A DNA stretch of 64,000 nucleotides, from assembly GCF_007860075.1 (NCBI RefSeq), contig NZ_SJPP01000001.1:1901980-1965979 (forward strand), given 5' to 3'. Source of the DNA: Symmachiella macrocystis. GTDB taxonomy: Bacteria > Planctomycetota > Planctomycetia > Planctomycetales > Planctomycetaceae. Position numbers and translations under genes: made by a program. Below, piece by piece: positions 1 to 64,000 of the stretch. How positions within the stretch are numbered: the first letter of the stretch is position 1; each line of letters begins with the position of its first letter. Under the pieces are notes generated by a model that saw only the letters and a list, made by a program, of their open reading frames with translations, searched no databases and was not told the origin of the DNA.

Positions 1-720
1 GAGGGCCGCTCCGCCGGCGTCGATGACGACGACGTTCATTTCATAGTCGGTTTGTATTTCATAGTCGAGTGCCGTGGGATCAATGACTGTGATCTCACCG
101 GTGCGGGGATCAATACGAAACGGCGACGTCGCGTTGTCGTTGTTAAAGAAAAACAAAAGCGTGTCACCAGCATCAGGATCGGAGACCAAGACGCGGCCGA
201 CCACCACACTGGCGGCGCTATTTTCTGCGATCGACAGCGTATGTTTTTCGAGTGCGGGAAACTCATTGACGTTTTTGACTTCGATCGTCACAGAGAGCGT
301 TTCGATCAGTTGTTTGTCGTCGTTGACGTTAATGCCCGATTTTCGCAATTCCGCAGCGAACCCGCTGTCGAAACTGTCTTCGAAATCTTCCGTCCCTTCG
401 ACCGTGACTTGCAGCACGTATTCGGGGTTGGTTTCGTAGTCCAATCGAGTCGAATTTCGCACAGCGATCCGGCCGGTCTTGGCGTGGATCACGAACGTCT
501 GCTGTTCGTTGCCACTCGTAATGGAATACGTCCGCAGCGATGGGTTGGTCCCTTTTTTCGAGGTGACCGTTCCCACCGTGGTTCCGACGGGACTATTCTC
601 TGCGACGGAAAACCGGGGCCCTTGCGGTTGCACCGGTGCATCAGCGGATGGTGTCTCATCCGACATGCCCGTTTGGGCTGAAATGGCCAAGACGGTTGTG
701 ATAAAAAGAGAAATTCGCAC
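1..720 (-). CDS. Exported cadherin-repeat protein (partial, cut by left edge)
   Basis: The frame is open from a GTG at 718-720 to the left edge, so only the N-terminal 240 residues are visible. The start is supported by a purine-rich GGGGGG stretch a few bases upstream and by a good signal peptide, MRISLFITTVLAISAQ. After a short linker come two cadherin-like repeats. The first begins FSVAENSPVGTTVGTV and contains the LDYE motif; the second begins LSIAENSAASVVVGRV and contains the calcium-ligand motif SDPDAGD and LDYEIQTDYEMNVVV. Cadherin repeats bind calcium and usually act in adhesion or in large surface proteins, so an extracellular or outer-surface location is inferred. The gene's full length and C-terminal domains are unknown. 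A plus-strand frame over the same region is a shadow. Confidence 0.85.
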   Translation of the reverse strand, partial: MRISLFITTVLAISAQTGMSDETPSADAPVQPQGPRFSVAENSPVGTTVGTVTSKKGTNPSLRTYSITSGNEQQTFVIHAKTGRIAVRNSTRLDYETNPEYVLQVTVEGTEDFEDSFDSGFAAELRKSGINVNDDKQLIETLSVTIEVKNVNEFPALEKHTLSIAENSAASVVVGRVLVSDPDAGDTLLFFFNNDNATSPFRIDPRTGEITVIDPTALDYEIQTDYEMNVVVIDAGGAAL

Positions 721-891
721 GTCAATTGCCCCCCAACCGATGCCATTCCATCGCGAGTCGGCGACGAAAATTCGGCTATTGGAGTTAAGGATGGTAGTAG
801 TGTCCCCAATCTGGTTTGTCATGTGCCCACTGTTGGTTACGCACAAAACCTGCTGGTTTCGTAATCACGCAACTTTGACGGTCATGACATT

Positions 892-1083
892 TCAGAATGG
901 ACGTTGCAGAATGAAGTCGCTGAACCGATCCAAGTCGCTTGCACGGTCCATCAAATCGCGAAACTTCACGGATTCCGAGAAATCCGCGTCCGCATTAGAC
1001 TCTAGCACCTGCCATGCGCGATGATGCTTTTTAGCAACCTTCGACAGGGAGTTCAGAGAAGATTCGGGCGTCTCTGTCGGCAT
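892..1083 (-). CDS. Possible small hypothetical protein (63 aa)
   Basis: A 63-residue frame starts 24 bases after the yaaA stop on the same strand. It is hydrophilic, with basic and acidic stretches (KVAKKHHRAW, FRDLMDRASDLDRF), and has no signal peptide, membrane segment or motif that I recognise. There is no clear ribosome binding site before the ATG. Close spacing behind yaaA would allow co-transcription, but this may be a chance frame. The remaining bases of this gap (721-891) show nothing recognisable apart from the expected upstream region of the cadherin gene. Confidence 0.3.
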   Translation of the reverse strand: MPTETPESSLNSLSKVAKKHHRAWQVLESNADADFSESVKFRDLMDRASDLDRFSDFILQRPF

Positions 1084-1107
1084 TACCGGTCACTCGGGAG
1101 ATGGCAA

Positions 1108-1911
1108 TTATGCCGGCCGTTTGGCTTTGCCCGGTGGTGGCGGTTGCGGGCGGGAGAAGACGATTTCGTCCGCTGTCGATTCTGAGGCGACGTATTGATA
1201 ATCCGCCTCGGCGAACTGATTCAAGTCGGCCGGGTCGACGATGCGGTTGCGAATGATCCAAGCCGCCATCCGTCCCCGCGCCTGTTTTGCAAACGTCGCA
1301 ATTGTCCGCGACTTGCCGGTTTTGATCTCCCGAAACACCACCGCTACGGTCCGGCCTTCGACCTGCTGAGGTCGTACCGCCTTGAAGTATTCCTGCGATG
1401 CCAAATTGACTAACACGCGATGTTTTTGTTGCGCCAAATCGGCATTGATCGATTGTGAAATCCGATCACCCCAAAACTCATACAAATCCTTGCCCCGCCG
1501 AGTGGCGAGTCGCGTCCCCATCTCCAACCGGTAGGCCTGCATCAAATCGAGTGGACGCAACACGCCGTACAGACCCGACAGTATGCGCAAATGACTTTGC
1601 GCAAATTTGAGGTCAGCCGCGCGAAACGAACTCGCCTCGAGTCCTGTATAGACCTCGCCGTCAAACGTCAGCACAGCCTGTTTTGCATTTTCTGTCGTAA
1701 AAGGAAGTGACCATTCCGCATACCGATCGCGATTCAGCCGCGCTAAGTCGCTGCTGATCCCCATCAACTCTCCCAAGGCCTTCATCGACAACCCGCGCAA
1801 CTTTTTAATCAACCGCTGGGCATCGTCGGGAAATTGTGGCTCGGTAAATGTCTGTGTTTGCCGTTGCGGCGACAGATCAAGTGTTTTTGCCGGAGAGAGC
1901 AGTATCAACAT
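1108..1911 (-). CDS. yaaA: YaaA-family peroxide stress protein (UPF0246)
   Basis: The 267-residue product matches the YaaA/UPF0246 family from end to end and is near the usual length. Family hallmarks are the N-terminal MLILLSPAKTLD, the central LYGVLRPLDLMQAYRLEMGT block, and the conserved NLASQEYFKAV and Lys/Arg-rich C-terminal segments. In E. coli YaaA limits intracellular free iron during hydrogen peroxide stress and binds DNA; a cytoplasmic oxidative-stress role is inferred here from the family. The C-terminus ends in a Pro-rich basic tail (PQPPPPGKAKRPA) not typical of the family. No OxyR-like site could be identified by eye. Confidence 0.93.
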   Translation of the reverse strand: MLILLSPAKTLDLSPQRQTQTFTEPQFPDDAQRLIKKLRGLSMKALGELMGISSDLARLNRDRYAEWSLPFTTENAKQAVLTFDGEVYTGLEASSFRAADLKFAQSHLRILSGLYGVLRPLDLMQAYRLEMGTRLATRRGKDLYEFWGDRISQSINADLAQQKHRVLVNLASQEYFKAVRPQQVEGRTVAVVFREIKTGKSRTIATFAKQARGRMAAWIIRNRIVDPADLNQFAEADYQYVASESTADEIVFSRPQPPPPGKAKRPA

Positions 1912-2027
1912 TGCGGGACGATCGTTTTACGAGAAGTAACGTTATTCCAGGAGTGCTCTTGCCGACGGGTGGGTTGGCGAAGTCTCCGACCAGGCAGGTC
2001 GCAACATTTGTTTCCGTCGTCGACTTG

Positions 2028-2540
2028 TTAGGCCGGTCCGGCATCGTCGGCCGAGGGGCCATAGAGACCGGGCACCGGAACATCATTGACCCGCAAGTAG
2101 ACGCACAAATGCGCGCGATGGTGGATCGTATGATTGAGAACCCAGGTTCGCAAGACAGCCAAGCGAGGCATGGTCATGAGTTCTAGCCCTTGCCGTAATA
2201 GTGACCAGGGCTCAAACAGCTTTGCGTCCTCGACGGTTTCCAGCAATTTTCGGGCAGTGGCGACGTTTTTATCGAACAATGCCAAAACCGCAGCTGTCGA
2301 TGTTTCTACGGGGGATTGATAAGGCTGTCCTTCGACCGGTTCGACGTCGAGTGTATCGTGACAAAGGGTCATCTCGACCCAGGCGGGGATGTCGGCCAGA
2401 TGATTGGCGACCCAGCCGACGGTGTTGGATTTGTCGTGGATTTTCCAGTTCCATTTGTCATCAGGAACCAGCTCCAACACTTTTCGCGTATTCGCCATTT
2501 CCATATCAAACTCAGGTATCATCGTTTGGCCAATGTTCAT
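2028..2540 (-). CDS. DinB-fold metal-dependent protein
   Basis: This 170-residue protein has the four-helix DinB/YfiT layout: an N-terminal helix, the motif VGWVANHLADIPAW with a candidate metal ligand at His47, and a C-terminal HTIHHRAHL motif supplying two more candidate histidines (about 140 and 144). The DinB superfamily includes thiol-dependent transferases using bacillithiol or mycothiol and many proteins of unknown role, so substrate and reaction cannot be given. It is cytoplasmic by sequence, with no signal peptide. It lies upstream of yaaA on the same strand, 116 bases away, so a shared stress context is possible but unproven. Confidence 0.85.
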   Translation of the reverse strand: MNIGQTMIPEFDMEMANTRKVLELVPDDKWNWKIHDKSNTVGWVANHLADIPAWVEMTLCHDTLDVEPVEGQPYQSPVETSTAAVLALFDKNVATARKLLETVEDAKLFEPWSLLRQGLELMTMPRLAVLRTWVLNHTIHHRAHLCVYLRVNDVPVPGLYGPSADDAGPA

Positions 2541-2761
2541 GACAGGGCGACCTCAATGCGAACAGGTTTCTGCAAATGGTGAAGGATGACCGCCGATTTT
2601 ATGGTCACGCCTTCCAACATGCAAATTCCAAGGCCCCAGAACCACGCCAATTGCAACTGCCACGGATGTTGCGCGGTTGTTGGGGAGTGCATCGGCTCAT
2701 AAAATCAGCTGATCGTTTAGGACTTCGGTTTTTCTGCCATCGGTTGGGAGTGAAAGTCACC

Positions 2762-3196
2762 ATGAAAATTCGATTCGCCATCATTCTGTTTGCGGTGTTG
2801 TTGTCCGGTGCCGATGCGCCGCCGAACCCACTTCAAAAAACTCTGCTGACACAAGAGTCAAAACTCATCGAAGCCATCAAACAGCAGGATCAAGCGACAT
2901 TAAAAATGCTGTTGTCCGAAGAGACGTTCGCCGTCACGTACGACGGCGGCCGCCAAACCGGCCAGGAAATCTTACGTAGCCTGGAACATGTGACGATTAC
3001 ATCTTACACAGTGACCGACGTGAAGCTGGTCCAGGTCAGTCCGGACGTGGGTATTTTGACCTACAAATTCCGTTGGAAGGGAAATCACGGCGATAAGAAG
3101 ATTCCCCTCACCACTGTATTCGCGACGTCGACATGGGCCTTGCGGGACGGCGAGTGGCGTTCGGTGTTCTACCAAGAGACGCCGGTCAAAAAGTGA
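2762..3196 (+). CDS. Exported NTF2-like (SnoaL/DUF4440-type) small protein
   Basis: An open frame extends further upstream, but the ATG at 2762 is the better start: it has GGGAG 11 bases before it and opens a hydrophobic signal peptide (MKIRFAIILFAVLLSGADA). The mature part, about 125 residues, shows the NTF2-like pattern of an N-terminal helix (ESKLIEAIKQQDQATLKMLL) followed by strands ending in WALRDGEWRSVFYQETPV, as in DUF4440 proteins. This fold serves small-molecule binding, catalysis or protein association, so no specific role can be assigned. It stands alone between a minus-strand DinB gene and a zinc-ribbon gene. Export to the periplasm is inferred from the leader. Confidence 0.75.
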   Translation: MKIRFAIILFAVLLSGADAPPNPLQKTLLTQESKLIEAIKQQDQATLKMLLSEETFAVTYDGGRQTGQEILRSLEHVTITSYTVTDVKLVQVSPDVGILTYKFRWKGNHGDKKIPLTTVFATSTWALRDGEWRSVFYQETPVKK

Positions 3197-3362
3197 CCGG
3201 ATGTGATGACCGGTAACTGGTGGTGATTCCTCATTTTCGCAACCCGCTGCGGAAGCGTCTGCCGTACGGCTCACCTTGCCGCGCGGGGCTGCGGCAACTA
3301 CAGTAAAGAAGCGGCAACTGCCGGCCGAACTGTAGGGAAACGGGCTGACTTTGGAATTTTGT

Positions 3363-3986
3363 ATGTCGATGCTGTTGTGCCACGAATGCTATAGCTGGGT
3401 CGAGCCTCGCGGCGGGCATTGCCCCGATTGCATGGCAGCGGTCGACATCAACGAAGCCGATCCACCACTCTCCCGATTGCAGACAATCTTGGGAGAGGTC
3501 CGTGCGCCGTTGGGAGAAGTAACGGTCCGCCGCCGCGCGATGCCCGCCCGGGGCTTGCTGTACGCCACGACCAACGGCTTGTATTTTTTACCGCACCTCA
3601 TCGATGAAGTCGCTGAACCGGAGCGAAGTCGTACGGATAGCATGGTCATGTGGTCGCTCGCTTCGGCTTTGTGGGCTCCATTGTCACTGTATGCAGTCTT
3701 TATGAATTGGGGTCCTGACGAACTGTCCCACACATCCGCATTTCACCCACAACGCCTGGAGCCCGAACAAGCGGATGCGATGCCGCGGTCATTGATGGAG
3801 AACCCCGGTGCGTTTTTTGTTCCCAGTGCGATGATACAATCCATCTCCCGCCGCTTTGGTGCATGGATCATTCATCGTGGTCACAGCACAAAATTGAAAC
3901 TCGTACCGGCTTCACCTCGAGAGGCGTTTGACCACAACATGTTCAATCTGATTGCAACGCCGCCCTGGAAACACGTGGTGACATGA
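3363..3986 (+). CDS. Zinc-ribbon hypothetical protein
   Basis: This 207-residue protein begins with a compact metal-binding ribbon, CHECYSWVEPRGGHCPDC, carrying two CxxC pairs. A GRAM/PH-like body follows (LLYATTNGLYFLPHLIDE) with a moderately hydrophobic stretch near residues 95-115 (WSLASALWAPLSLYAVF) that could be membrane-associated. ATG at 3363 was chosen; a TTG at 3351 and an ATG at 3369 are alternatives, and no strong ribosome binding site decides between them. The stop overlaps the next gene's start in ATGA, so the two are translationally coupled with the downstream methyltransferase. Family and function are not recognised. Confidence 0.7.
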   Translation: MSMLLCHECYSWVEPRGGHCPDCMAAVDINEADPPLSRLQTILGEVRAPLGEVTVRRRAMPARGLLYATTNGLYFLPHLIDEVAEPERSRTDSMVMWSLASALWAPLSLYAVFMNWGPDELSHTSAFHPQRLEPEQADAMPRSLMENPGAFFVPSAMIQSISRRFGAWIIHRGHSTKLKLVPASPREAFDHNMFNLIATPPWKHVVT

Positions 3987-5197
3987 CCCATTCCTCTCCG
4001 GACGTGAATCTGTCCCCTGCTCTTCCCACGGAACTGTTTTCCCAAGCTCTGGACGACGGGGTTTTCGTGCAGTGTACGTTGAGCAAACGCCGCTCCGCTT
4101 CGTCTGCCGAATATCGCAAGGTCACAGCGCGGCTGGTGGCGATCAAGGATCAGACGGCTGTTCAATTGACGTATCACTTTCAGAAAAAAGAGACGCACGA
4201 GAACCTTTCGGAACCGGAAGCGGCAGCGCGATTGGGGGAGCTGTTACAAACCGAATTCGAACATGGGCATCTATTCACCGCCAATTGCGACTACGTTTTA
4301 CGAGCACGGTCGGATGGCTCGTTCAAAGTCAAACGCCATGCACCAACCAAACAGCCGTCTGTGCGATTACATGATCGCGAGAAGCAGTATTTGATCCCTG
4401 AGGGAACCGCTTGTCCGTTTCTGGTCGAGATCGGAGTCATGACCGCCGACGGAGCCGTGCGCGCCGCCAAACGCAAAAAGTTTCGGCAAATCAATCGTTA
4501 CTTGGAGATCGTCAACGATATCGTGGAGCATCTGCCCCGCGACCGTCGTTTGCGGGTGATTGATTTTGGGTGTGGAAAAAGCTATTTGACCTTCGCCCTG
4601 CACCATCTCTTGACCGTGATCCACGACTTTGATGTGGAGATCACAGGCTTGGATCGCGAACCGAGTGTGATTGCGACCTGCCAGCGAGTTGCCGAGAAGC
4701 TGCATTGCCAGGGGCTGAGATTTGAGACGGGCAATATCGACCGCTTTGCAGACGAACAGAAAGTCGACCTCTCCGTTTCACTGCACGCCTGCGATACCGC
4801 GACCGACGACGCCATTGCTCAGTCGGTGCGTTGGAAAGCCGAGGTCATCCTGGCAGTCCCATGTTGTCAGCACGAGTTCGCGAGCTCGATCCAGAACCAG
4901 GAGCTGCGGGCATTGACCGCGCATGGGATTCTCAAGGAGCGGTTTGCGGCGGTTGCCACCGATGCGTTGCGGGCGACGGCACTAGGGATTTGTGACTATG
5001 CCACATCGGTCGTCGAGTTTATCGATATGGAGCACACGGCGAAAAACGTGTTACTGCGAGCGGTCAAGCAGCCTGTGAATGAAGCCCGGCGAACGGCGCT
5101 GATTGGGGAATATCGCACGTTGAAGCAACTGCTGTCGATCGAGCGGCCGCACCTGGAGCGAGTGTTGCCCGAGCTAGCGGAGCGGGTCGCAGACTAG
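3983..5197 (+). CDS. SAM-dependent methyltransferase (Methyltransf_32-like)
   Basis: The 404-residue protein has an N-terminal domain of about 170 residues of unknown role, then a Rossmann methyltransferase domain. The SAM-binding motif I is LRVIDFGCGKSYLTFAL, followed by the acidic motif ITGLDREPSVI and the characteristic SLHACDTATDDAI and VPCCQHE motifs of the Methyltransf_32 group, which includes RNA-methyltransferase-like proteins and the METTL25 relatives. The conserved Cys-Cys-Gln-His in the second motif suggests a specialised active site. Substrate is unknown; RNA is a guess from relatives. It starts inside the stop of the zinc-ribbon gene (ATGA), so the pair forms an operon. Confidence 0.82.
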   Translation: MTHSSPDVNLSPALPTELFSQALDDGVFVQCTLSKRRSASSAEYRKVTARLVAIKDQTAVQLTYHFQKKETHENLSEPEAAARLGELLQTEFEHGHLFTANCDYVLRARSDGSFKVKRHAPTKQPSVRLHDREKQYLIPEGTACPFLVEIGVMTADGAVRAAKRKKFRQINRYLEIVNDIVEHLPRDRRLRVIDFGCGKSYLTFALHHLLTVIHDFDVEITGLDREPSVIATCQRVAEKLHCQGLRFETGNIDRFADEQKVDLSVSLHACDTATDDAIAQSVRWKAEVILAVPCCQHEFASSIQNQELRALTAHGILKERFAAVATDALRATALGICDYATSVVEFIDMEHTAKNVLLRAVKQPVNEARRTALIGEYRTLKQLLSIERPHLERVLPELAERVAD

Positions 5198-5401
5198 TCA
5201 AAGAATCACGGTATCCGAACCGGGATCATGGTCGAAATCCGCCGGGTCAACGGCAGAGAGCCGCGTGATTGCATCAAGCAACGTTTGCAGTCGTTCGACC
5301 TCTGAGACGAGTTCTTCGACGTGCTTGCGCCAATGCGGATTACAATATCCGGTTTGCAGGCGGTCTTTGATTTCAAGCAATTCTTCGTCGTTCATGGCCA
5401 T
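5198..5401 (-). CDS. Small hypothetical protein, coiled-coil-like (67 aa)
   Basis: This frame converges with the methyltransferase gene with no gap between the two stops. The 67-residue product is acidic and mostly helical (DEELLEIKDRL, HVEELVSEVERLQTLLDAITRL), with heptad-like leucines in the middle and a disordered acidic tail (DPADFDHDPGSD). Two in-frame ATGs, at 5401 and 5395, are possible; a weak GGAA lies upstream. Its composition resembles a real protein rather than a shadow. No function can be assigned. Confidence 0.5.
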   Translation of the reverse strand: MAMNDEELLEIKDRLQTGYCNPHWRKHVEELVSEVERLQTLLDAITRLSAVDPADFDHDPGSDTVIL

Positions 5402-6442
5402 GCTGATTTTCCGATTGGCTACATTGAGCCAAAAAACTGCCCGTCGAGTTGCTTCGTTGCCTTGTCCTTCCGGGAAACTTTACGTAACCTCTCTACTCTA
5501 TCACTTGCGCGATGTCAAATGGAATTGACGGCAACGCCAGTACATTAAAGGACATTGCTATTTACGAAAGCGAGTAAAATAGGAGTTTCGGGCCAACTCT
5601 CGCAAGGAAGCAGTCTTTTAGGATTAAGTGGTTTTGTAGAATTCAGGGGAATCCCTGTTCTTCCTTCGTCGACGCGCTGCTATAACGCGCTCCGCGCTCT
5701 GGTAAGTTCGCGACGATTCAAACCACCCCTGTGCGCCCTCTCTCCTCTGACCGTTTCGGTCGTCTTATCCACATTTTAATCATAAACGTATCTCATTTGC
5801 ATGCGGAGCAATGCGCACCTGAATGCTTAAGAGAAACGGGAATTCATTCAATCATAGCTTTTTGTTTTGGGAGGCTACGGCCTCAAAGCGTTGACACGAC
5901 CAAACAAACTACTGGTCGCCGGATTATCGATGTACGGGTCAGACGTGTGAGGAAAACTATGACCCCGATCACCGGTTCTCCCGGCAAAATGTGAACAATA
6001 GACGTGATACGCCCCGTAGTGACGGCATCGACGAGTCGATGAGATTGTTGGTCGTGTGCTTACGACCGATTTCAATGCCACCAACTCAGGGCGCGGCTTG
6101 CGTCCCGAACAATTGAAGGATTCAGAAACTTGGATTGAGCGAAGCCAATATCCGACAGATCCAGGCTTTATCGTAACAATCGGCACAATTCGTGTGACCG
6201 CTTTGGGGAATCGTGTGATTTCTACGGATGAGTTAGGTTATGGCAATTCGTTTGATTCCTTGAAGGACGACGCTGACAGTGACATTTGCGAATGCGCCAG
6301 ACATGTCTTGTGACATAACTTCCGTGTCTGGATTCAGTTGCAGTTGAAAACCCAAATCGATGGTGTCGGCGACTGAGTATTAAATTGCACCCGGAAACCC
6401 CTTTCGCGGGGTTCGAGGACGTTAGACAGGAATCTGTAAGCT
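5402..6442. other. About 1 kb without a convincing gene
   Basis: The region is less GC-rich than its neighbours and holds only short frames without good start sites, the longest being an 85-codon frame at 6056-6313 with a GTG start. Small hairpins are visible at 5642-5656 (CAGGG/CCCTG) and 6405-6420 (AACCCC/GGGGTT), the latter just before the acyl amino acid synthase gene. Because it precedes an eight-gene same-strand locus, it probably contains that locus's promoter and leader, but I could not identify a promoter by eye. Confidence 0.5.
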
Positions 6443-7258
6443 ATGGTTGAAAAGACGTTACCCAAACTTCGTGGTTTCCCACGATGGACTAGATTTTCAA
6501 CTGGAGCAGTCATGGTAGCCCCGGCGGAAACAACCATGAACATTGCGGTCGATGTTCCTGTTGCGCCCCTGAAGGAGATCTCGTACCGCATCGCAAGTAC
6601 GCAATACGAGCGCAAGGCGGCCTTCAATCTGGTTTACGAAGCGTATGTCGAAACTGGTTTGATTGAGCCCAATGAGTTCGAAATGCGCGTGACGCCGTAC
6701 CATTTGTTGCCGACGACCAATGTTTTCATAGCGGTTTACCAGGAAGAAGTCATCGGTACGGTCAGTTTGATCGGCGACGGTGAACTTGGTCTACCGATGG
6801 ATTGCATTTATGATCGGGAGGTCAACGGCCTGAGGGACCGCGGATATTCTCTAGGCGAAGTTTCTTGTCTGGCGCACCGTCGTCAACAAGTGAAGCAGAC
6901 ATTGCCGTTGTTTGTGCAAATGACGCGGTTGATGGCTCAACATTCCCGCCAAAATGGTATGGATCAGTTTCTGATTGCCGTCCACCCCCGTCATGCACAG
7001 TTTTACATGCGGTTTATGGGATTTGAGCAAATCGGCAGCCAAAAATCCTTCCCATCGGTGAGAAATAATCCGGCTGTGGCGTGTGCCTTGAATTTCCCTC
7101 GTATTGATGTGGAACGGCCTGCCTGTTATAGCCAGTTCTTTGGGACAGCCATTCCCAGGGAAGATCTGCTGTCAACTCCGATGAACACCCTTGAGGTTGA
7201 AGAATTTGCTGATGCCGCACTGGAAGGCGGCTTAACTATCCCCAGTCTGATGTGTTAA
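6443..7258 (+). CDS. FeeM-type N-acyl amino acid synthase (GNAT fold)
   Basis: The 271-residue protein fits the FeeM / long-chain N-acyl amino acid synthase group of the GNAT superfamily. The core spans about residues 48-200: ISYRIASTQYERKAAFNLVYEAYVETGLI (the entry helix), NVFIAVYQEEVIGTVSLIGDGELGLPMD, and IAVHPRHAQFYMRFMGFEQIG, a motif typical of this family. FeeM enzymes join an acyl chain, usually from acyl-ACP, to the amino group of an amino acid such as tyrosine. It heads a same-strand cluster with an exporter, a hydrolase, a methyltransferase, an E1-like enzyme and a desaturase. Start is ambiguous: ATG 6443, or ATG 6512 with a better GGAG spacing. The acceptor amino acid cannot be deduced. 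Confidence 0.8.
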   Translation: MVEKTLPKLRGFPRWTRFSTGAVMVAPAETTMNIAVDVPVAPLKEISYRIASTQYERKAAFNLVYEAYVETGLIEPNEFEMRVTPYHLLPTTNVFIAVYQEEVIGTVSLIGDGELGLPMDCIYDREVNGLRDRGYSLGEVSCLAHRRQQVKQTLPLFVQMTRLMAQHSRQNGMDQFLIAVHPRHAQFYMRFMGFEQIGSQKSFPSVRNNPAVACALNFPRIDVERPACYSQFFGTAIPREDLLSTPMNTLEVEEFADAALEGGLTIPSLMC

Positions 7259-7304
7259 TCACTTACACACGGACGCCGACCTAGCCCCTGCTGGTGGTCG
7301 CGCG

Positions 7305-8429
7305 ATGATTTCTTTTGCCCTAAAAATTCTGCTTTCGAATCGCGGAAAACTAATCACAGCATTAACGGGAGTCATCTTCTCGTTAGTCTTGGTTAATGTT
7401 CAGGGCGGGTTGTATCTCGGGCTAATCCACAAAGCCAGTTTGTTGGTCGATCACACCGACGCCGACATCTGGGTTGGAAAGCACTTGGTCGAAAACGTCG
7501 ACTTGGCCAACGACATTCCGGTCGAATGGCTCAATCGCATCCGCGGACTTCAGGGTGTTGCACTAGCGGACCCCTATATTGTCCAGCCGAGTATTGCGAC
7601 GCTGCCCGATGGCGGTTTCGAAACGCTGATGATTATCGGCATCGACCCGCTTTCTAAGATAGGAGCTGCGTGGAATGTTGACGAAGGAGGCGAGACGTAT
7701 GTGTACCGTCCCGATTCGATCACAATCGACCGACTCGATGCACGCAAATTGGGGTATGCACAAATAGGCGACATTGTTGAAATTAGCGGGCATCGGGCAA
7801 AGATCACAGGATTTACCGACGGCGTGATTGGTTTCATGACCACGCCCTACGTATTCACCAACATCGATTCCGCACGACAGTACGCCCAAATTCGCGAGGG
7901 ATATTGCTCGTACTTTTTGATTCAAGCGGCTGACGGTGTGAATCTCAATGAGCTGAGCGACGAGATCCGGCACCTCGTGCCGAGTGCAAACGTTTATACG
8001 GCAGCCCAATTCCGCAAGATTTCTCAAGATTATTGGATGCACCGCACCGGAATTGGTATTAGTTTTGGTATGGCAACGGTCCTGGGATTATTGGTGGGCC
8101 TGTTGATGGTGGCCCAAAGTTTGTATGCGCTCGCATTGGATCACGTCAACGATTTCGCGACGCTCAAAGCGATCGGCGCGGAGAACGGTCAGATTTTACA
8201 AGTGGTGTTGGTCCAGTCCTGTACGATTGCCGTAGTGGGCACGTTGATCGGCATGGGCATCGTGTGGGTGGCGGAGACGTATTGCTCCACGCCGCTGGCA
8301 CCGATTGAAATTCCAATGCTGCTGCGCGTGGCTGGGATAGGACTGGTGGCGACAATTTGTTTGGTGGCTTCGGTATTGCCCTTCCAACGTTTACGTCGGA
8401 TTGATCCGGCCATTGTACTTCAAGGATAA
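7305..8429 (+). CDS. ABC exporter permease, DevC-like (FtsX fold)
   Basis: The 374-residue membrane protein has the MacB/FtsX layout: an N-terminal transmembrane helix (about residues 17-38), a periplasmic domain of about 200 residues, and three C-terminal helices (about 245-275, 293-320 and 330-360). The opening (KILLSNRGKLITALTGVIFSLVLVNVQGGLY followed by LVDHTDADIWV) closely resembles cyanobacterial DevC, the permease of the heterocyst glycolipid exporter. It is followed by its ATPase and then a membrane fusion protein, the full DevBCA set in the order C-A-B. A TolC-type outer membrane channel is expected as partner but none is encoded nearby. Export of the lipid made by the neighbouring enzymes is inferred. 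Confidence 0.88.
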   Translation: MISFALKILLSNRGKLITALTGVIFSLVLVNVQGGLYLGLIHKASLLVDHTDADIWVGKHLVENVDLANDIPVEWLNRIRGLQGVALADPYIVQPSIATLPDGGFETLMIIGIDPLSKIGAAWNVDEGGETYVYRPDSITIDRLDARKLGYAQIGDIVEISGHRAKITGFTDGVIGFMTTPYVFTNIDSARQYAQIREGYCSYFLIQAADGVNLNELSDEIRHLVPSANVYTAAQFRKISQDYWMHRTGIGISFGMATVLGLLVGLLMVAQSLYALALDHVNDFATLKAIGAENGQILQVVLVQSCTIAVVGTLIGMGIVWVAETYCSTPLAPIEIPMLLRVAGIGLVATICLVASVLPFQRLRRIDPAIVLQG

Positions 8430-8439
8430 ATTTAGTTCT

Positions 8440-9186
8440 GTGACTGAACACGTCATTCTCTCCAGCGGCATTGAAAAGACCTATCGGTCCGGGGCGATCA
8501 AGACGACCGTCCTGCACGGGATCGACTTGGAGGTTATGCGCGGAGAATGTGTGTTTTTGGTCGGTCCCTCGGGAAGTGGTAAAACCACACTGTTGTCGAT
8601 CCTGGGATGTATTTTATCTCCTGACAGCGGCTCGTTACAGATCTTGGATCGGGATGTCAGTCGTCTGAATGCGAAACAGCAGGCGAGGTTTCGTCGCGAA
8701 AACATTGGGTTTGTGTTTCAACGGTTTCATCTGTTTGACGGTCTACGGGCCTGGGAAAACGTGAAGGTGGCGTTGGACCTGTTGGGATACCCGTCCCGAT
8801 TGGCGCAATCCGAATCGCGGCGGCTGTTGGATTTGGTCGGACTGTCAGATCGGGCGGATCATCGCTCGACACAATTGAGCATGGGACAACGGCAGCGAGT
8901 TGCATTGGCGCGGGCTTTGGCCGGCGATCCCGATTTGATCTTGGCGGACGAACCGACCGCTTCGCTGGATGCCGAATCGGGCGCAAGTGCGATGAAGACA
9001 TTGAACACACTGGCCAAGTCATTGGGAAAAACTGTCGTCGTGGTCACGCACGACTCACGGATTTTTTCGATGGCTGACCGGATTTTGCATCTGGTCGACG
9101 GCCGGATTAATGAATCCACAACCGAACAACGAGCACGTACCACGAACTTCGCCGGGCAAACAGTGTCGGCGAATGATATTCGGTAA
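8440..9186 (+). CDS. ABC exporter ATP-binding protein, DevA-like
   Basis: A complete 248-residue ATPase of the LolD/MacB/DevA class. Visible motifs are Walker A GPSGSGKTT (42-50), the Q-loop in VFQRFHLFDG, a signature reading LSMGQ (146-150) in place of LSGGQ, Walker B LILADE (166-171) and the H-loop in VVVVTHD. GTG at 8440 was chosen, 10 bases after the permease stop and preceded by AAGGA; an upstream in-frame TTG at 8401 would lie inside the permease gene. The protein would power the FtsX-like permease from the cytoplasmic face. The signature variant G-to-M is worth noting but keeps the catalytic Ser and Gly-Gln. Confidence 0.92.
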   Translation: MTEHVILSSGIEKTYRSGAIKTTVLHGIDLEVMRGECVFLVGPSGSGKTTLLSILGCILSPDSGSLQILDRDVSRLNAKQQARFRRENIGFVFQRFHLFDGLRAWENVKVALDLLGYPSRLAQSESRRLLDLVGLSDRADHRSTQLSMGQRQRVALARALAGDPDLILADEPTASLDAESGASAMKTLNTLAKSLGKTVVVVTHDSRIFSMADRILHLVDGRINESTTEQRARTTNFAGQTVSANDIR

Positions 9187-9290
9187 TTTATTGATTGCGG
9201 AGTCGGCACAAACCTGACGGCTTACAGAAAACCAAACAACGTTTTATCAGACACAACACGCGGTCGTAATCGCGACTCGAGGGCATAGCA

Positions 9291-10442
9291 ATGCGGTGGT
9301 TATTATTAATTGTTCTCCCGATGGGCATCGGCGCTTTCGTGGCGATGACCTCGCCTGAGAAAATGCCGTGGCTGCACAATTGGTCAGCGGGCGCAGCGCC
9401 TGCGCCGGAAGCCAAGGAAACACCGTCCATTGCGGTCAACAAACGGCCGCTGATCTTTGCCAGCGGTATCATCGAAGGAGCTCAGCGTGATGTTCCCTTG
9501 CGGTTCGAGATCGTCGGACGTTTGGCGAAGGTCAATGTCAACGAAGGCCAACAAGTCAAACAGGGAGAGGTGCTGGCCGGCCTGGGTACGGAAACGTTAA
9601 AAAAACAATTGGAATTTGCGCAGGCCAAATTGGCTCTCGCTAAAAGCGAGCGGACGCGATTGTCCAACGGCGAACGGCCCGAGACGATTGAGGTCGCTAA
9701 AAACGCTCTCGTCAAAATTCGCGTGCAGTTGGAAACCGCCAAGCAAGGCTATCAACGCGGTTTGGAACTGCAAAAGAAAAACGCCATTACGGCTGAGGCT
9801 TTCGAAGAACGCCGATCGGCCTATCAGGCGGCCCTCGCGGAACAGCAATTAGAAAATTCGCGGATTAAGGAAATCGAAGCTCCCGCTCGGGAGGACGATT
9901 TGATTATTGCCGATGCCAAGATCGCTCAGGCCGAAGCAGAGTTGGGTGTCGCTCAATCCGAATTGAAAAAGGCGGAGTTAGTCGCTCCCACAGATGGGGT
10001 GATTCTCCGCGTGGGTCGCGAACCGGGACAGATGGTCGGTCCTCAGGACTTGCAGCCGTTGCTGGTCATGGTCGATGCCTCGCAAATGCGGACGCGGGCT
10101 TATGTGGAAGAATTGGATGCGTTGGCTGTCAAACCAGGCCAGCACGCCTACGTGACGGCCGATGGTGATCCTGAGACAAAATTTCACGGCAAGGTGGTTT
10201 CCTGTTCGCCGTTGATGGTTCCCAAGAAATACATGAGCAACGAACCGGGCGAGCGTATCGACGTGAAGGTGCGTGAAGTTGTCATCGTGCTGGACGAGCA
10301 GAACACCCTCGTCGTCGGCTTGCCTGTTGATGTGTTTATCGAAACGGGTGCAGACCAGGAACCGGAAGCTTCGGAAAGCAAAACCGATGCTCCGGAAGTC
10401 GTCACCACCGATGACGCGAAGAAACAACAACAACGAAATTAA
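9291..10442 (+). CDS. Membrane fusion protein of ABC exporter, DevB/HlyD-like
   Basis: The 383-residue protein begins with a single membrane anchor (RWLLLIVLPMGIGAFVAM), then has the HlyD/DevB order: a lipoyl half (FEIVGRLAKVNVNEGQQVKQGEVLAGL), a long coiled-coil hairpin (about residues 100-220, rich in Ala, Glu, Lys and Gln), the second lipoyl half (LVAPTDGVILRVGREPGQMV), and a beta-barrel domain. It would span the periplasm and link the DevC/DevA-like pump to an outer membrane channel. ATG 9291 is preceded by GAGGG at good spacing. The C-terminal 30 residues are acidic and Gln-rich and likely disordered. Confidence 0.92.
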   Translation: MRWLLLIVLPMGIGAFVAMTSPEKMPWLHNWSAGAAPAPEAKETPSIAVNKRPLIFASGIIEGAQRDVPLRFEIVGRLAKVNVNEGQQVKQGEVLAGLGTETLKKQLEFAQAKLALAKSERTRLSNGERPETIEVAKNALVKIRVQLETAKQGYQRGLELQKKNAITAEAFEERRSAYQAALAEQQLENSRIKEIEAPAREDDLIIADAKIAQAEAELGVAQSELKKAELVAPTDGVILRVGREPGQMVGPQDLQPLLVMVDASQMRTRAYVEELDALAVKPGQHAYVTADGDPETKFHGKVVSCSPLMVPKKYMSNEPGERIDVKVREVVIVLDEQNTLVVGLPVDVFIETGADQEPEASESKTDAPEVVTTDDAKKQQQRN

Positions 10443-10497
10443 TAGCGGAATCAACAACGATTCACACAATACTTGTGACTTCGGGGGGAGTCGGTTC

Positions 10498-11517
10498 ATG
10501 GAATTAAATGTTTGCATGTTAGGTGGAGGCACGCGATTGGCGGCCCATCTTGGCAGTTTGAAAGGGATCGACGAGCATGGCGGCCGCATTCGCGGCTGGG
10601 CCGGTGCGTCTGCGGGTAGCTTGGTTGCCTCCGTCCTGGCCTCCGGATTTTCGCATGATGAGGCGGTCGATCTCATGCGGGATACCGACTATCGCCAATT
10701 TTTAGACTTTCGGCCGTTGGGCATTGTCCGCGGTTATGGATTGTGCGCCGGGCGCCGCTTCGAACAATGGCTGGATAGCTTCTTGGAGGGGCGGCGTTTT
10801 TGTGATTTGCAGCACCCATTGTCTGTGGTTTGCACTGACATTCAAACGGGCGAACCGTTCATTTTCTCGAATCAAACGACACCCGATATCAAACTGGCTA
10901 CGAGTGTGCGATGTTCGATCGGAATTCCAGGCATCTTTGCCGTGCGCCGCATGCAAGGCGCGATTTTGATTGATGGGTCTTTGGCGGCAATCGACGATGA
11001 GCTGTTGTTCCCTGACAGTCCGCACGAGACCGTGACCATTCGGCTGGTGCGAAATCAGGTGGCCCGACTCGCACGCTCCAAGCAATTTGGACTCAAGACG
11101 TATGTGCAACGTGTAGCGGGAATGTTGCTAGACGCCGCCGATGAACCGAGCATCTCCGGCGATCAATGGCGGCGGACATTGTTGATCCGTACCGGTGCAC
11201 ATTCGTCGGTTAACTTTGATCTTTCGGTCCAAGAGCGGGCGGAATTGTACGCGATGGGCTATGAACAGTCTCGGAACTTTCTCGACCTGTCGGGGAGTGA
11301 AATCCAGAAGAAATCGGCCGCCCCGCCGGCCGCGACAAAGGATTATCGCGATCTTGAGGAATTGGCCGAAGATGCGGTTCGATTGGCGTGTGATACGTCA
11401 CGGACGGTCCGATTGCCTACGGACGACGGTCCGTTGCCCGCGCCGGAAAAGAAGCGGGAACAGATTCCTCACAACCCTTATACAACGATGACGGGATTCG
11501 GATTCGATGCCCTGTAA
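10498..11517 (+). CDS. Patatin-like acyl hydrolase
   Basis: The 339-residue protein has the patatin serine-aspartate dyad: the glycine-rich oxyanion segment near residues 8-14 (LGGGTRL), the nucleophile elbow GASAG (36-40, Ser38) and the Asp of ILIDGS (Asp159). Patatins hydrolyse or transfer acyl groups of phospholipids and other lipids. Here it sits between the exporter and the tailoring enzymes, so it may release acyl chains for the synthase or act on the acyl product; that is inference. The chosen ATG has GGGGGAG seven bases upstream; the frame extends further upstream, but that part overlaps the fusion-protein gene and is not protein-like. No signal peptide is visible, so it is probably cytoplasmic. 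Confidence 0.87.
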   Translation: MELNVCMLGGGTRLAAHLGSLKGIDEHGGRIRGWAGASAGSLVASVLASGFSHDEAVDLMRDTDYRQFLDFRPLGIVRGYGLCAGRRFEQWLDSFLEGRRFCDLQHPLSVVCTDIQTGEPFIFSNQTTPDIKLATSVRCSIGIPGIFAVRRMQGAILIDGSLAAIDDELLFPDSPHETVTIRLVRNQVARLARSKQFGLKTYVQRVAGMLLDAADEPSISGDQWRRTLLIRTGAHSSVNFDLSVQERAELYAMGYEQSRNFLDLSGSEIQKKSAAPPAATKDYRDLEELAEDAVRLACDTSRTVRLPTDDGPLPAPEKKREQIPHNPYTTMTGFGFDAL

Positions 11518-11654
11518 CACGCTCTTGGTTCGCCGTCGTCGATCCATGGGCTAGATACATAGTGGGATAGATACCTAATACCACCCAAACTTAAAAAACA
11601 GACCGAGTGGGATTTTGCTCGTTCTACAGTATTCGATTGAATAAGTTGGAAATC

Positions 11655-12362
11655 ATGTACGAAGTCGACTCCAACACAGCCTCATTAGCCGCGTCCTCCG
11701 CTTCACCGTCAGTCCGTCGGGTAGCGCGGGCATTCAACACGCCGTCGTGGTGGTATGACATCCGCGGCATGTTTCTGGTGACGTTCGCCTACAATTCGAC
11801 GATCTGGAAACAGGTCTCGTTTTTCGAGGGCAACTTATCAGAGAGTCATCTGGAGGTTCCGATTGGCAACGGCAGCGTGCTTGATATGTGCCTGAAGTAC
11901 CGCCGGTTGCGAAAACGGCCGACTCCCGGCGTAATTGCCATCGACGTTTCGTCTGCGATGATCGAATCAGCGACCAAGGCGTTCCGCAAGACGGAGAACG
12001 TCACAGTGCAATACGGCGATGTGGGAAAACTCGATTTCAGCGACGGGCAATTTCAGACGGTCAATATTGCCAACGGTTTTCACTGTTTCCCCGATCCGGG
12101 ATTGGCGTTGGATGAAATTTCACGCGTGCTGGCGCCCGGGGGTGTGGCGACGGCGAATGTTCTATTAAATCCCCGTGGATTGGCGCCGCTGCGTTGGTTT
12201 GCCAATCGGATCAATGGTTGGGCGATGCGGAAGGGAATTCTGATCAGTCCCTTTGATGCTGATCAAGCCCGTACATTATTCACAGAACACGGATTCGAAA
12301 TCATTGGCGATGAGGTCCGGGGCAATACGTTGTATTTGACGGTGAAAAAAACAGCGGCTTAA
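11655..12362 (+). CDS. SAM-dependent methyltransferase (Methyltransf_11-like)
   Basis: A 235-residue class I methyltransferase, related to UbiE/Methyltransf_11. Motif I is diverged (NGSVLDMCL in place of the glycine-rich VLDxGxG), while the later motifs are clear: VIAIDVSSAMIESA, VTVQYGDVGKLDFSDGQFQTVNIANGFHCFPD, and ISRVLAPGGVATANVL. The N-terminal part (FNTPSWWYDIRGMFLVTFAYNSTIWKQ) resembles enzymes that act on lipid or quinone-like substrates. ATG 11655 was preferred over GTG 11607. It follows a 137-base gap after the patatin gene, the widest gap inside the cluster, so a second promoter could lie there. A methyl ester or O-methyl modification of the cluster product is a reasonable guess. 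Confidence 0.8.
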   Translation: MYEVDSNTASLAASSASPSVRRVARAFNTPSWWYDIRGMFLVTFAYNSTIWKQVSFFEGNLSESHLEVPIGNGSVLDMCLKYRRLRKRPTPGVIAIDVSSAMIESATKAFRKTENVTVQYGDVGKLDFSDGQFQTVNIANGFHCFPDPGLALDEISRVLAPGGVATANVLLNPRGLAPLRWFANRINGWAMRKGILISPFDADQARTLFTEHGFEIIGDEVRGNTLYLTVKKTAA

Positions 12363-12422
12363 TCCGCAGAACATTCGTGCCGCTTCGTCGACAACCCTCA
12401 GTCAGAGAATGAAAACACTCCC

Positions 12423-13334
12423 ATGTCCGCAGCTACTCAAGCGATCCCGATTAACGATGCGACGCAACCTTGGTCTTATGACGAAGCGTTTTCGCGGCAT
12501 AGTGGATTGATCTCGCCCGAACAGCAACAAAAGCTCCGCCACAGTTGTGTGGCAATTGCCGGTATGGGAGGCGTGGGAGGGAGTCATCTCGCGACCTTGG
12601 CGCGGTTGGGGATCACTCGATTTCGCATCGCCGACCCCGATCATTACGATGTCGCCAACACCAACCGGCAATATGGCGCCAAGTCGTCGACTGTAGGAGA
12701 ACCGAAGGTTGAGGTGATGTCGAAAATCGCTCGCGACATCAATCCTGAAATCGAAATCGATGCCTGGCATCGCCCGCTTGCCTTGGACAATTGCCACGAA
12801 TTCCTGGACGGCGTGGATGTACTGCTCGACGGCATGGACCTATTGAAAACTGACGTCCGGCGGACGGTGTTCAAAGTCGCGGCTGAACAAGGAACACATG
12901 TGGTCACCGCCGGTCCGTTTGGATTCAGCATCGGTTGGATGGTGTTCGAACCGGGCGGAATTGGCTTTGACGACTATTTTGACATGCATGACGGGCAAAC
13001 ACCGTTTGAACAGATGTTGAATTTCATCGGCGGGCTCACGCCCGATACGCTGTACCTGAAATACATGGACGTCACCAAAGAACAATTTACGGACAAATCG
13101 ATTCCCTCGCTAGGACTAGCCTGTCAAATGTGCGCGGGCGTGGCGGCGACGGAAGTGACCAAAATTTTGATCGGTGTGGGACGGGTCAAGGCGGCTCCCT
13201 ACTATTTCCAATTCGATGCATTGCTGCAGAAGTTCCGGCATGGCAAGCTTCGCGGCGGCAATCGCCATCCTAAACAACGGCTCAAGCTGTGGCTCGCGAA
13301 ACGTCAGTTTCGCAAAATGGGCCTACTGGATTAA
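12423..13334 (+). CDS. ThiF/MoeB/E1-like adenylyltransferase
   Basis: The 303-residue protein has the E1-like adenylation fold: the nucleotide loop GMGGVGG (47-53), the acidic strand end IADPDHYDV, the Arg finger region NTNRQYG and Lys95 in GEPKVEV, then the LLDGMDLLKTDVRR segment. E1-like enzymes adenylate a C-terminal carboxylate, usually of a small ubiquitin-like or sulfur-carrier protein, and some act on peptides. The two zinc-binding CxxC pairs of ThiF and MoeB are not present; only one CQMC occurs, near residue 235, in a position normally hydrophobic. No ThiS, MoaD or ubiquitin-like partner is encoded nearby. A direct role in activating the carboxylate of an acyl amino acid is a hypothesis only. 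Confidence 0.85.
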   Translation: MSAATQAIPINDATQPWSYDEAFSRHSGLISPEQQQKLRHSCVAIAGMGGVGGSHLATLARLGITRFRIADPDHYDVANTNRQYGAKSSTVGEPKVEVMSKIARDINPEIEIDAWHRPLALDNCHEFLDGVDVLLDGMDLLKTDVRRTVFKVAAEQGTHVVTAGPFGFSIGWMVFEPGGIGFDDYFDMHDGQTPFEQMLNFIGGLTPDTLYLKYMDVTKEQFTDKSIPSLGLACQMCAGVAATEVTKILIGVGRVKAAPYYFQFDALLQKFRHGKLRGGNRHPKQRLKLWLAKRQFRKMGLLD

Positions 13335-13348
13335 CGGGAGTCACGACA

Positions 13349-14407
13349 ATGTCCACAACCACGAACGACGATCAAGCAACGCAACTGGCAGAAACGCACG
13401 AACTTGCCGCGACTGAGATGGATGAAATCCTCTCTGGTCAAACGCAACATCGCGCCGAGACAGACGCCGTCCCGCCGGGAGAAATCCGGGTCACGGATGA
13501 GTTTCGTCAGCGACTTCGCGAATTGTCAAAACTTACCCCGGGACGAGGTCTAACGGCTATCGCTTGCGACTGGGCAATGATCGTCGCCTGCTTTACAGCA
13601 GCAATCATGTTTCCGCATCCATTGGTGTGGGTTTGCTGCGCGATTCTGATTGCAGCGCGTCAGCATGCGTTGTTGATCATCATGCACGATGCATCGCATT
13701 TTCGTATTGTTTCCAGTCGCCGTTGGAATGACCGATTGAGCAATTGGTTGCTGGCTTGGCCGGTGTTGGTTTCGACCGAAGGATATCGGCAAAACCACCT
13801 GGCGCATCACAGTCATCTGAACACCGATGAGGACCCGGATTGGACCCGCAAAGAAGGCAAACCGGAATGGGAGTTCCCCAAGACCCGCTGGGCATTGGCC
13901 AAATTGCTGGCGCGCGACCTGTGTGGCGGCGGTTTTTTGGACATGCTCAAAGCGATTGGTGATCTCTCCAACCAAAAGCCCAAGGCGGACGAGGCCAAGC
14001 CGCGTCCCTGGGGCAAGTTATGTTATTACGCATTGCTGGCCACAGCGGTGACCTTAACCGGCATGTGGGTGCCCGTGTTGTTGTTGTGGTACCTGCCGGC
14101 GTTTACGATTCTGCCCGTGATTTTGCGTTTGCGAAGTATCGCGGAGCATTTTGGATTGGAAGGCGAACACGATTTGAACATGTCACGCAACTTCGCTGCG
14201 GGACCGGTGGAGCGATTGTTGTTTGCGCCGCACAATGTGGGCTACCACCTGGACCACCATTTGTTCCCATCGGTGCCGTATTACAATCTCCCGCAGTTAC
14301 ATGCCGCACTGCTGCAGCATCCCGAATACGCCGACCACGCGCATCAAAACGATTCGCTGCTGGGGCTGCGAGGCAAAAGCGTGCTCAACGACGTCTTGCC
14401 CGCCTAA
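13349..14407 (+). CDS. Membrane fatty acid desaturase-like di-iron enzyme
   Basis: A 352-residue integral membrane desaturase or hydroxylase. The three histidine clusters that bind the two irons are HDASH (113-117), HLAHH (150-154) and HLDHH (300-304, within NVGYHLDHHLFPSVP). Hydrophobic segments lie near 70-108, 132-142 and 228-260. The family desaturates or hydroxylates acyl chains with oxygen and an electron donor. ATG 13349 was chosen because GGGAG precedes it by 9 bases; it begins 14 bases after the ThiF-like gene, so the two are surely co-transcribed. It could introduce a double bond into the acyl chain or amino acid part of the cluster product. Confidence 0.9.
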   Translation: MSTTTNDDQATQLAETHELAATEMDEILSGQTQHRAETDAVPPGEIRVTDEFRQRLRELSKLTPGRGLTAIACDWAMIVACFTAAIMFPHPLVWVCCAILIAARQHALLIIMHDASHFRIVSSRRWNDRLSNWLLAWPVLVSTEGYRQNHLAHHSHLNTDEDPDWTRKEGKPEWEFPKTRWALAKLLARDLCGGGFLDMLKAIGDLSNQKPKADEAKPRPWGKLCYYALLATAVTLTGMWVPVLLLWYLPAFTILPVILRLRSIAEHFGLEGEHDLNMSRNFAAGPVERLLFAPHNVGYHLDHHLFPSVPYYNLPQLHAALLQHPEYADHAHQNDSLLGLRGKSVLNDVLPA

Positions 14408-14439
14408 ACGACACGGGGCCATGTTGAGTAGTTGCGTAG

Positions 14440-14549
14440 GTCATGCTGTGCATGACGTCAGGATGACTGGGGACGAGTGCTAGCTCGCCCCCAGGTCGTT
14501 TGATAAGCCTACACCTCACGTACTGGGGGCAGACTGTGTCCGTCCCCAG
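14440..14549. terminator. Hairpin-rich intergenic region between convergent genes
   Basis: Three inverted repeats stand in a row between the desaturase stop and the transporter stop: GTCATGC/GCATGAC with a 3-base loop (14440-14456), a CTGGGG...CCCCAG stem with inner CGAG pairing (14467-14494), and a CTGGGGGCAGAC/GTCCGTCCCCAG near-perfect stem (14523-14549). The two larger stems share the CTGGGG core. They could act as a two-way terminator for the convergent transcripts or be remnants of a repeat family. No long T-run follows, so a Rho-independent terminator is not proven. Confidence 0.5.
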
Positions 14550-14559
14550 CCACCCTCCT

Positions 14560-16581
14560 CTACAACAAGCCAAACTTTTGTAGGGTGATCGTGGCGGAGA
14601 TGGTGGCGACCGTCCAGAAGAAACAGCCCGACAAGAACAACGTGATGCGGGCGAACCAACCGGGGCGGATTTGTTGCGGCAACAGCACCAAGTTCAGCCA
14701 CAAGGTGTGCCAACAACTGAATCCCAAAGCGAAGTTGAAAATCGTCGTCGCGATCAACAAGAGCGTGACCGGTTTGCCGAGCGATAACATGGTCATTCCG
14801 AACGTCGCATACACCGCAAGTACGGCAAAATAGACGTAACGGATATGTTTGGGCTCGACTTTGTGAAGTCGCGGACTGGATGTCCAGAAGACATCGACCC
14901 AGCGGCGAATCACGCCATCCGCCGAGGTGGCCATACTGGGTGCTAACACGAGAAATCCGCAGAACAGCGTCATGAACCAAGCCAATTGCCCCAGCGTGCC
15001 GCCCACCGCATCCTGCACAGCTCCGGCGGTCATACCGGCGGCCGTCCATTGGTCGTCGATGACGGCGCCTCGCGGTAAAAATTGTACCGAGAGCATACTG
15101 GGCAGCGCCAACCCAAAGAAGCAAGCCGGCATCCAGACGACGAGTTGGTCGCGGAGAATGTGTTTGTACCAACGCTTCCAGCGGGGCAGGCTTTCCTCGT
15201 TGACGACAAAGACGGTTCCCTCGTGCGAGAGTTCCAGATCCTGGCCGCCGACAACGCTGGGAATGGCTCCGACAAGGTGCCCCATGCCCCAACCTTGGTC
15301 GCGGGTGTAATTGCTGACCGGAGTGTTGGACAGTCCTCCCGAGCCGGATATCGCCACCAACGCCGACAGAAACGCGATCATCGACCAGTCGATATCGGGC
15401 ATTGGTTCGCCGCGATACAGCGTGGTGAAAATGTTGGCGACATTGTCGCCGTCGCGGGTCACGTGGCCATCTTTGTTGGGACCGTCGATATCAACAAATT
15501 TGTCCAATTGTCCGTCTTGATCCGCATCGAGCGGAAATTCTGTGTCCGGCACGTCGTCGTTGTTGGTGTCGAGCAACACCGTCTTATCCGGTTGGCCATC
15601 CTTGTCCAAGTCGGGCCAATAGACCGTTTCGTCCCCTTGTTGGATGGTCACCATATTGTCGGGTTGGCCGGTTTCGTAGATATCCGTCGCATCCGGTTTT
15701 CCATCACCATCGGAATCCAACAACGGTTTGAGCATCGGTTCCTTGACGTCGAGTCGCCCGTCGTGGTCCCAGTCCTCGCCGGGGTCCAGTTTTCCATTGT
15801 GGTTGAGATCCTCACCGCGACGGATGGGGACGTTGCCGAATTTGACAAAGCCGCCAAAGATGTCGACCCAGGTGGCGGTGTGGGAATAGAACATGCCCAA
15901 GACAACCAAAAAGCCCAAGACGGTAATAATCTTGAACGTCATAAGCGCTTTGAGCGAGTTGTAGATCTTTCCGCCAAAGATCAACGGAATCATGGCAGCC
16001 AGAAAAATCCCATAACCCAAGTACTTGAGCAGATGCCGTTCATAGACCACGTTTTCGGGATCGGGAATATGCCCCAGAATGACGGCCGCTAAAGGTGTCG
16101 CTGCGTTGGCCGCCAGATAGGGAAACACAGATCCAAAATCGAGCAGCAGATAGATGAAGACCCAAAATGTGGGGCCGGGGACCATGCGGAATTTGCCGGT
16201 GAAGATCGGCTCGCCGGTATAGAGCGTGTAACGGCTGATCTCCAAGTTGTAGATCACTTGCCCCAGGATACTGAGCGTCGCTAACCACAACAGGCTGCCG
16301 CCATATTTCGCGGTTACCAAAGGCCCCATCAGCCACTCGCCGCCGCCGATCGCCGACCCACCCATCAGTAAGCCCGGTCCGAGCAACAACGTCCACTGCC
16401 TCCAACCAAATTTGGGGGCGTCGATCAATTCCCCCACATTCCAGGCCGGCATGTTGGCGACGCCCGGCATTTGGTCTTTGGGAACTTTTCTTTTACCGGT
16501 ATCGAGTTCAGTCACGTCATCGGCGGAGAATTGCGGCGTCTCGGACATATTCAGCTCGCTTGTGGCGGTTGAGTCATTCAA
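14560..16581 (-). CDS. Nramp-like membrane transporter with inserted Asp-rich Ca-binding domain
   Basis: The 673-residue protein has about 11 hydrophobic segments and opens with the Nramp-like LLLGPGLLMGGSAIGGGEWLMGPLVTAKYGG. The usual Nramp metal motif DPGN is replaced by GGGEW-type sequence, so the transported ion is uncertain. Between the helix near residue 222-234 and the one near 400-412 lies an insert of about 125 residues (256-382) packed with DxDxDG-type calcium loops: DLNHNGKLD, DWDHDGRLD, DSDGDGKPD, DLDKDGQPD, DTNNDDVPD and DADQDGQLD. Such loops resemble thrombospondin type 3 or dockerin repeats and normally fold outside the cytoplasm with calcium. Start is ATG 16581; ATG 16548 is an alternative. 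Upstream neighbour usp is on the same strand. Confidence 0.8.
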   Translation of the reverse strand: MNDSTATSELNMSETPQFSADDVTELDTGKRKVPKDQMPGVANMPAWNVGELIDAPKFGWRQWTLLLGPGLLMGGSAIGGGEWLMGPLVTAKYGGSLLWLATLSILGQVIYNLEISRYTLYTGEPIFTGKFRMVPGPTFWVFIYLLLDFGSVFPYLAANAATPLAAVILGHIPDPENVVYERHLLKYLGYGIFLAAMIPLIFGGKIYNSLKALMTFKIITVLGFLVVLGMFYSHTATWVDIFGGFVKFGNVPIRRGEDLNHNGKLDPGEDWDHDGRLDVKEPMLKPLLDSDGDGKPDATDIYETGQPDNMVTIQQGDETVYWPDLDKDGQPDKTVLLDTNNDDVPDTEFPLDADQDGQLDKFVDIDGPNKDGHVTRDGDNVANIFTTLYRGEPMPDIDWSMIAFLSALVAISGSGGLSNTPVSNYTRDQGWGMGHLVGAIPSVVGGQDLELSHEGTVFVVNEESLPRWKRWYKHILRDQLVVWMPACFFGLALPSMLSVQFLPRGAVIDDQWTAAGMTAGAVQDAVGGTLGQLAWFMTLFCGFLVLAPSMATSADGVIRRWVDVFWTSSPRLHKVEPKHIRYVYFAVLAVYATFGMTMLSLGKPVTLLLIATTIFNFALGFSCWHTLWLNLVLLPQQIRPGWFARITLFLSGCFFWTVATISATITLQKFGLL

Positions 16582-16644
16582 GTTCCATAAACGGGCCCCC
16601 AGTCAAATCGGGGGTTGAGGAGTTCAAGCGGCGAACTTGTCTCC

Positions 16645-16667
16645 AGCCCTCGGGTCCTCCGAGGGCT
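16645..16667 (-). terminator. Possible terminator hairpin after usp
   Basis: An inverted repeat AGCCCTCGG/CCGAGGGCT with a short loop lies 12 bases beyond the stop of the universal stress protein gene on its strand. A second stem (CCCCC/GGGGG, 16599-16616) follows. Neither has a clear T-run, so they may stabilise the mRNA end or lie in the leader of the transporter gene instead. Confidence 0.35.
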
Positions 16668-16679
16668 CAGGTCGCGTCA

Positions 16680-17144
16680 TCAGGGCATGACGAACTCGTG
16701 TTCTCCCTCGCGGACGGTCAAGACCGGGCAAGGGGCTTTGCGGACGATTTTTTCCGCCACCGAACCAAGTAGCACGTGCGCGATCGCGCCGCGACCGTGC
16801 GTCCCGACAATGACCAAATCCACGTCTTCGGCTTTGGCAGCTCGGATCACCTCAAAAAAGGCGCTCCCTTCCACAATCAGCGACCGGCCGTTTTTGATGC
16901 CAGAGTCAGCAATGATTTTGGCGCATTCTTTCTCTGCCGCTTCCCGTTGTTGTTCTTGGAAGTTTGGCGGAAAATAGCCTTCGCCGGTTGGCGGGATTTG
17001 CGAAATCAAATCGGGCGCTTCGACGACGTGGCACAGAATCACTTCGCTATCAAAAGCCTGCGCTAATGCGGTGGCGTACTTGACGGCGACATTTGAGTGT
17101 TCGCTAAAGTCAGTCGCCACGAGAATACGTTTGAGGTTAATCAT
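16680..17144 (-). CDS. Universal stress protein (UspA family, ATP-binding type)
   Basis: The 154-residue protein matches the UspA fold and length. It begins MINLKRILVATDFSEHSNVA and ends with the ATP-binding signature G-2x-G-9x-G-S in GTHGRGAIAHVLLGS, followed by PCPVLTV. These proteins bind ATP and help cells survive starvation and other stress, in the cytoplasm. The frame is open further upstream, but ATG 17144 is preceded by GAGGGCGAG and matches family starts. It lies upstream of the Nramp-like transporter on the same strand, 98 bases away, so they may be co-transcribed; Usp genes often sit beside transporters. Confidence 0.92.
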   Translation of the reverse strand: MINLKRILVATDFSEHSNVAVKYATALAQAFDSEVILCHVVEAPDLISQIPPTGEGYFPPNFQEQQREAAEKECAKIIADSGIKNGRSLIVEGSAFFEVIRAAKAEDVDLVIVGTHGRGAIAHVLLGSVAEKIVRKAPCPVLTVREGEHEFVMP

Positions 17145-17586
17145 GTTGACTCGCCCTCGGAAAATAGTGAACCGGCGAAGACGAGTGCGGATGATTGATC
17201 CGCGAAACCTGTCTCCTCCGGCGTGTTTGGCAATAACTGGCAATCTTGATTCTAATCGGATCACACTGGGAAACCCAACCATGAGGCTACCGAAAAGGGA
17301 AAACCGGAACGATTTACAGCGACCGGCTGATCCCAACGATTTTCGATCATTTGCCCAAAACAGAGTGGCATGAATTGCAAAACCTCGCACGGTTTAGGGA
17401 TTTGTGCGGCTGCATTGCTCCGGAGACGTCGGTGTGACATGCTGAAAACCGCATCGTCGCTATGCACACCCGCAGACCGAACGCCGGGGTTTTCAAATGC
17501 CGACGCGGTTGCTCTACTAAGGCGCAGAGAGATAATGCGCAATAGACCAACTGCTTTCACTGTATGATGAGAATTCAAAACTTCCG
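17145..17586. other. Divergent intergenic region
   Basis: About 440 bases separate the divergent usp and 1330-residue orphan genes. Only short overlapping frames on both strands are present, without ribosome binding sites or recognisable protein content. The region must carry promoters for both flanking genes, but I found no clear promoter or operator. Confidence 0.45.
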
Positions 17587-20500
17587 ATGGCTCGAAAAGC
17601 TGCCCGATCCTCGACCGCGATTCCTCAAGAGGTCGCAGCAGACTTACAAGTTCTGCTGGGATATCTAAATTTTTCCGCTGGAAATCCAGACCCCGGTTTT
17701 CACAGCGCACTGAATCGGCTGCACGGCTGGATCGATACGGAGTTTCCGTGGAATCGTCTGCGGGTTTTGCTCGGCGAATATTTGCGCAAGGCCGAAGGAC
17801 AGTCGGCGGCATTTGCCGATACCGGGCAGGTCGAATCGGTTTTGAAGCTGGTGTTCGACGAAGTCGCTCCGGAATATCTCCGATTCCATCGAGATTTATT
17901 GTTCCATTTGCCCGACGGCACCCTACAGCAGCCCTTTTTTCTGGCGAGGTTGTTCGAAGCCACGTTAGCGCAAGGTCCGCCGTGGGATGAAACCGAACGG
18001 ATTGTCGCAGGCGCGTTGAAGCAACTGAACGACTTCATCGGGCATCGTCCGATTGCGGTCCTGGAATCGGGCCGTAGGATGCAGCCGTATCCGCATGAGC
18101 GGTTTCGCCCGGTCCCCATTTATATTCAGCAAGCAGGCGTCGCCGTTGGCAAATACCAGAAGCTAATTGAGACCACGCTGAACATCTTACGGGCTTCGCC
18201 ACCGGCGTTGTTGCGAGACGCCTATTTCGATTTGGATCAACTGCAAGAAGTCGCCATCGATGTGCGGGCGTACGATCAAAGCCATCCGGTATACAAACGG
18301 ACAAACTACACATTCGGCGAATGGGATCCGCACTGCATCGATAACAAAGGGTTGTACCATCGTTTCATCGTGCGGCAAATTGTCGTCGATGCCTTGGTCG
18401 ATTGGATCGAGCAAGCCGAGGATATGACCGAAGAAGAGGCGCTGTATCAAGCAGCGGCTGCGTTGTGCGGGACGATGTTGATGGCATCGTCGATCAGCGG
18501 CGCCGGCCCCGATACGCATACGTCGGACATCAGCCTTACGACCTTGTTGCCCAAAGTCGCGCGACAACGGGACGCGTTTTATACGCGGTTGATGGAATCC
18601 CTCTCCGGGCTGGTGGCTGAGAAAATCATTGCCGAAGCACGGGTGCACCGGCAACCGTTCGGACGCGTCCGGCAGCATTTGAATTTGTTTCTCGCCGATT
18701 ACGGAGCGCGGCAACTGCAACATGTGCATACGTCGCTGCTGTATGCGAGGATGGGGTATCCCGAAGAATCGATGCGGCACGCGAATACGATTCCTTCGTC
18801 GGCGGCGCGGATTGAATGCGAGATTCAGTGCGCGATTACGGCTGCCAATATTGATTTGGATCACAACGAGATCACTGCGGCCGCTCAGCGGGCGGCGGAA
18901 ATTCCGGATTTGATTCATCGAGGAATCGGCTGCGGCGCGCTGGTCGATCCGTGGAATATTCTGGGCTTTCAAGGTTTGTTTCCGTTATTCACCGCGCGGG
19001 AAGATAGCATTGTTGATCCGCGGGTCGATGTGTTGATCGATCTGGTAGACCGCGTCTTCAGCTTGTTCGCACGTTTGATGAGCGAGGCGGCCGCTGCCGG
19101 GGACCGGGAGACGTTGGATAAGATCTCGACGGAGTTTCACAACTTGGCCGACGAATGGGATCGCTACGCCACGACAGCCGTGGCCGACTTGCCACCCGTC
19201 TCGGGACAAGAAAGTTGGCAGTCGGCGTCGCACGTGGCGGAGATGCTGGCCGAATGGCGGACCGCTGGCGAATCGGCGGGAGACATTGCATTTTGGCGGC
19301 AGCAGGTCGAACGCTTTCATTCCCCCAAGTCATACGCGCTGGTCGTCTCGGCCTTATTGGACAAAGGGGATATTGTCGCATCGATGGGGCTGCTGATTCA
19401 GTGGCTCAGCGAAGGGGAAACCGTTTCGCTCGAATCGGGGAACTACTCGTTTCACATTTTGGCGGGACGGTGGTTGGAAATGGTGCTCACGCCCCTCGAA
19501 GACGAAGACCCCGCCGCGACCAGCCGCCGCGCTTGGCCAAAGATTCAAAAGTTCTTCGATTACCTCGAAGCCAACGCTGGCGCATATTGGTCCGTCCCCT
19601 CGTTTAACGAAGCAATGGCCGGCGAACAGGACATGCTGCTCGACGACGAGGAACTTGAGGACATCGAAGGTGACGACGAGGACGACGACGAAGCGAACCT
19701 CTTCGAGGCGGCTTATGAGGACGTGACGTTCAAAGAAAGCGCCCGCGACGGCCGCAGCGGCGACACGGTCGACGACGATCTTTTCTCGCGGGACAGCGAA
19801 TTCGATTCGCTCAGTTCGGGACTGCGTGACCGGTTGGTCTTTCTGGCCAATCTGTCGCATCTGCGGCAAATTGCAGCGGCGAACATGTCGTCCGCCATGT
19901 CACCCACCGCCGACGATGCGGCTGATTTTGCTGCGACGTTGGGCGAGACGATCCTGCATTGGCGGCAACATGACACGGCGCTACTCAAGGGCCTGAAAGT
20001 GCTCATCGAATCGGTTTCCGACATGGAATCGGACCTGCCGATGGGCGATCAGGAATCGTTGATCGAATTCGACCGCCAGTCGCAGATGAAGATCGAGTTG
20101 TTGCGGATGTTGATCATTGTCTTCAGCAAATGCGGCGACTCCTCGCGGACGTTGTTGAGCTGTTTGCCGGACAAACCGTCGGCAGCAGTCTTGAAAGGTT
20201 GGGAGCAATCGGCCGTTCCGTTGTACCGCGCCATTTTTCGTTCCGACGTCGCGCAGACGCAAGCGTTGTTGCCGCCATTCCTCAAAGCGATCTCGCGGCG
20301 ACCGTTGTTGTACGTGCCGCTGCACGAGGGAGGAGATCCGCTGGCGATCGCCCGCGTGCGGACATTGCAATCAGCGATTCAATTTCTGTTGGAGCAGTTG
20401 CCGCGACTGGGTTTGTTGCGCGAGACGTGGCATACGCTAAAGACAGCGCAATTGATGGAACGCCGCAGCAACCGCGCCGGTGTGACGGTCACGGAATTCG

Positions 20501-21579
20501 CCGGATTGTTTTCAACCGCCTTGCGGAATTCGCTGAGTTGTGTGATCCGGAGTTCCGAAGATTGGGAAAACGGAAAATTCACCGACGAACAGTTGATTCA
20601 ATCGGTTGGTGAAATCGGCGAATACTATCTGGAACTGTGGCTGGACCACAGCAGCACGATGCGGATTTCCACCGTCGAAGCGCTGAACGACCGCGTGGCT
20701 TGGTCCGAAGTCAAATGGTTCATCCGCCGATATGGTCAGGATCTGTTTTACGGCGGCAATCTGACCTTGGGGGGCATTCGGGCGATCTTGCGTCAAGGGG
20801 TTGAATCGTACCTGGACATGCTGGAAGAGGACGACGATCCGTTGAATCCAATGCGATTGGTGGAGGATCTTTCCAGCGGCGAATTGGATCGAGAAGACGC
20901 AGCCGATTGCTTGGAAATCATCCTCCGCTGTTTGCAGGACAAATACGAACGCTTTATCGAATACAACAGCACGACCACGCAATCGGACTACGGCGAAAAC
21001 ATTTACCAGTTGTTGGCGTTCCTGCGGTTGGAGGCCGATTACGACCGCAAGGCGTGGGATCTGACGCCGGTGGCGATTGTGCACGAAGCGCTGGCCCGTG
21101 AGGGCGCGATCGAAGCGGCGGAGATTTGGCAGGACGTGTTCCGCATTAAAACCGAAACGCTTTCGGAGACATTTTTGCGGAACCTGGCGCGGCTGGAGCG
21201 CGCGTGCAGCATCAAACTGCCGAGTTTGCGAGACCGGTTGAACGAACGGTTCATCAAGCCGCTCACGTTGGACCGAATTTTGGCGCTGGTGCCCGAAGCG
21301 ATCGAAGCAGCGCGGCTGCAAACGCCCTCGGCGTCGTTTGAAACGCTGAGCGAAAAGGTCGACGACTACTTGGAAAGCACAACCGGTTCGGCAATGGACA
21401 TTCCGCCCTGGTTGTACAGTTTGGAGAACGAGGTCGCCAAGATGGAACAGCCAGACCACTTCGACCTCGACGCTCCGGTCACACCCGTCACGCTGCCAAA
21501 GATCACAATCAGCATGCTGGAATTCTCGGAACAAGTGGTCGGCTGGGATACCAAGCTGGCTGATGCGGACGACGATTGA
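17587..21579 (+). CDS. Very large hypothetical protein (1330 aa)
   Basis: A single uninterrupted frame of 1330 residues starts at ATG 17587. I recognise no domain. The sequence is rich in helices with TPR/HEAT-like amphipathic spacing (for example IECEIQCAITAANIDLDHNEI and AASMGLLIQWLSEGE-like stretches), has no signal peptide or membrane segment, and contains an extremely acidic linker near residues 680-710 (DDEELEDIEGDDEDDDEAN) that probably separates two large helical halves. It is probably cytoplasmic. The small downstream membrane protein is convergent, so the gene stands alone. Antisense frames of several hundred codons exist here but are shadows of this gene. Confidence 0.85.
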   Translation: MARKAARSSTAIPQEVAADLQVLLGYLNFSAGNPDPGFHSALNRLHGWIDTEFPWNRLRVLLGEYLRKAEGQSAAFADTGQVESVLKLVFDEVAPEYLRFHRDLLFHLPDGTLQQPFFLARLFEATLAQGPPWDETERIVAGALKQLNDFIGHRPIAVLESGRRMQPYPHERFRPVPIYIQQAGVAVGKYQKLIETTLNILRASPPALLRDAYFDLDQLQEVAIDVRAYDQSHPVYKRTNYTFGEWDPHCIDNKGLYHRFIVRQIVVDALVDWIEQAEDMTEEEALYQAAAALCGTMLMASSISGAGPDTHTSDISLTTLLPKVARQRDAFYTRLMESLSGLVAEKIIAEARVHRQPFGRVRQHLNLFLADYGARQLQHVHTSLLYARMGYPEESMRHANTIPSSAARIECEIQCAITAANIDLDHNEITAAAQRAAEIPDLIHRGIGCGALVDPWNILGFQGLFPLFTAREDSIVDPRVDVLIDLVDRVFSLFARLMSEAAAAGDRETLDKISTEFHNLADEWDRYATTAVADLPPVSGQESWQSASHVAEMLAEWRTAGESAGDIAFWRQQVERFHSPKSYALVVSALLDKGDIVASMGLLIQWLSEGETVSLESGNYSFHILAGRWLEMVLTPLEDEDPAATSRRAWPKIQKFFDYLEANAGAYWSVPSFNEAMAGEQDMLLDDEELEDIEGDDEDDDEANLFEAAYEDVTFKESARDGRSGDTVDDDLFSRDSEFDSLSSGLRDRLVFLANLSHLRQIAAANMSSAMSPTADDAADFAATLGETILHWRQHDTALLKGLKVLIESVSDMESDLPMGDQESLIEFDRQSQMKIELLRMLIIVFSKCGDSSRTLLSCLPDKPSAAVLKGWEQSAVPLYRAIFRSDVAQTQALLPPFLKAISRRPLLYVPLHEGGDPLAIARVRTLQSAIQFLLEQLPRLGLLRETWHTLKTAQLMERRSNRAGVTVTEFAGLFSTALRNSLSCVIRSSEDWENGKFTDEQLIQSVGEIGEYYLELWLDHSSTMRISTVEALNDRVAWSEVKWFIRRYGQDLFYGGNLTLGGIRAILRQGVESYLDMLEEDDDPLNPMRLVEDLSSGELDREDAADCLEIILRCLQDKYERFIEYNSTTTQSDYGENIYQLLAFLRLEADYDRKAWDLTPVAIVHEALAREGAIEAAEIWQDVFRIKTETLSETFLRNLARLERACSIKLPSLRDRLNERFIKPLTLDRILALVPEAIEAARLQTPSASFETLSEKVDDYLESTTGSAMDIPPWLYSLENEVAKMEQPDHFDLDAPVTPVTLPKITISMLEFSEQVVGWDTKLADADDD

Positions 21580-21599
21580 GCGTTGCGTGCGGGTGCCGG

Positions 21600-21947
21600 C
21601 TAATCGTGTTTCCCTTGGATGTGCCGCCAGGCTCGATAGAACATCAAGAAGATGCCGCTGGCAAATGTTCCGAACACTAACCCGGCGAATGCGCCGAGCA
21701 ACGCGCCAGCATACCAGGGCATTTCCCACTCTGTGTTCCACACTGCAATCAAGCTGCCGACCGCTGCCAACACCAGAATCGAAATGCCAATAAAGATGGC
21801 CTGGAATTTGTTGTCACTCTTCCGCGTGTTCACACCGATCACAGTGTCGGAAAACAAATTGTAAGAGGCGCGCGTCGCCGAAACGCTTTGCGGTTGCGGC
21901 TGATCGGGGACGGAGACGGGATCCGGCTCGACGGGGTTGTCTGACAT
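21600..21947 (-). CDS. Small membrane protein, hypothetical (115 aa)
   Basis: ATG 21947 with GGAG at good spacing gives a 115-residue protein; a GTG at 21971 is less likely. The first 45 residues are Pro, Asp and Gln-rich and probably disordered. Two hydrophobic segments follow: AIFIGISILVLAAVGSLIAVW (about 58-78) and WYAGALLGAFAGLVFGTFASGIFLMFY (about 85-110), ending in a basic WRHIQGKHD. The layout suggests an inner membrane hairpin with both ends in the cytoplasm. No family is recognised. Confidence 0.65.
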   Translation of the reverse strand: MSDNPVEPDPVSVPDQPQPQSVSATRASYNLFSDTVIGVNTRKSDNKFQAIFIGISILVLAAVGSLIAVWNTEWEMPWYAGALLGAFAGLVFGTFASGIFLMFYRAWRHIQGKHD

Positions 21948-22013
21948 ATCATCGCTCCGAGAAGTGCTCACTAAATTCCACCAATTGGTGGTAATTATTT
22001 GAATTAAATATAC

Positions 22014-24080
22014 TCACACTACACTACACCTAGGTAGTGCTTCCCGCAGTTCAGATATACCGGCATTTGTGAATCGCGTACCGCCTATACCCAGTTCGCG
22101 AAGGTTTGGCATTGCTGTGATGAAAGGCAGACTCAAATCACTGATATCCGTGCCATTCAGCGAAAGCAATTCCAGGTTGACGAGGCCACGGAGATTAATC
22201 ATTCCAAAATTATTTACTTGCGTCTTGTCAAGTGTGAGCCGTTTTAAATTGGTGCAGCGTTTAATACATTCCAAGCCGACATTCCCGATTTGTGTTTCTT
22301 TGAGGGAAAGGACTTGAAGATTCGAAAGTGCCTTAATGTTCTTAAGTCTTCCATCAGATATCTTGGTTTTACTGAGATCAAGTTCGTGTAAGCAGGTAAG
22401 TCCTTTGAGATGTTCTAGACCTGTGCCAGTAATCTGAGTGCCCCGAAGATCCAACATACTCAGCTTGGAAATTTCTTTTAAGTGTTCCAGACCTGCATCG
22501 GATATCTTGGTGTAACCCAGCTCAAGTTTTTGTAAGCTAGTCATCCCTTTGAGGTGCTCCAGTCCTACGTCTGTAATCTGGGTGCCAAAGAGGTTGAGTT
22601 GTTGCAAACCAGCAAATCCTTTAATGCTTTCCAATTCAACATCCGTGGTTTGTGATAGCCCGAAACTAATCGATCGCAATCCTTCAAGCCATATTCCTCC
22701 GATCGCTGCAACAATCGTGGCGATTTCATCGTCACCAATAACCGGAACATCTTCCGCCGTAGCGTGTGTTTCATTATTTACTTCTTTGGCTTCCGCCTGC
22801 TTGCTTACTTCCCAATTCTTTTCCGCATTGTCCGATATCCATTGGTCTTTAATAACGGATGTCAGTCTTAATACCCCAGCATTACCTTTAGTGCGAAGAT
22901 CCAGTTCTTTCTTTGCCAGTTCGCGCATCTCTGTACAGTGAAATGTACATTTGTGTTCATACTTATGTTCGCCTATCACCCAAGGCATGTCTGAAGTGGG
23001 GTGATACTCTTTGCAAACATCCGTGATCGTGACATTGATGTCAGCCATTTGTGCCATTTCTGCCAAAGTGCTATCGTCAAGTGTCGTCGAAAATTCCTTA
23101 AGACAATCCACGAGGAACGGATACGGATAAACACCATTGGGTGCGACATCCTTTAAATTGTGTTCTTTTAGTGGGTAGGGCCACTCTGTAAACTTGGTGG
23201 TTTTACATTCCCCCTTTAAGGCCCTTAACACAAATTGTTCGAATATTAGGGCGACGGCGTTTTCTTTTCCAAGCTTGACCAACTTTTCATTTGTGCTTGT
23301 GATACATACCTGATTGGATTTTTTCAGACACTCACTTGCTAATTTGTCGAAATGTGAACCATAGTTGTTTCTGATAAACATATCCAGAATTGCTTCGAAT
23401 GTGTCATTATCAAACTCGGATGATACGGACACTGCTACTGCTCTGAGCGCTTTAGGGTCGTCGTAGCTGCATAACGCCTTGACTATTATTTCATTTTTGG
23501 AATATTCCTTCGATAGTCGAACCAATGCATGCATCGCTTGTTCGCCTTCGCACTCTCCCAAGATTTCGGCGGCGCTTTCCATTAGTTCTTTGTCCGCGAG
23601 ACATGATTGATCTAAAACAAGTGGGACAATCAAGGAAGGGTCTTTGAAGTGACACAACGCGCGACTCGCTTCGCTGCTATTTATTTTGTTTTTAAAACAC
23701 CTAGCAATTGTTTTTTTTGCGGATCTCGTTCCAATTCGTTCGAGTGCATAGATTGCTGATCCGAAATCTCTCGACTTGGCCAGTTTTTTAAGTATCAACA
23801 TTCGAATTATAGGGATTCGCAGTTCGACAATTTTATTGTTTCGAATCTCGTAGTTTAGATCATCTCTCCAATTGGGGTTCCATTTGAAGATTTCAATCGA
23901 ATGGATAAATACAAATAGAAGCGACAAAACCAAAATAACAACAATGGCGACAGAAATCGCTTGTTGAACGGTGGGCATCTTAGTTTTGGGTAACTCTGTC
24001 GGAAAATCTAATGGATATAAGAAAATGAGCGTTGTAAAAATAATAGAAACAATGACACCAACGCGTAGCTTGTTTAACAT
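22014..24080 (-). CDS. Leucine-rich-repeat membrane protein, AT-rich
   Basis: A 688-residue protein from ATG 24080 (a TTG at 24119 is possible). Two N-terminal membrane helices (VGVIVSIIFTTLIFLYPL and AISVAIVVILVLSLLFVFI) are followed by HEAT-like helical repeats (about 100-260), a middle region containing His and Cys (CTFHCTEM), and a C-terminal block of about seven leucine-rich repeats with the consensus L-x-x-L-x-L-x-x-T-x-I-x-D-x-GLEHLK, as in LQKLELGYTKISDAGLEHLK. These are the planctomycete 'internalin-like' LRRs. The gene is visibly AT-richer than its neighbours and uses many AAA, TTT and ATT codons, which suggests recent acquisition. Function is unknown; LRRs usually bind proteins. 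Confidence 0.85.
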   Translation of the reverse strand: MLNKLRVGVIVSIIFTTLIFLYPLDFPTELPKTKMPTVQQAISVAIVVILVLSLLFVFIHSIEIFKWNPNWRDDLNYEIRNNKIVELRIPIIRMLILKKLAKSRDFGSAIYALERIGTRSAKKTIARCFKNKINSSEASRALCHFKDPSLIVPLVLDQSCLADKELMESAAEILGECEGEQAMHALVRLSKEYSKNEIIVKALCSYDDPKALRAVAVSVSSEFDNDTFEAILDMFIRNNYGSHFDKLASECLKKSNQVCITSTNEKLVKLGKENAVALIFEQFVLRALKGECKTTKFTEWPYPLKEHNLKDVAPNGVYPYPFLVDCLKEFSTTLDDSTLAEMAQMADINVTITDVCKEYHPTSDMPWVIGEHKYEHKCTFHCTEMRELAKKELDLRTKGNAGVLRLTSVIKDQWISDNAEKNWEVSKQAEAKEVNNETHATAEDVPVIGDDEIATIVAAIGGIWLEGLRSISFGLSQTTDVELESIKGFAGLQQLNLFGTQITDVGLEHLKGMTSLQKLELGYTKISDAGLEHLKEISKLSMLDLRGTQITGTGLEHLKGLTCLHELDLSKTKISDGRLKNIKALSNLQVLSLKETQIGNVGLECIKRCTNLKRLTLDKTQVNNFGMINLRGLVNLELLSLNGTDISDLSLPFITAMPNLRELGIGGTRFTNAGISELREALPRCSVV

Positions 24081-24243
24081 TTGGGGCCTCGGGGTATGAC
24101 GATGGGTGCGCGTGAACAACTAGAGAGAATGTGTGGGGCTTCTCAGCAAACGTCGTGTGCGGACGTCGTTCGAATCGGCGAGTATTTCGCCCACGAATTA
24201 CTGCTCGCTTGTCCAACCGTGTTTGTCGGTGGAACTCCGCGCA

Positions 24244-26358
24244 TCACTCGTCCTCGTCATCTCCCTTCTTCGCGGCGGCGATGATTTTGGCTTGTTCGTT
24301 GGGGGGGACCATGTCGTAGTGGCTTAGTTCCATGGTGAAGGAGCCTTGCCCGCTGGTCATGCTGGAGAGCGTGCGGGCGTAGGTCATCATTTCTGACAGC
24401 GGGGCATGGGCGATGATCACTTGGTACCCGCCCGGGGCGGTGTCCATGCCTTCGACGCGGCCGCGGCGGCCATTGAGGTCGCTAGTGATATCGCCCAGAT
24501 TTTCGTCGGGAATGGTGATTTCGACATGCACAATCGGTTCCAATAGCGAGGGTTTGGCCTCTTGGAACAGGTTGCGAAAGCAAAGGCTGCCGGCCATTTT
24601 GAAGGCCGTTTCGTTGCTGTCCACGGGATGGTCTTTGCCGAAGAACAACTCCACGACGACATCCTGTACTTGATATCCGGCCAGCACGCCCCGCTCCATC
24701 CGTTCCCGGACTCCCTTTTCGACGGCGGGGATGAATTGGTTGGGAATGGAACCGCCGGTGATGCGGTCGACGAACGCAAAGTTCAAATCGGGATCGTAAT
24801 GATATTCCCGCATGTGGACGAACCGCGTTTTATTGAAGTATTCTTCGGGGTCGATATCGTGCGGACAGGGGGAGACACGGCAGTGCACTTCGCCGAATTG
24901 GCCGGAACCGCCCGATTGTTTTTTGTGCCGATAGTGGCCTTCGGCCTCGCCGTTGACGGTTTCACGATAAGGGATTTTCGGTTGGTGCGTCACGACTTCC
25001 ACTTTGTCGCGTACGAGCAACCGTTCCAACACGATCTGCAAATGCAGTTCGCTCATGCCTTGGATCACCAACTCCTTGGTTTGGGAATCGCGGCGGAGCA
25101 GGAACGTTTGGTCCTCTTCGTCGACCTTTTGCAGAGCGCCGGAAATCTTCTGTTGGTCGGAACGGCTTTTGGGCTCCGCCGCCAATTCGATCATTGGCGT
25201 GGGGAATTTGATGGGAGGCATCGACAACCCGGATTTGCCGTCATTGAGCGTATCGCCGACGTGCAGGTCGTCCATTTTAGAAACAACAACGATATCGCCG
25301 GCCGCAGCAGAGTCGACGGCCTCTTGTTGGCCTCCTTGGACATCTAACAGATGGCCGATTTTGAGCGTCTTGTCCAAGCTGTTGCTATGCACCGACGTAT
25401 CCTTGTGCAGCGACCCGGAGTAGATCTTGAGATAGCTCATCTTGGAGATAAACGGGTCGATGCGTGTTTTAAAGACCCGCGCGACAAAAGGGCCGTCCGC
25501 AGAAACGGTCAGCGGGACTTCCTCGCCGTCGGCATTGCGCGCCGTGCGGGTGATGGCTGTGGGGGGCAGCGCCGAGGCGGCGAGACCGTCCATCAATTCA
25601 CTCACACCGATGTCGCTTTTGGCACTGACGCAATAGACGGGAATCAACGTGCCAGCGGCAATGGCTTTGGTCAGGCCGGCGCCGATTTCCTCGGGGGCGA
25701 GTTTCTCGCCTTCCAGAAACCGTTCCATCAACGCCTCGTCGGCTTCGACAATGGCGTCCATCACTTGCTGATTGATTTCCGCTGGATCCATCACGGTCCC
25801 GGCCGGGACTTCACTCGGCACAGACAGCGTACTGACCACGCCGCTAAAATCATGGCCTAATCCGACCGGCAGGTTCAGCGGGACGCATTGCGCACCGAAC
25901 ATCTGCTGAATGCCGTCGAGGAGTTCCTCGAATTGGATATTTTCGGAATCCATTTTATTAATCACAACCGCGCGCGCCAGACCGGCTTTACCCGCTTCGT
26001 TGAACATCCGCCGCGTATTGACCTGCACGCCGGAGCCGGCGCTGACCACAATGAGAGCGGTTTCGACAGCTTGCAGTACGCCGATTGCCTGACCAATGAA
26101 GTCGGGGTATCCCGGCGTGTCAAACACGTTAATCCGTTTACCAGCGTGATCAAAATGGACCATGCCTGAGGAGACCGAGTGCTTGCAATGCTTTTCTTCT
26201 TCGTCGATGTCCAATACGCTCGAACCGTCGTCGACGGAGCCGGCCCGCTTCCCGACGCCGGCTTTGAACAACATCAGATCGGCCAGTGTCGTTTTCCCGA
26301 CAGCTCCGTGGCCCACGAGTGCAACATTGCGAAGATCTGCGACTTGATGATTGGACAT
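24244..26358 (-). CDS. EF-G-like translation GTPase, noncanonical paralog
   Basis: The 704-residue protein from ATG 26358 has all EF-G domains: G domain with P-loop GHGAVGKTTLAD, DTPGYPDF and NKMD, then domains II-V ending in the MTSGQGSFTMELSHYDMVP region typical of domain V. In place of the switch I motif RGITI found in true EF-G it reads EEEKHCKHSVSSGMVHF, the pattern of the EF-G-like paralog group, whose role is not settled; the canonical fusA lies elsewhere. It is divergent from tyrA with 283 bases between starts. Upstream frame extension to 26421 is not supported because family starts match MSNHQVADLRNVALVGH. Confidence 0.88.
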   Translation of the reverse strand: MSNHQVADLRNVALVGHGAVGKTTLADLMLFKAGVGKRAGSVDDGSSVLDIDEEEKHCKHSVSSGMVHFDHAGKRINVFDTPGYPDFIGQAIGVLQAVETALIVVSAGSGVQVNTRRMFNEAGKAGLARAVVINKMDSENIQFEELLDGIQQMFGAQCVPLNLPVGLGHDFSGVVSTLSVPSEVPAGTVMDPAEINQQVMDAIVEADEALMERFLEGEKLAPEEIGAGLTKAIAAGTLIPVYCVSAKSDIGVSELMDGLAASALPPTAITRTARNADGEEVPLTVSADGPFVARVFKTRIDPFISKMSYLKIYSGSLHKDTSVHSNSLDKTLKIGHLLDVQGGQQEAVDSAAAGDIVVVSKMDDLHVGDTLNDGKSGLSMPPIKFPTPMIELAAEPKSRSDQQKISGALQKVDEEDQTFLLRRDSQTKELVIQGMSELHLQIVLERLLVRDKVEVVTHQPKIPYRETVNGEAEGHYRHKKQSGGSGQFGEVHCRVSPCPHDIDPEEYFNKTRFVHMREYHYDPDLNFAFVDRITGGSIPNQFIPAVEKGVRERMERGVLAGYQVQDVVVELFFGKDHPVDSNETAFKMAGSLCFRNLFQEAKPSLLEPIVHVEITIPDENLGDITSDLNGRRGRVEGMDTAPGGYQVIIAHAPLSEMMTYARTLSSMTSGQGSFTMELSHYDMVPPNEQAKIIAAAKKGDDEDE

Positions 26359-26641
26359 AGATGCTCTCTGCTTCTCCGGGGACGTGGCTTCCAAAAAATG
26401 GACGCCCCACGCAGAAGGCAAATCGCGATGCCCTCCAAACGTCAGGCGACCGAATGCTTCAGCGGCACCGCCGGCTTTCGGATCGGCGCCGCCTTGAGAT
26501 GAACGCTCGATCTTATTGAATTTCGGGCCGTTTCGCCATCATAAACCCCGGAAAACAACCGAGCGACTTGGTTGGCCTGTGCCAACTGGGAATGAATCGG
26601 CAGTGGAATTCCGTAGCCGCGACATCTAGAATGCATCCGTT

Positions 26642-27508
26642 ATGCCCCAATCCTCCCTCAAATCAACTGGCCGCTTCGATACGATTTGCATCGTGGGCGT
26701 TGGCCTCATCGGCGGGTCTCTAGCGGCTGCCGTTCAGCAACGACAGTTGGCCGCTCGGATCATCGGCGTCGGCCGCAACTTGCCGCGACTACAATCGGCG
26801 CAACAGGCTGGATTGATCGACGACAGTGTTGTTGATCTATCCGCGGCCGCTGCCGAGTCGGACTTGATTGTGTTTTGTACCCCCGTGGACAAGATCGTCA
26901 CCGGAGTGCGCGAAGCTGCGGCGCATTGCCGTCCCGGCACGTTGATGACCGATGGTGGGAGCACGAAAGGGGCGATCTGCGCCGCTGTCACCGGGGCAAT
27001 GCCAGCCGATGTGCATTTTGTCGGTGCGCATCCATTGGCAGGCTCTGAGAAACAAGGTTTCGAACACGCCAATGCCGACCTTTATCAAGACCGCATCTGC
27101 GTCGTCACGCCGCACGACGACAGCGATCCGGTTGCGGTCGCCCAAGTGAGCGAGTTCTGGCGGCAGGTTGGAATGACGGTGATCGAAATGTCGCCGGAGG
27201 AGCATGACAACATTCTTGCCGAAACGAGCCACGTGCCCCACTTCGTCGCAGCGGCCTTGGCGGCAACGCTCCGCGACGAAACCCGTCCGTTTACCTCCAG
27301 CGGGTTTCGCGACACAACCCGAATTGCCGCCGGCGATGAACAGTTGTGGGCTGCTATCTTCCAAGGCAACAAAACAGCCATGTTGGCCGGATTGGACCAG
27401 TTCGAGACGCAACTGCGAGAATTGCGCGGCGCCATTGAGCGGGACGATCCCGAAACATTGGTCGAATCCCTCCGCGCTGCCCGCGAGAAACGGGAATCGC
27501 TGGAATAA
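26642..27508 (+). CDS. tyrA: Prephenate dehydrogenase
   Basis: The 288-residue protein has the TyrA layout: an N-terminal NAD-binding Rossmann motif [17 protein letters not shown], the catalytic and prephenate-binding residues in [18 protein letters not shown] (the conserved His), and the helical dimerisation domain with [16 protein letters not shown] and [11 protein letters not shown]. It converts prephenate to 4-hydroxyphenylpyruvate in tyrosine synthesis, in the cytoplasm. No regulatory ACT domain is present. The gene is 169 bases upstream of purL on the same strand; coupling of the two is not expected functionally. It is divergent from the EF-G-like gene. Confidence 0.93.
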
Positions 27509-27677
27509 CAGGGGTTGGGGAAACGGCGATTCGGCATTGGCTACAAAATTGAGCCGGGTGAGGGGGGATTGCTTCCCACCGGTTGCGGCGGCCACTATGT
27601 TAGGGGCTGAATCGGGCGTGGGATCGAATATCGCGACGTGCGACAGGGATGTGAACCAATTAGGAATCGACGGCAAA

Positions 27678-30599
27678 ATGACGATGCTTTGGGAAGTAGA
27701 AATTGAACCGGCCGACGGCCAGGTGGATCGTGAAGGCAACCGGGTCCTGCAAGAATGCCGCGTGCTCGGAGCCGCCTCGGTCAGCGACGTGCGCACCGCA
27801 CGCTCGTTTTTGATTCAAGGTGAACTCGACGCCGACAATGTGAACCGCGTTGCCGAGTCGTTGTTGGCCGATACGGTCGTGGAAACTTTCCGCGTGCATC
27901 GGCTGGATGGGGCTGACGGGACGATGTGCGGCGGCGCGAAGTTGCTCAACGTGCTCTACAAGCCGGGCGTGACCGACAATATCGCCAACAGCGCCCAAAA
28001 AGCGATGTCGGGACTGGGGTTTGATACGGAGGCCGTCCGGACCTGCCGCAAGTATTGGCTGAACGAGAACGCAGACGATGCAGAAGTGACGCGCGTCTCA
28101 GAAAAAATTCTGGCCAACGACGCCATCGAACAAGTCATCGCCGGCGCGCTGCGGATGGAAAATTTGGGGATCGGCAGCGAGTATCAATTCGATTTGATCA
28201 CTGTCCCAATCCGCACCATGTCGGATGACGACCTTGAACGGTTGAGCCGCGAAGGCCAGTTGTATCTGAATCTGACGGAAATGCAGACAATCCAAGCACA
28301 CTTCCGTGAATTGGACCGTGACGCGACCGACGTCGAGTTGGAAACCGTCGCCCAAACGTGGAGCGAACATTGTTCGCACAAGACGCTCGGCGGCCGCGTC
28401 CGTTACAACGACGGCAAGACGGAGCGGTTGTTCGAGAATATGCTCAAGGAGACAATCTTCGCGGCGACGGTAAAAATCCGCGAAGACTTGGGAGATGATG
28501 ATTGGTGCATCAGCGTGTTTAAGGACAACGCCGGTATCATTACCTTCGACGACGAGCAACATGTCTGCTTCAAAGTTGAAACACACAACCATCCCTCGGC
28601 GCTGGAACCGTACGGCGGTGCCAATACTGGGATCGGCGGCGTGATTCGCGATCCGTTGGGAACGGGACTGGGTGCCAAACCGATCTGCAACACCGACGTG
28701 TTTTGTTTCGCACCGCCGGATGTATCCTATGACGATCTCCCGCCGGGTGTGTTGCATCCCAAGGCAGTCGCGCAGGGAGTGGTCGCCGGGGTGCGAGATT
28801 ATGGCAACCGCATGGGTATTCCGACGGTCAACGGCGCCGTTTATTTCGACGAACGTTACCTCGGCAATCCGCTCGTCTATTGCGGCAACGTAGCGATGAT
28901 TCCGGTCGGCAAAGAGGACAAACAGGTCTATCCGGGAGATTTGATTGTCTCTGTTGGGGGACGCACAGGTCGCGACGGAATTCATGGCGCGACATTTTCT
29001 TCCGCGGAATTGACCGAACATAGCGAAACGCTGTCCGGTGGAGCCGTGCAGATTGGGAATCCCATCACCGAGAAAATGGTGGCCGATGTGATTCTTGATG
29101 CGCGCGATCAAGGCCTATATACGGCCATCACAGATTGTGGCGCCGGCGGCTTTAGTAGCGCGGTTGGTGAAATGGGTGAGGAGTTGGGAGCTGAGGTTTG
29201 GTTGGACAAAGCCCCGCTGAAATACACGGGTCTGTCTTACACCGAGATTTGGATTTCCGAAGCGCAAGAGCGGATGGTGCTGTCTGTGCCGCCGGAGAAT
29301 TGGCAAAAGTTCCATGACCTGTGCGCCGCTGAAGGAGTCGAAGCGACAGCCATCGGCGAATTCCAAGACACCGGTCGCTTGGTGCTCAAATACGATGGCG
29401 AGCAGGTGGCGGATTTGTCGATGGACTTCCTCCACAACGGCCGCCCGCCGGTGATCCGTGAAGCGACTTTTGTCCCGGCAAGTTCCAGCACCAAGGACTT
29501 GCCCATTAAGGTCGACTACAACAGCGACCTGAAACAGATTCTCGGCTCGCTGAATGTTTGCAGCAAAGAATGGGTGATTCGACAGTACGACCACGAAGTG
29601 CAAGCAGGCAGCGTGATCAAACCGCTCGTTGGCGTGCAAAACGATGGACCGTCGGACGCAGCTGTGGTGCGCCCCGACCTGCAATCCCAGCGAGGCTTGG
29701 TGATTTCCTGTGGGTTGAATCCGCATTACGGCGACATTGATCCTTACTGGATGGCGGCGTCGGCGATTGACGAAGCGGTGCGGAATTGTGTCGCCGTCGG
29801 TGCTGATCCGACTAAGATCGCCGTGCTGGATAATTTCTGTTGGGGCAATACTGACAAGCCAGAAACCCTGGGCAGCTTGGTCCGAGCAGCACTGGCTTGT
29901 TACGACGTGGCCGTTGCTTACGGCACGCCGTTTATCAGCGGCAAAGATAGCTTGTACAACGAATTCTCCTTCGTTGACGAAGCAGGCGACAAACAAACGG
30001 TGGCGATTCCCAGCACGCTGCTGATCAGCGCGTTGGGGCAAACCGACGACGTCCGTAAGTCGGTCAGCATGGACCTCAAACAAGCGGACAACGTGTTGTA
30101 CCAAGTCGGCGCGACGAAAAACGAACTGGGGGGCAGCCACTATTGCCTCGTCAACGACATCACCGGTGGGGCAGTTCCGCAGGTGGATACGGACATGGCT
30201 CCCAAAATTTTCCAAGCCCTGCATCAGGCCATTCATACGGGGCTGATCCGCAGTTGTCACGACCTCAGCGAAGGGGGCTTAGCGGCGGCGGTTGCGGAGA
30301 TGAGTTTCGCCGGCGAATTGGGAGCGGAAATTTGGTTGGCCGCATTGGGCGAAGCGGGACGCTGCGACGACGACATCGTGCTGTTGTTTTCTGAAAGCAA
30401 TACGCGGTTCGTGATTGAAGTCCCGCCCGATAGCCAGAAGCAATTGGAGTCGATTTTCGAGGGTCTACCGTTGACAGAAATCGGCATTGTCAACAATGGT
30501 CCCAATGTCATGTTCCGCGGCATCCGAGGTTATGGCGCGATTGACACGCCGTGGCGGGACCTGAAAGCGAGTTGGCAACAACCGTTGGCATGGGATTGA
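27678..30599 (+). CDS. purL: Phosphoribosylformylglycinamidine synthase, fused PurS-PurL
   Basis: The 973-residue protein is longer than small-type PurL (about 740) because an N-terminal part of about 220 residues resembles two PurS-like modules ([22 protein letters not shown] and VETFRVHRL, then [26 protein letters not shown]). The PurL part shows [10 protein letters not shown], the [24 protein letters not shown] signature region, and [15 protein letters not shown]. It uses glutamine-derived ammonia and ATP to convert FGAR to FGAM in purine synthesis and needs a separate PurQ subunit, absent from this window. ATG 27678 was chosen; the frame is open further upstream but overlaps tyrA. Confidence 0.93.
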
Positions 30600-30641
30600 C
30601 GTTGAGGAAGTTCCCTTCCAAGCACATTGTAAAGGGCCATC

Positions 30642-31475
30642 ATGCAGCGCACGCCCGATAACCCCGCGCTCGCATCCGCCCCGCGACGCATCGCGCATGC
30701 TGTTGCGCTATTGGTCGTATTTGCAGCGATTGTAGTGTGTGTGAAATGGATCGACGTGTCATCCTTTGCACGTTGGCAAACAGAGTTGCTGTATTGGAAT
30801 TACGCGGCGCACGTCCTCATGATCGCCGTCGCCATCGGGGCGTCGCTCACTTTGAAACGCCGTTGGGCCGAATACGGTCTGACAGGTCACGGCTGGAAGC
30901 GGGGCGTGCTCATTGGGTTGTGCAGTGGAGCGACTTTGGCTCTGCTCCCATTGTTGCTGGAAGGGGTCTTCGGTCAATTGGCACTTCAAAGCCGGATTGC
31001 GGGTTATTGGATAAGCACGATCGTGTTTCAAGTCCTGTTTGTTGGTTTTGGTGAAGAACTATTGTTTCGTGGTTTTTTCCAGGCGGAATGGAATCGCGTT
31101 TTTGCGCGGCGATTCCACATCGGCCGGGTCCGTTTCGGCTTTGGACTCTTAGCAACCGCCCTGCTCTTTGGGATTGCGCATTGGTTGAATCCCTTTAACC
31201 CACTGCGCGATCGTTTCGCGCTGGATTGGCCGGCACTGTTTTTTACAACCAACGCCGGATTGATCCTGGGTTTTTCCCGCGAGTTGACAGGAAGCTTGGT
31301 CGCTGCTGTATTGGTTCACGTGGCGGCTGATGTCTATCCAGCGCTGTTCCTCAAAGGCACACCCGGTGGAATCGGGATGGCGGTCGGTTGGGGAGTCGCC
31401 GTGGCGGTGTTGATCTTCGCCGCCCATTCTTGGGTCGATGGTGATGCAACTCCAGCTGAACCGCAGGGCGACTAA
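30642..31475 (+). CDS. CPBP family intramembrane metalloprotease
   Basis: A 277-residue integral membrane protein with about eight hydrophobic segments. The CPBP (Rce1-like/Abi) motifs are present: EELLFRG (138-144), a histidine in LLFGIAHWL (His180) and a third in LVHVAADVY (His226). The family includes CAAX-type proteases acting inside the membrane; bacterial members are often of unknown target. It follows purL by 42 bases and may be read from its transcript. Its stop overlaps by 4 bases with that of the small membrane gene on the other strand. Confidence 0.92.
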   Translation: MQRTPDNPALASAPRRIAHAVALLVVFAAIVVCVKWIDVSSFARWQTELLYWNYAAHVLMIAVAIGASLTLKRRWAEYGLTGHGWKRGVLIGLCSGATLALLPLLLEGVFGQLALQSRIAGYWISTIVFQVLFVGFGEELLFRGFFQAEWNRVFARRFHIGRVRFGFGLLATALLFGIAHWLNPFNPLRDRFALDWPALFFTTNAGLILGFSRELTGSLVAAVLVHVAADVYPALFLKGTPGGIGMAVGWGVAVAVLIFAAHSWVDGDATPAEPQGD

Positions 31476-31723
31476 TCCCCCTCGTCGGCGGGTTCGTTGG
31501 GCTTGGTCCGCTCCAGTTCCGCGAGAGTGAGCAGGACGATCAGGCCAATGAGATCAAACCCCAGACAGATCGCCAGCGACAACGTAATCGCTTTGGCAGC
31601 TTGCGCACCGCCGGTATCGCCCAAGCTGCTCAGTGCCAGCCAGACGAACAGCACAACAAGAAACAACAGCAACAAAACAGCGCCGACCCACAGTGAGCGG
31701 AGCAGATAAGGGCGATACTTCAC
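31472..31723 (-). CDS. Small two-helix membrane protein, hypothetical (83 aa)
   Basis: Starting at GTG 31723 (GGA about 10 bases before), the product has two hydrophobic segments, SLWVGAVLLLLFLVVLFVWLALSSL (about 8-32) and AITLSLAICLGFDLIGLIVLLTLAEL (about 42-68), and a Pro, Glu, Asp tail. The frame is open up to 31930, but that extension is low-complexity and overlaps direct repeats, so I consider it non-coding. It converges on the CPBP protease gene. No family is recognised. Confidence 0.5.
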   Translation of the reverse strand: MKYRPYLLRSLWVGAVLLLLFLVVLFVWLALSSLGDTGGAQAAKAITLSLAICLGFDLIGLIVLLTLAELERTKPNEPADEGD

Positions 31724-31889
31724 GAGTTGACTTTCCGGCGACGGACGAACGAGACAACCACCAGTTTTACCCAACCGGCAGACTTTGCACACTTTCACAT
31801 CCCGTACGCCCGCTGTCAATGGCCGCGGGGGAGTGAGGCGTGAGGGGACAGGCTTGAAGGTTTGGTAACCGAACGCCGTTTGTCTTCTG

Positions 31890-31940
31890 GCCACCGACCA
31901 TTCCCCACCGGTTTCTCGCCACCGGACCACTCCCCACCGG
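31890..31940. repeat. Two near-identical 22-base direct repeats
   Basis: The units CCACCGACCATTCCCCACCG and CCACCGGACCACTCCCCACC follow one another with a period of about 28 bases and differ by two changes. They are built on the core CCACCGG. Low-complexity CCACCGG-type intergenic sequence of this sort is more likely a decayed tandem repeat than an operator. Confidence 0.5.
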
Positions 31941-32032
31941 ACCCTGCTTTCTATTTGAGTCTTGGCGGAAAGTTCGCATGCAGCCCGCGCAAACTGGCGC
32001 TTTCAGGCAGGAGCCATCGGTGCTCGCAACAA

Positions 32033-32092
32033 TTAGACAGCCAAGAGTCCTCCTACGACTGCGGAAAGCAGGCACGTTGTCATCTGTTTCAT
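32033..32092 (-). pseudogene. 19-codon leader-like frame, possible 5' remnant of an exported-protein gene
   Basis: ATG 32092 is preceded by TTGAGGAAACGAATC, a strong ribosome binding site, and encodes MKQMTTCLLSAVVGGLLAV before a TAA. This is a typical N-terminal signal-peptide start that stops just where cleavage would be expected. It may be the remnant of an exported-protein gene broken by a nonsense change, or a very small membrane peptide. No continuing coding sequence was recognised downstream in other frames. Confidence 0.35.
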
Positions 32093-32245
32093 GATTCGTT
32101 TCCTCAATCAAAAATCCATCCGAAAAATTTGCAAGGTTTTACCCTGCCCTCATTTCGCTCCGCGTGGTATATCTCGTCTTGCGTCTAGACTCAAGGCCTT
32201 TCGATTTCTGCAATAACGACGAATTGACAACGGGGAGAAGTGCCA

Positions 32246-33649
32246 ATGAAACGCATCGCCATCCTAACGGCCGGGGGAGATACTCCGGCGCTGAACGCCA
32301 CGATCTATGGAGCGGTGGAGCGGGCTAACGCACTGAAAATCGAAGTCGTAGGAATTATCCGCGGTTTTTACGGCGTGCTCAGTACCCACGTTCCACATTT
32401 GGTGCTGAATCCGCTGTTAAGCACCATTCCGGAGTTGGACCCGTGCTTAGGAGGGACAATTTTGGGGGCTTCGCGAGCTTATGTCGATCCCGCTGACAAG
32501 GAGTCGGTCGACCTCGTCGCAAGTCGTTTGCAGCGACTGGGAGTTGACGGCTTAATCTGTATTGGTGGCGACGGCACGCTCAATGGCATGCAACCACTGT
32601 CAGAGCGGTTTCCTTGCGTGCTGGCCCCGAAAACCATCGATAACGATTTGGGGCTGAACTATCTTGACGAGCCGAATGAATGGACGCGCGTTGAGACCGA
32701 GACTCCCGGAAAATTCCGCTACGAAAAAAAACAAGGCCATCCTGACCTCAATCTCGACGAGATGATTAACTACGTCACCCCGGGGTATGCCACAGCCGTG
32801 TATGTCGCCGCCGGAGGGATTGAACGGATCCGCACCACGGCCGAAGGACATCGCCGGATTGCGATTGTCGAAGTCATGGGCCGCGACTCGGGCTTCATCG
32901 CACTCGGTTCGGCTTATGGACAACCGGACATCGTATTGATGCCGGAGTTTCCGATCGAGTTTGAACGATTGACGCAACGAGTCCGCGAATTATACGACCT
33001 GCAGAAACATGTAGTGATTGTCATTGGGGAAGGAGTCCGCGATGCGGACGGCCAACCACTGGGAGCTAAGAAGAAGACATTTGACCCCGCGGGCAATGTG
33101 CTGTTCAGTGGAGCGGCCGAACACCTGAAAGATATGCTCGACGAATCGATGGGGAACGAATTCTTCACCGCCCGACAGCGGCATGAAACGGCTGCGTCGG
33201 CGATCTTTACTCGGAAACTCGGTCATACCCAGCGGGGCGGTCGGCCGATCTCGTTTGACCGGTTTTACGGTTCACAACTGGGAGGCAAAGCGATCGAACT
33301 GTTGGCAGAGGGACGCAACAACTGCGTGGCGACTTTGCAATGGTCCAGCGAACACGGCTTTCAGTTGGATTCGATCGAAGCCAATATCCTGCGCGACAAA
33401 TGGCAACTCATCCACGCCCGACAAGTGCACCCGGCATTTTACGACGCAAAGCGGTTCCAACTCTCGAAGTTGGGTAAACAATATTTGCTGCCGATCTTTA
33501 CCGATGCAATCGGGATGGACGACATCGAAAATATTCGAGCGGAATTGTTCAATTCCGGCAAATTGTCGACTCGCTATCAGAGCGTGAACATCGGCATTCA
33601 AAAACGGTTGAGATACCTCGAACCCCGCGCTCCGTTGGGAGGGCAATAA
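32246..33649 (+). CDS. 6-phosphofructokinase (Gly/Lys type)
   Basis: The 467-residue enzyme has phosphofructokinase motifs: ILTAGGDTPALNA at the N-terminus, GGDGTLNG (GGDG at 107-110) and PKTIDND (128-134), with MGRDSGFIA further on. The residue pair equivalent to E. coli positions 104 and 124 is Gly and Lys. Pyrophosphate enzymes have Asp and Lys, typical bacterial ATP enzymes Gly and Gly; Gly with Lys occurs in ATP-using enzymes of the trypanosomal kind. The donor is therefore probably ATP but should be treated as open. ATG 32246 has GGGGAG eight bases before it. Glycolysis, cytoplasmic. It converges with the enolase-superfamily gene. Confidence 0.9.
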   Translation: MKRIAILTAGGDTPALNATIYGAVERANALKIEVVGIIRGFYGVLSTHVPHLVLNPLLSTIPELDPCLGGTILGASRAYVDPADKESVDLVASRLQRLGVDGLICIGGDGTLNGMQPLSERFPCVLAPKTIDNDLGLNYLDEPNEWTRVETETPGKFRYEKKQGHPDLNLDEMINYVTPGYATAVYVAAGGIERIRTTAEGHRRIAIVEVMGRDSGFIALGSAYGQPDIVLMPEFPIEFERLTQRVRELYDLQKHVVIVIGEGVRDADGQPLGAKKKTFDPAGNVLFSGAAEHLKDMLDESMGNEFFTARQRHETAASAIFTRKLGHTQRGGRPISFDRFYGSQLGGKAIELLAEGRNNCVATLQWSSEHGFQLDSIEANILRDKWQLIHARQVHPAFYDAKRFQLSKLGKQYLLPIFTDAIGMDDIENIRAELFNSGKLSTRYQSVNIGIQKRLRYLEPRAPLGGQ

Positions 33650-33704
33650 CCCCGAAGTAGTGCGTTCCATAGGGGCAGAATGACGAGCGCCGCGCGAGCG
33701 ATCG

Positions 33705-34820
33705 TTACATGCGGTGTTGTTCGACAATATCCCAATCGACATCGATACCCAAGCCGGGTGCATCGGTGATGGTGACCAGCGGGCCTTCGATTTGGATGGG
33801 GTTCTTGGCGATGCGGACTTGGTGATAGTCGGGCCCCAGTACGTCGCCGGGGTATTTCTCGACCTGCATGTTTTGGCAGGCGACAATCACATGCCCCATG
33901 GCGGCGGTGGCAATGTCCCATTCTAAGTTGGAACCGATGCTGCAGGCGACGCCGTTTTCTTCGGCGAATTCAATAATATCGACGCACTTTTGAATGCCCC
34001 CCTGCTTGCCGGGATACAGGCTGATCACATCGCAACAATCGTTGCGGACCAACTCTTGGGCGTGAATCATGTTGAAGCAAATGTCGTCGGCCATCACTTC
34101 GGGTTCGATTTTACGGCGGACACGGGCCAAGGCGGCGTAGTCGCCATCGGGAGTGGGTTGCTCAAACACATCGATATTCAGGTCCCGCATCTCGTGGCAG
34201 GCCGAGATTGCCGTCTCAGCATCCCAACCGCAGTTGGCGTCGATCACAATATCGCGCTGCGGACCGGCGACTTCGCGGACAATTCGCACCCGTTCGATAT
34301 CGGCCGCCGGATCTCCGCCGACTTTGACTTTAATGGTCTCAAAGCCTTCAGCAATAAGTTCCTCCGCCCGCCGTCGCGCACGATCCGGTTCATACGCCCC
34401 CAACGAAAACCGACAGCGAAACGTCAACGGCCGCACCGCTCCCCCAAGCAATTCATAGACCGGCTTGCCGGCCGCTTTGCCGTTGATGTCCCAACAGGCC
34501 ATTTCAATCGCGGATTTTGTAAACCAGTTGTGTTGCGCCGCGCGATCCATTGCTTGCGCCAGTCCGGGAATATCCTCCGGGTCGCGGCCAATCACTTGCG
34601 GCGCCAGAATATGTTTGACGAGCGCTTCGGCGCTCCACACCGTTTCTCCACTCCACCGCGGCATAACAGTCGCTTCGCCAACCCCTTCGAGACCGGTGTC
34701 CGTCACGACCTTAACGATCAAGTAGGGCGACACAATGTGCTGCCCGAGTGACGACTTCATGCGCCGCTGGGGTTTGAGAGGAATCTGGACGGGGTAGGTT
34801 TCGATTTTTGCGATTTTCAT
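33705..34820 (-). CDS. Mandelate racemase/muconate lactonizing enzyme family (MLE-type)
   Basis: The 371-residue enzyme is a member of the enolase superfamily. The catalytic set of the MLE subgroup is visible: K-x-K at 164-166 (IKVKVGG), metal ligands Asp194 (VIDANCGWD), Glu220 (VFEQPTP) and Asp245 (MADD), and a lysine on the sixth strand, Lys272 (PGKQGG). Members are racemases, cycloisomerases or dipeptide epimerases; sugar-acid dehydratases belong to other subgroups. Substrate is unknown. ATG 34820 was chosen; ATG 34829 is also possible. It lies 28 bases downstream of a zinc-ribbon/TPR gene on the same strand, but shared function is not evident. Confidence 0.87.
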   Translation of the reverse strand: MKIAKIETYPVQIPLKPQRRMKSSLGQHIVSPYLIVKVVTDTGLEGVGEATVMPRWSGETVWSAEALVKHILAPQVIGRDPEDIPGLAQAMDRAAQHNWFTKSAIEMACWDINGKAAGKPVYELLGGAVRPLTFRCRFSLGAYEPDRARRRAEELIAEGFETIKVKVGGDPAADIERVRIVREVAGPQRDIVIDANCGWDAETAISACHEMRDLNIDVFEQPTPDGDYAALARVRRKIEPEVMADDICFNMIHAQELVRNDCCDVISLYPGKQGGIQKCVDIIEFAEENGVACSIGSNLEWDIATAAMGHVIVACQNMQVEKYPGDVLGPDYHQVRIAKNPIQIEGPLVTITDAPGLGIDVDWDIVEQHRM

Positions 34821-34848
34821 GCGGTACATCCCGGTGTCTGGTCGCCGA

Positions 34849-35922
34849 TCATTCCAATGCCGCCGGCTGATCATTCTTTGCGGTCGCTTCGACGACTGCG
34901 TTGTCGTCATCGTTTTCCTCAGAGGCTTCCCATTGCGACTTCAACGCCGCCAGCTTATCCGATTCACCCAGTTGTTCATAGCAGTGAGCCAGCATCACAG
35001 CGGCTGGTTGATAGTTAGCACAGTCTGCTAGCGAAGATTCGAATAGCTTCACCGCATCGCCCTGGCGATCTTGCGCCAATAGCGCCAAGCCGATGTTGTA
35101 TTTCACACCGGCTGAAATCGGATGGCGATTGAGGATTTCGCGGTAGGCGGTGACAGCTCCTTCCAAATCCCCTTTGCGGGCACGCAAGTTGGCGCGGTCC
35201 AGTCCCGGGAACGGCCCTCCCACATCGGTTCCGCCATACGAACGGAACAACTGCACAAGCGCAACCGGAATACCCAAGATAAAAATCAGGTTTCCAAACA
35301 ACATCTTCCACGCTTCACCGCGCATACATCCGGGACAGCGCCACGTCTTGCTCGACTGAAATCCATAAACCACGAGCAAAAAGTAGAAGTAGAAAATCGT
35401 GAACTGCCGCGGCTTACTATACATGCCGCACTCGTCGCACAGCCGATAGTCGCGGTCACAACTGGGTTGGACTTCTCCCTCGTCGTTCGGTGGGGGGGCG
35501 ATCGTTGATAGCGTATCGCAAAATTGGCAACTGATTTGCGGTGTCGTCGCCATGTCCGTCAAATTCACGACGGCTGCGCAATTCGGACACGTTGCGTGAT
35601 GAAACGTATGTCCCAGCCCTTTGTCTTCCAGACTTTCGCGATGCGCCTTCGCCCAGGCCGAGCTACGTAGTCGCCCCAATTCCGTTTTTAATTGTTTAGC
35701 CTTGGACGTCTGAATCCCTAAATGAGCAGATTGATCCTCATCGGTCAGGACCGACAGAATCAACAAATTGCTCCGCACCTCCGCTTCGAGAATCACGATG
35801 ATCGGGATATCTGTATCATCCAACTTCAGCATTTCAGCATCGAGAACACCCTTCTTCGCCAAAAAGCCCTTTGCATTTCCGTTTTCGTCGATCCAGTGAA
35901 AACTGAATTTCAGCGGTGTCAT
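34849..35922 (-). CDS. Zinc-ribbon/TPR membrane protein, tandem copy A
   Basis: A 357-residue protein of unknown function. Order: an N-terminal domain beginning KFSFHWIDENGNAKGFL; a ribbon with CPNC and CQFC; a second ribbon with CDEC and CPGC separated by a hydrophobic stretch (FTIFYFYFLLVVYGF); another hydrophobic segment (NLIFILGIPVALVQLF); and two TPR units (RKGDLEGAVTAYREILNRHP and YNIGLALLAQDRQGDAVKLFE). It is a clear paralog of the gene at 36064-37101, with the same domain order and matching boundary motifs such as FPGLDRANLRARKGDLEGA. A remnant of the upstream PLP-enzyme gene lies 40 bases before its start, marking a tandem duplication. Confidence 0.85.
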   Translation of the reverse strand: MTPLKFSFHWIDENGNAKGFLAKKGVLDAEMLKLDDTDIPIIVILEAEVRSNLLILSVLTDEDQSAHLGIQTSKAKQLKTELGRLRSSAWAKAHRESLEDKGLGHTFHHATCPNCAAVVNLTDMATTPQISCQFCDTLSTIAPPPNDEGEVQPSCDRDYRLCDECGMYSKPRQFTIFYFYFLLVVYGFQSSKTWRCPGCMRGEAWKMLFGNLIFILGIPVALVQLFRSYGGTDVGGPFPGLDRANLRARKGDLEGAVTAYREILNRHPISAGVKYNIGLALLAQDRQGDAVKLFESSLADCANYQPAAVMLAHCYEQLGESDKLAALKSQWEASEENDDDNAVVEATAKNDQPAALE

Positions 35923-35961
35923 GCGAGCTCTCCCCAGGGACGTTGGATGTGGTTTGCCCAA

Positions 35962-36027
35962 TCAGTCTGTTAATGCTTGTCGCAGATCCGCAATGAGATC
36001 ATCCAGATGTTCGATCCCCACGGGCGA
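35962..36027 (-). pseudogene. Remnant of the 3' end of the PLP sulfur-amino-acid enzyme gene
   Basis: Read on the minus strand, these bases give VGIEHLDDLIADLRQALTD and a TGA, against VGIEHPDDLIADMRQALDG and TAG at the end of the intact gene (37141-38280). DNA identity over about 48 bases is near 90 percent by eye. The remnant ends 40 bases before paralog A starts, exactly the spacing between the intact gene's stop and paralog B. The simplest reading is a tandem duplication of a segment carrying the tail of the enzyme gene plus one zinc-ribbon/TPR gene. The remnant itself is not expected to be translated. Confidence 0.9.
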
Positions 36028-36063
36028 TAGGCCATTCTTTAACAATCGTGGAATTCTCGGATC

Positions 36064-37101
36064 TCAGTTGACTTCTGAATCGATCGCTGGTCCGTCATCC
36101 CCACCGCTCCATTGGGCCTTCAATGCTGCCAGTTTTTTGGATTCATTGAGTTCATGATAACACGTCATCAACGCCACGGCAGCGGGGCGGAAGTTGGAAC
36201 AATCCTCTAATACCGACTCATACATTTGTACGGCGTCGGCGATTCGCTCTTGCGTCCGTAACGCCAAACCGATGTTGTAACGTATTCCCGCGGAAATTGG
36301 CCTACGGAATAATATTTTTTGGTATCCGGCGATGGCCCCGTCCAAGTCGCCTTTCCAAGCCCGACGGTTCGCGCGATCCAGACCTTTAAACAATTTGATG
36401 TCTTCATGCGGGAAATAACACCGGCACAATTCCCTCAGGGACGGAGGAATTCCCAAGAGAAAAGGTAGGTTGGCCAAAAAATTGAACAAAGCGTCTTCTC
36501 GAGCACAGCACGGACACATCCAAATCTTGCGGTACCGGTACCCGATGACCACTACCAAAAAATAAAAATTGAAGAGGCCCAACTCCTTGGGATTGCTGTA
36601 TTTGCCGCACTTGTCGCACAAGCAATAATTGCGATCAACTTGCGGTTCAAATTCGTCGCCGTTATCGGAATGCGTGGTTATGGTAGAGATCGTATTGCAA
36701 AACTGGCAGCTAACCTGCGGAGTCTCTGGCTTGCCGGTCAGATCAATGATGGATTGGCAATTGGGGCAGGTGACATGGTGAAACAAGTCACCTAACCCTC
36801 GTTCCTCAAGCCGTTTCAAATGCTCTTCAGCCCAAACTGCACTACGCAAGCGACCAAGTGCTGCGTTTAAGTGAAGGGCACCAGATGTCTTGATCGTCAG
36901 CCAAACCGGTTTTGCTTCTTCGTTCACTGTACAAATCGAGAGTACAGTCTTAGATGCCCTGGTACGGAGGATCCAGGGAATCGGAATTTGAATGTCCGTA
37001 GCCAGGGTAATTGTATGAAGGTCGATCCAGCCCTTGCTGGGAATCAGGCTTGGAGTGCCTTCATCATCTATCCAGTAAAATTTGAAACTTCGCGAGGTCA
37101 T
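36064..37101 (-). CDS. Zinc-ribbon/TPR membrane protein, tandem copy B
   Basis: The 345-residue paralog of copy A has the same layout: N-terminal FKFYWIDDEGTPSLIPSKGWID, ribbon CPNC/CQFC, CDKC and CPCC around a hydrophobic segment (FNFYFLVVVIGY), a second hydrophobic segment (FLANLPFLLGIPPSL), then TPR units (WKGDLDGAIAGYQKILFRRP, YNIGLALRTQERIADAVQMYE). Cys pairs suggest zinc binding; TPRs suggest protein contact. Its start lies 40 bases after the stop of the PLP enzyme gene and is the presumed ancestral position, as that copy retains a complete upstream neighbour. Sequence divergence from copy A is considerable, so the duplication is not recent. Confidence 0.85.
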   Translation of the reverse strand: MTSRSFKFYWIDDEGTPSLIPSKGWIDLHTITLATDIQIPIPWILRTRASKTVLSICTVNEEAKPVWLTIKTSGALHLNAALGRLRSAVWAEEHLKRLEERGLGDLFHHVTCPNCQSIIDLTGKPETPQVSCQFCNTISTITTHSDNGDEFEPQVDRNYCLCDKCGKYSNPKELGLFNFYFLVVVIGYRYRKIWMCPCCAREDALFNFLANLPFLLGIPPSLRELCRCYFPHEDIKLFKGLDRANRRAWKGDLDGAIAGYQKILFRRPISAGIRYNIGLALRTQERIADAVQMYESVLEDCSNFRPAAVALMTCYHELNESKKLAALKAQWSGGDDGPAIDSEVN

Positions 37102-37140
37102 GAAGGCACCCCCTTTCGAAGCCTACAATTGAAACGCGAA

Positions 37141-38280
<1,140 letters not shown>

Positions 38281-38381
38281 CGGATGGTTCAGTGTTTCTA
38301 AGGGGTGAAAGCCGGAAAAGTGCCTCCGAGTATAACAGAAACAATTTCCGCCTACACGTACCCCACCGAAAACCGACCGAC

Positions 38382-38417
38382 AAAAAAACGGCCCCGCGAC
38401 TTTTCTCGCGAGGCCGT
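38382..38417 (-). terminator. Rho-independent terminator after cysK
   Basis: Reading the minus strand, a stem GGCCTCGCGA / TCGCGGGGCC with a short AAAAG loop is followed by seven Ts. It begins 26 bases beyond the cysK stop and ends about 100 bases before the next gene. This is a textbook intrinsic terminator and separates cysK from the PLP enzyme gene. Confidence 0.9.
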
Positions 38418-38442
38418 AGCAGTTGTGGAGTGAGGTGCCGAG

Positions 38443-39369
38443 TTACGATTCGGTAAACAGCGGCGTCGACAAATACCGTTCACCCGAGTCAGGCAACACA
38501 ACGACGATCGTTTTTCCGGCGCTTTCGGGCTGAGCGGCGACTTTCAGTGCGGCGGCCATGGCGGCTCCACAGCTGATGCCACAGGTGATTCCCTCTTCAC
38601 GGGCAATTCGCCGCGCGGTTTCAAACGACTCTTCGTTGGTGACCTGCACGACTTCGTCGATCAGTGACACATCCAAAATATCGGGAACAAATCCGGCACC
38701 GATGCCTTGGATCTTGTGCGGCCCCGGCTTGCCGCCAGAGAGGATCGGGCTGTGGGTGGGTTCCACGGCGATCGATTTGACCGGATGCTTTTTCTCATTT
38801 TTGAGGTAGCGCGTCACGCCGGTGATCGTGCCCCCCGTTCCCACGCCGGCGACGAAGATGTCAATGTTGCCTTCGGTATCATCCCAGATTTCCGGGCCGG
38901 TGGTCTTAAAGTGGATTTCGGGGTTGGCCGGGTTTTTGAATTGCTGCGGCATGTAGTATTCAGGACTCTCGGCGATTTCCGTCGCTTTGTTAATCGCACC
39001 GTTCATCCCTTCAGGACCGGGCGTGAGGATCAACTCCGCACCGAACGACTTGAGCATCATGCGACGTTCGATCGACATCGTTTCGGGCATCGTCAAGGTG
39101 AGCGGATAGCCCTTGGCGGCGCAGACATACGCCAGTGCGATCCCGGTATTGCCGCTGGTCGGTTCGACGACTTTCATCCCCGGTTTGAGTTTGCCCGATT
39201 TTTCGGCGTCCCAGATCATAGCCGCCCCGATCCGGCATTTGACGCTATAAGCGGGATTGCGGCCTTCGATCTTGGCCAGAATCGTCGCATCGAGTCCTTC
39301 AGTCAGCCGATTGATTTTAACGAGCGGCGTCCGCCCGATCGATTCGGCATTGTCCTTAAAAATTGGCAT
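38443..39369 (-). CDS. cysK: Cysteine synthase (O-acetylserine sulfhydrylase)
   Basis: The 308-residue enzyme is CysK-like along its whole length. Markers are the PLP lysine in [16 protein letters not shown] (as in E. coli CysK), the phosphate loop GTGGTITGV, the substrate loop [10 protein letters not shown], and the C-terminal GISCGAA. It makes cysteine from O-acetylserine and sulfide in the cytoplasm. ATG 39369 has AGGAG at good spacing, so the open frame further upstream is not used. A strong intrinsic terminator follows the stop. Confidence 0.95.
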
Positions 39370-39667
39370 CGCAGTCTCCTGTTGCAGATGAGGGGGGAGT
39401 AGGCGTGAATCGGTGCAGCCGCGCAACCTGAGCGCAGCTGCGCGCCGGTATTATGAGACAAACCCGATTTTCGAGCAATCCCTGTTCGGTGAGGGCGGTT
39501 CGGAGGGTGAAGCGAAGCGTCGGGGGGAGTGTTGAGACGGACCGTTTTAGTGAGGGTGAGTAACTCGCAAACAGAAAAAACCTCGCGCAAAGTCACTGCT
39601 GAATGTTTTGGCACTTGCGAGACCTTTTGTATGCTCCGAAGGGAGGCATTTGAGCAGCGGTATTCTC

Positions 39668-40987
39668 CTACTCCACACCCGCACGTGTTGCGGCTTGAGC
39701 GTCAATCTTCTTGAGAGCTTCGGCCGCAGCTGCACGTATTTGGGGATAAAACTCTTGATCGGTCATTGCCACAGCAATCGGCTCGCCGCCGGAAACATCT
39801 GCTGATGGAACTAGTGGAGGATCCTCTTGGGGTGGTGGCGAATACTGCACCATTCCAACCAGGGTTGGTACTGCTGCCTTCGCAGCAGGGCCAATCTGGC
39901 CAAGAATTTCGGCAGCGTCTCGTCGGATGGGACCGAAATCATCTTCAAGTAGTTCAATCAGCGGAGGTATTACAACGGACGCTTTTCCATCGATCAACCA
40001 AAGGGCTTTGCAAATACTGAGTGTTTCATATCCCTTCGCTGTTTGGAGTTCATTGCGAAGAGCGGGAACCGCGGCGTTGGCGGCGGGTCCAAATTCTCCC
40101 AACGCATGGGCTGCTAATGAGCCAACGTCGTCGTCATGTAGTACCTCCACAAGTGCCGGGACAGACTGGACAGAATCTGTCCCGAGTTGGGTGACAACGG
40201 AAACCGCCTCTGATCGAACAAGATAGTCCTCATCCGAAATCAAATCCAATACCGGCTCGACGATGGAGTCGTCACCTGCAGGGAGACGTTTGATTGCTCG
40301 AATCGCGAGTAGCCGTAAACGAGGATCGTCACTGGAAAAATGTTCAATTAAGGCTGCAGCGTCCTCCGAATCGGGGTCGATGTACATGTCATTGCGGTCC
40401 GTCCAATAGTAAAACCCCACGAATGAGCACGCCACACAAAGAAAACCCAGCCAACTGAGACGATTCCCCAACAAACGCATTGCCCCACAATGAACCGCGT
40501 ATGCCGTAAAGCAGAAAAACGCGAACGGAATCGCTAATAGATAGGCAAGCAGAAACAGCCATGCAATCGAGCTGGGGACATCGACGAGCAAAGGAAAGCA
40601 GATCGCTACGCTGAGCGCATAGAAGGCAACGTGTTCTCCCGCAGTCCATGTCGCAGACAACCGATGCAGGGAGAACGTAACAGCTGCGACCGTGACGATC
40701 GCAAGAACGACGTTGAAAACGAGGGCACGCATAAAGAACTGGGACAGAATCGACTCATGCGCAAGCACCATGTTGAGCGGAATGACTGGACCTAGCTGAT
40801 AGACTCGAACAAATGTCAGCGGAAATCCATAGCTCGTCGAGCTGATCGCAATATTACTCCCACCGACGTTCATAGCGATGAGAAACCAAATTGTTAAACC
40901 AAAAGCAACAATGGTGGTGCAGACGCGCCACGGTCGTTGCGATTTCTCCGCTGAGTCGTCCGCCGTCAAATTGGCAATAACCGACAT
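39668..40987 (-). CDS. Membrane protein with C-terminal HEAT repeats
   Basis: A 439-residue protein from ATG 40987, which has GGAAG six bases before it; a GTG at 41050 is less likely. The N-terminal half has about five hydrophobic segments (for instance VCTTIVAFGLTIWFLIAM, ALVFNVVLAIVTVAAVTF, ALSVAICFPLLVDVP and LGFLCVACSFVGFYYW). The C-terminal half carries HEAT/PBS-lyase-like repeats with the recurrent pattern AVPALxELL...RxxAAEALGxIGPAAKAAVP. HEAT repeats form protein-binding surfaces. The domains suggest a membrane-anchored scaffold; the partner is unknown. Confidence 0.8.
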   Translation of the reverse strand: MSVIANLTADDSAEKSQRPWRVCTTIVAFGLTIWFLIAMNVGGSNIAISSTSYGFPLTFVRVYQLGPVIPLNMVLAHESILSQFFMRALVFNVVLAIVTVAAVTFSLHRLSATWTAGEHVAFYALSVAICFPLLVDVPSSIAWLFLLAYLLAIPFAFFCFTAYAVHCGAMRLLGNRLSWLGFLCVACSFVGFYYWTDRNDMYIDPDSEDAAALIEHFSSDDPRLRLLAIRAIKRLPAGDDSIVEPVLDLISDEDYLVRSEAVSVVTQLGTDSVQSVPALVEVLHDDDVGSLAAHALGEFGPAANAAVPALRNELQTAKGYETLSICKALWLIDGKASVVIPPLIELLEDDFGPIRRDAAEILGQIGPAAKAAVPTLVGMVQYSPPPQEDPPLVPSADVSGGEPIAVAMTDQEFYPQIRAAAAEALKKIDAQAATRAGVE

Positions 40988-41275
40988 TCGGCACTTCCGA
41001 TCGCTGGAAAGAACCCGTGACAATAAATACCGCGTGCCTTCAATTATCACAATGTTTCGCTACACCGCAAGATGCCCCTGCTGCAAAGTACGCCGGCTCT
41101 CTTGGCTTTAAATGCGCCAGACTATCGGCTCGCAGCAGAATCTTCTTGCATGCGCAGAACCGAAAACAGATAATCAGAGCAGGTCTTTTGTCCCAAATGA
41201 AGGGCGTGATCCTTCCTTCGCAACAACTTTTCATCCAGACAATCTTGGGTCAGCTGAAAAAGCTAATACAATTCC

Positions 41276-41818
41276 ATGATTCTTCGACGCGTTGTGATCG
41301 GCACATTCATCGGTGGGATTCTATCTGCCATCCTGATCCCCATCGGTCTTTTCCAAGCCATGGTGGTTCCGACCCCCTTCTGCGCTTTTGTCGGCGCTGT
41401 TATTTCCGTGCTCATTTATGGATTGGCCATTCTCGCTCGTGTACCGATTCGGCACTCCGCACTATGGCAGCTCACGGCGATTGAGACCTGGCTCACTGCC
41501 GTTTTGGTTGTGGCAATTCTTGTTGGCGTCTCTCCAGCAATAAATCGCGCACGCGCTGCCGCCCGGCGGACGCACGTTCGCAACAATATGAAGCAGCACA
41601 GTGGTTCTCATGCGGATGCCGTCTATTTGGACAGTGAGATGCAGGTCGTCCGCGTCTCAATCTGCCCAGTCTGTAGTCGACCTGATACCGAAGTCTTTTT
41701 TTACGTCGACTCCGGCGAACAACCCCACCTCCATAACGCATCCGATCCCGCAATTCCCATAGACACGTTTTTGCGGGCTAAGCAGATGATCGAGCAAAGC
41801 AAACAAAATCCGCGCTAG
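41276..41818 (+). CDS. Membrane protein containing a pilin-like (DUF1559-like) helix
   Basis: The 180-residue protein starts with two hydrophobic segments (VVIGTFIGGILSAILIPIGLF and CAFVGAVISVLIYGLAIL). A third hydrophobic segment at about residues 66-107 mimics the N-terminus of planctomycete DUF1559 pseudopilins: LTAIE, 16 residues, then PAINRARAAARR followed by N-N-M-K-Q, against FTLIE, 16 residues and PAVQQAREAARR then N-N-L-K-Q. The Gly before the cleavage site is absent. The C-terminal part contains a CPVC pair and probably binds a metal. ATG 41276 was used; there is no strong ribosome binding site. Function is unknown. Confidence 0.7.
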   Translation: MILRRVVIGTFIGGILSAILIPIGLFQAMVVPTPFCAFVGAVISVLIYGLAILARVPIRHSALWQLTAIETWLTAVLVVAILVGVSPAINRARAAARRTHVRNNMKQHSGSHADAVYLDSEMQVVRVSICPVCSRPDTEVFFYVDSGEQPHLHNASDPAIPIDTFLRAKQMIEQSKQNPR

Positions 41819-42589
41819 CGAGACATCAGCCAACATTTTGGTAACTCCATAAATGGAGCTGAACTCAATTCACATACCGCCCATCTTCACGATGAACGTT
41901 GAGGAATTATGGGCACTCCGCCTCATGTGCCAAAATAGGACACTTTAACCGACCCCAGACTGGCCCAAAGTCGCTGCTTGGACGACCTATCCAGAGGTCC
42001 ATTGATAGTTTGCCACGTGCGCCTCACCTTTCATAGGAAGGCGCGGTTTCGCGGAACGGGAACGAGCCGTCCTTCTGGGACGGGCTTACCTCGGACAACA
42101 GTTGATTGCCGAGGCTTTCAAGAATCAAAAACTCATCCCGCCAGTTCCTGGGCCGCGGGGACAACTTTGCCGAAAATGGGCATCTCCTCAGTCGCCGCTT
42201 TCACGGAAAAACCGCCTTTGGGCTAAGGCGCGGTGCTCTTCGGAATGCGATTACGTGGGACTCGAGTAGGTAATGACCGGCAACAAGTTGCGTTGGGAAA
42301 GGAACGGTTTCTCGAAGATATCACTTGGTCGGTTCAACACAATAGTCGTTTCAATTTCGCGACTTCAAATCGACCCAAACAGTCCAAGTCGATGCCACCC
42401 GGGGCAAGAAGCGAATCGCGTTGAAGTGGTTCGTGCATCTAACGCCGCACGATAACGCAACTGCCTGCTTGGTTGTATGGCTGGGAAACTTACCAGTAAA
42501 ATGAGGGAGAGTCGACGGTGGCTTACTGAGGTCTCCAGGTAAAACCTGCGATGATATTACTGTTCCAAGCCTGAGCTGAAAGAACCGAC
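41819..42589. other. About 770 bases without a convincing gene
   Basis: Only short frames without ribosome binding sites occur. Hairpin-forming stretches are visible at 42064-42086 (GCCGTCC/GGACGGG) and 42212-42233 (CCGCCTT/AAGGCG), together with the related CGCGGTTTCGCG near 42046. The region may contain decayed coding sequence or regulatory RNA, but I can support neither. Confidence 0.4.
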
Positions 42590-43096
42590 ATGACATTTCC
42601 TCGAACATTTTCGCACATCGGTATTTCTGTGACGGATTTAGACCAGGCCATCGATTTCTATACCAATACGTTAGGGTGGTACGTCATCATGCCCGCCACT
42701 GAAGTTGTGTCAGATGATTCCGCTATTGGTGTGATGTGCGATGATGTGTTCGGCGAAGGTTGGGGCCGATTTCGAATTGCGCACTTAGCCACCGGTGATA
42801 GAATCGGCATTGAGTTATTCGAGTTTGAGAATGCACAAAAGCCTGAGAATAATTTTGAATACTGGAAAACAGGGGTGTTCCACTTTTGTGTCCAAGACCC
42901 CGATGTGGAGGGGCTCGCAAAGAGAATCGTCGAGAATGGAGGCAAGCAGAGAATGCCCGTCCGCGAGTATTATCCCGGTGAAAAGCCCTACCGGATGGTT
43001 TACTGCGAAGACCCCTTTGGTAACCTGATCGAAATCTATTCTCACGGCTACGAACTTACTTACTCGGCGGGCGCATACCAAGGCGATTCTGATTGA
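42590..43096 (+). CDS. VOC/glyoxalase-fold protein
   Basis: The 168-residue protein has the vicinal oxygen chelate pattern of two beta-alpha-beta-beta-beta modules: HIGISVTDLDQAIDFYTNTLGW at the start and VFHFCVQDPDVEGLAKRIVENGGK later, ending with MVYCEDPFGNLIEIYSHGY. Candidate metal ligands are His9, Glu in IELFEF, His in FHFCV and Glu in LIEIY. The family includes glyoxalase I, dioxygenases and resistance proteins, so the reaction cannot be named. ATG 42590 opens 6 bases after GACATG-type sequence with no clear Shine-Dalgarno. It is transcribed away from the threonine synthase-like gene. Confidence 0.88.
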   Translation: MTFPRTFSHIGISVTDLDQAIDFYTNTLGWYVIMPATEVVSDDSAIGVMCDDVFGEGWGRFRIAHLATGDRIGIELFEFENAQKPENNFEYWKTGVFHFCVQDPDVEGLAKRIVENGGKQRMPVREYYPGEKPYRMVYCEDPFGNLIEIYSHGYELTYSAGAYQGDSD

Positions 43097-43181
43097 TGCC
43101 GAGCCCGGGTATTTCGGTTCACCCTCCAGCGATGGGCATATCGACCATTGTTGGCGAACAGCCCCGCCGCGACACCCCAAA

Positions 43182-44426
43182 TCACCCCCCAACACAATCC
43201 AAACAATTCGGATCGGTATGATCCAACACCGGTAAATCTCCGACCGGGAAGAGGTGGTTGTATTTTAACCCGCTGCCGGTGTTGAAGAGCACGATTTTTT
43301 CGTCCGGTTTTAGCCAGCCGGTTTTTAAGAGGTGTTGCGCTGCTTTCCAGACCGCTCCCCCTTCGGGGCAGGCGTAGATTCCTTGTTGGGTGGCGAATTC
43401 TCTTACGCCGTCGAGCAGGTCGGCGTCGCTGATGGTCAGGGCTGTGCCGTTTGATTCGCGGAGGACGCGGAGCATGATGAAATCGCCGACCGCTGCCGGG
43501 ACCCGTAAGCCCGAGGCGACTGTTGACGCATTGGCGAACATCTCCGCATGGTCGGCTCCCTGCTCAAACGCGCGGACGACCGGGGCGCAGTTCTCTGCTT
43601 GGACCACCACCATCCGCGGTCGCTCCGGACCGATCCAACCCAGTTGTTGCATTTCGTCAAACGCCTTCCACATCCCAATCAAACCCGTGCCGCCGCCGGT
43701 GGGATAAAAAATCACGTCCGGCAATTGCAGTTGTGTGGCTTGAGCGGCATCGGCCATGTCGAAGGCAAGTTCGTAACCCATCGTCTTTTTGCCTTCGATA
43801 CGAAACGGCTCTTTGAGTGTCGAAAGATCGAACCACCCGAATTGCTCGCAGCCTTGTTTGACCAACTTGCCACAATCGCTGATCAACCCATTCACCAAAA
43901 ACACATTCGCTCCGCCCACAACACTTTCGATAATGTTCGCCGGCGGCGTGTCTTCGGGCATGAACAGATAGCATTCAATCCCGGCGCGATTCGCATAATA
44001 CGTCGCCGCCCCAGCAGCGTTTCCGGCAGAGGGAAGCGCAACCACCTTGGCCCCCAGCGCGACGGCCCGCGTCACCGCCGCCGCCATGCCACGGGCTTTG
44101 AAGCTGCCGGTGGGGTTAAATGCTTCGTCCTTGACGAACAGATTCTCAAACTCCGCAAACGCGCCGCGGCGTTCCAGTCGCAACAGCGGCGTCTGCCCCT
44201 CGCCCAATGAAACAGCGTCGCTGACATCATCAACCGGCAACACATCAGCAAACCGCCACATCGACCGCGTCGCACGGCGGCGAACGGCGTCAGGCGTAAA
44301 CGACTCGCGCAGCGCCGCCAGATCATACCCAGCCAACAACGGTTTGCCGCAAGCGGTACACAGATTCTGAAGTTGATCAACCGCATGATCCAAGCCGCAC
44401 GCAGCACAGGTCAGGGAGGTATGCAC
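43182..44426 (-). CDS. Threonine synthase-like PLP enzyme
   Basis: The 414-residue protein begins with a ribbon (CAACG and CTACGKPLLAGYDL), then the fold type II PLP domain: SLGEGQTPLLRLERRG, the lysine in NPTGSFKARGMAAAV, ALPSAGNAAGAAT, and the phosphate-binding YPTGGGTGLIG. Threonine synthase converts O-phosphohomoserine to threonine; however, the SFKARG motif is shared with threonine deaminase-like enzymes, and a second homolog lies 350 bases away, so its exact reaction is uncertain. GTG 44426 was taken as the start because it matches the beginning of the zinc ribbon; an ATG at 44528 exists. The C-terminus ends in CLDCVGG, an unusual Cys pair. Confidence 0.85.
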   Translation of the reverse strand: MHTSLTCAACGLDHAVDQLQNLCTACGKPLLAGYDLAALRESFTPDAVRRRATRSMWRFADVLPVDDVSDAVSLGEGQTPLLRLERRGAFAEFENLFVKDEAFNPTGSFKARGMAAAVTRAVALGAKVVALPSAGNAAGAATYYANRAGIECYLFMPEDTPPANIIESVVGGANVFLVNGLISDCGKLVKQGCEQFGWFDLSTLKEPFRIEGKKTMGYELAFDMADAAQATQLQLPDVIFYPTGGGTGLIGMWKAFDEMQQLGWIGPERPRMVVVQAENCAPVVRAFEQGADHAEMFANASTVASGLRVPAAVGDFIMLRVLRESNGTALTISDADLLDGVREFATQQGIYACPEGGAVWKAAQHLLKTGWLKPDEKIVLFNTGSGLKYNHLFPVGDLPVLDHTDPNCLDCVGG

Positions 44427-44553
44427 GGTGAGTTGCTCGTCAATTTGATAGGACGGATTTGGCAAAAAAACGCAATGACATCTCAGCCTAGCGTGTTCCG
44501 AAAAGCATTGCAAAGCGATGGGGAGCAATGCCGAAATGACGAAAAAAAGAAAC

Positions 44554-44647
44554 CGCGCGCAGAGACGCCAAGCCGCAAAGCCAAGTTGAGAAACTCCTTT
44601 CGTGGCTTCTCTTCTCTTTTCTCTGCGGCATGGCGTCTCTGCGCGCG
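44554..44647. repeat. Long inverted repeat between divergent threonine synthase homologs
   Basis: The left arm (44554-44580) and right arm (44620-44647) each carry about 27 bases with CGCGCGCAGAGACGCCA in common and two mismatches, separated by roughly 40 bases that contain a second inner pairing (GCCA/TGGC). The arms resemble the CGCAGAGACGC-type palindromes scattered in many environmental bacterial genomes. The repeat lies in the divergent promoter region, so it could influence both genes, or be a dispersed repeat that landed there. Confidence 0.8.
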
Positions 44648-44778
44648 ATTTTTCATTTAATGATTGCAGGAAAGCTCCGCCATTGCCCCGCCGCCGAACC
44701 TTTCCGGTTTTTGAGTTGTCAATTCCTGCTCCGCCGTCGACAATACAGGTAGAACTGCCGTTTTTGACCGTTTGACCC

Positions 44779-46200
44779 TTGCCCGGAGACAGACCGATTT
44801 CCGCCCATTCGACTGAGATTGCCTACCAATGTTGCATTGCGCCCGACTGTGGGGCGACGTTTTCTGTGGACGAAGTGCATACCGGCTGCCCGACGTGTGG
44901 GAGCCTGTTGGATGTGCGGTATGACTGGGACCGTGTGGCGGTGCCGGGGTCGTTGCGGGAGTTTGAAGGGCGATGGAGTACGCGACGCAATCCGCTCGAT
45001 TTCAGCGGCGTCTGGCGGTTTCGGGAGTTGCTGCCGTTTGCTCCGGAGGACAAAATCGTCACTATCGGCGAAGGGCAAACGATCCTGCAGCAGTCGAATT
45101 CCGTCGCCCGTTATTGCGGCATGAATGACAGCAGTCTGTTTTTGCAATACGAAGGTTTGAATCCCTCGGGCAGCTTTAAGGACAACGGCATGACGGCCGC
45201 GGTAACGCATGCCCACATGGTGGGAGCGACGCAGGCCGCCTGTGCTTCGACCGGCAACACGAGCGCGTCGTTGGCCATCTTTGGGAGTTGCACCGGGCTG
45301 TTGCGGGTGTTGGTGTTTATCGGCAGCGGCAAAATCGCCTATGGAAAATTGTCGCAGGCGCTGGATTACAATGCCAAGACGATTCAACTCGAAGGGGATT
45401 TCGACGATGCGATGCAGCGGGTCCGCGAGGTGTGTTCGCAAGCAGGGATCTATCTGTGCAACAGCCTCAACCCGTTTCGGCTGGAAGGTCAAAAGGCGAT
45501 CATCTTTCGCATTCTCGAATCGCTCGCTTGGGAGCCGCCCGATTGGATCGTGGTGCCCGGGGGAAATCTGGGCAACACCAGCGCCTTCGGCAAAGCCTTG
45601 CTGGAGCTGAAGGAATTGGGACTGATCAACCGCTTGCCGCGACTAGCGGTGATCAATGCGGCGGGGGCGAATACGTTGCACGAATTGTACGAACGCGACG
45701 GTTTGCGGTGGAACCATGGACGCCCCGACGCCACCGTGCGTGAGGATTATTTTGTGGCGATGGAGGCGGGCGGGCGCCGCGCTGCGACATTGGCCTCGGC
45801 CATCGAAATCAATCGGCCGGTCAATTTGAACAAAGCCCTGCGGGCGCTAGATGCGTGTGACGGTGTCGTTCGCGAGGTGGGCGACCAAGAAATTTTAGAC
45901 GGCAAAGCCCAAGTCGGCGCCGGCGGCTTTGGTTGTGAACCGGCCAGCGGAGCCAGTGTGGCCGGGGTGAAGCAACTCCGCGAAGAAGGAGTGATTGCGG
46001 CGAGCGATCGCGTGGTGTGTATTTTGACCGGACACCAATTGAAGGATCCCAACGTCACGGTGGCGTATCACAGCGGAAAATCGGACGATTTTGATCGGCT
46101 GTTACGCCCCAGCGGCGTGAATGAGGCGGTCCACGCCAATTCGCCCGTTGCCGTAGAAAACGATTTAGAAAAAATCATGGAAGTCGTTTCCCGTTTCTAG
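44779..46200 (+). CDS. thrC: Threonine synthase
   Basis: The 473-residue protein has an N-terminal zinc-ribbon-like segment ([18 protein letters not shown]), then the PLP domain: [11 protein letters not shown], the lysine in [15 protein letters not shown] (the SFKD form typical of true threonine synthase), [13 protein letters not shown] and [13 protein letters not shown]. It is expected to make threonine from O-phosphohomoserine. No ATG is available in frame near the N-terminus; TTG 44779 is the best start, with uncertain ribosome binding site. It is divergent from the second homolog and followed after about 60 bases by a membrane orphan. Confidence 0.85.
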
Positions 46201-46259
46201 TAGAGTAAACGTTGCGAAACGCGGTTGCCATCATTATTGATTCTGATACGAGGGTCGCG

Positions 46260-46775
46260 ATGAATACGCCCTTTGAAGATCTTGAATATTTGGCCGATTA
46301 TCTTCCCGACGAAGGGGAGGCGATGTTAGTCTCGCGCCGCGACGGCGAATTGGTCTGCGAACCTTTTGCCCAGGAGACGGGCCGAGAAGGCATCACTGAT
46401 CCGGAATTCTATGGGCGATTGATCCAAGCCAGCGAACGTCTGAGCATGCAAAGCACGCTGCCGCTCTGGGTCTGCCTGATCAGTTGCTTCTGGGGCTGCG
46501 TCGCCCTGCACGTGATCACCGGCATTGGCTGGGCGGGAGCTTTTTTTGACATCGGACTGGTGATGATGGCCTTGATGGGGGGCTATTGCTGGATTCGCTA
46601 TCGTCACCAAAATATGTTCCGCCAGGAAATCCGCCCCATGCTGGAACGAGAGATCCGTCGCCGTAGCTTACAGAAATACGCCGTCATCGGCGCCATCCGT
46701 CAACATCCCGAAATGCGCTCGTTGATGGACGAACTCTCACTGTGGACCGAAGAAGGCCGCACAACGAAGTATTAG
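46260..46775 (+). CDS. Hypothetical membrane protein (171 aa)
   Basis: ATG 46260 has GAGGG five bases before it. The N-terminal 75 residues are acidic (EDLEYLADYLPDEGEAMLVSRRDGELV), then two hydrophobic helices (LPLWVCLISCFWGCVALHVI and AGAFFDIGLVMMALMGGYCW) form a hairpin, followed by a basic, helical tail (EIRPMLEREIRRRSLQKYA). No family is recognised. It is placed 60 bases downstream of thrC on the same strand and faces a convergent orphan gene 14 bases away. Confidence 0.7.
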   Translation: MNTPFEDLEYLADYLPDEGEAMLVSRRDGELVCEPFAQETGREGITDPEFYGRLIQASERLSMQSTLPLWVCLISCFWGCVALHVITGIGWAGAFFDIGLVMMALMGGYCWIRYRHQNMFRQEIRPMLEREIRRRSLQKYAVIGAIRQHPEMRSLMDELSLWTEEGRTTKY

Positions 46776-46788
46776 GTGCACTGACCGA

Positions 46789-47319
46789 CTACGGCAGGAA
46801 GCCGCGTTCGCGGAGTTCTTGGACGTTGTGCGGTTGGCTTTCGATCACCCGTTCTAGGGCATACCGCAGCAAGGCGATGCCGGCTAACTCTGGGGGGGCG
46901 GTCAGCACGGCGACCCGTTCTTGCTCTTCGGCATCGAGCTTGCGATTAAGCAGGGCGACTGCCTCTTCGACGCTGTCACTACGAATATCGCTGCTGTGGC
47001 TGGTGTTGTCGAATTTTAACTGCGGGATCACGGTTCGCTTCATCAAGAATTGAACCATTTCGTGTTCTTCTTGACTCTCGAAAAAATTCCGAAACTCCGC
47101 ATCCATGTTATCCGGTGTGATCAACATCGGCCGCGTGACTTTGATCTCCCCTTCGGTGATTTTGACGGTCGCTCCTTCGGACTGGGGATGACAGACCAAA
47201 TAATACGGCAATTCGGTTTCGCCAAATGTGAACAGCGAAAAGCTGACCGGGCGGGCGATGCGTATGGCATCCCACGCTTCGTGAAAGCGGCGTTCTACTC
47301 CGAAATCGTCAAATGACAT
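46789..47319 (-). CDS. Conserved-looking hypothetical protein (176 aa)
   Basis: The 176-residue protein begins MSFDDFGVERRFHEAWDAIRIARPVSFSLFTFG, continues with a beta-rich domain (LPYYLVCHPQSEGATVKITEGEIKVTRPMLITPDNM) and a helical C-terminal part. No signal peptide or membrane helix is present; it is probably cytoplasmic. I know of no characterised family. It converges with the membrane orphan and is divergent from the long operon starting at 47744. Confidence 0.7.
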   Translation of the reverse strand: MSFDDFGVERRFHEAWDAIRIARPVSFSLFTFGETELPYYLVCHPQSEGATVKITEGEIKVTRPMLITPDNMDAEFRNFFESQEEHEMVQFLMKRTVIPQLKFDNTSHSSDIRSDSVEEAVALLNRKLDAEEQERVAVLTAPPELAGIALLRYALERVIESQPHNVQELRERGFLP

Positions 47320-47743
47320 AGAAATCTGTTTTGCTGTTGGCGAGGGGGAAGGTCCCGTTCCACGAATTGCTGCCTCTTTGGCAACAACATGTTGCCGGTA
47401 GCTGGTCTTGATTGTAGCCGACGCCGTGCGGCGCGTGCAAATCGTCGCCCCGTTTCGTGATCTTGGGGCACCAGCGGGCGGATGTGGTTGCGGTTATTGT
47501 TCTTGCGTCTATCTCAAAATTCAGCTACGGTTGCGAATGCAACATTGAGGGACTTGCTGTCAGTGAAAAGGCCCTGCCGCAGGACACGGTTGGCCGCTTG
47601 CGCGGATGCCGTTCGGTGGGATTGAAAATCTGCCATTGCCTGGCTGTGTGCCTTAAGCGTCGAAGGCGACGACAAGCAGCAGCGGGTTTTTGAAACTCAT
47701 GTCCGGGTTCGGCGAACAGCGCTGTCACCGAGGAAGGGGCCCC
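47320..47743. other. Intergenic region upstream of the envelope operon
   Basis: About 420 bases without a gene. A perfect inverted repeat GGCAACA-ACA-TGTTGCC is present at 47380-47396, a possible operator. The operon's first ribosome binding site (AGGAAGGGG at 47731-47739) ends the region. No promoter could be located by eye. Confidence 0.5.
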
Positions 47744-50353
47744 ATGCCGTGTTCCCCGCAATTGACCCATCCCTGTACACGTCCCCGATGCGACTGGCTG
47801 CGGTTCACCGGTTTGGTCACTGCAATCATCGTCTATACTGGTTCTGTTGCCGGCGCAACCGAATTGGACGATACCCGCGAGCTGTTTCAAACCGGGCGGT
47901 ACCAACAGTGTATCACGGTCACACAACAGGCACTCGACGCGCGTCGTTACGGTGAAGATTGGCCGGTCCTGCATGTCAAATCGCAACTGATGCTCGGCCG
48001 TCATGAGGAGGCACGCGCCGCCACCACGGCCTCGCTAAAACGTTATCCCTGGAGCATCCGCCTACGGCTCATGTCGCGGCAGATGTTTCACAAAGCGGGG
48101 CAGGAGGAGCAAGCGCAAGCGGAACTTGCCGAAATTCGGCGACTGATCCTCCGCTTTCCTTGGCGATACACGGACACGGCCAATCTGGTGGCTTGCGGCG
48201 ATGCCTTGTTGCAACTGGAAGCGGAGCCGCGCGATGTCCTGCTCAATTTTTACGACCGCGCCAAAAAAGAAAATCCCAACCGGCCCGACGCCTATGTGGC
48301 GATCGGCAAGCTGGCGCTGGAGAAACATGACGATGCGCTCGCTGCCGAAGAATTTCGCGCAGCGGTCAAACAGTTCCCCGACGACCCCGACGTCCAATTC
48401 GGTTTGGCGCGGGCACTGGCTTCCAGTGATTCCCAAGCCGCGCAACAGGCGCTGGATCGCGCATTAGAAATCAATCCACGGCACGTACCGAGTTTGCTGT
48501 TTACAATCGACCGTTTGATCGATGCGGAACGCTACGACGACGCGGAAGCGGCCATTCGCTCTGTGTTGAAAATCAATCCCCGCCAAAGTCAGGCGTGGGC
48601 CTACCGCGCGGTGTTGGCGCATTATGCCGCCGACCCCAAAGGCGAGCAAGCATTTCGCGCCGCCGCACGCGGTCGCGCCGTCAACGAGCCAAGTGTGGAT
48701 TATTTGATAGGCAAAAAATTGTCGCGGAACTACCGCTTTCGCGAAGGCGCTGCGTATCAACGCCGCGCACTGGAACAGGATGCCGACTTCGCACCCGCCA
48801 CGATTCAACTCGCGCAAGATCTGCTGCGTCTGGGCAAAGAAGAAGAGGGTTGGCAATTGGCTCAGGCCGGTTTCAAACGCGACGGCTACGACGTGGTCAG
48901 TTTCAATCTCATCACGCTGCAGGAAAACCTGGCCAAGTTCCGCACTTTGGAAGATGACGATTTCATCGTGAGGATGGATGCCCGCGAAGCGGCCGTCTAT
49001 GGGCCGCGGGTGCTTCAGTTGTTGCAGCGTGCGAAACAAACGTTGTGTGAAAAATATGATCTGCAATTGTCCGCTCCGGTGGTTGTGGAAATCTTTCCCG
49101 ACCAGTCGGACTTCGCCGTCCGCACGTTCGGCATGCCGGGAGGCGCGGGGTATCTGGGGGTCTGCTTTGGCAATGTGATTACGGCCAACAGCCCCGCTTC
49201 CCAGGCGGGAAACCCCACGAATTGGGAATCGGTCTTGTGGCACGAATTCTGTCACACGGTGACGTTAAATCTCACCAATAACAAAATGCCCCGTTGGCTC
49301 AGTGAAGGCATTTCGGTCTACGAAGAACGTCAAGCGGACGGTCGCTGGGGGCAATCGATGACGCCTCAATATCGAAAATGGATCTTGGCCGATAAGTTGA
49401 CGCCGGTCAGTCAATTGAGCAGTGCCTTTATGTCCCCGCCCAGCGGCATGCACTTGCAGTTTGCCTATTTTCAATCGTCCTTGGTTGTCGAGCACCTGAT
49501 TGAGAAACATGGGCTGAACACGTTGAAACTGATCCTGCACGACTTGGGAGCGGGAGTGCCGGTCAATGTGGCATTGGAACGTCGCACCGATGGCTTGGCA
49601 AAATTAGAAAAGGATTTCGCCAAGTTCGCCCAACAACGCGCGCTGGCGCTGGGCCCGGATGTCGACTGGACGGAACCGCGCCGCGATGAGACCGGCATCA
49701 TCGAGGCGGACGCCGACGACCCGTTGAATTCCAAAAACATTGCGGTACTCACCGAACATGCGAAAGCACTGTTAGCGGCTGAGCAATGGGAGTCCGCGAA
49801 ACAGCCTTTGCAGAAGCTGTTGGAATTGCTTCCCGAAGATATTTCCAGTCAAAACGCATACGTGCTGTTGGCAACCGCCCATCGCCAATTGGGGGAAACG
49901 GATCCAGAGACGACGGTGTTGGAAAAACTAGCAGCGCGCAGTCCCGATGCGCTGCCAGTCTACCTGCGATTGTTGACGCTGGCGGTTGAACGCCAGAACT
50001 GGAAAGCTGTTGAAATCAACGCAAATCGAATTATTTCGGTCAACCCGCTGTTGCCCCGTGCGTATAATGCCTGGGCGAGGGCGTGCCGTGAACTTGGGAA
50101 ACCCGCAGCGGCGGTCGCTGCTTATCAAGCCGTTTTGGAGCTTGATCCCCATGTGGCCATCGACGCGCACTACCAATTGGCACGCTTGTTGCACAAAAAC
50201 GATCCCCTATCAGCGAAAAACCATTTGTTTCGGACGCTGGAAGAGGCGCCCCGCTTTCGGGAAGCGCATCGCCTGCTACTGCAAATCCACCGCCAACAGA
50301 AAACCGCCGAACCGCAAAAATCTGTCGAACCAATAGAGACGAAAGCCAACTAG
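47744..50353 (+). CDS. Exported TPR protein with HExxH metalloprotease domain
   Basis: ATG 47744 follows AGGAAGGGG at ideal spacing and gives 869 residues. A hydrophobic leader (WLRFTGLVTAIIVYTGSVAGA) suggests export. Many TPR units surround a gluzincin-type protease domain: HEFCH (HExxH, residues 500-504) with a third ligand in SEGISVYEE (Glu521). The family is the Peptidase_MA-like group found in planctomycete TPR proteins. Further TPRs fill the C-terminal part. It opens a long same-strand unit with DUF4159, MoxR and vWA genes; the protease may process envelope proteins in that complex. In-frame starts at 47690 and 47699 have no good ribosome binding site. Confidence 0.85.
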   Translation: MPCSPQLTHPCTRPRCDWLRFTGLVTAIIVYTGSVAGATELDDTRELFQTGRYQQCITVTQQALDARRYGEDWPVLHVKSQLMLGRHEEARAATTASLKRYPWSIRLRLMSRQMFHKAGQEEQAQAELAEIRRLILRFPWRYTDTANLVACGDALLQLEAEPRDVLLNFYDRAKKENPNRPDAYVAIGKLALEKHDDALAAEEFRAAVKQFPDDPDVQFGLARALASSDSQAAQQALDRALEINPRHVPSLLFTIDRLIDAERYDDAEAAIRSVLKINPRQSQAWAYRAVLAHYAADPKGEQAFRAAARGRAVNEPSVDYLIGKKLSRNYRFREGAAYQRRALEQDADFAPATIQLAQDLLRLGKEEEGWQLAQAGFKRDGYDVVSFNLITLQENLAKFRTLEDDDFIVRMDAREAAVYGPRVLQLLQRAKQTLCEKYDLQLSAPVVVEIFPDQSDFAVRTFGMPGGAGYLGVCFGNVITANSPASQAGNPTNWESVLWHEFCHTVTLNLTNNKMPRWLSEGISVYEERQADGRWGQSMTPQYRKWILADKLTPVSQLSSAFMSPPSGMHLQFAYFQSSLVVEHLIEKHGLNTLKLILHDLGAGVPVNVALERRTDGLAKLEKDFAKFAQQRALALGPDVDWTEPRRDETGIIEADADDPLNSKNIAVLTEHAKALLAAEQWESAKQPLQKLLELLPEDISSQNAYVLLATAHRQLGETDPETTVLEKLAARSPDALPVYLRLLTLAVERQNWKAVEINANRIISVNPLLPRAYNAWARACRELGKPAAAVAAYQAVLELDPHVAIDAHYQLARLLHKNDPLSAKNHLFRTLEEAPRFREAHRLLLQIHRQQKTAEPQKSVEPIETKAN

Positions 50354-50384
50354 TTCCACAGCCGCTATTCGTCGAGGAGTGGTC

Positions 50385-51212
50385 ATGTCACGACGTTTGC
50401 CGATCCTGATCACAGTCGCCCTGATCGCGATTTGTTTGGCGCAGATTTCACATGCTCAACGTCGCCACCGCTTTTCACGCGATCGCCACCCCAGAGGACG
50501 CGGCGGTGTGCCGGAATGGCAAATCGACAAGCAATTTCAAAGTGACGTGTTCACTTTCGCCCGCGTCCGGTACGGATCGTACGGCCGGAGAGGCAAATGG
50601 CGGACCGACTACCCCGACAGCGACTTAAACTTCTCCTTCCGCTTACAGCAGTTGACCTCATTAAAAGTCGATCCCAACGGCAAGATCTTGCAGCTGACCG
50701 ATGAGGAACTATTCGACTATCCGTTCCTCTACATGATCGAACCAGGCAACTTGTTTTTCGAGGAAGCCGAGGTCGTGGCGCTGCGGCGGTATCTCCTCAA
50801 CGGCGGTTTTTTGATGGTCGACGATTTTTGGGGCTATCGCGAATGGGACAACTTCTATCGTGAAATCAAACGAGTCTTCCCCAATCGCGAACCTGTGGAG
50901 GTTCCATTAGAGCATCCCATATTTCATTGCGTGTACGACCTCAAAGAACGCCCGCAGGTCCCGAGCATTCATGCCGCCGAATGGGGTCGTGATCGGGGGA
51001 TCACCTGGGAGCGCGGCGAGGACTCGCGGCAAGTGCACTACAAGGCAATCCTCGATGACAATGGCCGCATGATGGCATTCATTTGCCACAACACCGATCT
51101 GGGCGACGGTTGGGAACGCGAAGGGGAAAACGAATGGTACTTCCACGAATTTTCTGAAAAGAAAGCCTATCCGCTGGGAATCAACATCGTGTTTTATGCG
51201 ATGACGCATTGA
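50385..51212 (+). CDS. Exported DUF4159 protein
   Basis: The 275-residue protein begins with a signal peptide (RRLPILITVALIAICLAQISHAQ). The DUF4159 features follow: FTFARVRYGS, RLQQLTSLKV, LFDYPFLYMIEPG, LRRYLLNGGFLMVDDFWG, and EHPIFHCVYDL. The domain has an amidotransferase-like fold without evident catalytic residues and is found in bacterial operons with MoxR and BatA proteins. ATG 50385 has GAGGAG upstream; it lies 31 bases after the TPR/protease gene. Confidence 0.9.
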   Translation: MSRRLPILITVALIAICLAQISHAQRRHRFSRDRHPRGRGGVPEWQIDKQFQSDVFTFARVRYGSYGRRGKWRTDYPDSDLNFSFRLQQLTSLKVDPNGKILQLTDEELFDYPFLYMIEPGNLFFEEAEVVALRRYLLNGGFLMVDDFWGYREWDNFYREIKRVFPNREPVEVPLEHPIFHCVYDLKERPQVPSIHAAEWGRDRGITWERGEDSRQVHYKAILDDNGRMMAFICHNTDLGDGWEREGENEWYFHEFSEKKAYPLGINIVFYAMTH

Positions 51213-51264
51213 AGCGATGAGGCTTGAGGTGACCGGCTCGAGGACAAACTAAAGGGGAGCGATT

Positions 51265-52287
51265 GTGGAATTGGCGACGGCGGCTGAGAATTTTGAAACG
51301 CAGCAACAAATCGTGGAACGGGTCCATGCGGCGCGGGGCTTGATCCAGAATGAGTTGTCCAAAACCATCATCGGGCAGCAGGAGGTCATCGACCAACTCT
51401 TGTACGGGCTGTTCGCCGGTGGACATTGTCTGATCACCGGCGCGCCGGGACTGGCCAAGACATTGCTGGTCAATTCGATCGCGCAGGTGTTTGATTTAAA
51501 ATTCCAGCGCATTCAATTCACGCCCGACTTGATGCCGGCGGATATCACCGGAACCGAGATTCTAGAAGAGGATGCGCATGGGCACCGCACGTTGCAATTT
51601 GTCAAAGGACCGATTTTTGCCAATGTGCTTCTGGCCGATGAAATCAACCGCACCCCGCCCAAAACACAGGCCGCGCTGTTGGAGGCGATGCAAGAGCATC
51701 AAGTCACTGCTGCCGGGGTGAAATACCGCTTGGAAGAACCGTTTTTTGTGTTGGCGACGCAAAATCCAATCGAAATGGAAGGGACCTATCCGCTTCCCGA
51801 AGCGCAGTTGGACCGCTTCATGTTCAACATCGTGATCGATTACCTTCCCGAAGATGACGAGGTGGCCGTCGTCACCCGTACAACGTCGGTGGCTGCGGAA
51901 AAAATTCAAGCACTCTACACGGGCCAGGATGTGCAGCAATTTCACGCGATCGTACGTCAAGTCCCCGTGGCCGAGGATGTCGTTCGTTACGCTGTGCGCT
52001 TAGCGGCCGCATCTCGCCCCAATACGACCGAGGCGCCGGGGTTTGTCAACGAATGGGTCAGCTGGGGTGCAGGGCTACGAGCGGCACAAAACCTCGTGCT
52101 CGGCGCCAAGGCGCGGGCCTTATTGAGCGAGCGCGCTCATGTGAGTGAAGACGATATTCGCGCCCTCGTGCACCCAACGATGCGGCACCGAATTTTGGTC
52201 AACTACCGTGCGGAAGCCGAAGGGGTGACTGTGGAATCGGTCATTGAGCAGTTATTGGAAACCGTGGAAAGGCCTGCTGCGCGATGA
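51265..52287 (+). CDS. MoxR-family AAA+ ATPase
   Basis: The 340-residue ATPase shows Walker A GAPGLAKT (59-66), Walker B LLADEINR (122-129), sensor 1 ATQNP (164-168) and the GTYPLPEAQLDRFMF motif of MoxR proteins. MoxR ATPases act as chaperones, often inserting metals or activating vWA partners; here the DUF58 and BatA-like genes directly follow. GTG 51265 is preceded by AAAGGGGAG. Its stop overlaps the DUF58 start by 4 bases, so the genes are translationally coupled. Confidence 0.95.
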   Translation: MELATAAENFETQQQIVERVHAARGLIQNELSKTIIGQQEVIDQLLYGLFAGGHCLITGAPGLAKTLLVNSIAQVFDLKFQRIQFTPDLMPADITGTEILEEDAHGHRTLQFVKGPIFANVLLADEINRTPPKTQAALLEAMQEHQVTAAGVKYRLEEPFFVLATQNPIEMEGTYPLPEAQLDRFMFNIVIDYLPEDDEVAVVTRTTSVAAEKIQALYTGQDVQQFHAIVRQVPVAEDVVRYAVRLAAASRPNTTEAPGFVNEWVSWGAGLRAAQNLVLGAKARALLSERAHVSEDDIRALVHPTMRHRILVNYRAEAEGVTVESVIEQLLETVERPAAR

Positions 52288-53234
52288 CTCAGCCCGCCGC
52301 CAACTTGACGCCGGCCGCGCGCCGCAGCGACGATATTCTCGATCCCGGATCGTTGATGCGGATCAAGGCGTTGGAACTGCGAGCCAAGATCGTCGTGCAA
52401 GGTTTCATGCATGGGTTGCACCGTAGTCCCTATCACGGTTTTTCCGTCGAGTTCTCCGAATATCGCCAATACAGTCCGGGCGACGACCCGCGATATCTCG
52501 ACTGGAAACTCTACGCCCGCAGCGACCGGCACTACATCAAACGCTTCGAAGATGAAACCAACCTCCGCTGCCACCTGGCGGTCGATAGCAGCCGGTCAAT
52601 GAGTTACGGCAGCTTGGGATATACCAAAGCGGACTATGCGGCCACCTTGGCTGGAACGTTGGCCTATTTCTTGTCACTGCAACACGACGCGGTCGGACTG
52701 GTCCGTTTTGATGAACGCCTCGACGATATCTTACCGCCGCATTATCGCCCCGGACAATTGCGGCGGCTGATGTTGGCGCTCGAGCGCCCCTCGGCCGGTC
52801 GCGGGACAGACGTTGCCGAGCCGCTGCGGCAGTTCGCGGAGTACGTCAGCCGTCGGGGAGTCGTGGTGATCCTGTCCGATTGTTTGGCAGAGCTGGACGG
52901 TTTAGAGACCGCGTTGGGGACGCTCAGGTCACGAGGGCAGGATGTGATTCTGTTTCAAATTCTCGATCCAGCCGAGACGAGTTTCGACTTCGAGGAATCG
53001 CTGCTGTTTGAGGACTTGGAAACAGGACGCGACTTATATGTTGATCCCCAACAGGTCCGCGCCGGGTATCTCGAAAAACTGGAAGCGCACAATCAATCCG
53101 TGCGGGCAACATGTGACAAGTTGGGAATCGAATACTTTCCGCTGACAACAGACCAACCGCTGGACGGAGCACTGCATGATTTCTTGCAGGCGCGAAGGCG
53201 TCGCGGGCGGCGAGTTTCCAGGAGGGGCGTATGA
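52284..53234 (+). CDS. DUF58 protein (vWA-like)
   Basis: The 316-residue protein has the DUF58 hallmarks SPGDDPRYLDWKLYARSDR and YIKRFEDETN, and a vWA metal site (DSSRSMS) in AVDSSRSMSYGS. DUF58 proteins pair with MoxR ATPases in bacterial operons. No signal peptide or transmembrane segment is visible. It overlaps both neighbours by 4 bases (ATGA), so synthesis of MoxR, DUF58 and BatA is coupled. Confidence 0.95.
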   Translation: MTQPAANLTPAARRSDDILDPGSLMRIKALELRAKIVVQGFMHGLHRSPYHGFSVEFSEYRQYSPGDDPRYLDWKLYARSDRHYIKRFEDETNLRCHLAVDSSRSMSYGSLGYTKADYAATLAGTLAYFLSLQHDAVGLVRFDERLDDILPPHYRPGQLRRLMLALERPSAGRGTDVAEPLRQFAEYVSRRGVVVILSDCLAELDGLETALGTLRSRGQDVILFQILDPAETSFDFEESLLFEDLETGRDLYVDPQQVRAGYLEKLEAHNQSVRATCDKLGIEYFPLTTDQPLDGALHDFLQARRRRGRRVSRRGV

Positions 53235-55360
53235 GTTTCCTGGCTCCCCTCTATGCCGCGGGCATCTTGGCCGTCTCGCTCCCGATTTTATTTCACCTCG
53301 TGCGGCGTACTCCGCGCGAGCGCGTGGTGTTCAGCTCGTTGATGTTTCTCTCCCCTTCTCCGCTACGGGTCACGCGGCGGAGTCGGTTGGAAAATCTGTG
53401 GTTGTTGTTTCTGCGTGGACTAGCGATTTGCTTGTTGGCGCTGGCCTTCGCTCGGCCATTTTTCCGAAATACCAGTCACGCGCCGGTTGCGCAACAGACT
53501 GGCCAACGGGTCGTACTGCTGGTCGATTCCAGTGCCAGCATGCGCCGCGATGGGCTTTGGGATCAAGCCGTTCAGCGGGTACTGACGGAAGTCGATCAGT
53601 GCGCCGCAAACGATCAAGTCGCATTGGTCGCCTTTGACTCACACATTCGCCCGCTCATCACGTTTTCGGAATGGGACAACACATCCAACGGCAGTCGCCG
53701 GCAAATGATTCGCAGCACATTGGACGACCTCAAACCGAGTTGGCGGGCGACTCATCTTGATGCGGCGCTGACGGCCGCATCGGACTTACTATCGCGCGAT
53801 GCCGCCGCGGAGTCTGATCCCACCGCCGCAACCAAACGAATAATCGTGATTTCCGATTTACAACAGGGAAGCCGTTTGACTGGACTGCGAGCCCATCGCT
53901 GGCCGGTGGAAATCCAGGTCTCCATCGCGTCATTCACACCGGCAGCAACCACCAATGCCGGTTTACAAATTGTCGCGCCGGGACCGGAAGATCGGCATAC
54001 CCGCGATGCCGGCACCGTCCGCGTCCGCATCGACAATGCCGCTGACTCCCAGCGCGATCGATTCCAAATCGGCTGGGTCGAGACCGCTGCAGAATCGGAC
54101 GAAAAACCCACATCAGACAACGCACGCATCGACGTGTATGTTCCCGCCGGGCAAAGCCGTATCGTGCAAGCACCGCCGCGCCCCGCAGAGGTCGAAGCCG
54201 CCTCGCTAAAACTGACCGGGGACGACCAGGAATTCGACAACGTCGCCTATCACGTTGCTGCAAAACTGGCCGAGATGAAGATCTGGTACTTAGGTGACGA
54301 CACGGGTGAGGACCCGCAAAAACCACGTTACTTTCTAGAACGGGCTTTGGCCGAGACACCCGCGCGGCATGTAGAAATCATTGCGCCTGACGAAACGGAA
54401 TTCGTAGCTGCGCCCGGCGACATTGCCTTGGCCGTCGTGACCGCCCAACCGACGGCGGAGCAGATCGCGACTTTGCAACATCTTCTTAGCAACGGCGGCA
54501 CGGTACTGTATAGTCTGCCATCAGCAGCGGCGGCCGAAGCGTTATCGCAGTTGATCGGCGGACAAACGATTGCCGCGACCGAAGCCGACACCAGCACTTA
54601 TGCGATGCTGGAGGACATCCAGTTCGACCATTCGCTATTCGCCTCGTTTTCCGAATCGCGCTTTAGCGACTTCACCAAGATTCGTTTTTGGAAACATCGC
54701 CGGATCGATGAAGCGGCACTCCCCGGCGCAGAGATCTTGGCCCGTTTCGATGATGGCGCAGTGGCGCTGGTCGAGGTACCCGTCGGGAAAGGCCGGTTGT
54801 TGTTGTTCACCTCCGGTTGGCATCCCGAGGATAGCCAATTAGCGCTCTCCTCAAAGTTCGCGCCGCTGCTCAATGCGATTTTGGAACGCAGTGCGGGAAT
54901 CTCCGCGGAATTGCCATCGTATTATGTCGGCGACGCGGTCGTCTGCACATTGGATGAAGGGGGCGGCGGCGAAGGCGAGATTGTGCTGACAGCGCCCGAT
55001 GCGGTGCAGACGCAACTGGCATTCAACGGCCGCAGCACCGACGCGACCGATACGCCGGGGATCTATCGGTTTCAACGCGGCGACCGGTCGCAGGCGTTCG
55101 CGGTCAATCTACCTCCGCAAGAAAGCAAAACCGCTGCGTTGCCGGTTGAACAATTAGAACAGTTGGGGCTGGTGTTACAAAGCACGCCAACCGCCGCGGA
55201 ACTGGCCCAACAAGAACAACAACAACGGCAACTGAAAAACCGTGAATTGGAAAGCCGTCAAAAACTGTGGCATTGGTTGGTTTTGGCAGCCCTGGTTGTG
55301 TTGATCCTCGAAACCTGGTGGGCAGGTCGTACGGCACGGGCCGCTGCGCCTGTTGCTTGA
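53231..55360 (+). CDS. BatA-like vWA membrane protein
   Basis: The 709-residue protein starts with the BatA N-terminal pattern, a hydrophobic helix (LAPLYAAGILAVSLPILFHLVRRTPRE), then a second helix (LWLLFLRGLAICLLALAFARPFF). The vWA domain has the metal-ion site D-S-S-A-S (99-103). An additional middle domain and a beta-rich part follow, and a last helix near residue 685-702 (LVLAALVVLILETWW) anchors the C-terminus. The topology places most of the protein outside the cytoplasm. It follows DUF58 with ATGA overlap and is followed by the coiled-coil giant after 33 bases. Confidence 0.9.
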   Translation: MSFLAPLYAAGILAVSLPILFHLVRRTPRERVVFSSLMFLSPSPLRVTRRSRLENLWLLFLRGLAICLLALAFARPFFRNTSHAPVAQQTGQRVVLLVDSSASMRRDGLWDQAVQRVLTEVDQCAANDQVALVAFDSHIRPLITFSEWDNTSNGSRRQMIRSTLDDLKPSWRATHLDAALTAASDLLSRDAAAESDPTAATKRIIVISDLQQGSRLTGLRAHRWPVEIQVSIASFTPAATTNAGLQIVAPGPEDRHTRDAGTVRVRIDNAADSQRDRFQIGWVETAAESDEKPTSDNARIDVYVPAGQSRIVQAPPRPAEVEAASLKLTGDDQEFDNVAYHVAAKLAEMKIWYLGDDTGEDPQKPRYFLERALAETPARHVEIIAPDETEFVAAPGDIALAVVTAQPTAEQIATLQHLLSNGGTVLYSLPSAAAAEALSQLIGGQTIAATEADTSTYAMLEDIQFDHSLFASFSESRFSDFTKIRFWKHRRIDEAALPGAEILARFDDGAVALVEVPVGKGRLLLFTSGWHPEDSQLALSSKFAPLLNAILERSAGISAELPSYYVGDAVVCTLDEGGGGEGEIVLTAPDAVQTQLAFNGRSTDATDTPGIYRFQRGDRSQAFAVNLPPQESKTAALPVEQLEQLGLVLQSTPTAAELAQQEQQQRQLKNRELESRQKLWHWLVLAALVVLILETWWAGRTARAAAPVA

Positions 55361-55393
55361 TGATGTCACCTTCTCGCATTTTTGAGCCGAGTC

Positions 55394-58300
55394 ATGACTG
55401 AATTGCATCTCGATTATTTATTGCAGAATGTCGGAGACCGCTATCGCCGTCACAACACGTGGCGGCTATTGGCTCTCTACTGGCTGGCCGTTTCTGTGGT
55501 AGCATTCGTTGTGTGGGGCATCTCCGCCGTTGCCGGATATTCTACTTCGTACACGATGCCGCTGTACCTCTTAGCTGCGCTGTCGGTCGGGTTTCTGACG
55601 TACTTGGTATCGCGAAGTCGCCTACACGACGCACAATGGTTGGCCCGGCGCATTGAAGCACAACATCCCGATCTGAATTCCTTATTGCTCACGGCTGTTG
55701 AACAACGCGATTCACAACCTGGCAGGATGGGGTACTTGCAGCAAACGGTGATTCAACAAGCCTTAGACCACGCGCGGCTGCACGACTGGCGCGACGTCGT
55801 GCCGGACACCAAAATCCATCGCGCGCAGTATGCGCATGTCGCGTCGTTGATCATGATGCTGGGGGTCACAATTTGGCTGTGGAGCGTCAATCCTCGCACT
55901 GCCCAAGCGGTGATTTTCGACGAGGTCGCAACGACGAATTCGTCGCTGGCCGACTTCGAAATCCAAGTCGATCCCGGCAGTGTCGAAGTCGAGCGAGGGA
56001 CCGGATTGGTAATCACCGCACGCTTCGGCGCGCGGATGCCGGTGGATGTCAATTTGCTCGCCACAAGCGCCACAACAAAAACCGAAACCGACGCTGCGCA
56101 AACACTGCCAATGCAGAAAAGCTTGGACGACCCACTATTCGGGGCGCGCATAGGAATTGTGGAGAGCGATCTGACCTATACAGTCGAGTATGACGGACAG
56201 CGGACTGAGGAATTCCAAGTCACAGTCTTCGAATACCCGCGATTGCTGCAGGCCGATGCGCGGATTGAATTCCCCAGCTACACAAATCAGGAACCAGAAA
56301 TCGCCGAAGATGTGCGACAAGTGACAGCTGTCGAGTTGAGTACGGTGACGCTCTCCTTCGCGCTCAACAAATCGGTCGCCCAGGCTGTGTTACTCAGCGA
56401 CGACGGACAGAACGTGCCGCTCAGCATGACGGTTGATGATCCGCACGGATACGTGGCAACGTTGCCCATGCGAGAATCTCGCAACTATACGCTGCAACTC
56501 ACCGATGCCGAGGGACGGAAAAACAAACGGCCGCCGCTGATTTCTCTTAAGGTACTTCCCAACCGCCGACCGGATATCCAACTCACGTTTCCCAGCCGTG
56601 ATCAGCGCGTTTCACCGTTGGAAGAGATGTTAATCACCGGCACGATCAACGACGATTTCGGCGTGGTCGCGCATGGCGTGGCTTATACGATCGGCGATGC
56701 ACAGCCGCAGATTCTCAAGCTGGACAACCAAGCGGGGGCGACGCAACAGATTTCTCAACAGCTTCGTTTCGAGGAACTGGGCGCGCAGCCCGATCAGTTA
56801 ATGTCCTATTACCTGTGGGCCGATGATGTTGATCCCGACGGACAAATTCGCCGCACGGAAAGCGATATGTATTTCGCCGAGGTGCGACACTTTGAGGAAA
56901 TCTTCCGGCAAGGGCAGTCTCCCCCCGGCGGAGGCGGCGGCCCCCCTGGTGGTGCGAGTGGACAGGGAGAAAAAATTGGCGACCTGATCAAACTGCAAAA
57001 AGACATTGTGACGGCCACCTGGAAAATCCGTCGTAACGCAGCGGATATTGTCGCAGCGAAATTGTTTGACGAACAGTTGCAGATCATCACACAGTCCCAG
57101 GCTCAGCTGCTCGAAAAATTGTCGGAAGTGATTGCCAAGCTGACCGACAACGAATCACAGCAAGCAGCCGCGATCGCCCAAACACACATGACGACAGCCG
57201 TCGACCGGTTGAACGGGGTCTCCTCCGATACCGCCGAGCCATCGTTACTCACCGCGTACGCAGCGGAGCGCGCTGCTTATCAGGCGCTGTTGAAATTACG
57301 GGCACGAGAGCACGAAGTCACCAAAGGCCAACAAGGCGGTGGCGGCGGCGGGCGATCACAACAACAGTTGCAACAACTCGAACTGGCCGACAACGAAAAC
57401 CGCTACCAAAATCAAAGCACCGCTCAATCACAAACCACCGATGCAAAGCGCGAAACTAATCAATTGGTCAATCGATTGCGAGAATTGGCACAGCGGCAAA
57501 ATGATCTCAACGAGCGAATTCAGGAACTGCAAAGCGCGCTGCAAGCGGCCAAGGATGAAGCGGAGCGCCGCGAATTGGAGCGGCGGCTCAAACGGCTTCG
57601 CGAGGATCAACGTGAAATCCTCCGCGACGCCGACGAATTGCGGGACCGCATGCAGCAATCCCCGCAACCACAACAAGCCGAAGCACAACAGGCACAGGAA
57701 CAGGTCAACCAAACCCGCGAAAACATGCACCGTTCCTCCGAAGCGCTGGAGCAGGGACAGCTATCCCAAGCACTCAATGCCGGCACCCGTGCCCAGCGGC
57801 AATTGCAGCAGTTACGAGACGACTTCCGCAAAAAATCAGCCGGCGCCTTCGCCGACGACATGCAAAACATGCGCGACGCGGCCCGCGAGTTGGCTGAGGA
57901 ACAACAACAAGTCGCCGACGAGCTAAAAGCGTTGCAGGAAGACAAGACAAAATCGCTCCGTGATGTACGACAAAAGGATCAACTGGCCGAGAAACTCAAG
58001 CAGCAACAACAGCAACTCGACAACGTATTGCGACAAGTGCGCGATGTCTCACAAGCAGCCGAAGACAGCGAACCGTTATTGTCCAAACAACTCTATGACA
58101 CACTCCGCAAAACCCAGCAAAAACAACCAGGCCGCGCACTGGATGCCACGCGGCAGCTACTCGAGCGCGGTTCCGCGGAACGGGCCGCCCAAGCGGAACG
58201 CATCGCCCGAGATTCCATCGACGAACTCAAATCGAGTGTCGAACATGCAGCGGAAAGCGTACTGGGCAACGAAACCGAAGCCCTTAAGCGAGCTAAGCAG

Positions 58301-59035
58301 GAACTGGCTGAATTGACGGAGCAACTCAACAACGAAATCGCCCAAGCCGATCCACAACAAGGACAAAGTCCCCAGGGAGCACAACAGCAACAAAAATCCG
58401 AGCAATTGCCCCCAGGTCAGCAACAAGGGGGCCAACAACCGGGCAACCGACCGGGAAAACAACCGGGCCAAGGGCAACAACCAGCGCAAGGACAACAGCC
58501 GAGCGGACAACAACCCGGTGGCGCACAACCGGGAGAGAATTCCGATTCGCCGTCCAGTCAATCGCCCGCTGGCGGTGGTCGCGGTCAAAACCAGCGTCGC
58601 AGTTTGCGCGATCGCGCACCACAACAATCCGTCTCGCAACCTACGCCGGGAAGCCCACAACAGAGCAGCCAATCCTCCACCGGCGGCGGACCGGGCGGAC
58701 CGATTACCGGCGATGATTTTCTCCAGTGGTCGGACCGTTTGCGCGATGTCGAAGAAATGGTCGAAGACCCTGCCCTGCGTGAACAGGTCGCCACCGTCCG
58801 TGACCGGGCGCGGAGTATGCGCGCCGAATTCCGCCGCCACTCCAAGGAACCGAACTGGTCACTCGTCGAATCGATGGTCGCCCAACCGCTGTTGGAACTG
58901 CAAGACCGACTCAGAGAAGAAATCGCCAAACGGGAATCACCCGACGCATTAGTCCCCATCGATCGCGATCCCGTTCCCCCGCAATACCGCGAAATCGTCC
59001 GCCGTTATTACGAACGCCTGGGGAGCGGCCAATGA
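55394..59035 (+). CDS. DUF4175-like giant coiled-coil membrane protein
   Basis: The 1213-residue protein has three N-terminal helices (about 24-46, 55-73 and 148-165), then a large beta-rich region (about 170-500) and very long coiled coils (about 560-960) rich in Gln, Arg and Glu, a Pro-Gly-Gln low-complexity region (about 975-1060) and a final helical block. Such DUF4175-type proteins sit beside MoxR/BatA genes in planctomycetes and some proteobacteria. Function is unknown; structure suggests a periplasmic scaffold. ATG 55394 was chosen over an in-frame TTG at 55382. Its stop overlaps the next gene by 4 bases. Confidence 0.85.
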   Translation: MTELHLDYLLQNVGDRYRRHNTWRLLALYWLAVSVVAFVVWGISAVAGYSTSYTMPLYLLAALSVGFLTYLVSRSRLHDAQWLARRIEAQHPDLNSLLLTAVEQRDSQPGRMGYLQQTVIQQALDHARLHDWRDVVPDTKIHRAQYAHVASLIMMLGVTIWLWSVNPRTAQAVIFDEVATTNSSLADFEIQVDPGSVEVERGTGLVITARFGARMPVDVNLLATSATTKTETDAAQTLPMQKSLDDPLFGARIGIVESDLTYTVEYDGQRTEEFQVTVFEYPRLLQADARIEFPSYTNQEPEIAEDVRQVTAVELSTVTLSFALNKSVAQAVLLSDDGQNVPLSMTVDDPHGYVATLPMRESRNYTLQLTDAEGRKNKRPPLISLKVLPNRRPDIQLTFPSRDQRVSPLEEMLITGTINDDFGVVAHGVAYTIGDAQPQILKLDNQAGATQQISQQLRFEELGAQPDQLMSYYLWADDVDPDGQIRRTESDMYFAEVRHFEEIFRQGQSPPGGGGGPPGGASGQGEKIGDLIKLQKDIVTATWKIRRNAADIVAAKLFDEQLQIITQSQAQLLEKLSEVIAKLTDNESQQAAAIAQTHMTTAVDRLNGVSSDTAEPSLLTAYAAERAAYQALLKLRAREHEVTKGQQGGGGGGRSQQQLQQLELADNENRYQNQSTAQSQTTDAKRETNQLVNRLRELAQRQNDLNERIQELQSALQAAKDEAERRELERRLKRLREDQREILRDADELRDRMQQSPQPQQAEAQQAQEQVNQTRENMHRSSEALEQGQLSQALNAGTRAQRQLQQLRDDFRKKSAGAFADDMQNMRDAARELAEEQQQVADELKALQEDKTKSLRDVRQKDQLAEKLKQQQQQLDNVLRQVRDVSQAAEDSEPLLSKQLYDTLRKTQQKQPGRALDATRQLLERGSAERAAQAERIARDSIDELKSSVEHAAESVLGNETEALKRAKQELAELTEQLNNEIAQADPQQGQSPQGAQQQQKSEQLPPGQQQGGQQPGNRPGKQPGQGQQPAQGQQPSGQQPGGAQPGENSDSPSSQSPAGGGRGQNQRRSLRDRAPQQSVSQPTPGSPQQSSQSSTGGGPGGPITGDDFLQWSDRLRDVEEMVEDPALREQVATVRDRARSMRAEFRRHSKEPNWSLVESMVAQPLLELQDRLREEIAKRESPDALVPIDRDPVPPQYREIVRRYYERLGSGQ

Positions 59036-61350
59036 CTCTGTTTGCCAATCTGTTGATCGGCAACCAACGGTGGATCATCCCCGCCGCCGTACTGGCTGCC
59101 GCTGCGCTCTTCGTCGTGGTCTATTCCTATCGCCGCGACAAGAGAGCTCGTTGGGTAAACCTGTGCGCCGCCACACTGAAGGCATGTGGATTGTTGGCCT
59201 TGGCCGCTTGCCTCATCGAGCCGCTTTATAGCGGCGTGCGGGCCCGCCCCGGTGCGAATCTGTTTGCCATCGCTGTCGATAATAGCCAAAGTCTCACCAT
59301 CGGTGGCCGGGACAGACAACTACAACAAGTGCTGGCCGAGTCCGACTGGCAGACGCGACTTGCACAAGATTTTGAATTGCGTCGCTACCAATTCGCCGCC
59401 TCACTACAAACCGTACCGGACTATCAAGAGATTCCCTTCGACAGAGATGTGTCCCAACTGGGAAATGCGATCACAACAATCACGGAGCGATTCCAAGACC
59501 GGCCGCTCGCGGGGATCTTGCTATTCAGCGACGGCAACGCGACCGATATCACTGCGAAGTTTCCGAACCTGAAAAAAGTGCCCCCGATTTACCCGGTGGT
59601 TTGGCCAGAAACCGCCGGCGTGCGCGACATCGCCATTCGAACCGTCGCCGTCAGCCGTTCGCCGTTTGAAGATGCACCTATTTCCGTCAAAGCCGAAATC
59701 AACACTCTGGGCGACGTCGGCGAAACCGTAACGGCCGAGATCCTCGATCCCTCCGGAAAACGCGTAGCGGAACAGACGTTGGCTGTGGACGATACTGCGG
59801 CCACGTTGGCCTTTCGCCTACAATTCGCCGCTCCGCATCGCGGGGTGGAGTTCTATCGCTTACGCGTCGTTGAAGCCGAACAATTCGACGATCCCTCGAC
59901 CACCGCCGAAGCGACCCTAGCCAACAACGAACGAACATTGACCATCGACCGCGGCAGTCGCCCGCAACGCGTGCTGTACGTCACCGGCCGCCCAAATTGG
60001 GAATTCAAATTTCTTCGCCGTGCATTGGACGACGACCCATCTGTCAAACTGACCGGATTGATTCGCATTGCCAAGCGCGAAGCGAAATTCAAATGGCGCG
60101 ATAATGTCGTTGATGCTTCGAATCCACTGTTTCGTGGTTTTGACGAGAAAGACCCAGAGGAAAAAGAGCAATACGACCAACCGGTCTTTGTGCGGATCGA
60201 AACTGAGGATGCCACTGAGTTACGAGAGGGGTTTCCCAAAATCGCCGCACAGTTGTTCGTCTATGACGCGATCATTCTAGATGACGTCGACGCCGAGTTC
60301 TTCACGCGCGATCAAATGGCGCTCTTGAACGAATTCGTCAGTCGCCGCGGTGGCAGCCTGTTGATGCTGGGGGGACAGGAATCCTTCCGTCGTGGTGGTT
60401 ACGCGCGAACACCGCTACGGGAATTGCTTCCGGTCTATCTCGACCGTGAACCGCCCATGTTACCCGCCGGGCGGTTGCGATTGTCGCTGTCACGCGATGG
60501 TTGGTTGCAACCCTGGATTCGGTTGCGCGGAAACGAACAGGACGAAAAAATCCGCCTACGAGACATGCCGGACTTTCAGACCCTCAATCCACTAACCGGC
60601 ATCAAACCGGGGGCCACGGTGTTAGCGCATGCAACCGATGCGCGCGGCACTCAGTTTCCGGCGCTGGTTGCCCAACAATTTGGTCGCGGAAAAACCGCCG
60701 CACTGGCTGTCGGCGACCTGTGGCGGTGGGCATTACGGCGGGACGACCCCGCCAAGAACGACCAAGCACGAGCGATGCGACAAATGGTCCGGTGGATGGT
60801 GGCCGATGTTCCGGCACCGGTCGAGGCGAGCATCGAATCAGATGACCAACGTGCGGTCCGCATTGCCGTCCGCGCAAGGAATAAGGATTTTCAACCGTTG
60901 GATAATGCCACCGTCAAAGTCGCGGTCCAGCCGAACCAAGGCGAGGCGATCACGCTCGATGCCGAACCGTCACTCACCGAGGCGGGCTTGTTCACCATCG
61001 ACTATGCCCCCCGCGATCCGGGCACTTACCGCGTGAATGTGCAAGTCACCAACGCGGCGGGCAGCGAAACGGGCCGGGCTGCGACGGGGTGGGTTTATCA
61101 ACCGGCCGTCGAAGAATTTCACAAACTGACGTGGAACCGGCCGGAATTAGAGCGTATAGCCACAGCGACCGGCGGCCAAGTTGTTGAGCCGGATGAGCTC
61201 GACCAGTTTGTCCGCGATTTACCCAAAAAATCGGCGCCGGTGACCGAACGCTACACCTATCCTCTGTGGCATCAGTCCAGCGTGTTTTTATTCGCGCTGT
61301 GCTGCTTTATCGGCGAATGGGGCCTGAGACGTTTTCGAGGACTGCCGTGA
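59032..61350 (+). CDS. vWA/amidotransferase-like membrane protein
   Basis: The 772-residue protein has two N-terminal helices (IIPAAVLAAAALFVVVYSY; LKACGLLALAACLIEPLY), a vWA-like domain with the metal-site order AVDNSQSLT, a beta-rich domain and a region with the glutamine amidotransferase-like fold (RVLYVTGRPNWEFKFLRRAL, then RRGGSLLMLGGQESF), where no catalytic Cys triad is obvious. A C-terminal helix (SSVFLFALCCFIGEWGLRR) anchors the end. This matches the second BatA-type membrane partner in such operons. It overlaps both neighbours by 4 bases. Confidence 0.85.
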   Translation: MTLFANLLIGNQRWIIPAAVLAAAALFVVVYSYRRDKRARWVNLCAATLKACGLLALAACLIEPLYSGVRARPGANLFAIAVDNSQSLTIGGRDRQLQQVLAESDWQTRLAQDFELRRYQFAASLQTVPDYQEIPFDRDVSQLGNAITTITERFQDRPLAGILLFSDGNATDITAKFPNLKKVPPIYPVVWPETAGVRDIAIRTVAVSRSPFEDAPISVKAEINTLGDVGETVTAEILDPSGKRVAEQTLAVDDTAATLAFRLQFAAPHRGVEFYRLRVVEAEQFDDPSTTAEATLANNERTLTIDRGSRPQRVLYVTGRPNWEFKFLRRALDDDPSVKLTGLIRIAKREAKFKWRDNVVDASNPLFRGFDEKDPEEKEQYDQPVFVRIETEDATELREGFPKIAAQLFVYDAIILDDVDAEFFTRDQMALLNEFVSRRGGSLLMLGGQESFRRGGYARTPLRELLPVYLDREPPMLPAGRLRLSLSRDGWLQPWIRLRGNEQDEKIRLRDMPDFQTLNPLTGIKPGATVLAHATDARGTQFPALVAQQFGRGKTAALAVGDLWRWALRRDDPAKNDQARAMRQMVRWMVADVPAPVEASIESDDQRAVRIAVRARNKDFQPLDNATVKVAVQPNQGEAITLDAEPSLTEAGLFTIDYAPRDPGTYRVNVQVTNAAGSETGRAATGWVYQPAVEEFHKLTWNRPELERIATATGGQVVEPDELDQFVRDLPKKSAPVTERYTYPLWHQSSVFLFALCCFIGEWGLRRFRGLP

Positions 61351-62330
61351 ATTTGTTGCCATTGATGTTATTGATGATCGTCGGCCAAGACCCGGTCGCT
61401 CTCGATCAAACCGCGGTCGTGGTCGTTATCGGCGCCCCCGGGACGAGCGAATATGCCGGCGAATTTGCAACTTGGAGCGAACGTTGGCAGACCGCGGCCC
61501 AGCAAGCCGATGCGCGATTCACGTTGATTGGCAACGACGAGCATAGCAACGGCGATGATCGTGACGCCCTCCAAGAAATCATCGTGAAAGAAGCAGAGCA
61601 GACGCAAGGCGATCTGTGGATCGTATTGATCGGGCACGGCACGTTCGACGGCCGCGCAGCGAAATTCAACCTACAGGGACCGGACGTCTCGGCGACGGAA
61701 TTAAAAAATTGGCTCGAAGCGGTGCAACGACCGACTGCGATTATCAATTGCGCATCGTGCAGCGGGCCGTTCATCAATGCGCTCTCGGCTCCCGGACGAA
61801 TGGTGGTGACCGCCACAAAATCGGGGAGCGAACAGAACTACTGCCGCTTTGGCGGTTTCTTTTCACAGGCGATCACCGATCCGCAAGCCGACATCGACAA
61901 AGATGGACAGACCTCGTTGCTGGAAGCGTTTTTGGCGGCTTCCCACAACACCGAGGCGGAGTACAAACAACAAGGCCGCTTGGCGACCGAACATGCGCTG
62001 TTGGACGATAACGGCGACGGGCTAGGCGCTGCAGCGGAATGGTTCCAAGGAGTCCGGGCCGCACAAAAAGCCGAGTCCGCCCAAGCGGTCGACGGACGGC
62101 GCGCGCATCAATTCCACCTGATCCGCAGTGAGTTGGAACGAAGCATCCCCGATGAACTTCGCCACCAAAGAAACGACCTGGAACTACAATTGCATGAACT
62201 GCGTGATAAAAAACCAACGCTCGCGGCAGAAGAATACGACGGACTGCTCGAAGAGCGACTGTTGGAATTGGCTCGGTTGTATGAACAGATCGAGCAGCAA
62301 GCGGCACAACCGGCGGCAGCGGCACCCTGA
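61347..62330 (+). CDS. Exported caspase-like (C13/C14-type) protein
   Basis: GTG 61347 overlaps the preceding stop (GTGA). The 327-residue product begins with a hydrophobic leader (NLLPLMLLMIVG) and then has a caspase-like fold: VVVVIGAPG, a histidine in LWIVLIGHGTFDG (His97), and the Cys in AIINCASCSGPFI (Cys135 or Cys138), the order found in C13 legumain/gingipain-type and related peptidases. An Asp-rich stretch (DPQADIDKDGQTSLLEAF) resembles an EF-hand. A helical C-terminal part follows. As last gene of the operon it may cleave or sense envelope proteins. Confidence 0.8.
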   Translation: MNLLPLMLLMIVGQDPVALDQTAVVVVIGAPGTSEYAGEFATWSERWQTAAQQADARFTLIGNDEHSNGDDRDALQEIIVKEAEQTQGDLWIVLIGHGTFDGRAAKFNLQGPDVSATELKNWLEAVQRPTAIINCASCSGPFINALSAPGRMVVTATKSGSEQNYCRFGGFFSQAITDPQADIDKDGQTSLLEAFLAASHNTEAEYKQQGRLATEHALLDDNGDGLGAAAEWFQGVRAAQKAESAQAVDGRRAHQFHLIRSELERSIPDELRHQRNDLELQLHELRDKKPTLAAEEYDGLLEERLLELARLYEQIEQQAAQPAAAAP

Positions 62331-62331
62331 A

Positions 62332-63294
62332 TCAACCCGCTTTTTTCAGCGGTTGTTGTTTGCGTTTTCGTTTCTGCCCGGGAATGCTTTTCCAGCGACG
62401 ATGGACCCAGAAGTATTGTTCAGGCGATTTACGAATTGCCCGTTCCAAGGCGGCGCTGTAGCGGCGGGTGATTTCAGCCACCTCATCCTCAGCGTCGATG
62501 GTGCGCGGGTCGATCACCTCTTCGCAGCCCACTTCATAGTGCAACGGCAATCCGTCGCCGAAGCGGTCTTCCAAGCGGCGCGAATAGCCCACACAAATCA
62601 GCGCATCGTATTGTAGCGCCATCAGAGCAATTGCGCGGTGGGTCGAGGCGGGGCGGCCGAAGAAATCGACAAAGACGCCGCGACGTCCCGCATCCTGATC
62701 ACCCAACAGCGCAATCGTGCCGCCGGCGGCCAGTTCGACGGCCATCTTATCGAATCCCCCTTTTTTGGAGATCGTGTGATGGCCGGTCTGTTCGCGGAAC
62801 TTGCGAAACCATTTGTCGAGATATGGGTTATCCAGATCGCGGGCGACGATGTTCATTTCAAAACCGAACACACCAAAACAACTGATGCCGATTTCCCAGT
62901 TGCCAAAATGCCCGCTCAAGAATAGTACCGGACGGTCGCTGTAGAGCGCTTGCACGACCTCTTCTTTTTGATGAAACCGCAGCACCTGTTTGCAGTTCTC
63001 CACGCGGAGCTTGCGGCGGAGTTGAATCATCTCCACAACCATGCGAAACAGATGCGCCCACATTCGGCGGATGATGTCGTCGGCCTGCGCGTCGTTAATC
63101 TCCTCGCCGAAGGCATTTTGAAGATTCTCCCGCGCCACCTGATAGCGGGTCAGCTTGCGCGGCAAAAAGCGGAAGAAGGCATTGCTGGCCATTTCCGCCA
63201 CGCGCGCCGCGGCCCGCGCGGGCATGGCATCGACCATGCCCACAAAGGTGCGAAAAACCGCGTACTCCGCCACGTATCGCCATCGCCGCTGCAT
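62332..63294 (-). CDS. LpxL/HtrB-type lysophospholipid acyltransferase
   Basis: The 320-residue membrane-associated protein has the acyltransferase motif HFGNWE (in LFLSGHFGNWEIG) and further LpxL-like blocks: NIVARDLDNPYLDKWFRKFR, GGTIALLGDQDAGRRGVFVDFFGRPA and the basic C-terminus. The family transfers acyl chains from acyl-ACP to the lipid A precursor or related lipids at the inner membrane. It converges with the end of the caspase-like gene, only one base apart. Planctomycetes carry lipid A genes, so a lipid A role is plausible. Confidence 0.9.
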   Translation of the reverse strand: MQRRWRYVAEYAVFRTFVGMVDAMPARAAARVAEMASNAFFRFLPRKLTRYQVARENLQNAFGEEINDAQADDIIRRMWAHLFRMVVEMIQLRRKLRVENCKQVLRFHQKEEVVQALYSDRPVLFLSGHFGNWEIGISCFGVFGFEMNIVARDLDNPYLDKWFRKFREQTGHHTISKKGGFDKMAVELAAGGTIALLGDQDAGRRGVFVDFFGRPASTHRAIALMALQYDALICVGYSRRLEDRFGDGLPLHYEVGCEEVIDPRTIDAEDEVAEITRRYSAALERAIRKSPEQYFWVHRRWKSIPGQKRKRKQQPLKKAG

Positions 63295-63423
63295 CGTGCG
63301 TCACTCCTTGACTACTGCTGTCGTATGCAGCGGAAGTGTCGCCGTTGCGGCAATTTGCGTCAACCCCGGCCGGATGTTGATCGATGCATGTGGCGGTGGT
63401 AGGGTGAAAACAATATGTGCGTT

Positions 63424-63502
63424 ACCCCCCGGCAAAGCCGGGGGCTGATGGATGGTTGCATGTGAAAATTTTTCTCTCAGCCCCCGGCTTTGCCGGGGGG
63501 CA
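63424..63502. repeat. Pair of inverted GC-rich palindromes (REP-like)
   Basis: Two copies of the palindrome CCCCCGGCAAAGCCGGGGG (63425-63444) and its reverse complement (63480-63500) face each other about 35 bases apart. Flanking bases also match (CTGA and TCAG), so each copy is a hairpin and the two together form a larger inverted repeat. The arrangement is that of REP/BIME elements mobilised by TnpA-REP transposases. It lies between an acyltransferase and a dehydrogenase end on the minus strand. Confidence 0.85.
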
Positions 63503-63532
63503 CCAACGATCAATGACGCACTTTCTGTAACA

Positions 63533-64000
63533 TCAGCGCGGGAGGCGGGGGTCGCTTTTCAGCGGCAATTGCACGCGGCGACCGGTGTGCGAGGATTTGT
63601 AGATCGCCAGAATAATTTCCACGCTTTTACGGCCTTCGCGACCATCAATCACGGGGGTGCTGTTGGTTTTGATCGCCTTGATGAAGTCTTTCAATTGCGC
63701 CAAATGGCCGGCATAGGAAATCGCCGACGGGTCGCTGGCGCCCCCGGTACTGCCTGCTTTCTTGGCGAATGTTTCGCGAATCGTGTCGTCTTTCTTGGTC
63801 GATTTCGCGAAATCCCAGAGCAAAATGTCATCTTGCTCTACGATCGCCGTGCCGGTCGTGCCGTGGATTTCCGTCTTTTTCAGCAAACCGGGATAGGCGC
63901 TCGTCGTCGCTTCCAAAACACCCAATGCGCCGTTTTTGAAGCGGACCGTCGCGACACCCGTATCCTCGACTTCGATCCGCTCGTGCGCCAACCGGTCGGT
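63533..64000 (-). CDS. Gfo/Idh/MocA-family oxidoreductase (partial, cut by right edge)
   Basis: The frame is open through the right edge (ACC at 63998-64000), so the N-terminal part with the NAD-binding motif is missing. The visible 155 residues are the C-terminal substrate-binding half typical of the family: VEDTGVATVRFKNGALGVLEATTSAYPG, EIHGTTGTAIVEQD, and the ending VIDGREGRKSVEIILAIYKS. The family oxidises sugars and related polyols with NAD or NADP; the substrate is unknown. GC-rich palindromes follow its stop. Confidence 0.88.
   Translation of the reverse strand, partial: TDRLAHERIEVEDTGVATVRFKNGALGVLEATTSAYPGLLKKTEIHGTTGTAIVEQDDILLWDFAKSTKKDDTIRETFAKKAGSTGGASDPSAISYAGHLAQLKDFIKAIKTNSTPVIDGREGRKSVEIILAIYKSSHTGRRVQLPLKSDPRLPR

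Follow-up and report, generated by a model that had tools for sequence, protein, structure and literature searches.

Eight genes lie on the plus strand of the window, the 64,000-nucleotide stretch of Symmachiella macrocystis DNA analysed here, and follow one another closely (Table 1), with intergenic gaps, in gene order, of about 46, 10, 104, 55, 137, 60 and 14 bases. A sequence-only reading of this DNA had described them as co-directional with no other gene among them, and this description holds: all eight open reading frames are present, and no plausible extra gene was found between them. Start sites were refined and start codons checked.

Table 1. Genes of the locus, with positions in the window and the supporting family matches
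Product	Position	Strand	Family match
FeeM-type N-acyl amino acid synthase, 271 aa	6443..7258	+	PF21926
MacB/DevC-type ABC exporter permease	7305..8429	+	FtsX, MacB_PCD
DevA/MacB-type ATP-binding subunit, GTG start	8440..9186	+	ABC_tran
HlyD/DevB-type periplasmic adaptor	9291..10442	+	HlyD_3, HlyD_D23
Patatin-like hydrolase/acyltransferase, ATG start	10498..11517	+	PF01734
Class I SAM methyltransferase (MT), distinct subfamily, ATG start	11655..12362	+	Methyltransf_11
ThiF-family adenylating cyclase, predicted oxazolone former	12423..13334	+	NF006077, ThiF (Pfam)
Membrane fatty-acid-desaturase-family di-iron oxygenase, ATG start	13349..14407	+	PF00487

With regard to conservation, a near-twin genome (G519) carries all eight genes in unchanged order, and it is hardly independent of the window, since it belongs to the same genus and is 96-99% identical. 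A second congener (G520, 48-81% identical) keeps the order for seven of these genes and has a flavin oxidase of the nitroreductase family (NTR) in the methyltransferase position and a second desaturase. Because the order recurs in the former and, for seven genes, in the latter, the arrangement is more than chance. Among the 12 loci of the family with a FeeM match above 100 bits (that of the window and 11 others, at least three of which are cut by contig ends), the complete set was found in the window and G519 only. The supposed co-occurrence of the eight genes is thus borne out for the whole unit in the near-twin, for seven genes in the second congener and for smaller gene cores kept across the phylum, not for the full set as a widespread one.

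FeeM-type synthase and exporter

The first gene had been read as a FeeM-like synthase, and family profile, sequence comparison and fold agree on this. Its product matches PF21926 with 162.4 bits over residues 59-217 (curated cut-off 27), and FeeM itself (2G0B) with an E value of 6e-14 in phmmer. The six best Foldseek matches of the structure model are all 2G0B chains (E 6e-13 to 2e-11), followed by a GNAT protein at 1e-6; the model has a mean pLDDT of 63.5, most of the core lying between 70 and 90. By family and modelled fold, gene 1 is a FeeM-type N-acyl amino acid synthase with a predicted acylating activity. It shares both features with FeeM, an N-acyl amino acid synthase from eDNA, but extends further at both the N- and the C-terminus, where the confidence of the model is low. 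The operon of FeeM is a different one.

The permease (FtsX and MacB_PCD), the ATPase (ABC_tran, 119 bits) and the adaptor (HlyD_3 and HlyD_D23) belong, according to Pfam, to the superfamilies that make up the DevBCA and MacAB tripartite exporters. However, all three score below the NCBIfam cut-offs for the Dev subunits: 104 bits against 290 for devC (TIGR01185), 234 against 296 for DevA (TIGR02982) and 95 against 129 for DevB (TIGR02971). True DevBCA membership was rejected on these scores, and the term DevBCA-like used in the sequence-only reading is loose.

A permease orthologue (E<=1e-60) is encoded by 13 of 170 genomes in the window's family and 34 of 241 in the Stieleria family. In the latter, a FeeM match at E<=1e-15 accompanies the exporter in 33 of the 34 genomes (Fisher P 4e-34, phylogeny ignored); in the former, any FeeM match at E<=1e-3 occurs in 9 of 13 (P 1e-5, phylogeny likewise ignored), FeeM being missing from the fetched stretch in 6 of the 13. 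Conversely, 4 of the 11 genomes of the window's family with a strong FeeM match lack the exporter orthologue at E<=1e-60. As judged from these homology searches, the MacB/DevBCA-like exporter and FeeM are inherited together in two planctomycete families, in agreement with the tie between exporter and synthase proposed earlier. The pump would export the product of the locus, its putative cargo. In S. maiorica, the putative transporters of the candidate stieleriacine cluster are unnamed and no role is clearly indicated for them (PMC7293339), transport goes unmentioned in the 2025 stieleriacine paper (PMC12479983), and our search of the open-licence literature found no published exporter link.

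The ThiF-like protein

The ThiF-like protein, whose role had been overlooked, is the key and most telling gene product of the locus. It matches the Pfam ThiF family with 158 bits and adopts a ThiF/MoeB fold resembling that of E. coli ThiF. In NCBIfam, it exceeds the cut-off of NF006077 (378 bits against 266) and also matches PRK14851 and PRK14852 (335 and 251 bits). PRK14852 corresponds in its first part to the window FeeM and in its middle to the window ThiF, PRK14851 combines ThiF with a flavin oxidase, and a 661-aa FeeM-ThiF fusion was found in another genome (G324); these fusions place FeeM, ThiF and the flavin oxidase in one pathway. In the window, the FeeM and ThiF genes stand five genes apart in one operon. 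An alignment of 20 sequences, including that of the window, has 35 invariant columns, among them R25, D71, D73, N79, R82, K95, D132 and D136. After MoeB/ThiF, we take R25, R82, K95, D136 and others of these positions to bind ATP. AclA also appeared as a ThiF-like structure match, and a search of the AclA literature gave nothing relevant.

ThiF relatives in the tyrazolone and tryptazolone pathways turn N-acyl amino acids into oxazolones by ring closure (PMC10404671, PMC12856293). By analogy with these Tyz, Trz and Oxz relatives and from the conserved positions, the window enzyme would adenylate the free carboxylate of the acyl amino acid, whose amide oxygen would then close the five-membered ring; the ring may be hydrolysed later. 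Hydrolysis of the oxazolone is documented (PMC12856293), and no acyl-oxazolone has been seen in producers of stieleriacine, kyonggic or thalassotalic acids (PMC12479983). The window and G520 ThiF proteins are 48% identical, compared with 60-81% for the other shared genes, whereas the G520 protein shares 62% identity with that of another genome (G291). A swap of the G520 gene nevertheless fell short of significance, as shared ancestry of this protein and the window ThiF was not rejected by the AU test (P 0.126).

Two readings would detach parts of this set from acyl amino acid tailoring, and we regard both as very improbable. A ThiF serving thiamine or molybdopterin synthesis, or modifying a ubiquitin-like protein, agrees with the superfamily and fold; the protein nonetheless scores far below the ThiF, MoeB and TcdA cut-offs, on which ground this role was rejected, no ThiS, MoaD or ubiquitin-like protein was found by Pfam among the eight, and the genomic partners of ThiF are FeeM, NTR and MT. 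The synthase might instead be linked to PEP-CTERM and exosortase, with the rest of the operon unrelated. Craig is said to have reported such a link in 2011 for other Gram-negative synthases, and a related locus (L209) encodes a protein with a PEP-CTERM motif. Yet the eight proteins include no exosortase according to Pfam, PRK14852 is the sole NCBIfam match of the window FeeM at E<=0.01, and FeeM is tightly tied to the exporter and ThiF. Less improbable, though still unlikely, is a product that is not released as a small molecule and instead serves as a structural aminolipid of the envelope or outer membrane: the pump, as a lipid exporter, is of a type related to MacB/DevBCA, and patatin and desaturase are lipid-type enzymes, but FeeM aside, no Pfam acyltransferase family is represented among the eight unless the patatin serves as one.

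Methyltransferase and flavin oxidase at ThiF loci

In characterised relatives, the dehydro step is carried out by a flavin oxidase of the nitroreductase family (PMC10404671, PMC12856293). With the G520 oxidase as query, no such protein was found at E<=1e-5 in the window genome (G000, 96.6% complete), the near-twin G519 or a third genome (G087), all of which have the MT orthologue; G520 and another family member, G291, have the oxidase beside ThiF and lack the MT orthologue. The window MT occupies, beside ThiF, the place where its congener carries NTR. It matches Methyltransf_11 with 53 bits in Pfam, and its alignment is marked by WWY..RG and HCFP motifs. Relatives at E<=1e-20 occur in 7 of 352 genomes of the phylum, with bit scores of 356-388 within the subfamily; ThiF lies at most 6.1 kb away in six of them, and in the seventh (G076) MT adjoins FeeM, and the 10.9-kb contig that carries them has no ThiF.

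Among 39 ThiF rows, MT is near 8, NTR near 22 and both near 0 (P 4e-4, phylogeny ignored). Seven rows with 2 kb or more of flanking sequence on both sides contain neither gene. For ten NTR proteins in this count, low scorers included, NCBIfam confirmed that they are oxidases of this type. No hidden nitroreductase was found near the MT-type loci among nine scanned ORFs, eight from such loci and the ninth from a FeeM-patatin locus (L099). In a phylogeny-aware comparison of pairs, MT and NTR went in the same direction in 0 and in opposite directions in about 3 (P 0.125-0.5). With about six separate MT loci behind it, the mutual exclusion is suggestive and phylogenetically unproven.

Where related loci use the oxidase to introduce an alpha,beta double bond, the SAM methyltransferase would here methylate the acyl amino acid or its oxazolone, the replacement being visible in the gene content and the chemistry conjectural. 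As a bold and rather unlikely reading, MT may be an alpha-C-methyltransferase (or 5-O-methyltransferase) whose substrates are oxazolones made by an enzyme. Closing the ring would acidify the alpha proton, which the flavin oxidase would remove on the way to a dehydroamino acid, whereas MT would methylate the alpha carbon and yield an alpha-methyl amino acid with a quaternary centre. Such a centre leaves no room for desaturation, and MT and NTR would hence be alternatives, in line with the observed pattern. An N-acyltyrosine with an alpha-methyl group was reportedly described from a sponge bacterium by MacIntyre in 2019; no published link between a methyltransferase and an oxazolone was found in the open-licence literature.

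Transfer of the methyl group to the aromatic ring, a hydroxyl or the carboxylate (as a methyl ester), with the exclusion of NTR a sampling accident, is quite possible, although we would not bet on it. The best weak profile matches of MT are methylases of the UbiE/MenG type, stieleriacines bear ring C- or O-methyl groups (PMC12479983), and, as MT in G076 stands by FeeM without ThiF on the contig, the enzyme may need no oxazolone. Against this, MTs of other types stand near NTR in two loci of the Stieleria family (L196 and L198), whereas the window subfamily does so in 0 of the 39 ThiF rows. Ordinary stieleriacines, i.e. N-acyl 2,3-dehydrotyrosines, might also be made with an unrelated oxidase encoded elsewhere or with the membrane desaturase as dehydrogenase, the MT then being a ring methylase. 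This we consider improbable: save for NTR, the gene set overlaps the candidate cluster of S. maiorica, but the window MT belongs to a subfamily other than those of the two Stieleria MTs, and no oxidase relative was found at E<=1e-5 in the nearly complete genome. The sequence-only reading had hinted at the desaturase as a source of the dehydrotyrosine bond, which is not supported, since characterised relatives use the flavin oxidase. Desaturase homologues adjoin ThiF in G520, G291 and G672 (and lie one gene away in the S. maiorica-like genome G735), and because they coexist with NTR in the first three, the enzyme was rejected as a substitute for it.

The desaturase matches PF00487 with 146 bits; its nearest NCBIfam model is GntB (NF041365), the L-arginine hydroxylase of guanitoxin biosynthesis, in which membership was rejected at 149 bits against a cut-off of 380. 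The patatin matches PF01734 with 90 bits; elsewhere, a patatin gene is found at most 2 kb from FeeM in 10 out of 81 locus pieces with FeeM, a set that includes overlapping pieces.

Proposed pathway and known systems

Taken together, we consider it probable (about 0.7) that the eight genes form an operon for the biosynthesis and export of a modified N-acyl amino acid, as a variant of the stieleriacine and acyl-oxazolone pathways. As its family suggests, the synthase would N-acylate an amino acid, probably an aromatic one, with a fatty acyl chain, ahead of the putative ring closure, methylation and export. The desaturase-family oxygenase may modify the acyl chain or the amino acid, and the patatin may act as an editing hydrolase or an acyltransferase. 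The sequence-only reading, in which the locus makes, tailors and exports a lipid of this type, was right as to class and lacks the known dehydrotyrosine step; its hint at stieleriacines is met by a gene set that fits the S. maiorica cluster, with desaturase, ThiF and exporter homology confirmed in G735, and not by NTR. This compact operon keeps the puzzling ThiF step of stieleriacine-type pathways while its oxidase is replaced, and the purpose of ring closure is therefore separable from desaturation. If the alpha-C-methylation reading holds, ThiF would be a shared activation step that can be combined with different tailoring enzymes, and action of MT on the oxazolone would open an enzymatic path to alpha,alpha-disubstituted amino acids that is new.

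The candidate cluster of S. maiorica Mal15 comprises a desaturase, a methyltransferase, a ThiF protein annotated as tRNA t6A dehydratase, an oxidoreductase, four synthases and transporters (PMC7293339). The locus of the genetically tractable S. neptunia Enr13 (L196, genome G737) has the order MT, ThiF, NTR, exporter and FeeM; it is the one matched here to nasY2, whose deletion left stieleriacines undiminished (PMC12479983), a result that counts against the proposed reading. Synthase, methyltransferase and ThiF are common to both clusters and the window, the desaturase to S. maiorica and the window only, and a MacB/DevBCA-type exporter lies inside L196 and about 4 kb past the fourth FeeM gene in G735. 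The window differs in the missing nitroreductase, the patatin inside the operon, the single direction of its eight genes and the MT subfamily, which is not orthologous to the Stieleria MTs (49.9 bits with that of L196, no match in the S. maiorica-like L227). In tyzABC and trzAS (PMC10404671, PMC12856293), as in oxzAB in so far as these papers describe it, an N-acyltransferase neighbours a ThiF-like ATP-dependent cyclase. The window has the same pairing and the conserved ATP-site positions but no adjacent or fused flavin oxidase, the defining enzyme of those systems, and adds the methyltransferase, desaturase, patatin and exporter.

Operon make-up and the FeeM synthase

The sequence-only reading had described eight plus-strand genes with small gaps, and ORF calls and Pfam agree. 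The eight ORFs, all on the plus strand and separated by about 10 to 140 bases, code for a FeeM synthase, an FtsX/MacB-type permease, an ABC ATPase, an HlyD-type adaptor, a patatin, a SAM methyltransferase (MT), a ThiF protein and a fatty-acid-desaturase-family protein; no further plausible gene was found among them. Neither flanking gene looks like part of the operon: a methyltransferase-domain protein lies 1.2 kb away on the 5' side, and downstream stands a minus-strand membrane protein in which Asp-rich repeats of the D-x-D-x-D type form an internal run, and for which Pfam gave no match at E ≤ 0.001.

The FeeM-like synthase of that reading can be regarded as secure in class from sequence and predicted structure. 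The protein scores 162 bits against the Pfam FeeM model (cut-off 27) and retrieves the FeeM crystal structure 2G0B in sequence searches (E 6e-14). In a structure search, six 2G0B chains rank ahead of all other GNAT proteins, with only the core of the predicted model counting because its mean pLDDT is 63.5. A 101-sequence FeeM tree places the window protein among 54 planctomycete rows that form one group (SH-aLRT 96), also containing the FeeM of locus L159 of Stieleria neptunia Enr13, which gene-number spacing suggests, short of proof, to be the stieleriacine synthase gene nasY1. The window genome (7.57 Mb, six contigs, 96.6% complete) has a single FeeM match (E ≤ 0.001). Across the phylum, FeeM (E ≤ 1e-15) was found in 26 of 392 genomes and ThiF in 13 of 392. 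Large FeeM expansions occur in three distant planctomycetes (G076, G017 and G324), each with at least nine matches spread over many contigs.

Coordinates of features in the window and in fetched loci (L-numbers)
Feature	Location	Strand	Remark
Eight-gene operon	window 6443-14407	+
FeeM synthase	window 6443-7258	+
ThiF	window 12423-13334	+
Membrane protein	window 14560-16581	-	673 aa, flanks operon downstream
FeeM-ThiF fusion	L190:11485-13470		661 aa, G324
MacB/DevBCA-type exporter	L196:9531-12474		S. neptunia
Two tandem giant ORFs	L226:2-12909	-	2,062 aa and at least 2,039 aa (second runs off locus)
PEP-CTERM-motif protein and glycosyltransferase-like gene	L209:87-1013 and 1253-2536		G672
Patatin	L159:7994-8974		S. 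neptunia, divergent to FeeM

ThiF and its tailoring partner

In the TyzA/TyzB/TyzC and TrzA/TrzS pathways, amino acid N-acylation, ATP-driven oxazolone closure and desaturation by a nitroreductase-family flavin oxidase (NTR) have been described (PMC10404671, PMC12856293), and ring-closure logic was already proposed for stieleriacines (PMC7293339). A ring-closing role of the window ThiF is likely: its best curated match, NF006077, lies above cut-off, it keeps all positions invariant among 20 aligned relatives, and its predicted fold (mean pLDDT 80) resembles E. coli ThiF. The NCBIfam models PRK14852, spanning FeeM, ThiF and flavin oxidase, and PRK14851, spanning ThiF and flavin oxidase, are each titled 'hypothetical protein'; the window FeeM and ThiF align to the corresponding parts, below the whole-fusion cut-offs. 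A FeeM-ThiF fusion in G324 lies immediately 5' of a DevC-type permease. The 'hypothetical protein' models NF006077, NF011424 and NF011425 correspond to the ThiF, ThiF-oxidase and FeeM-ThiF-oxidase of acyl-oxazolone-type loci, and published biochemistry could supply their names.

Co-occurrence of the genes in related genomes, raised by the sequence-only reading, holds in part. The more distant congener G520 keeps the order of FeeM, exporter, patatin, ThiF and desaturase, but has an NTR instead of MT (FeeM, permease, ATPase, adaptor, patatin, NTR, ThiF, desaturase, desaturase). G291 has FeeM, NTR, ThiF, desaturase, desaturase. MT adjoins ThiF in the window, its near-twin G519 and G087, three genomes in which a genome-wide search at E ≤ 1e-5 gave no NTR relative; G520 and G291 lack an orthologue of MT (highest score 28 bits, or no match at E ≤ 1e-5). 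Between window and G520, identity is 77% for FeeM, 74% for the permease, 81% for the ATPase, 60% for the adaptor, 67% for the patatin and 71% for desaturase-2. Since ThiF identity is low in this pair (48%) and higher between G520 and G291 (62%) despite 46% for FeeM, sequence comparison points to an exchangeable cassette in which ThiF moves together with its tailoring partner; the alternative to exchange is not rejected by the AU test (P 0.126).

Among 39 ThiF rows, a non-random sample from loci fetched for FeeM, ThiF or DevC matches, 8 have MT and 22 have NTR at a distance of up to 8 kb or, for NTR, fused; none has both and 9 have neither, two of these ending at a contig edge. The hypergeometric P of 4e-4 for this separation was computed without phylogeny, and the separate MT loci number about six, because G519 nearly duplicates the window and a single MT was counted for two G324 ThiF rows. 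Phylogeny-aware pairing of MT against NTR gave no pairs the same way and about three the opposite way (P 0.125-0.5); on the ThiF tree, the MT/NTR state requires at least six changes. By NCBIfam, ten of the NTR proteins, low scorers included, are Acg/TrzS-type oxidases, and no hidden nitroreductase was found among eight neighbouring ORFs scanned at MT-type loci. The MT subfamily occurs in 7 of 352 phylum genomes, within 6.1 kb of ThiF in the window genome, G087, G324, G017, G110 and G279; in G076 it lies directly 3' of a FeeM gene on a contig devoid of ThiF. The boldest reading left, on balance an unlikely one, is that MT methylates the enzymatic oxazolone at the alpha carbon or 5-O, from which the absence of MT and NTR from common loci would follow. 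A natural N-acyltyrosine bearing an alpha-methyl group is reportedly known, to go by a 2019 title of MacIntyre.

The exporter and FeeM

In the family of S. neptunia, a permease orthologue (E ≤ 1e-60) is present in 34 of 241 genomes, and FeeM (E ≤ 1e-15) in 33 of these 34 versus 38 of 241 overall (Fisher P 4e-34, phylogeny not corrected for). FeeM lies within 10 kb of the permease in 26 of the 34, by a hand count from coordinates including four weak FeeMs. In the window's family, 13 of 170 genomes carry the orthologue (E ≤ 1e-60); 9 of the 13 have any FeeM match (E ≤ 1e-3; P 1e-5), and FeeM adjoins the exporter in 7. No FeeM was found in the fetched stretch of the exporter-bearing G400, G434, G436, G450, G494 and G501; a strong FeeM unaccompanied by a permease orthologue at E ≤ 1e-60 occurs in G291, G440, G443 and G444. 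Because exporters lacking a nearby FeeM and FeeMs lacking the exporter both occur, the link, strong as it is, is not exclusive. At five of the loci L202-L207 (pump genes without nearby FeeM, six genomes of the window's family), the one adjoining ORF checked was a kinase, an S51 peptidase/SLH, a PQQ propeller, an M20 peptidase or a kelch protein, with no common partner.

Comparison with stieleriacine and acyl-oxazolone loci

With regard to Stieleria, locus L196 of S. neptunia has the order methyltransferase, ThiF, NTR, 151-aa ORF, permease, ATPase, adaptor, weak FeeM. By gene count, it fits the published stretch Enr13x_31210 (methyltransferase), 31220 (ThiF) and 31230 (nitroreductase) to 31280 (NasY2), which would make its FeeM nasY2 (PMC12479983). 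Its MacB/DevBCA-type exporter separates ThiF/NTR from this FeeM; the words transporter and export do not occur in the main text of PMC12479983. Deletion of nasY2 left stieleriacines unchanged, and deletion of nasY1 reduced them (PMC12479983). Of 81 FeeM-bearing locus pieces, 10 have a patatin no more than 2 kb from FeeM, L159 among them; there it is paired with the FeeM that would be nasY1, the main stieleriacine synthase, and like pairs occur in several Stieleria-group genomes.

The S. maiorica-like G735 carries four FeeM genes within 15 kb and, over about 46 kb, a desaturase homologue (106 bits), a 450-aa ORF with no similarity to the window MT, ThiF, NTR, the FeeM genes and an exporter, in an order that agrees with the published S. 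maiorica order (PMC7293339). About 4 kb separate the exporter from the last of the four FeeM genes, so that it may fall beyond the published cluster borders. The two giant ORFs, with similar starts, separate ThiF from NTR in this cluster. A closer desaturase homologue, sharing 54% identity with that of the window, neighbours ThiF and NTR in G672, another genome of this family, and the PEP-CTERM-motif and glycosyltransferase-like genes lie beside this desaturase.

Compared with the stieleriacine clusters, and likewise with the acyl-oxazolone pathways, the window locus is without the flavin oxidase, one of their defining features, and for this reason it is filed with these pathways as a variant, not a member.
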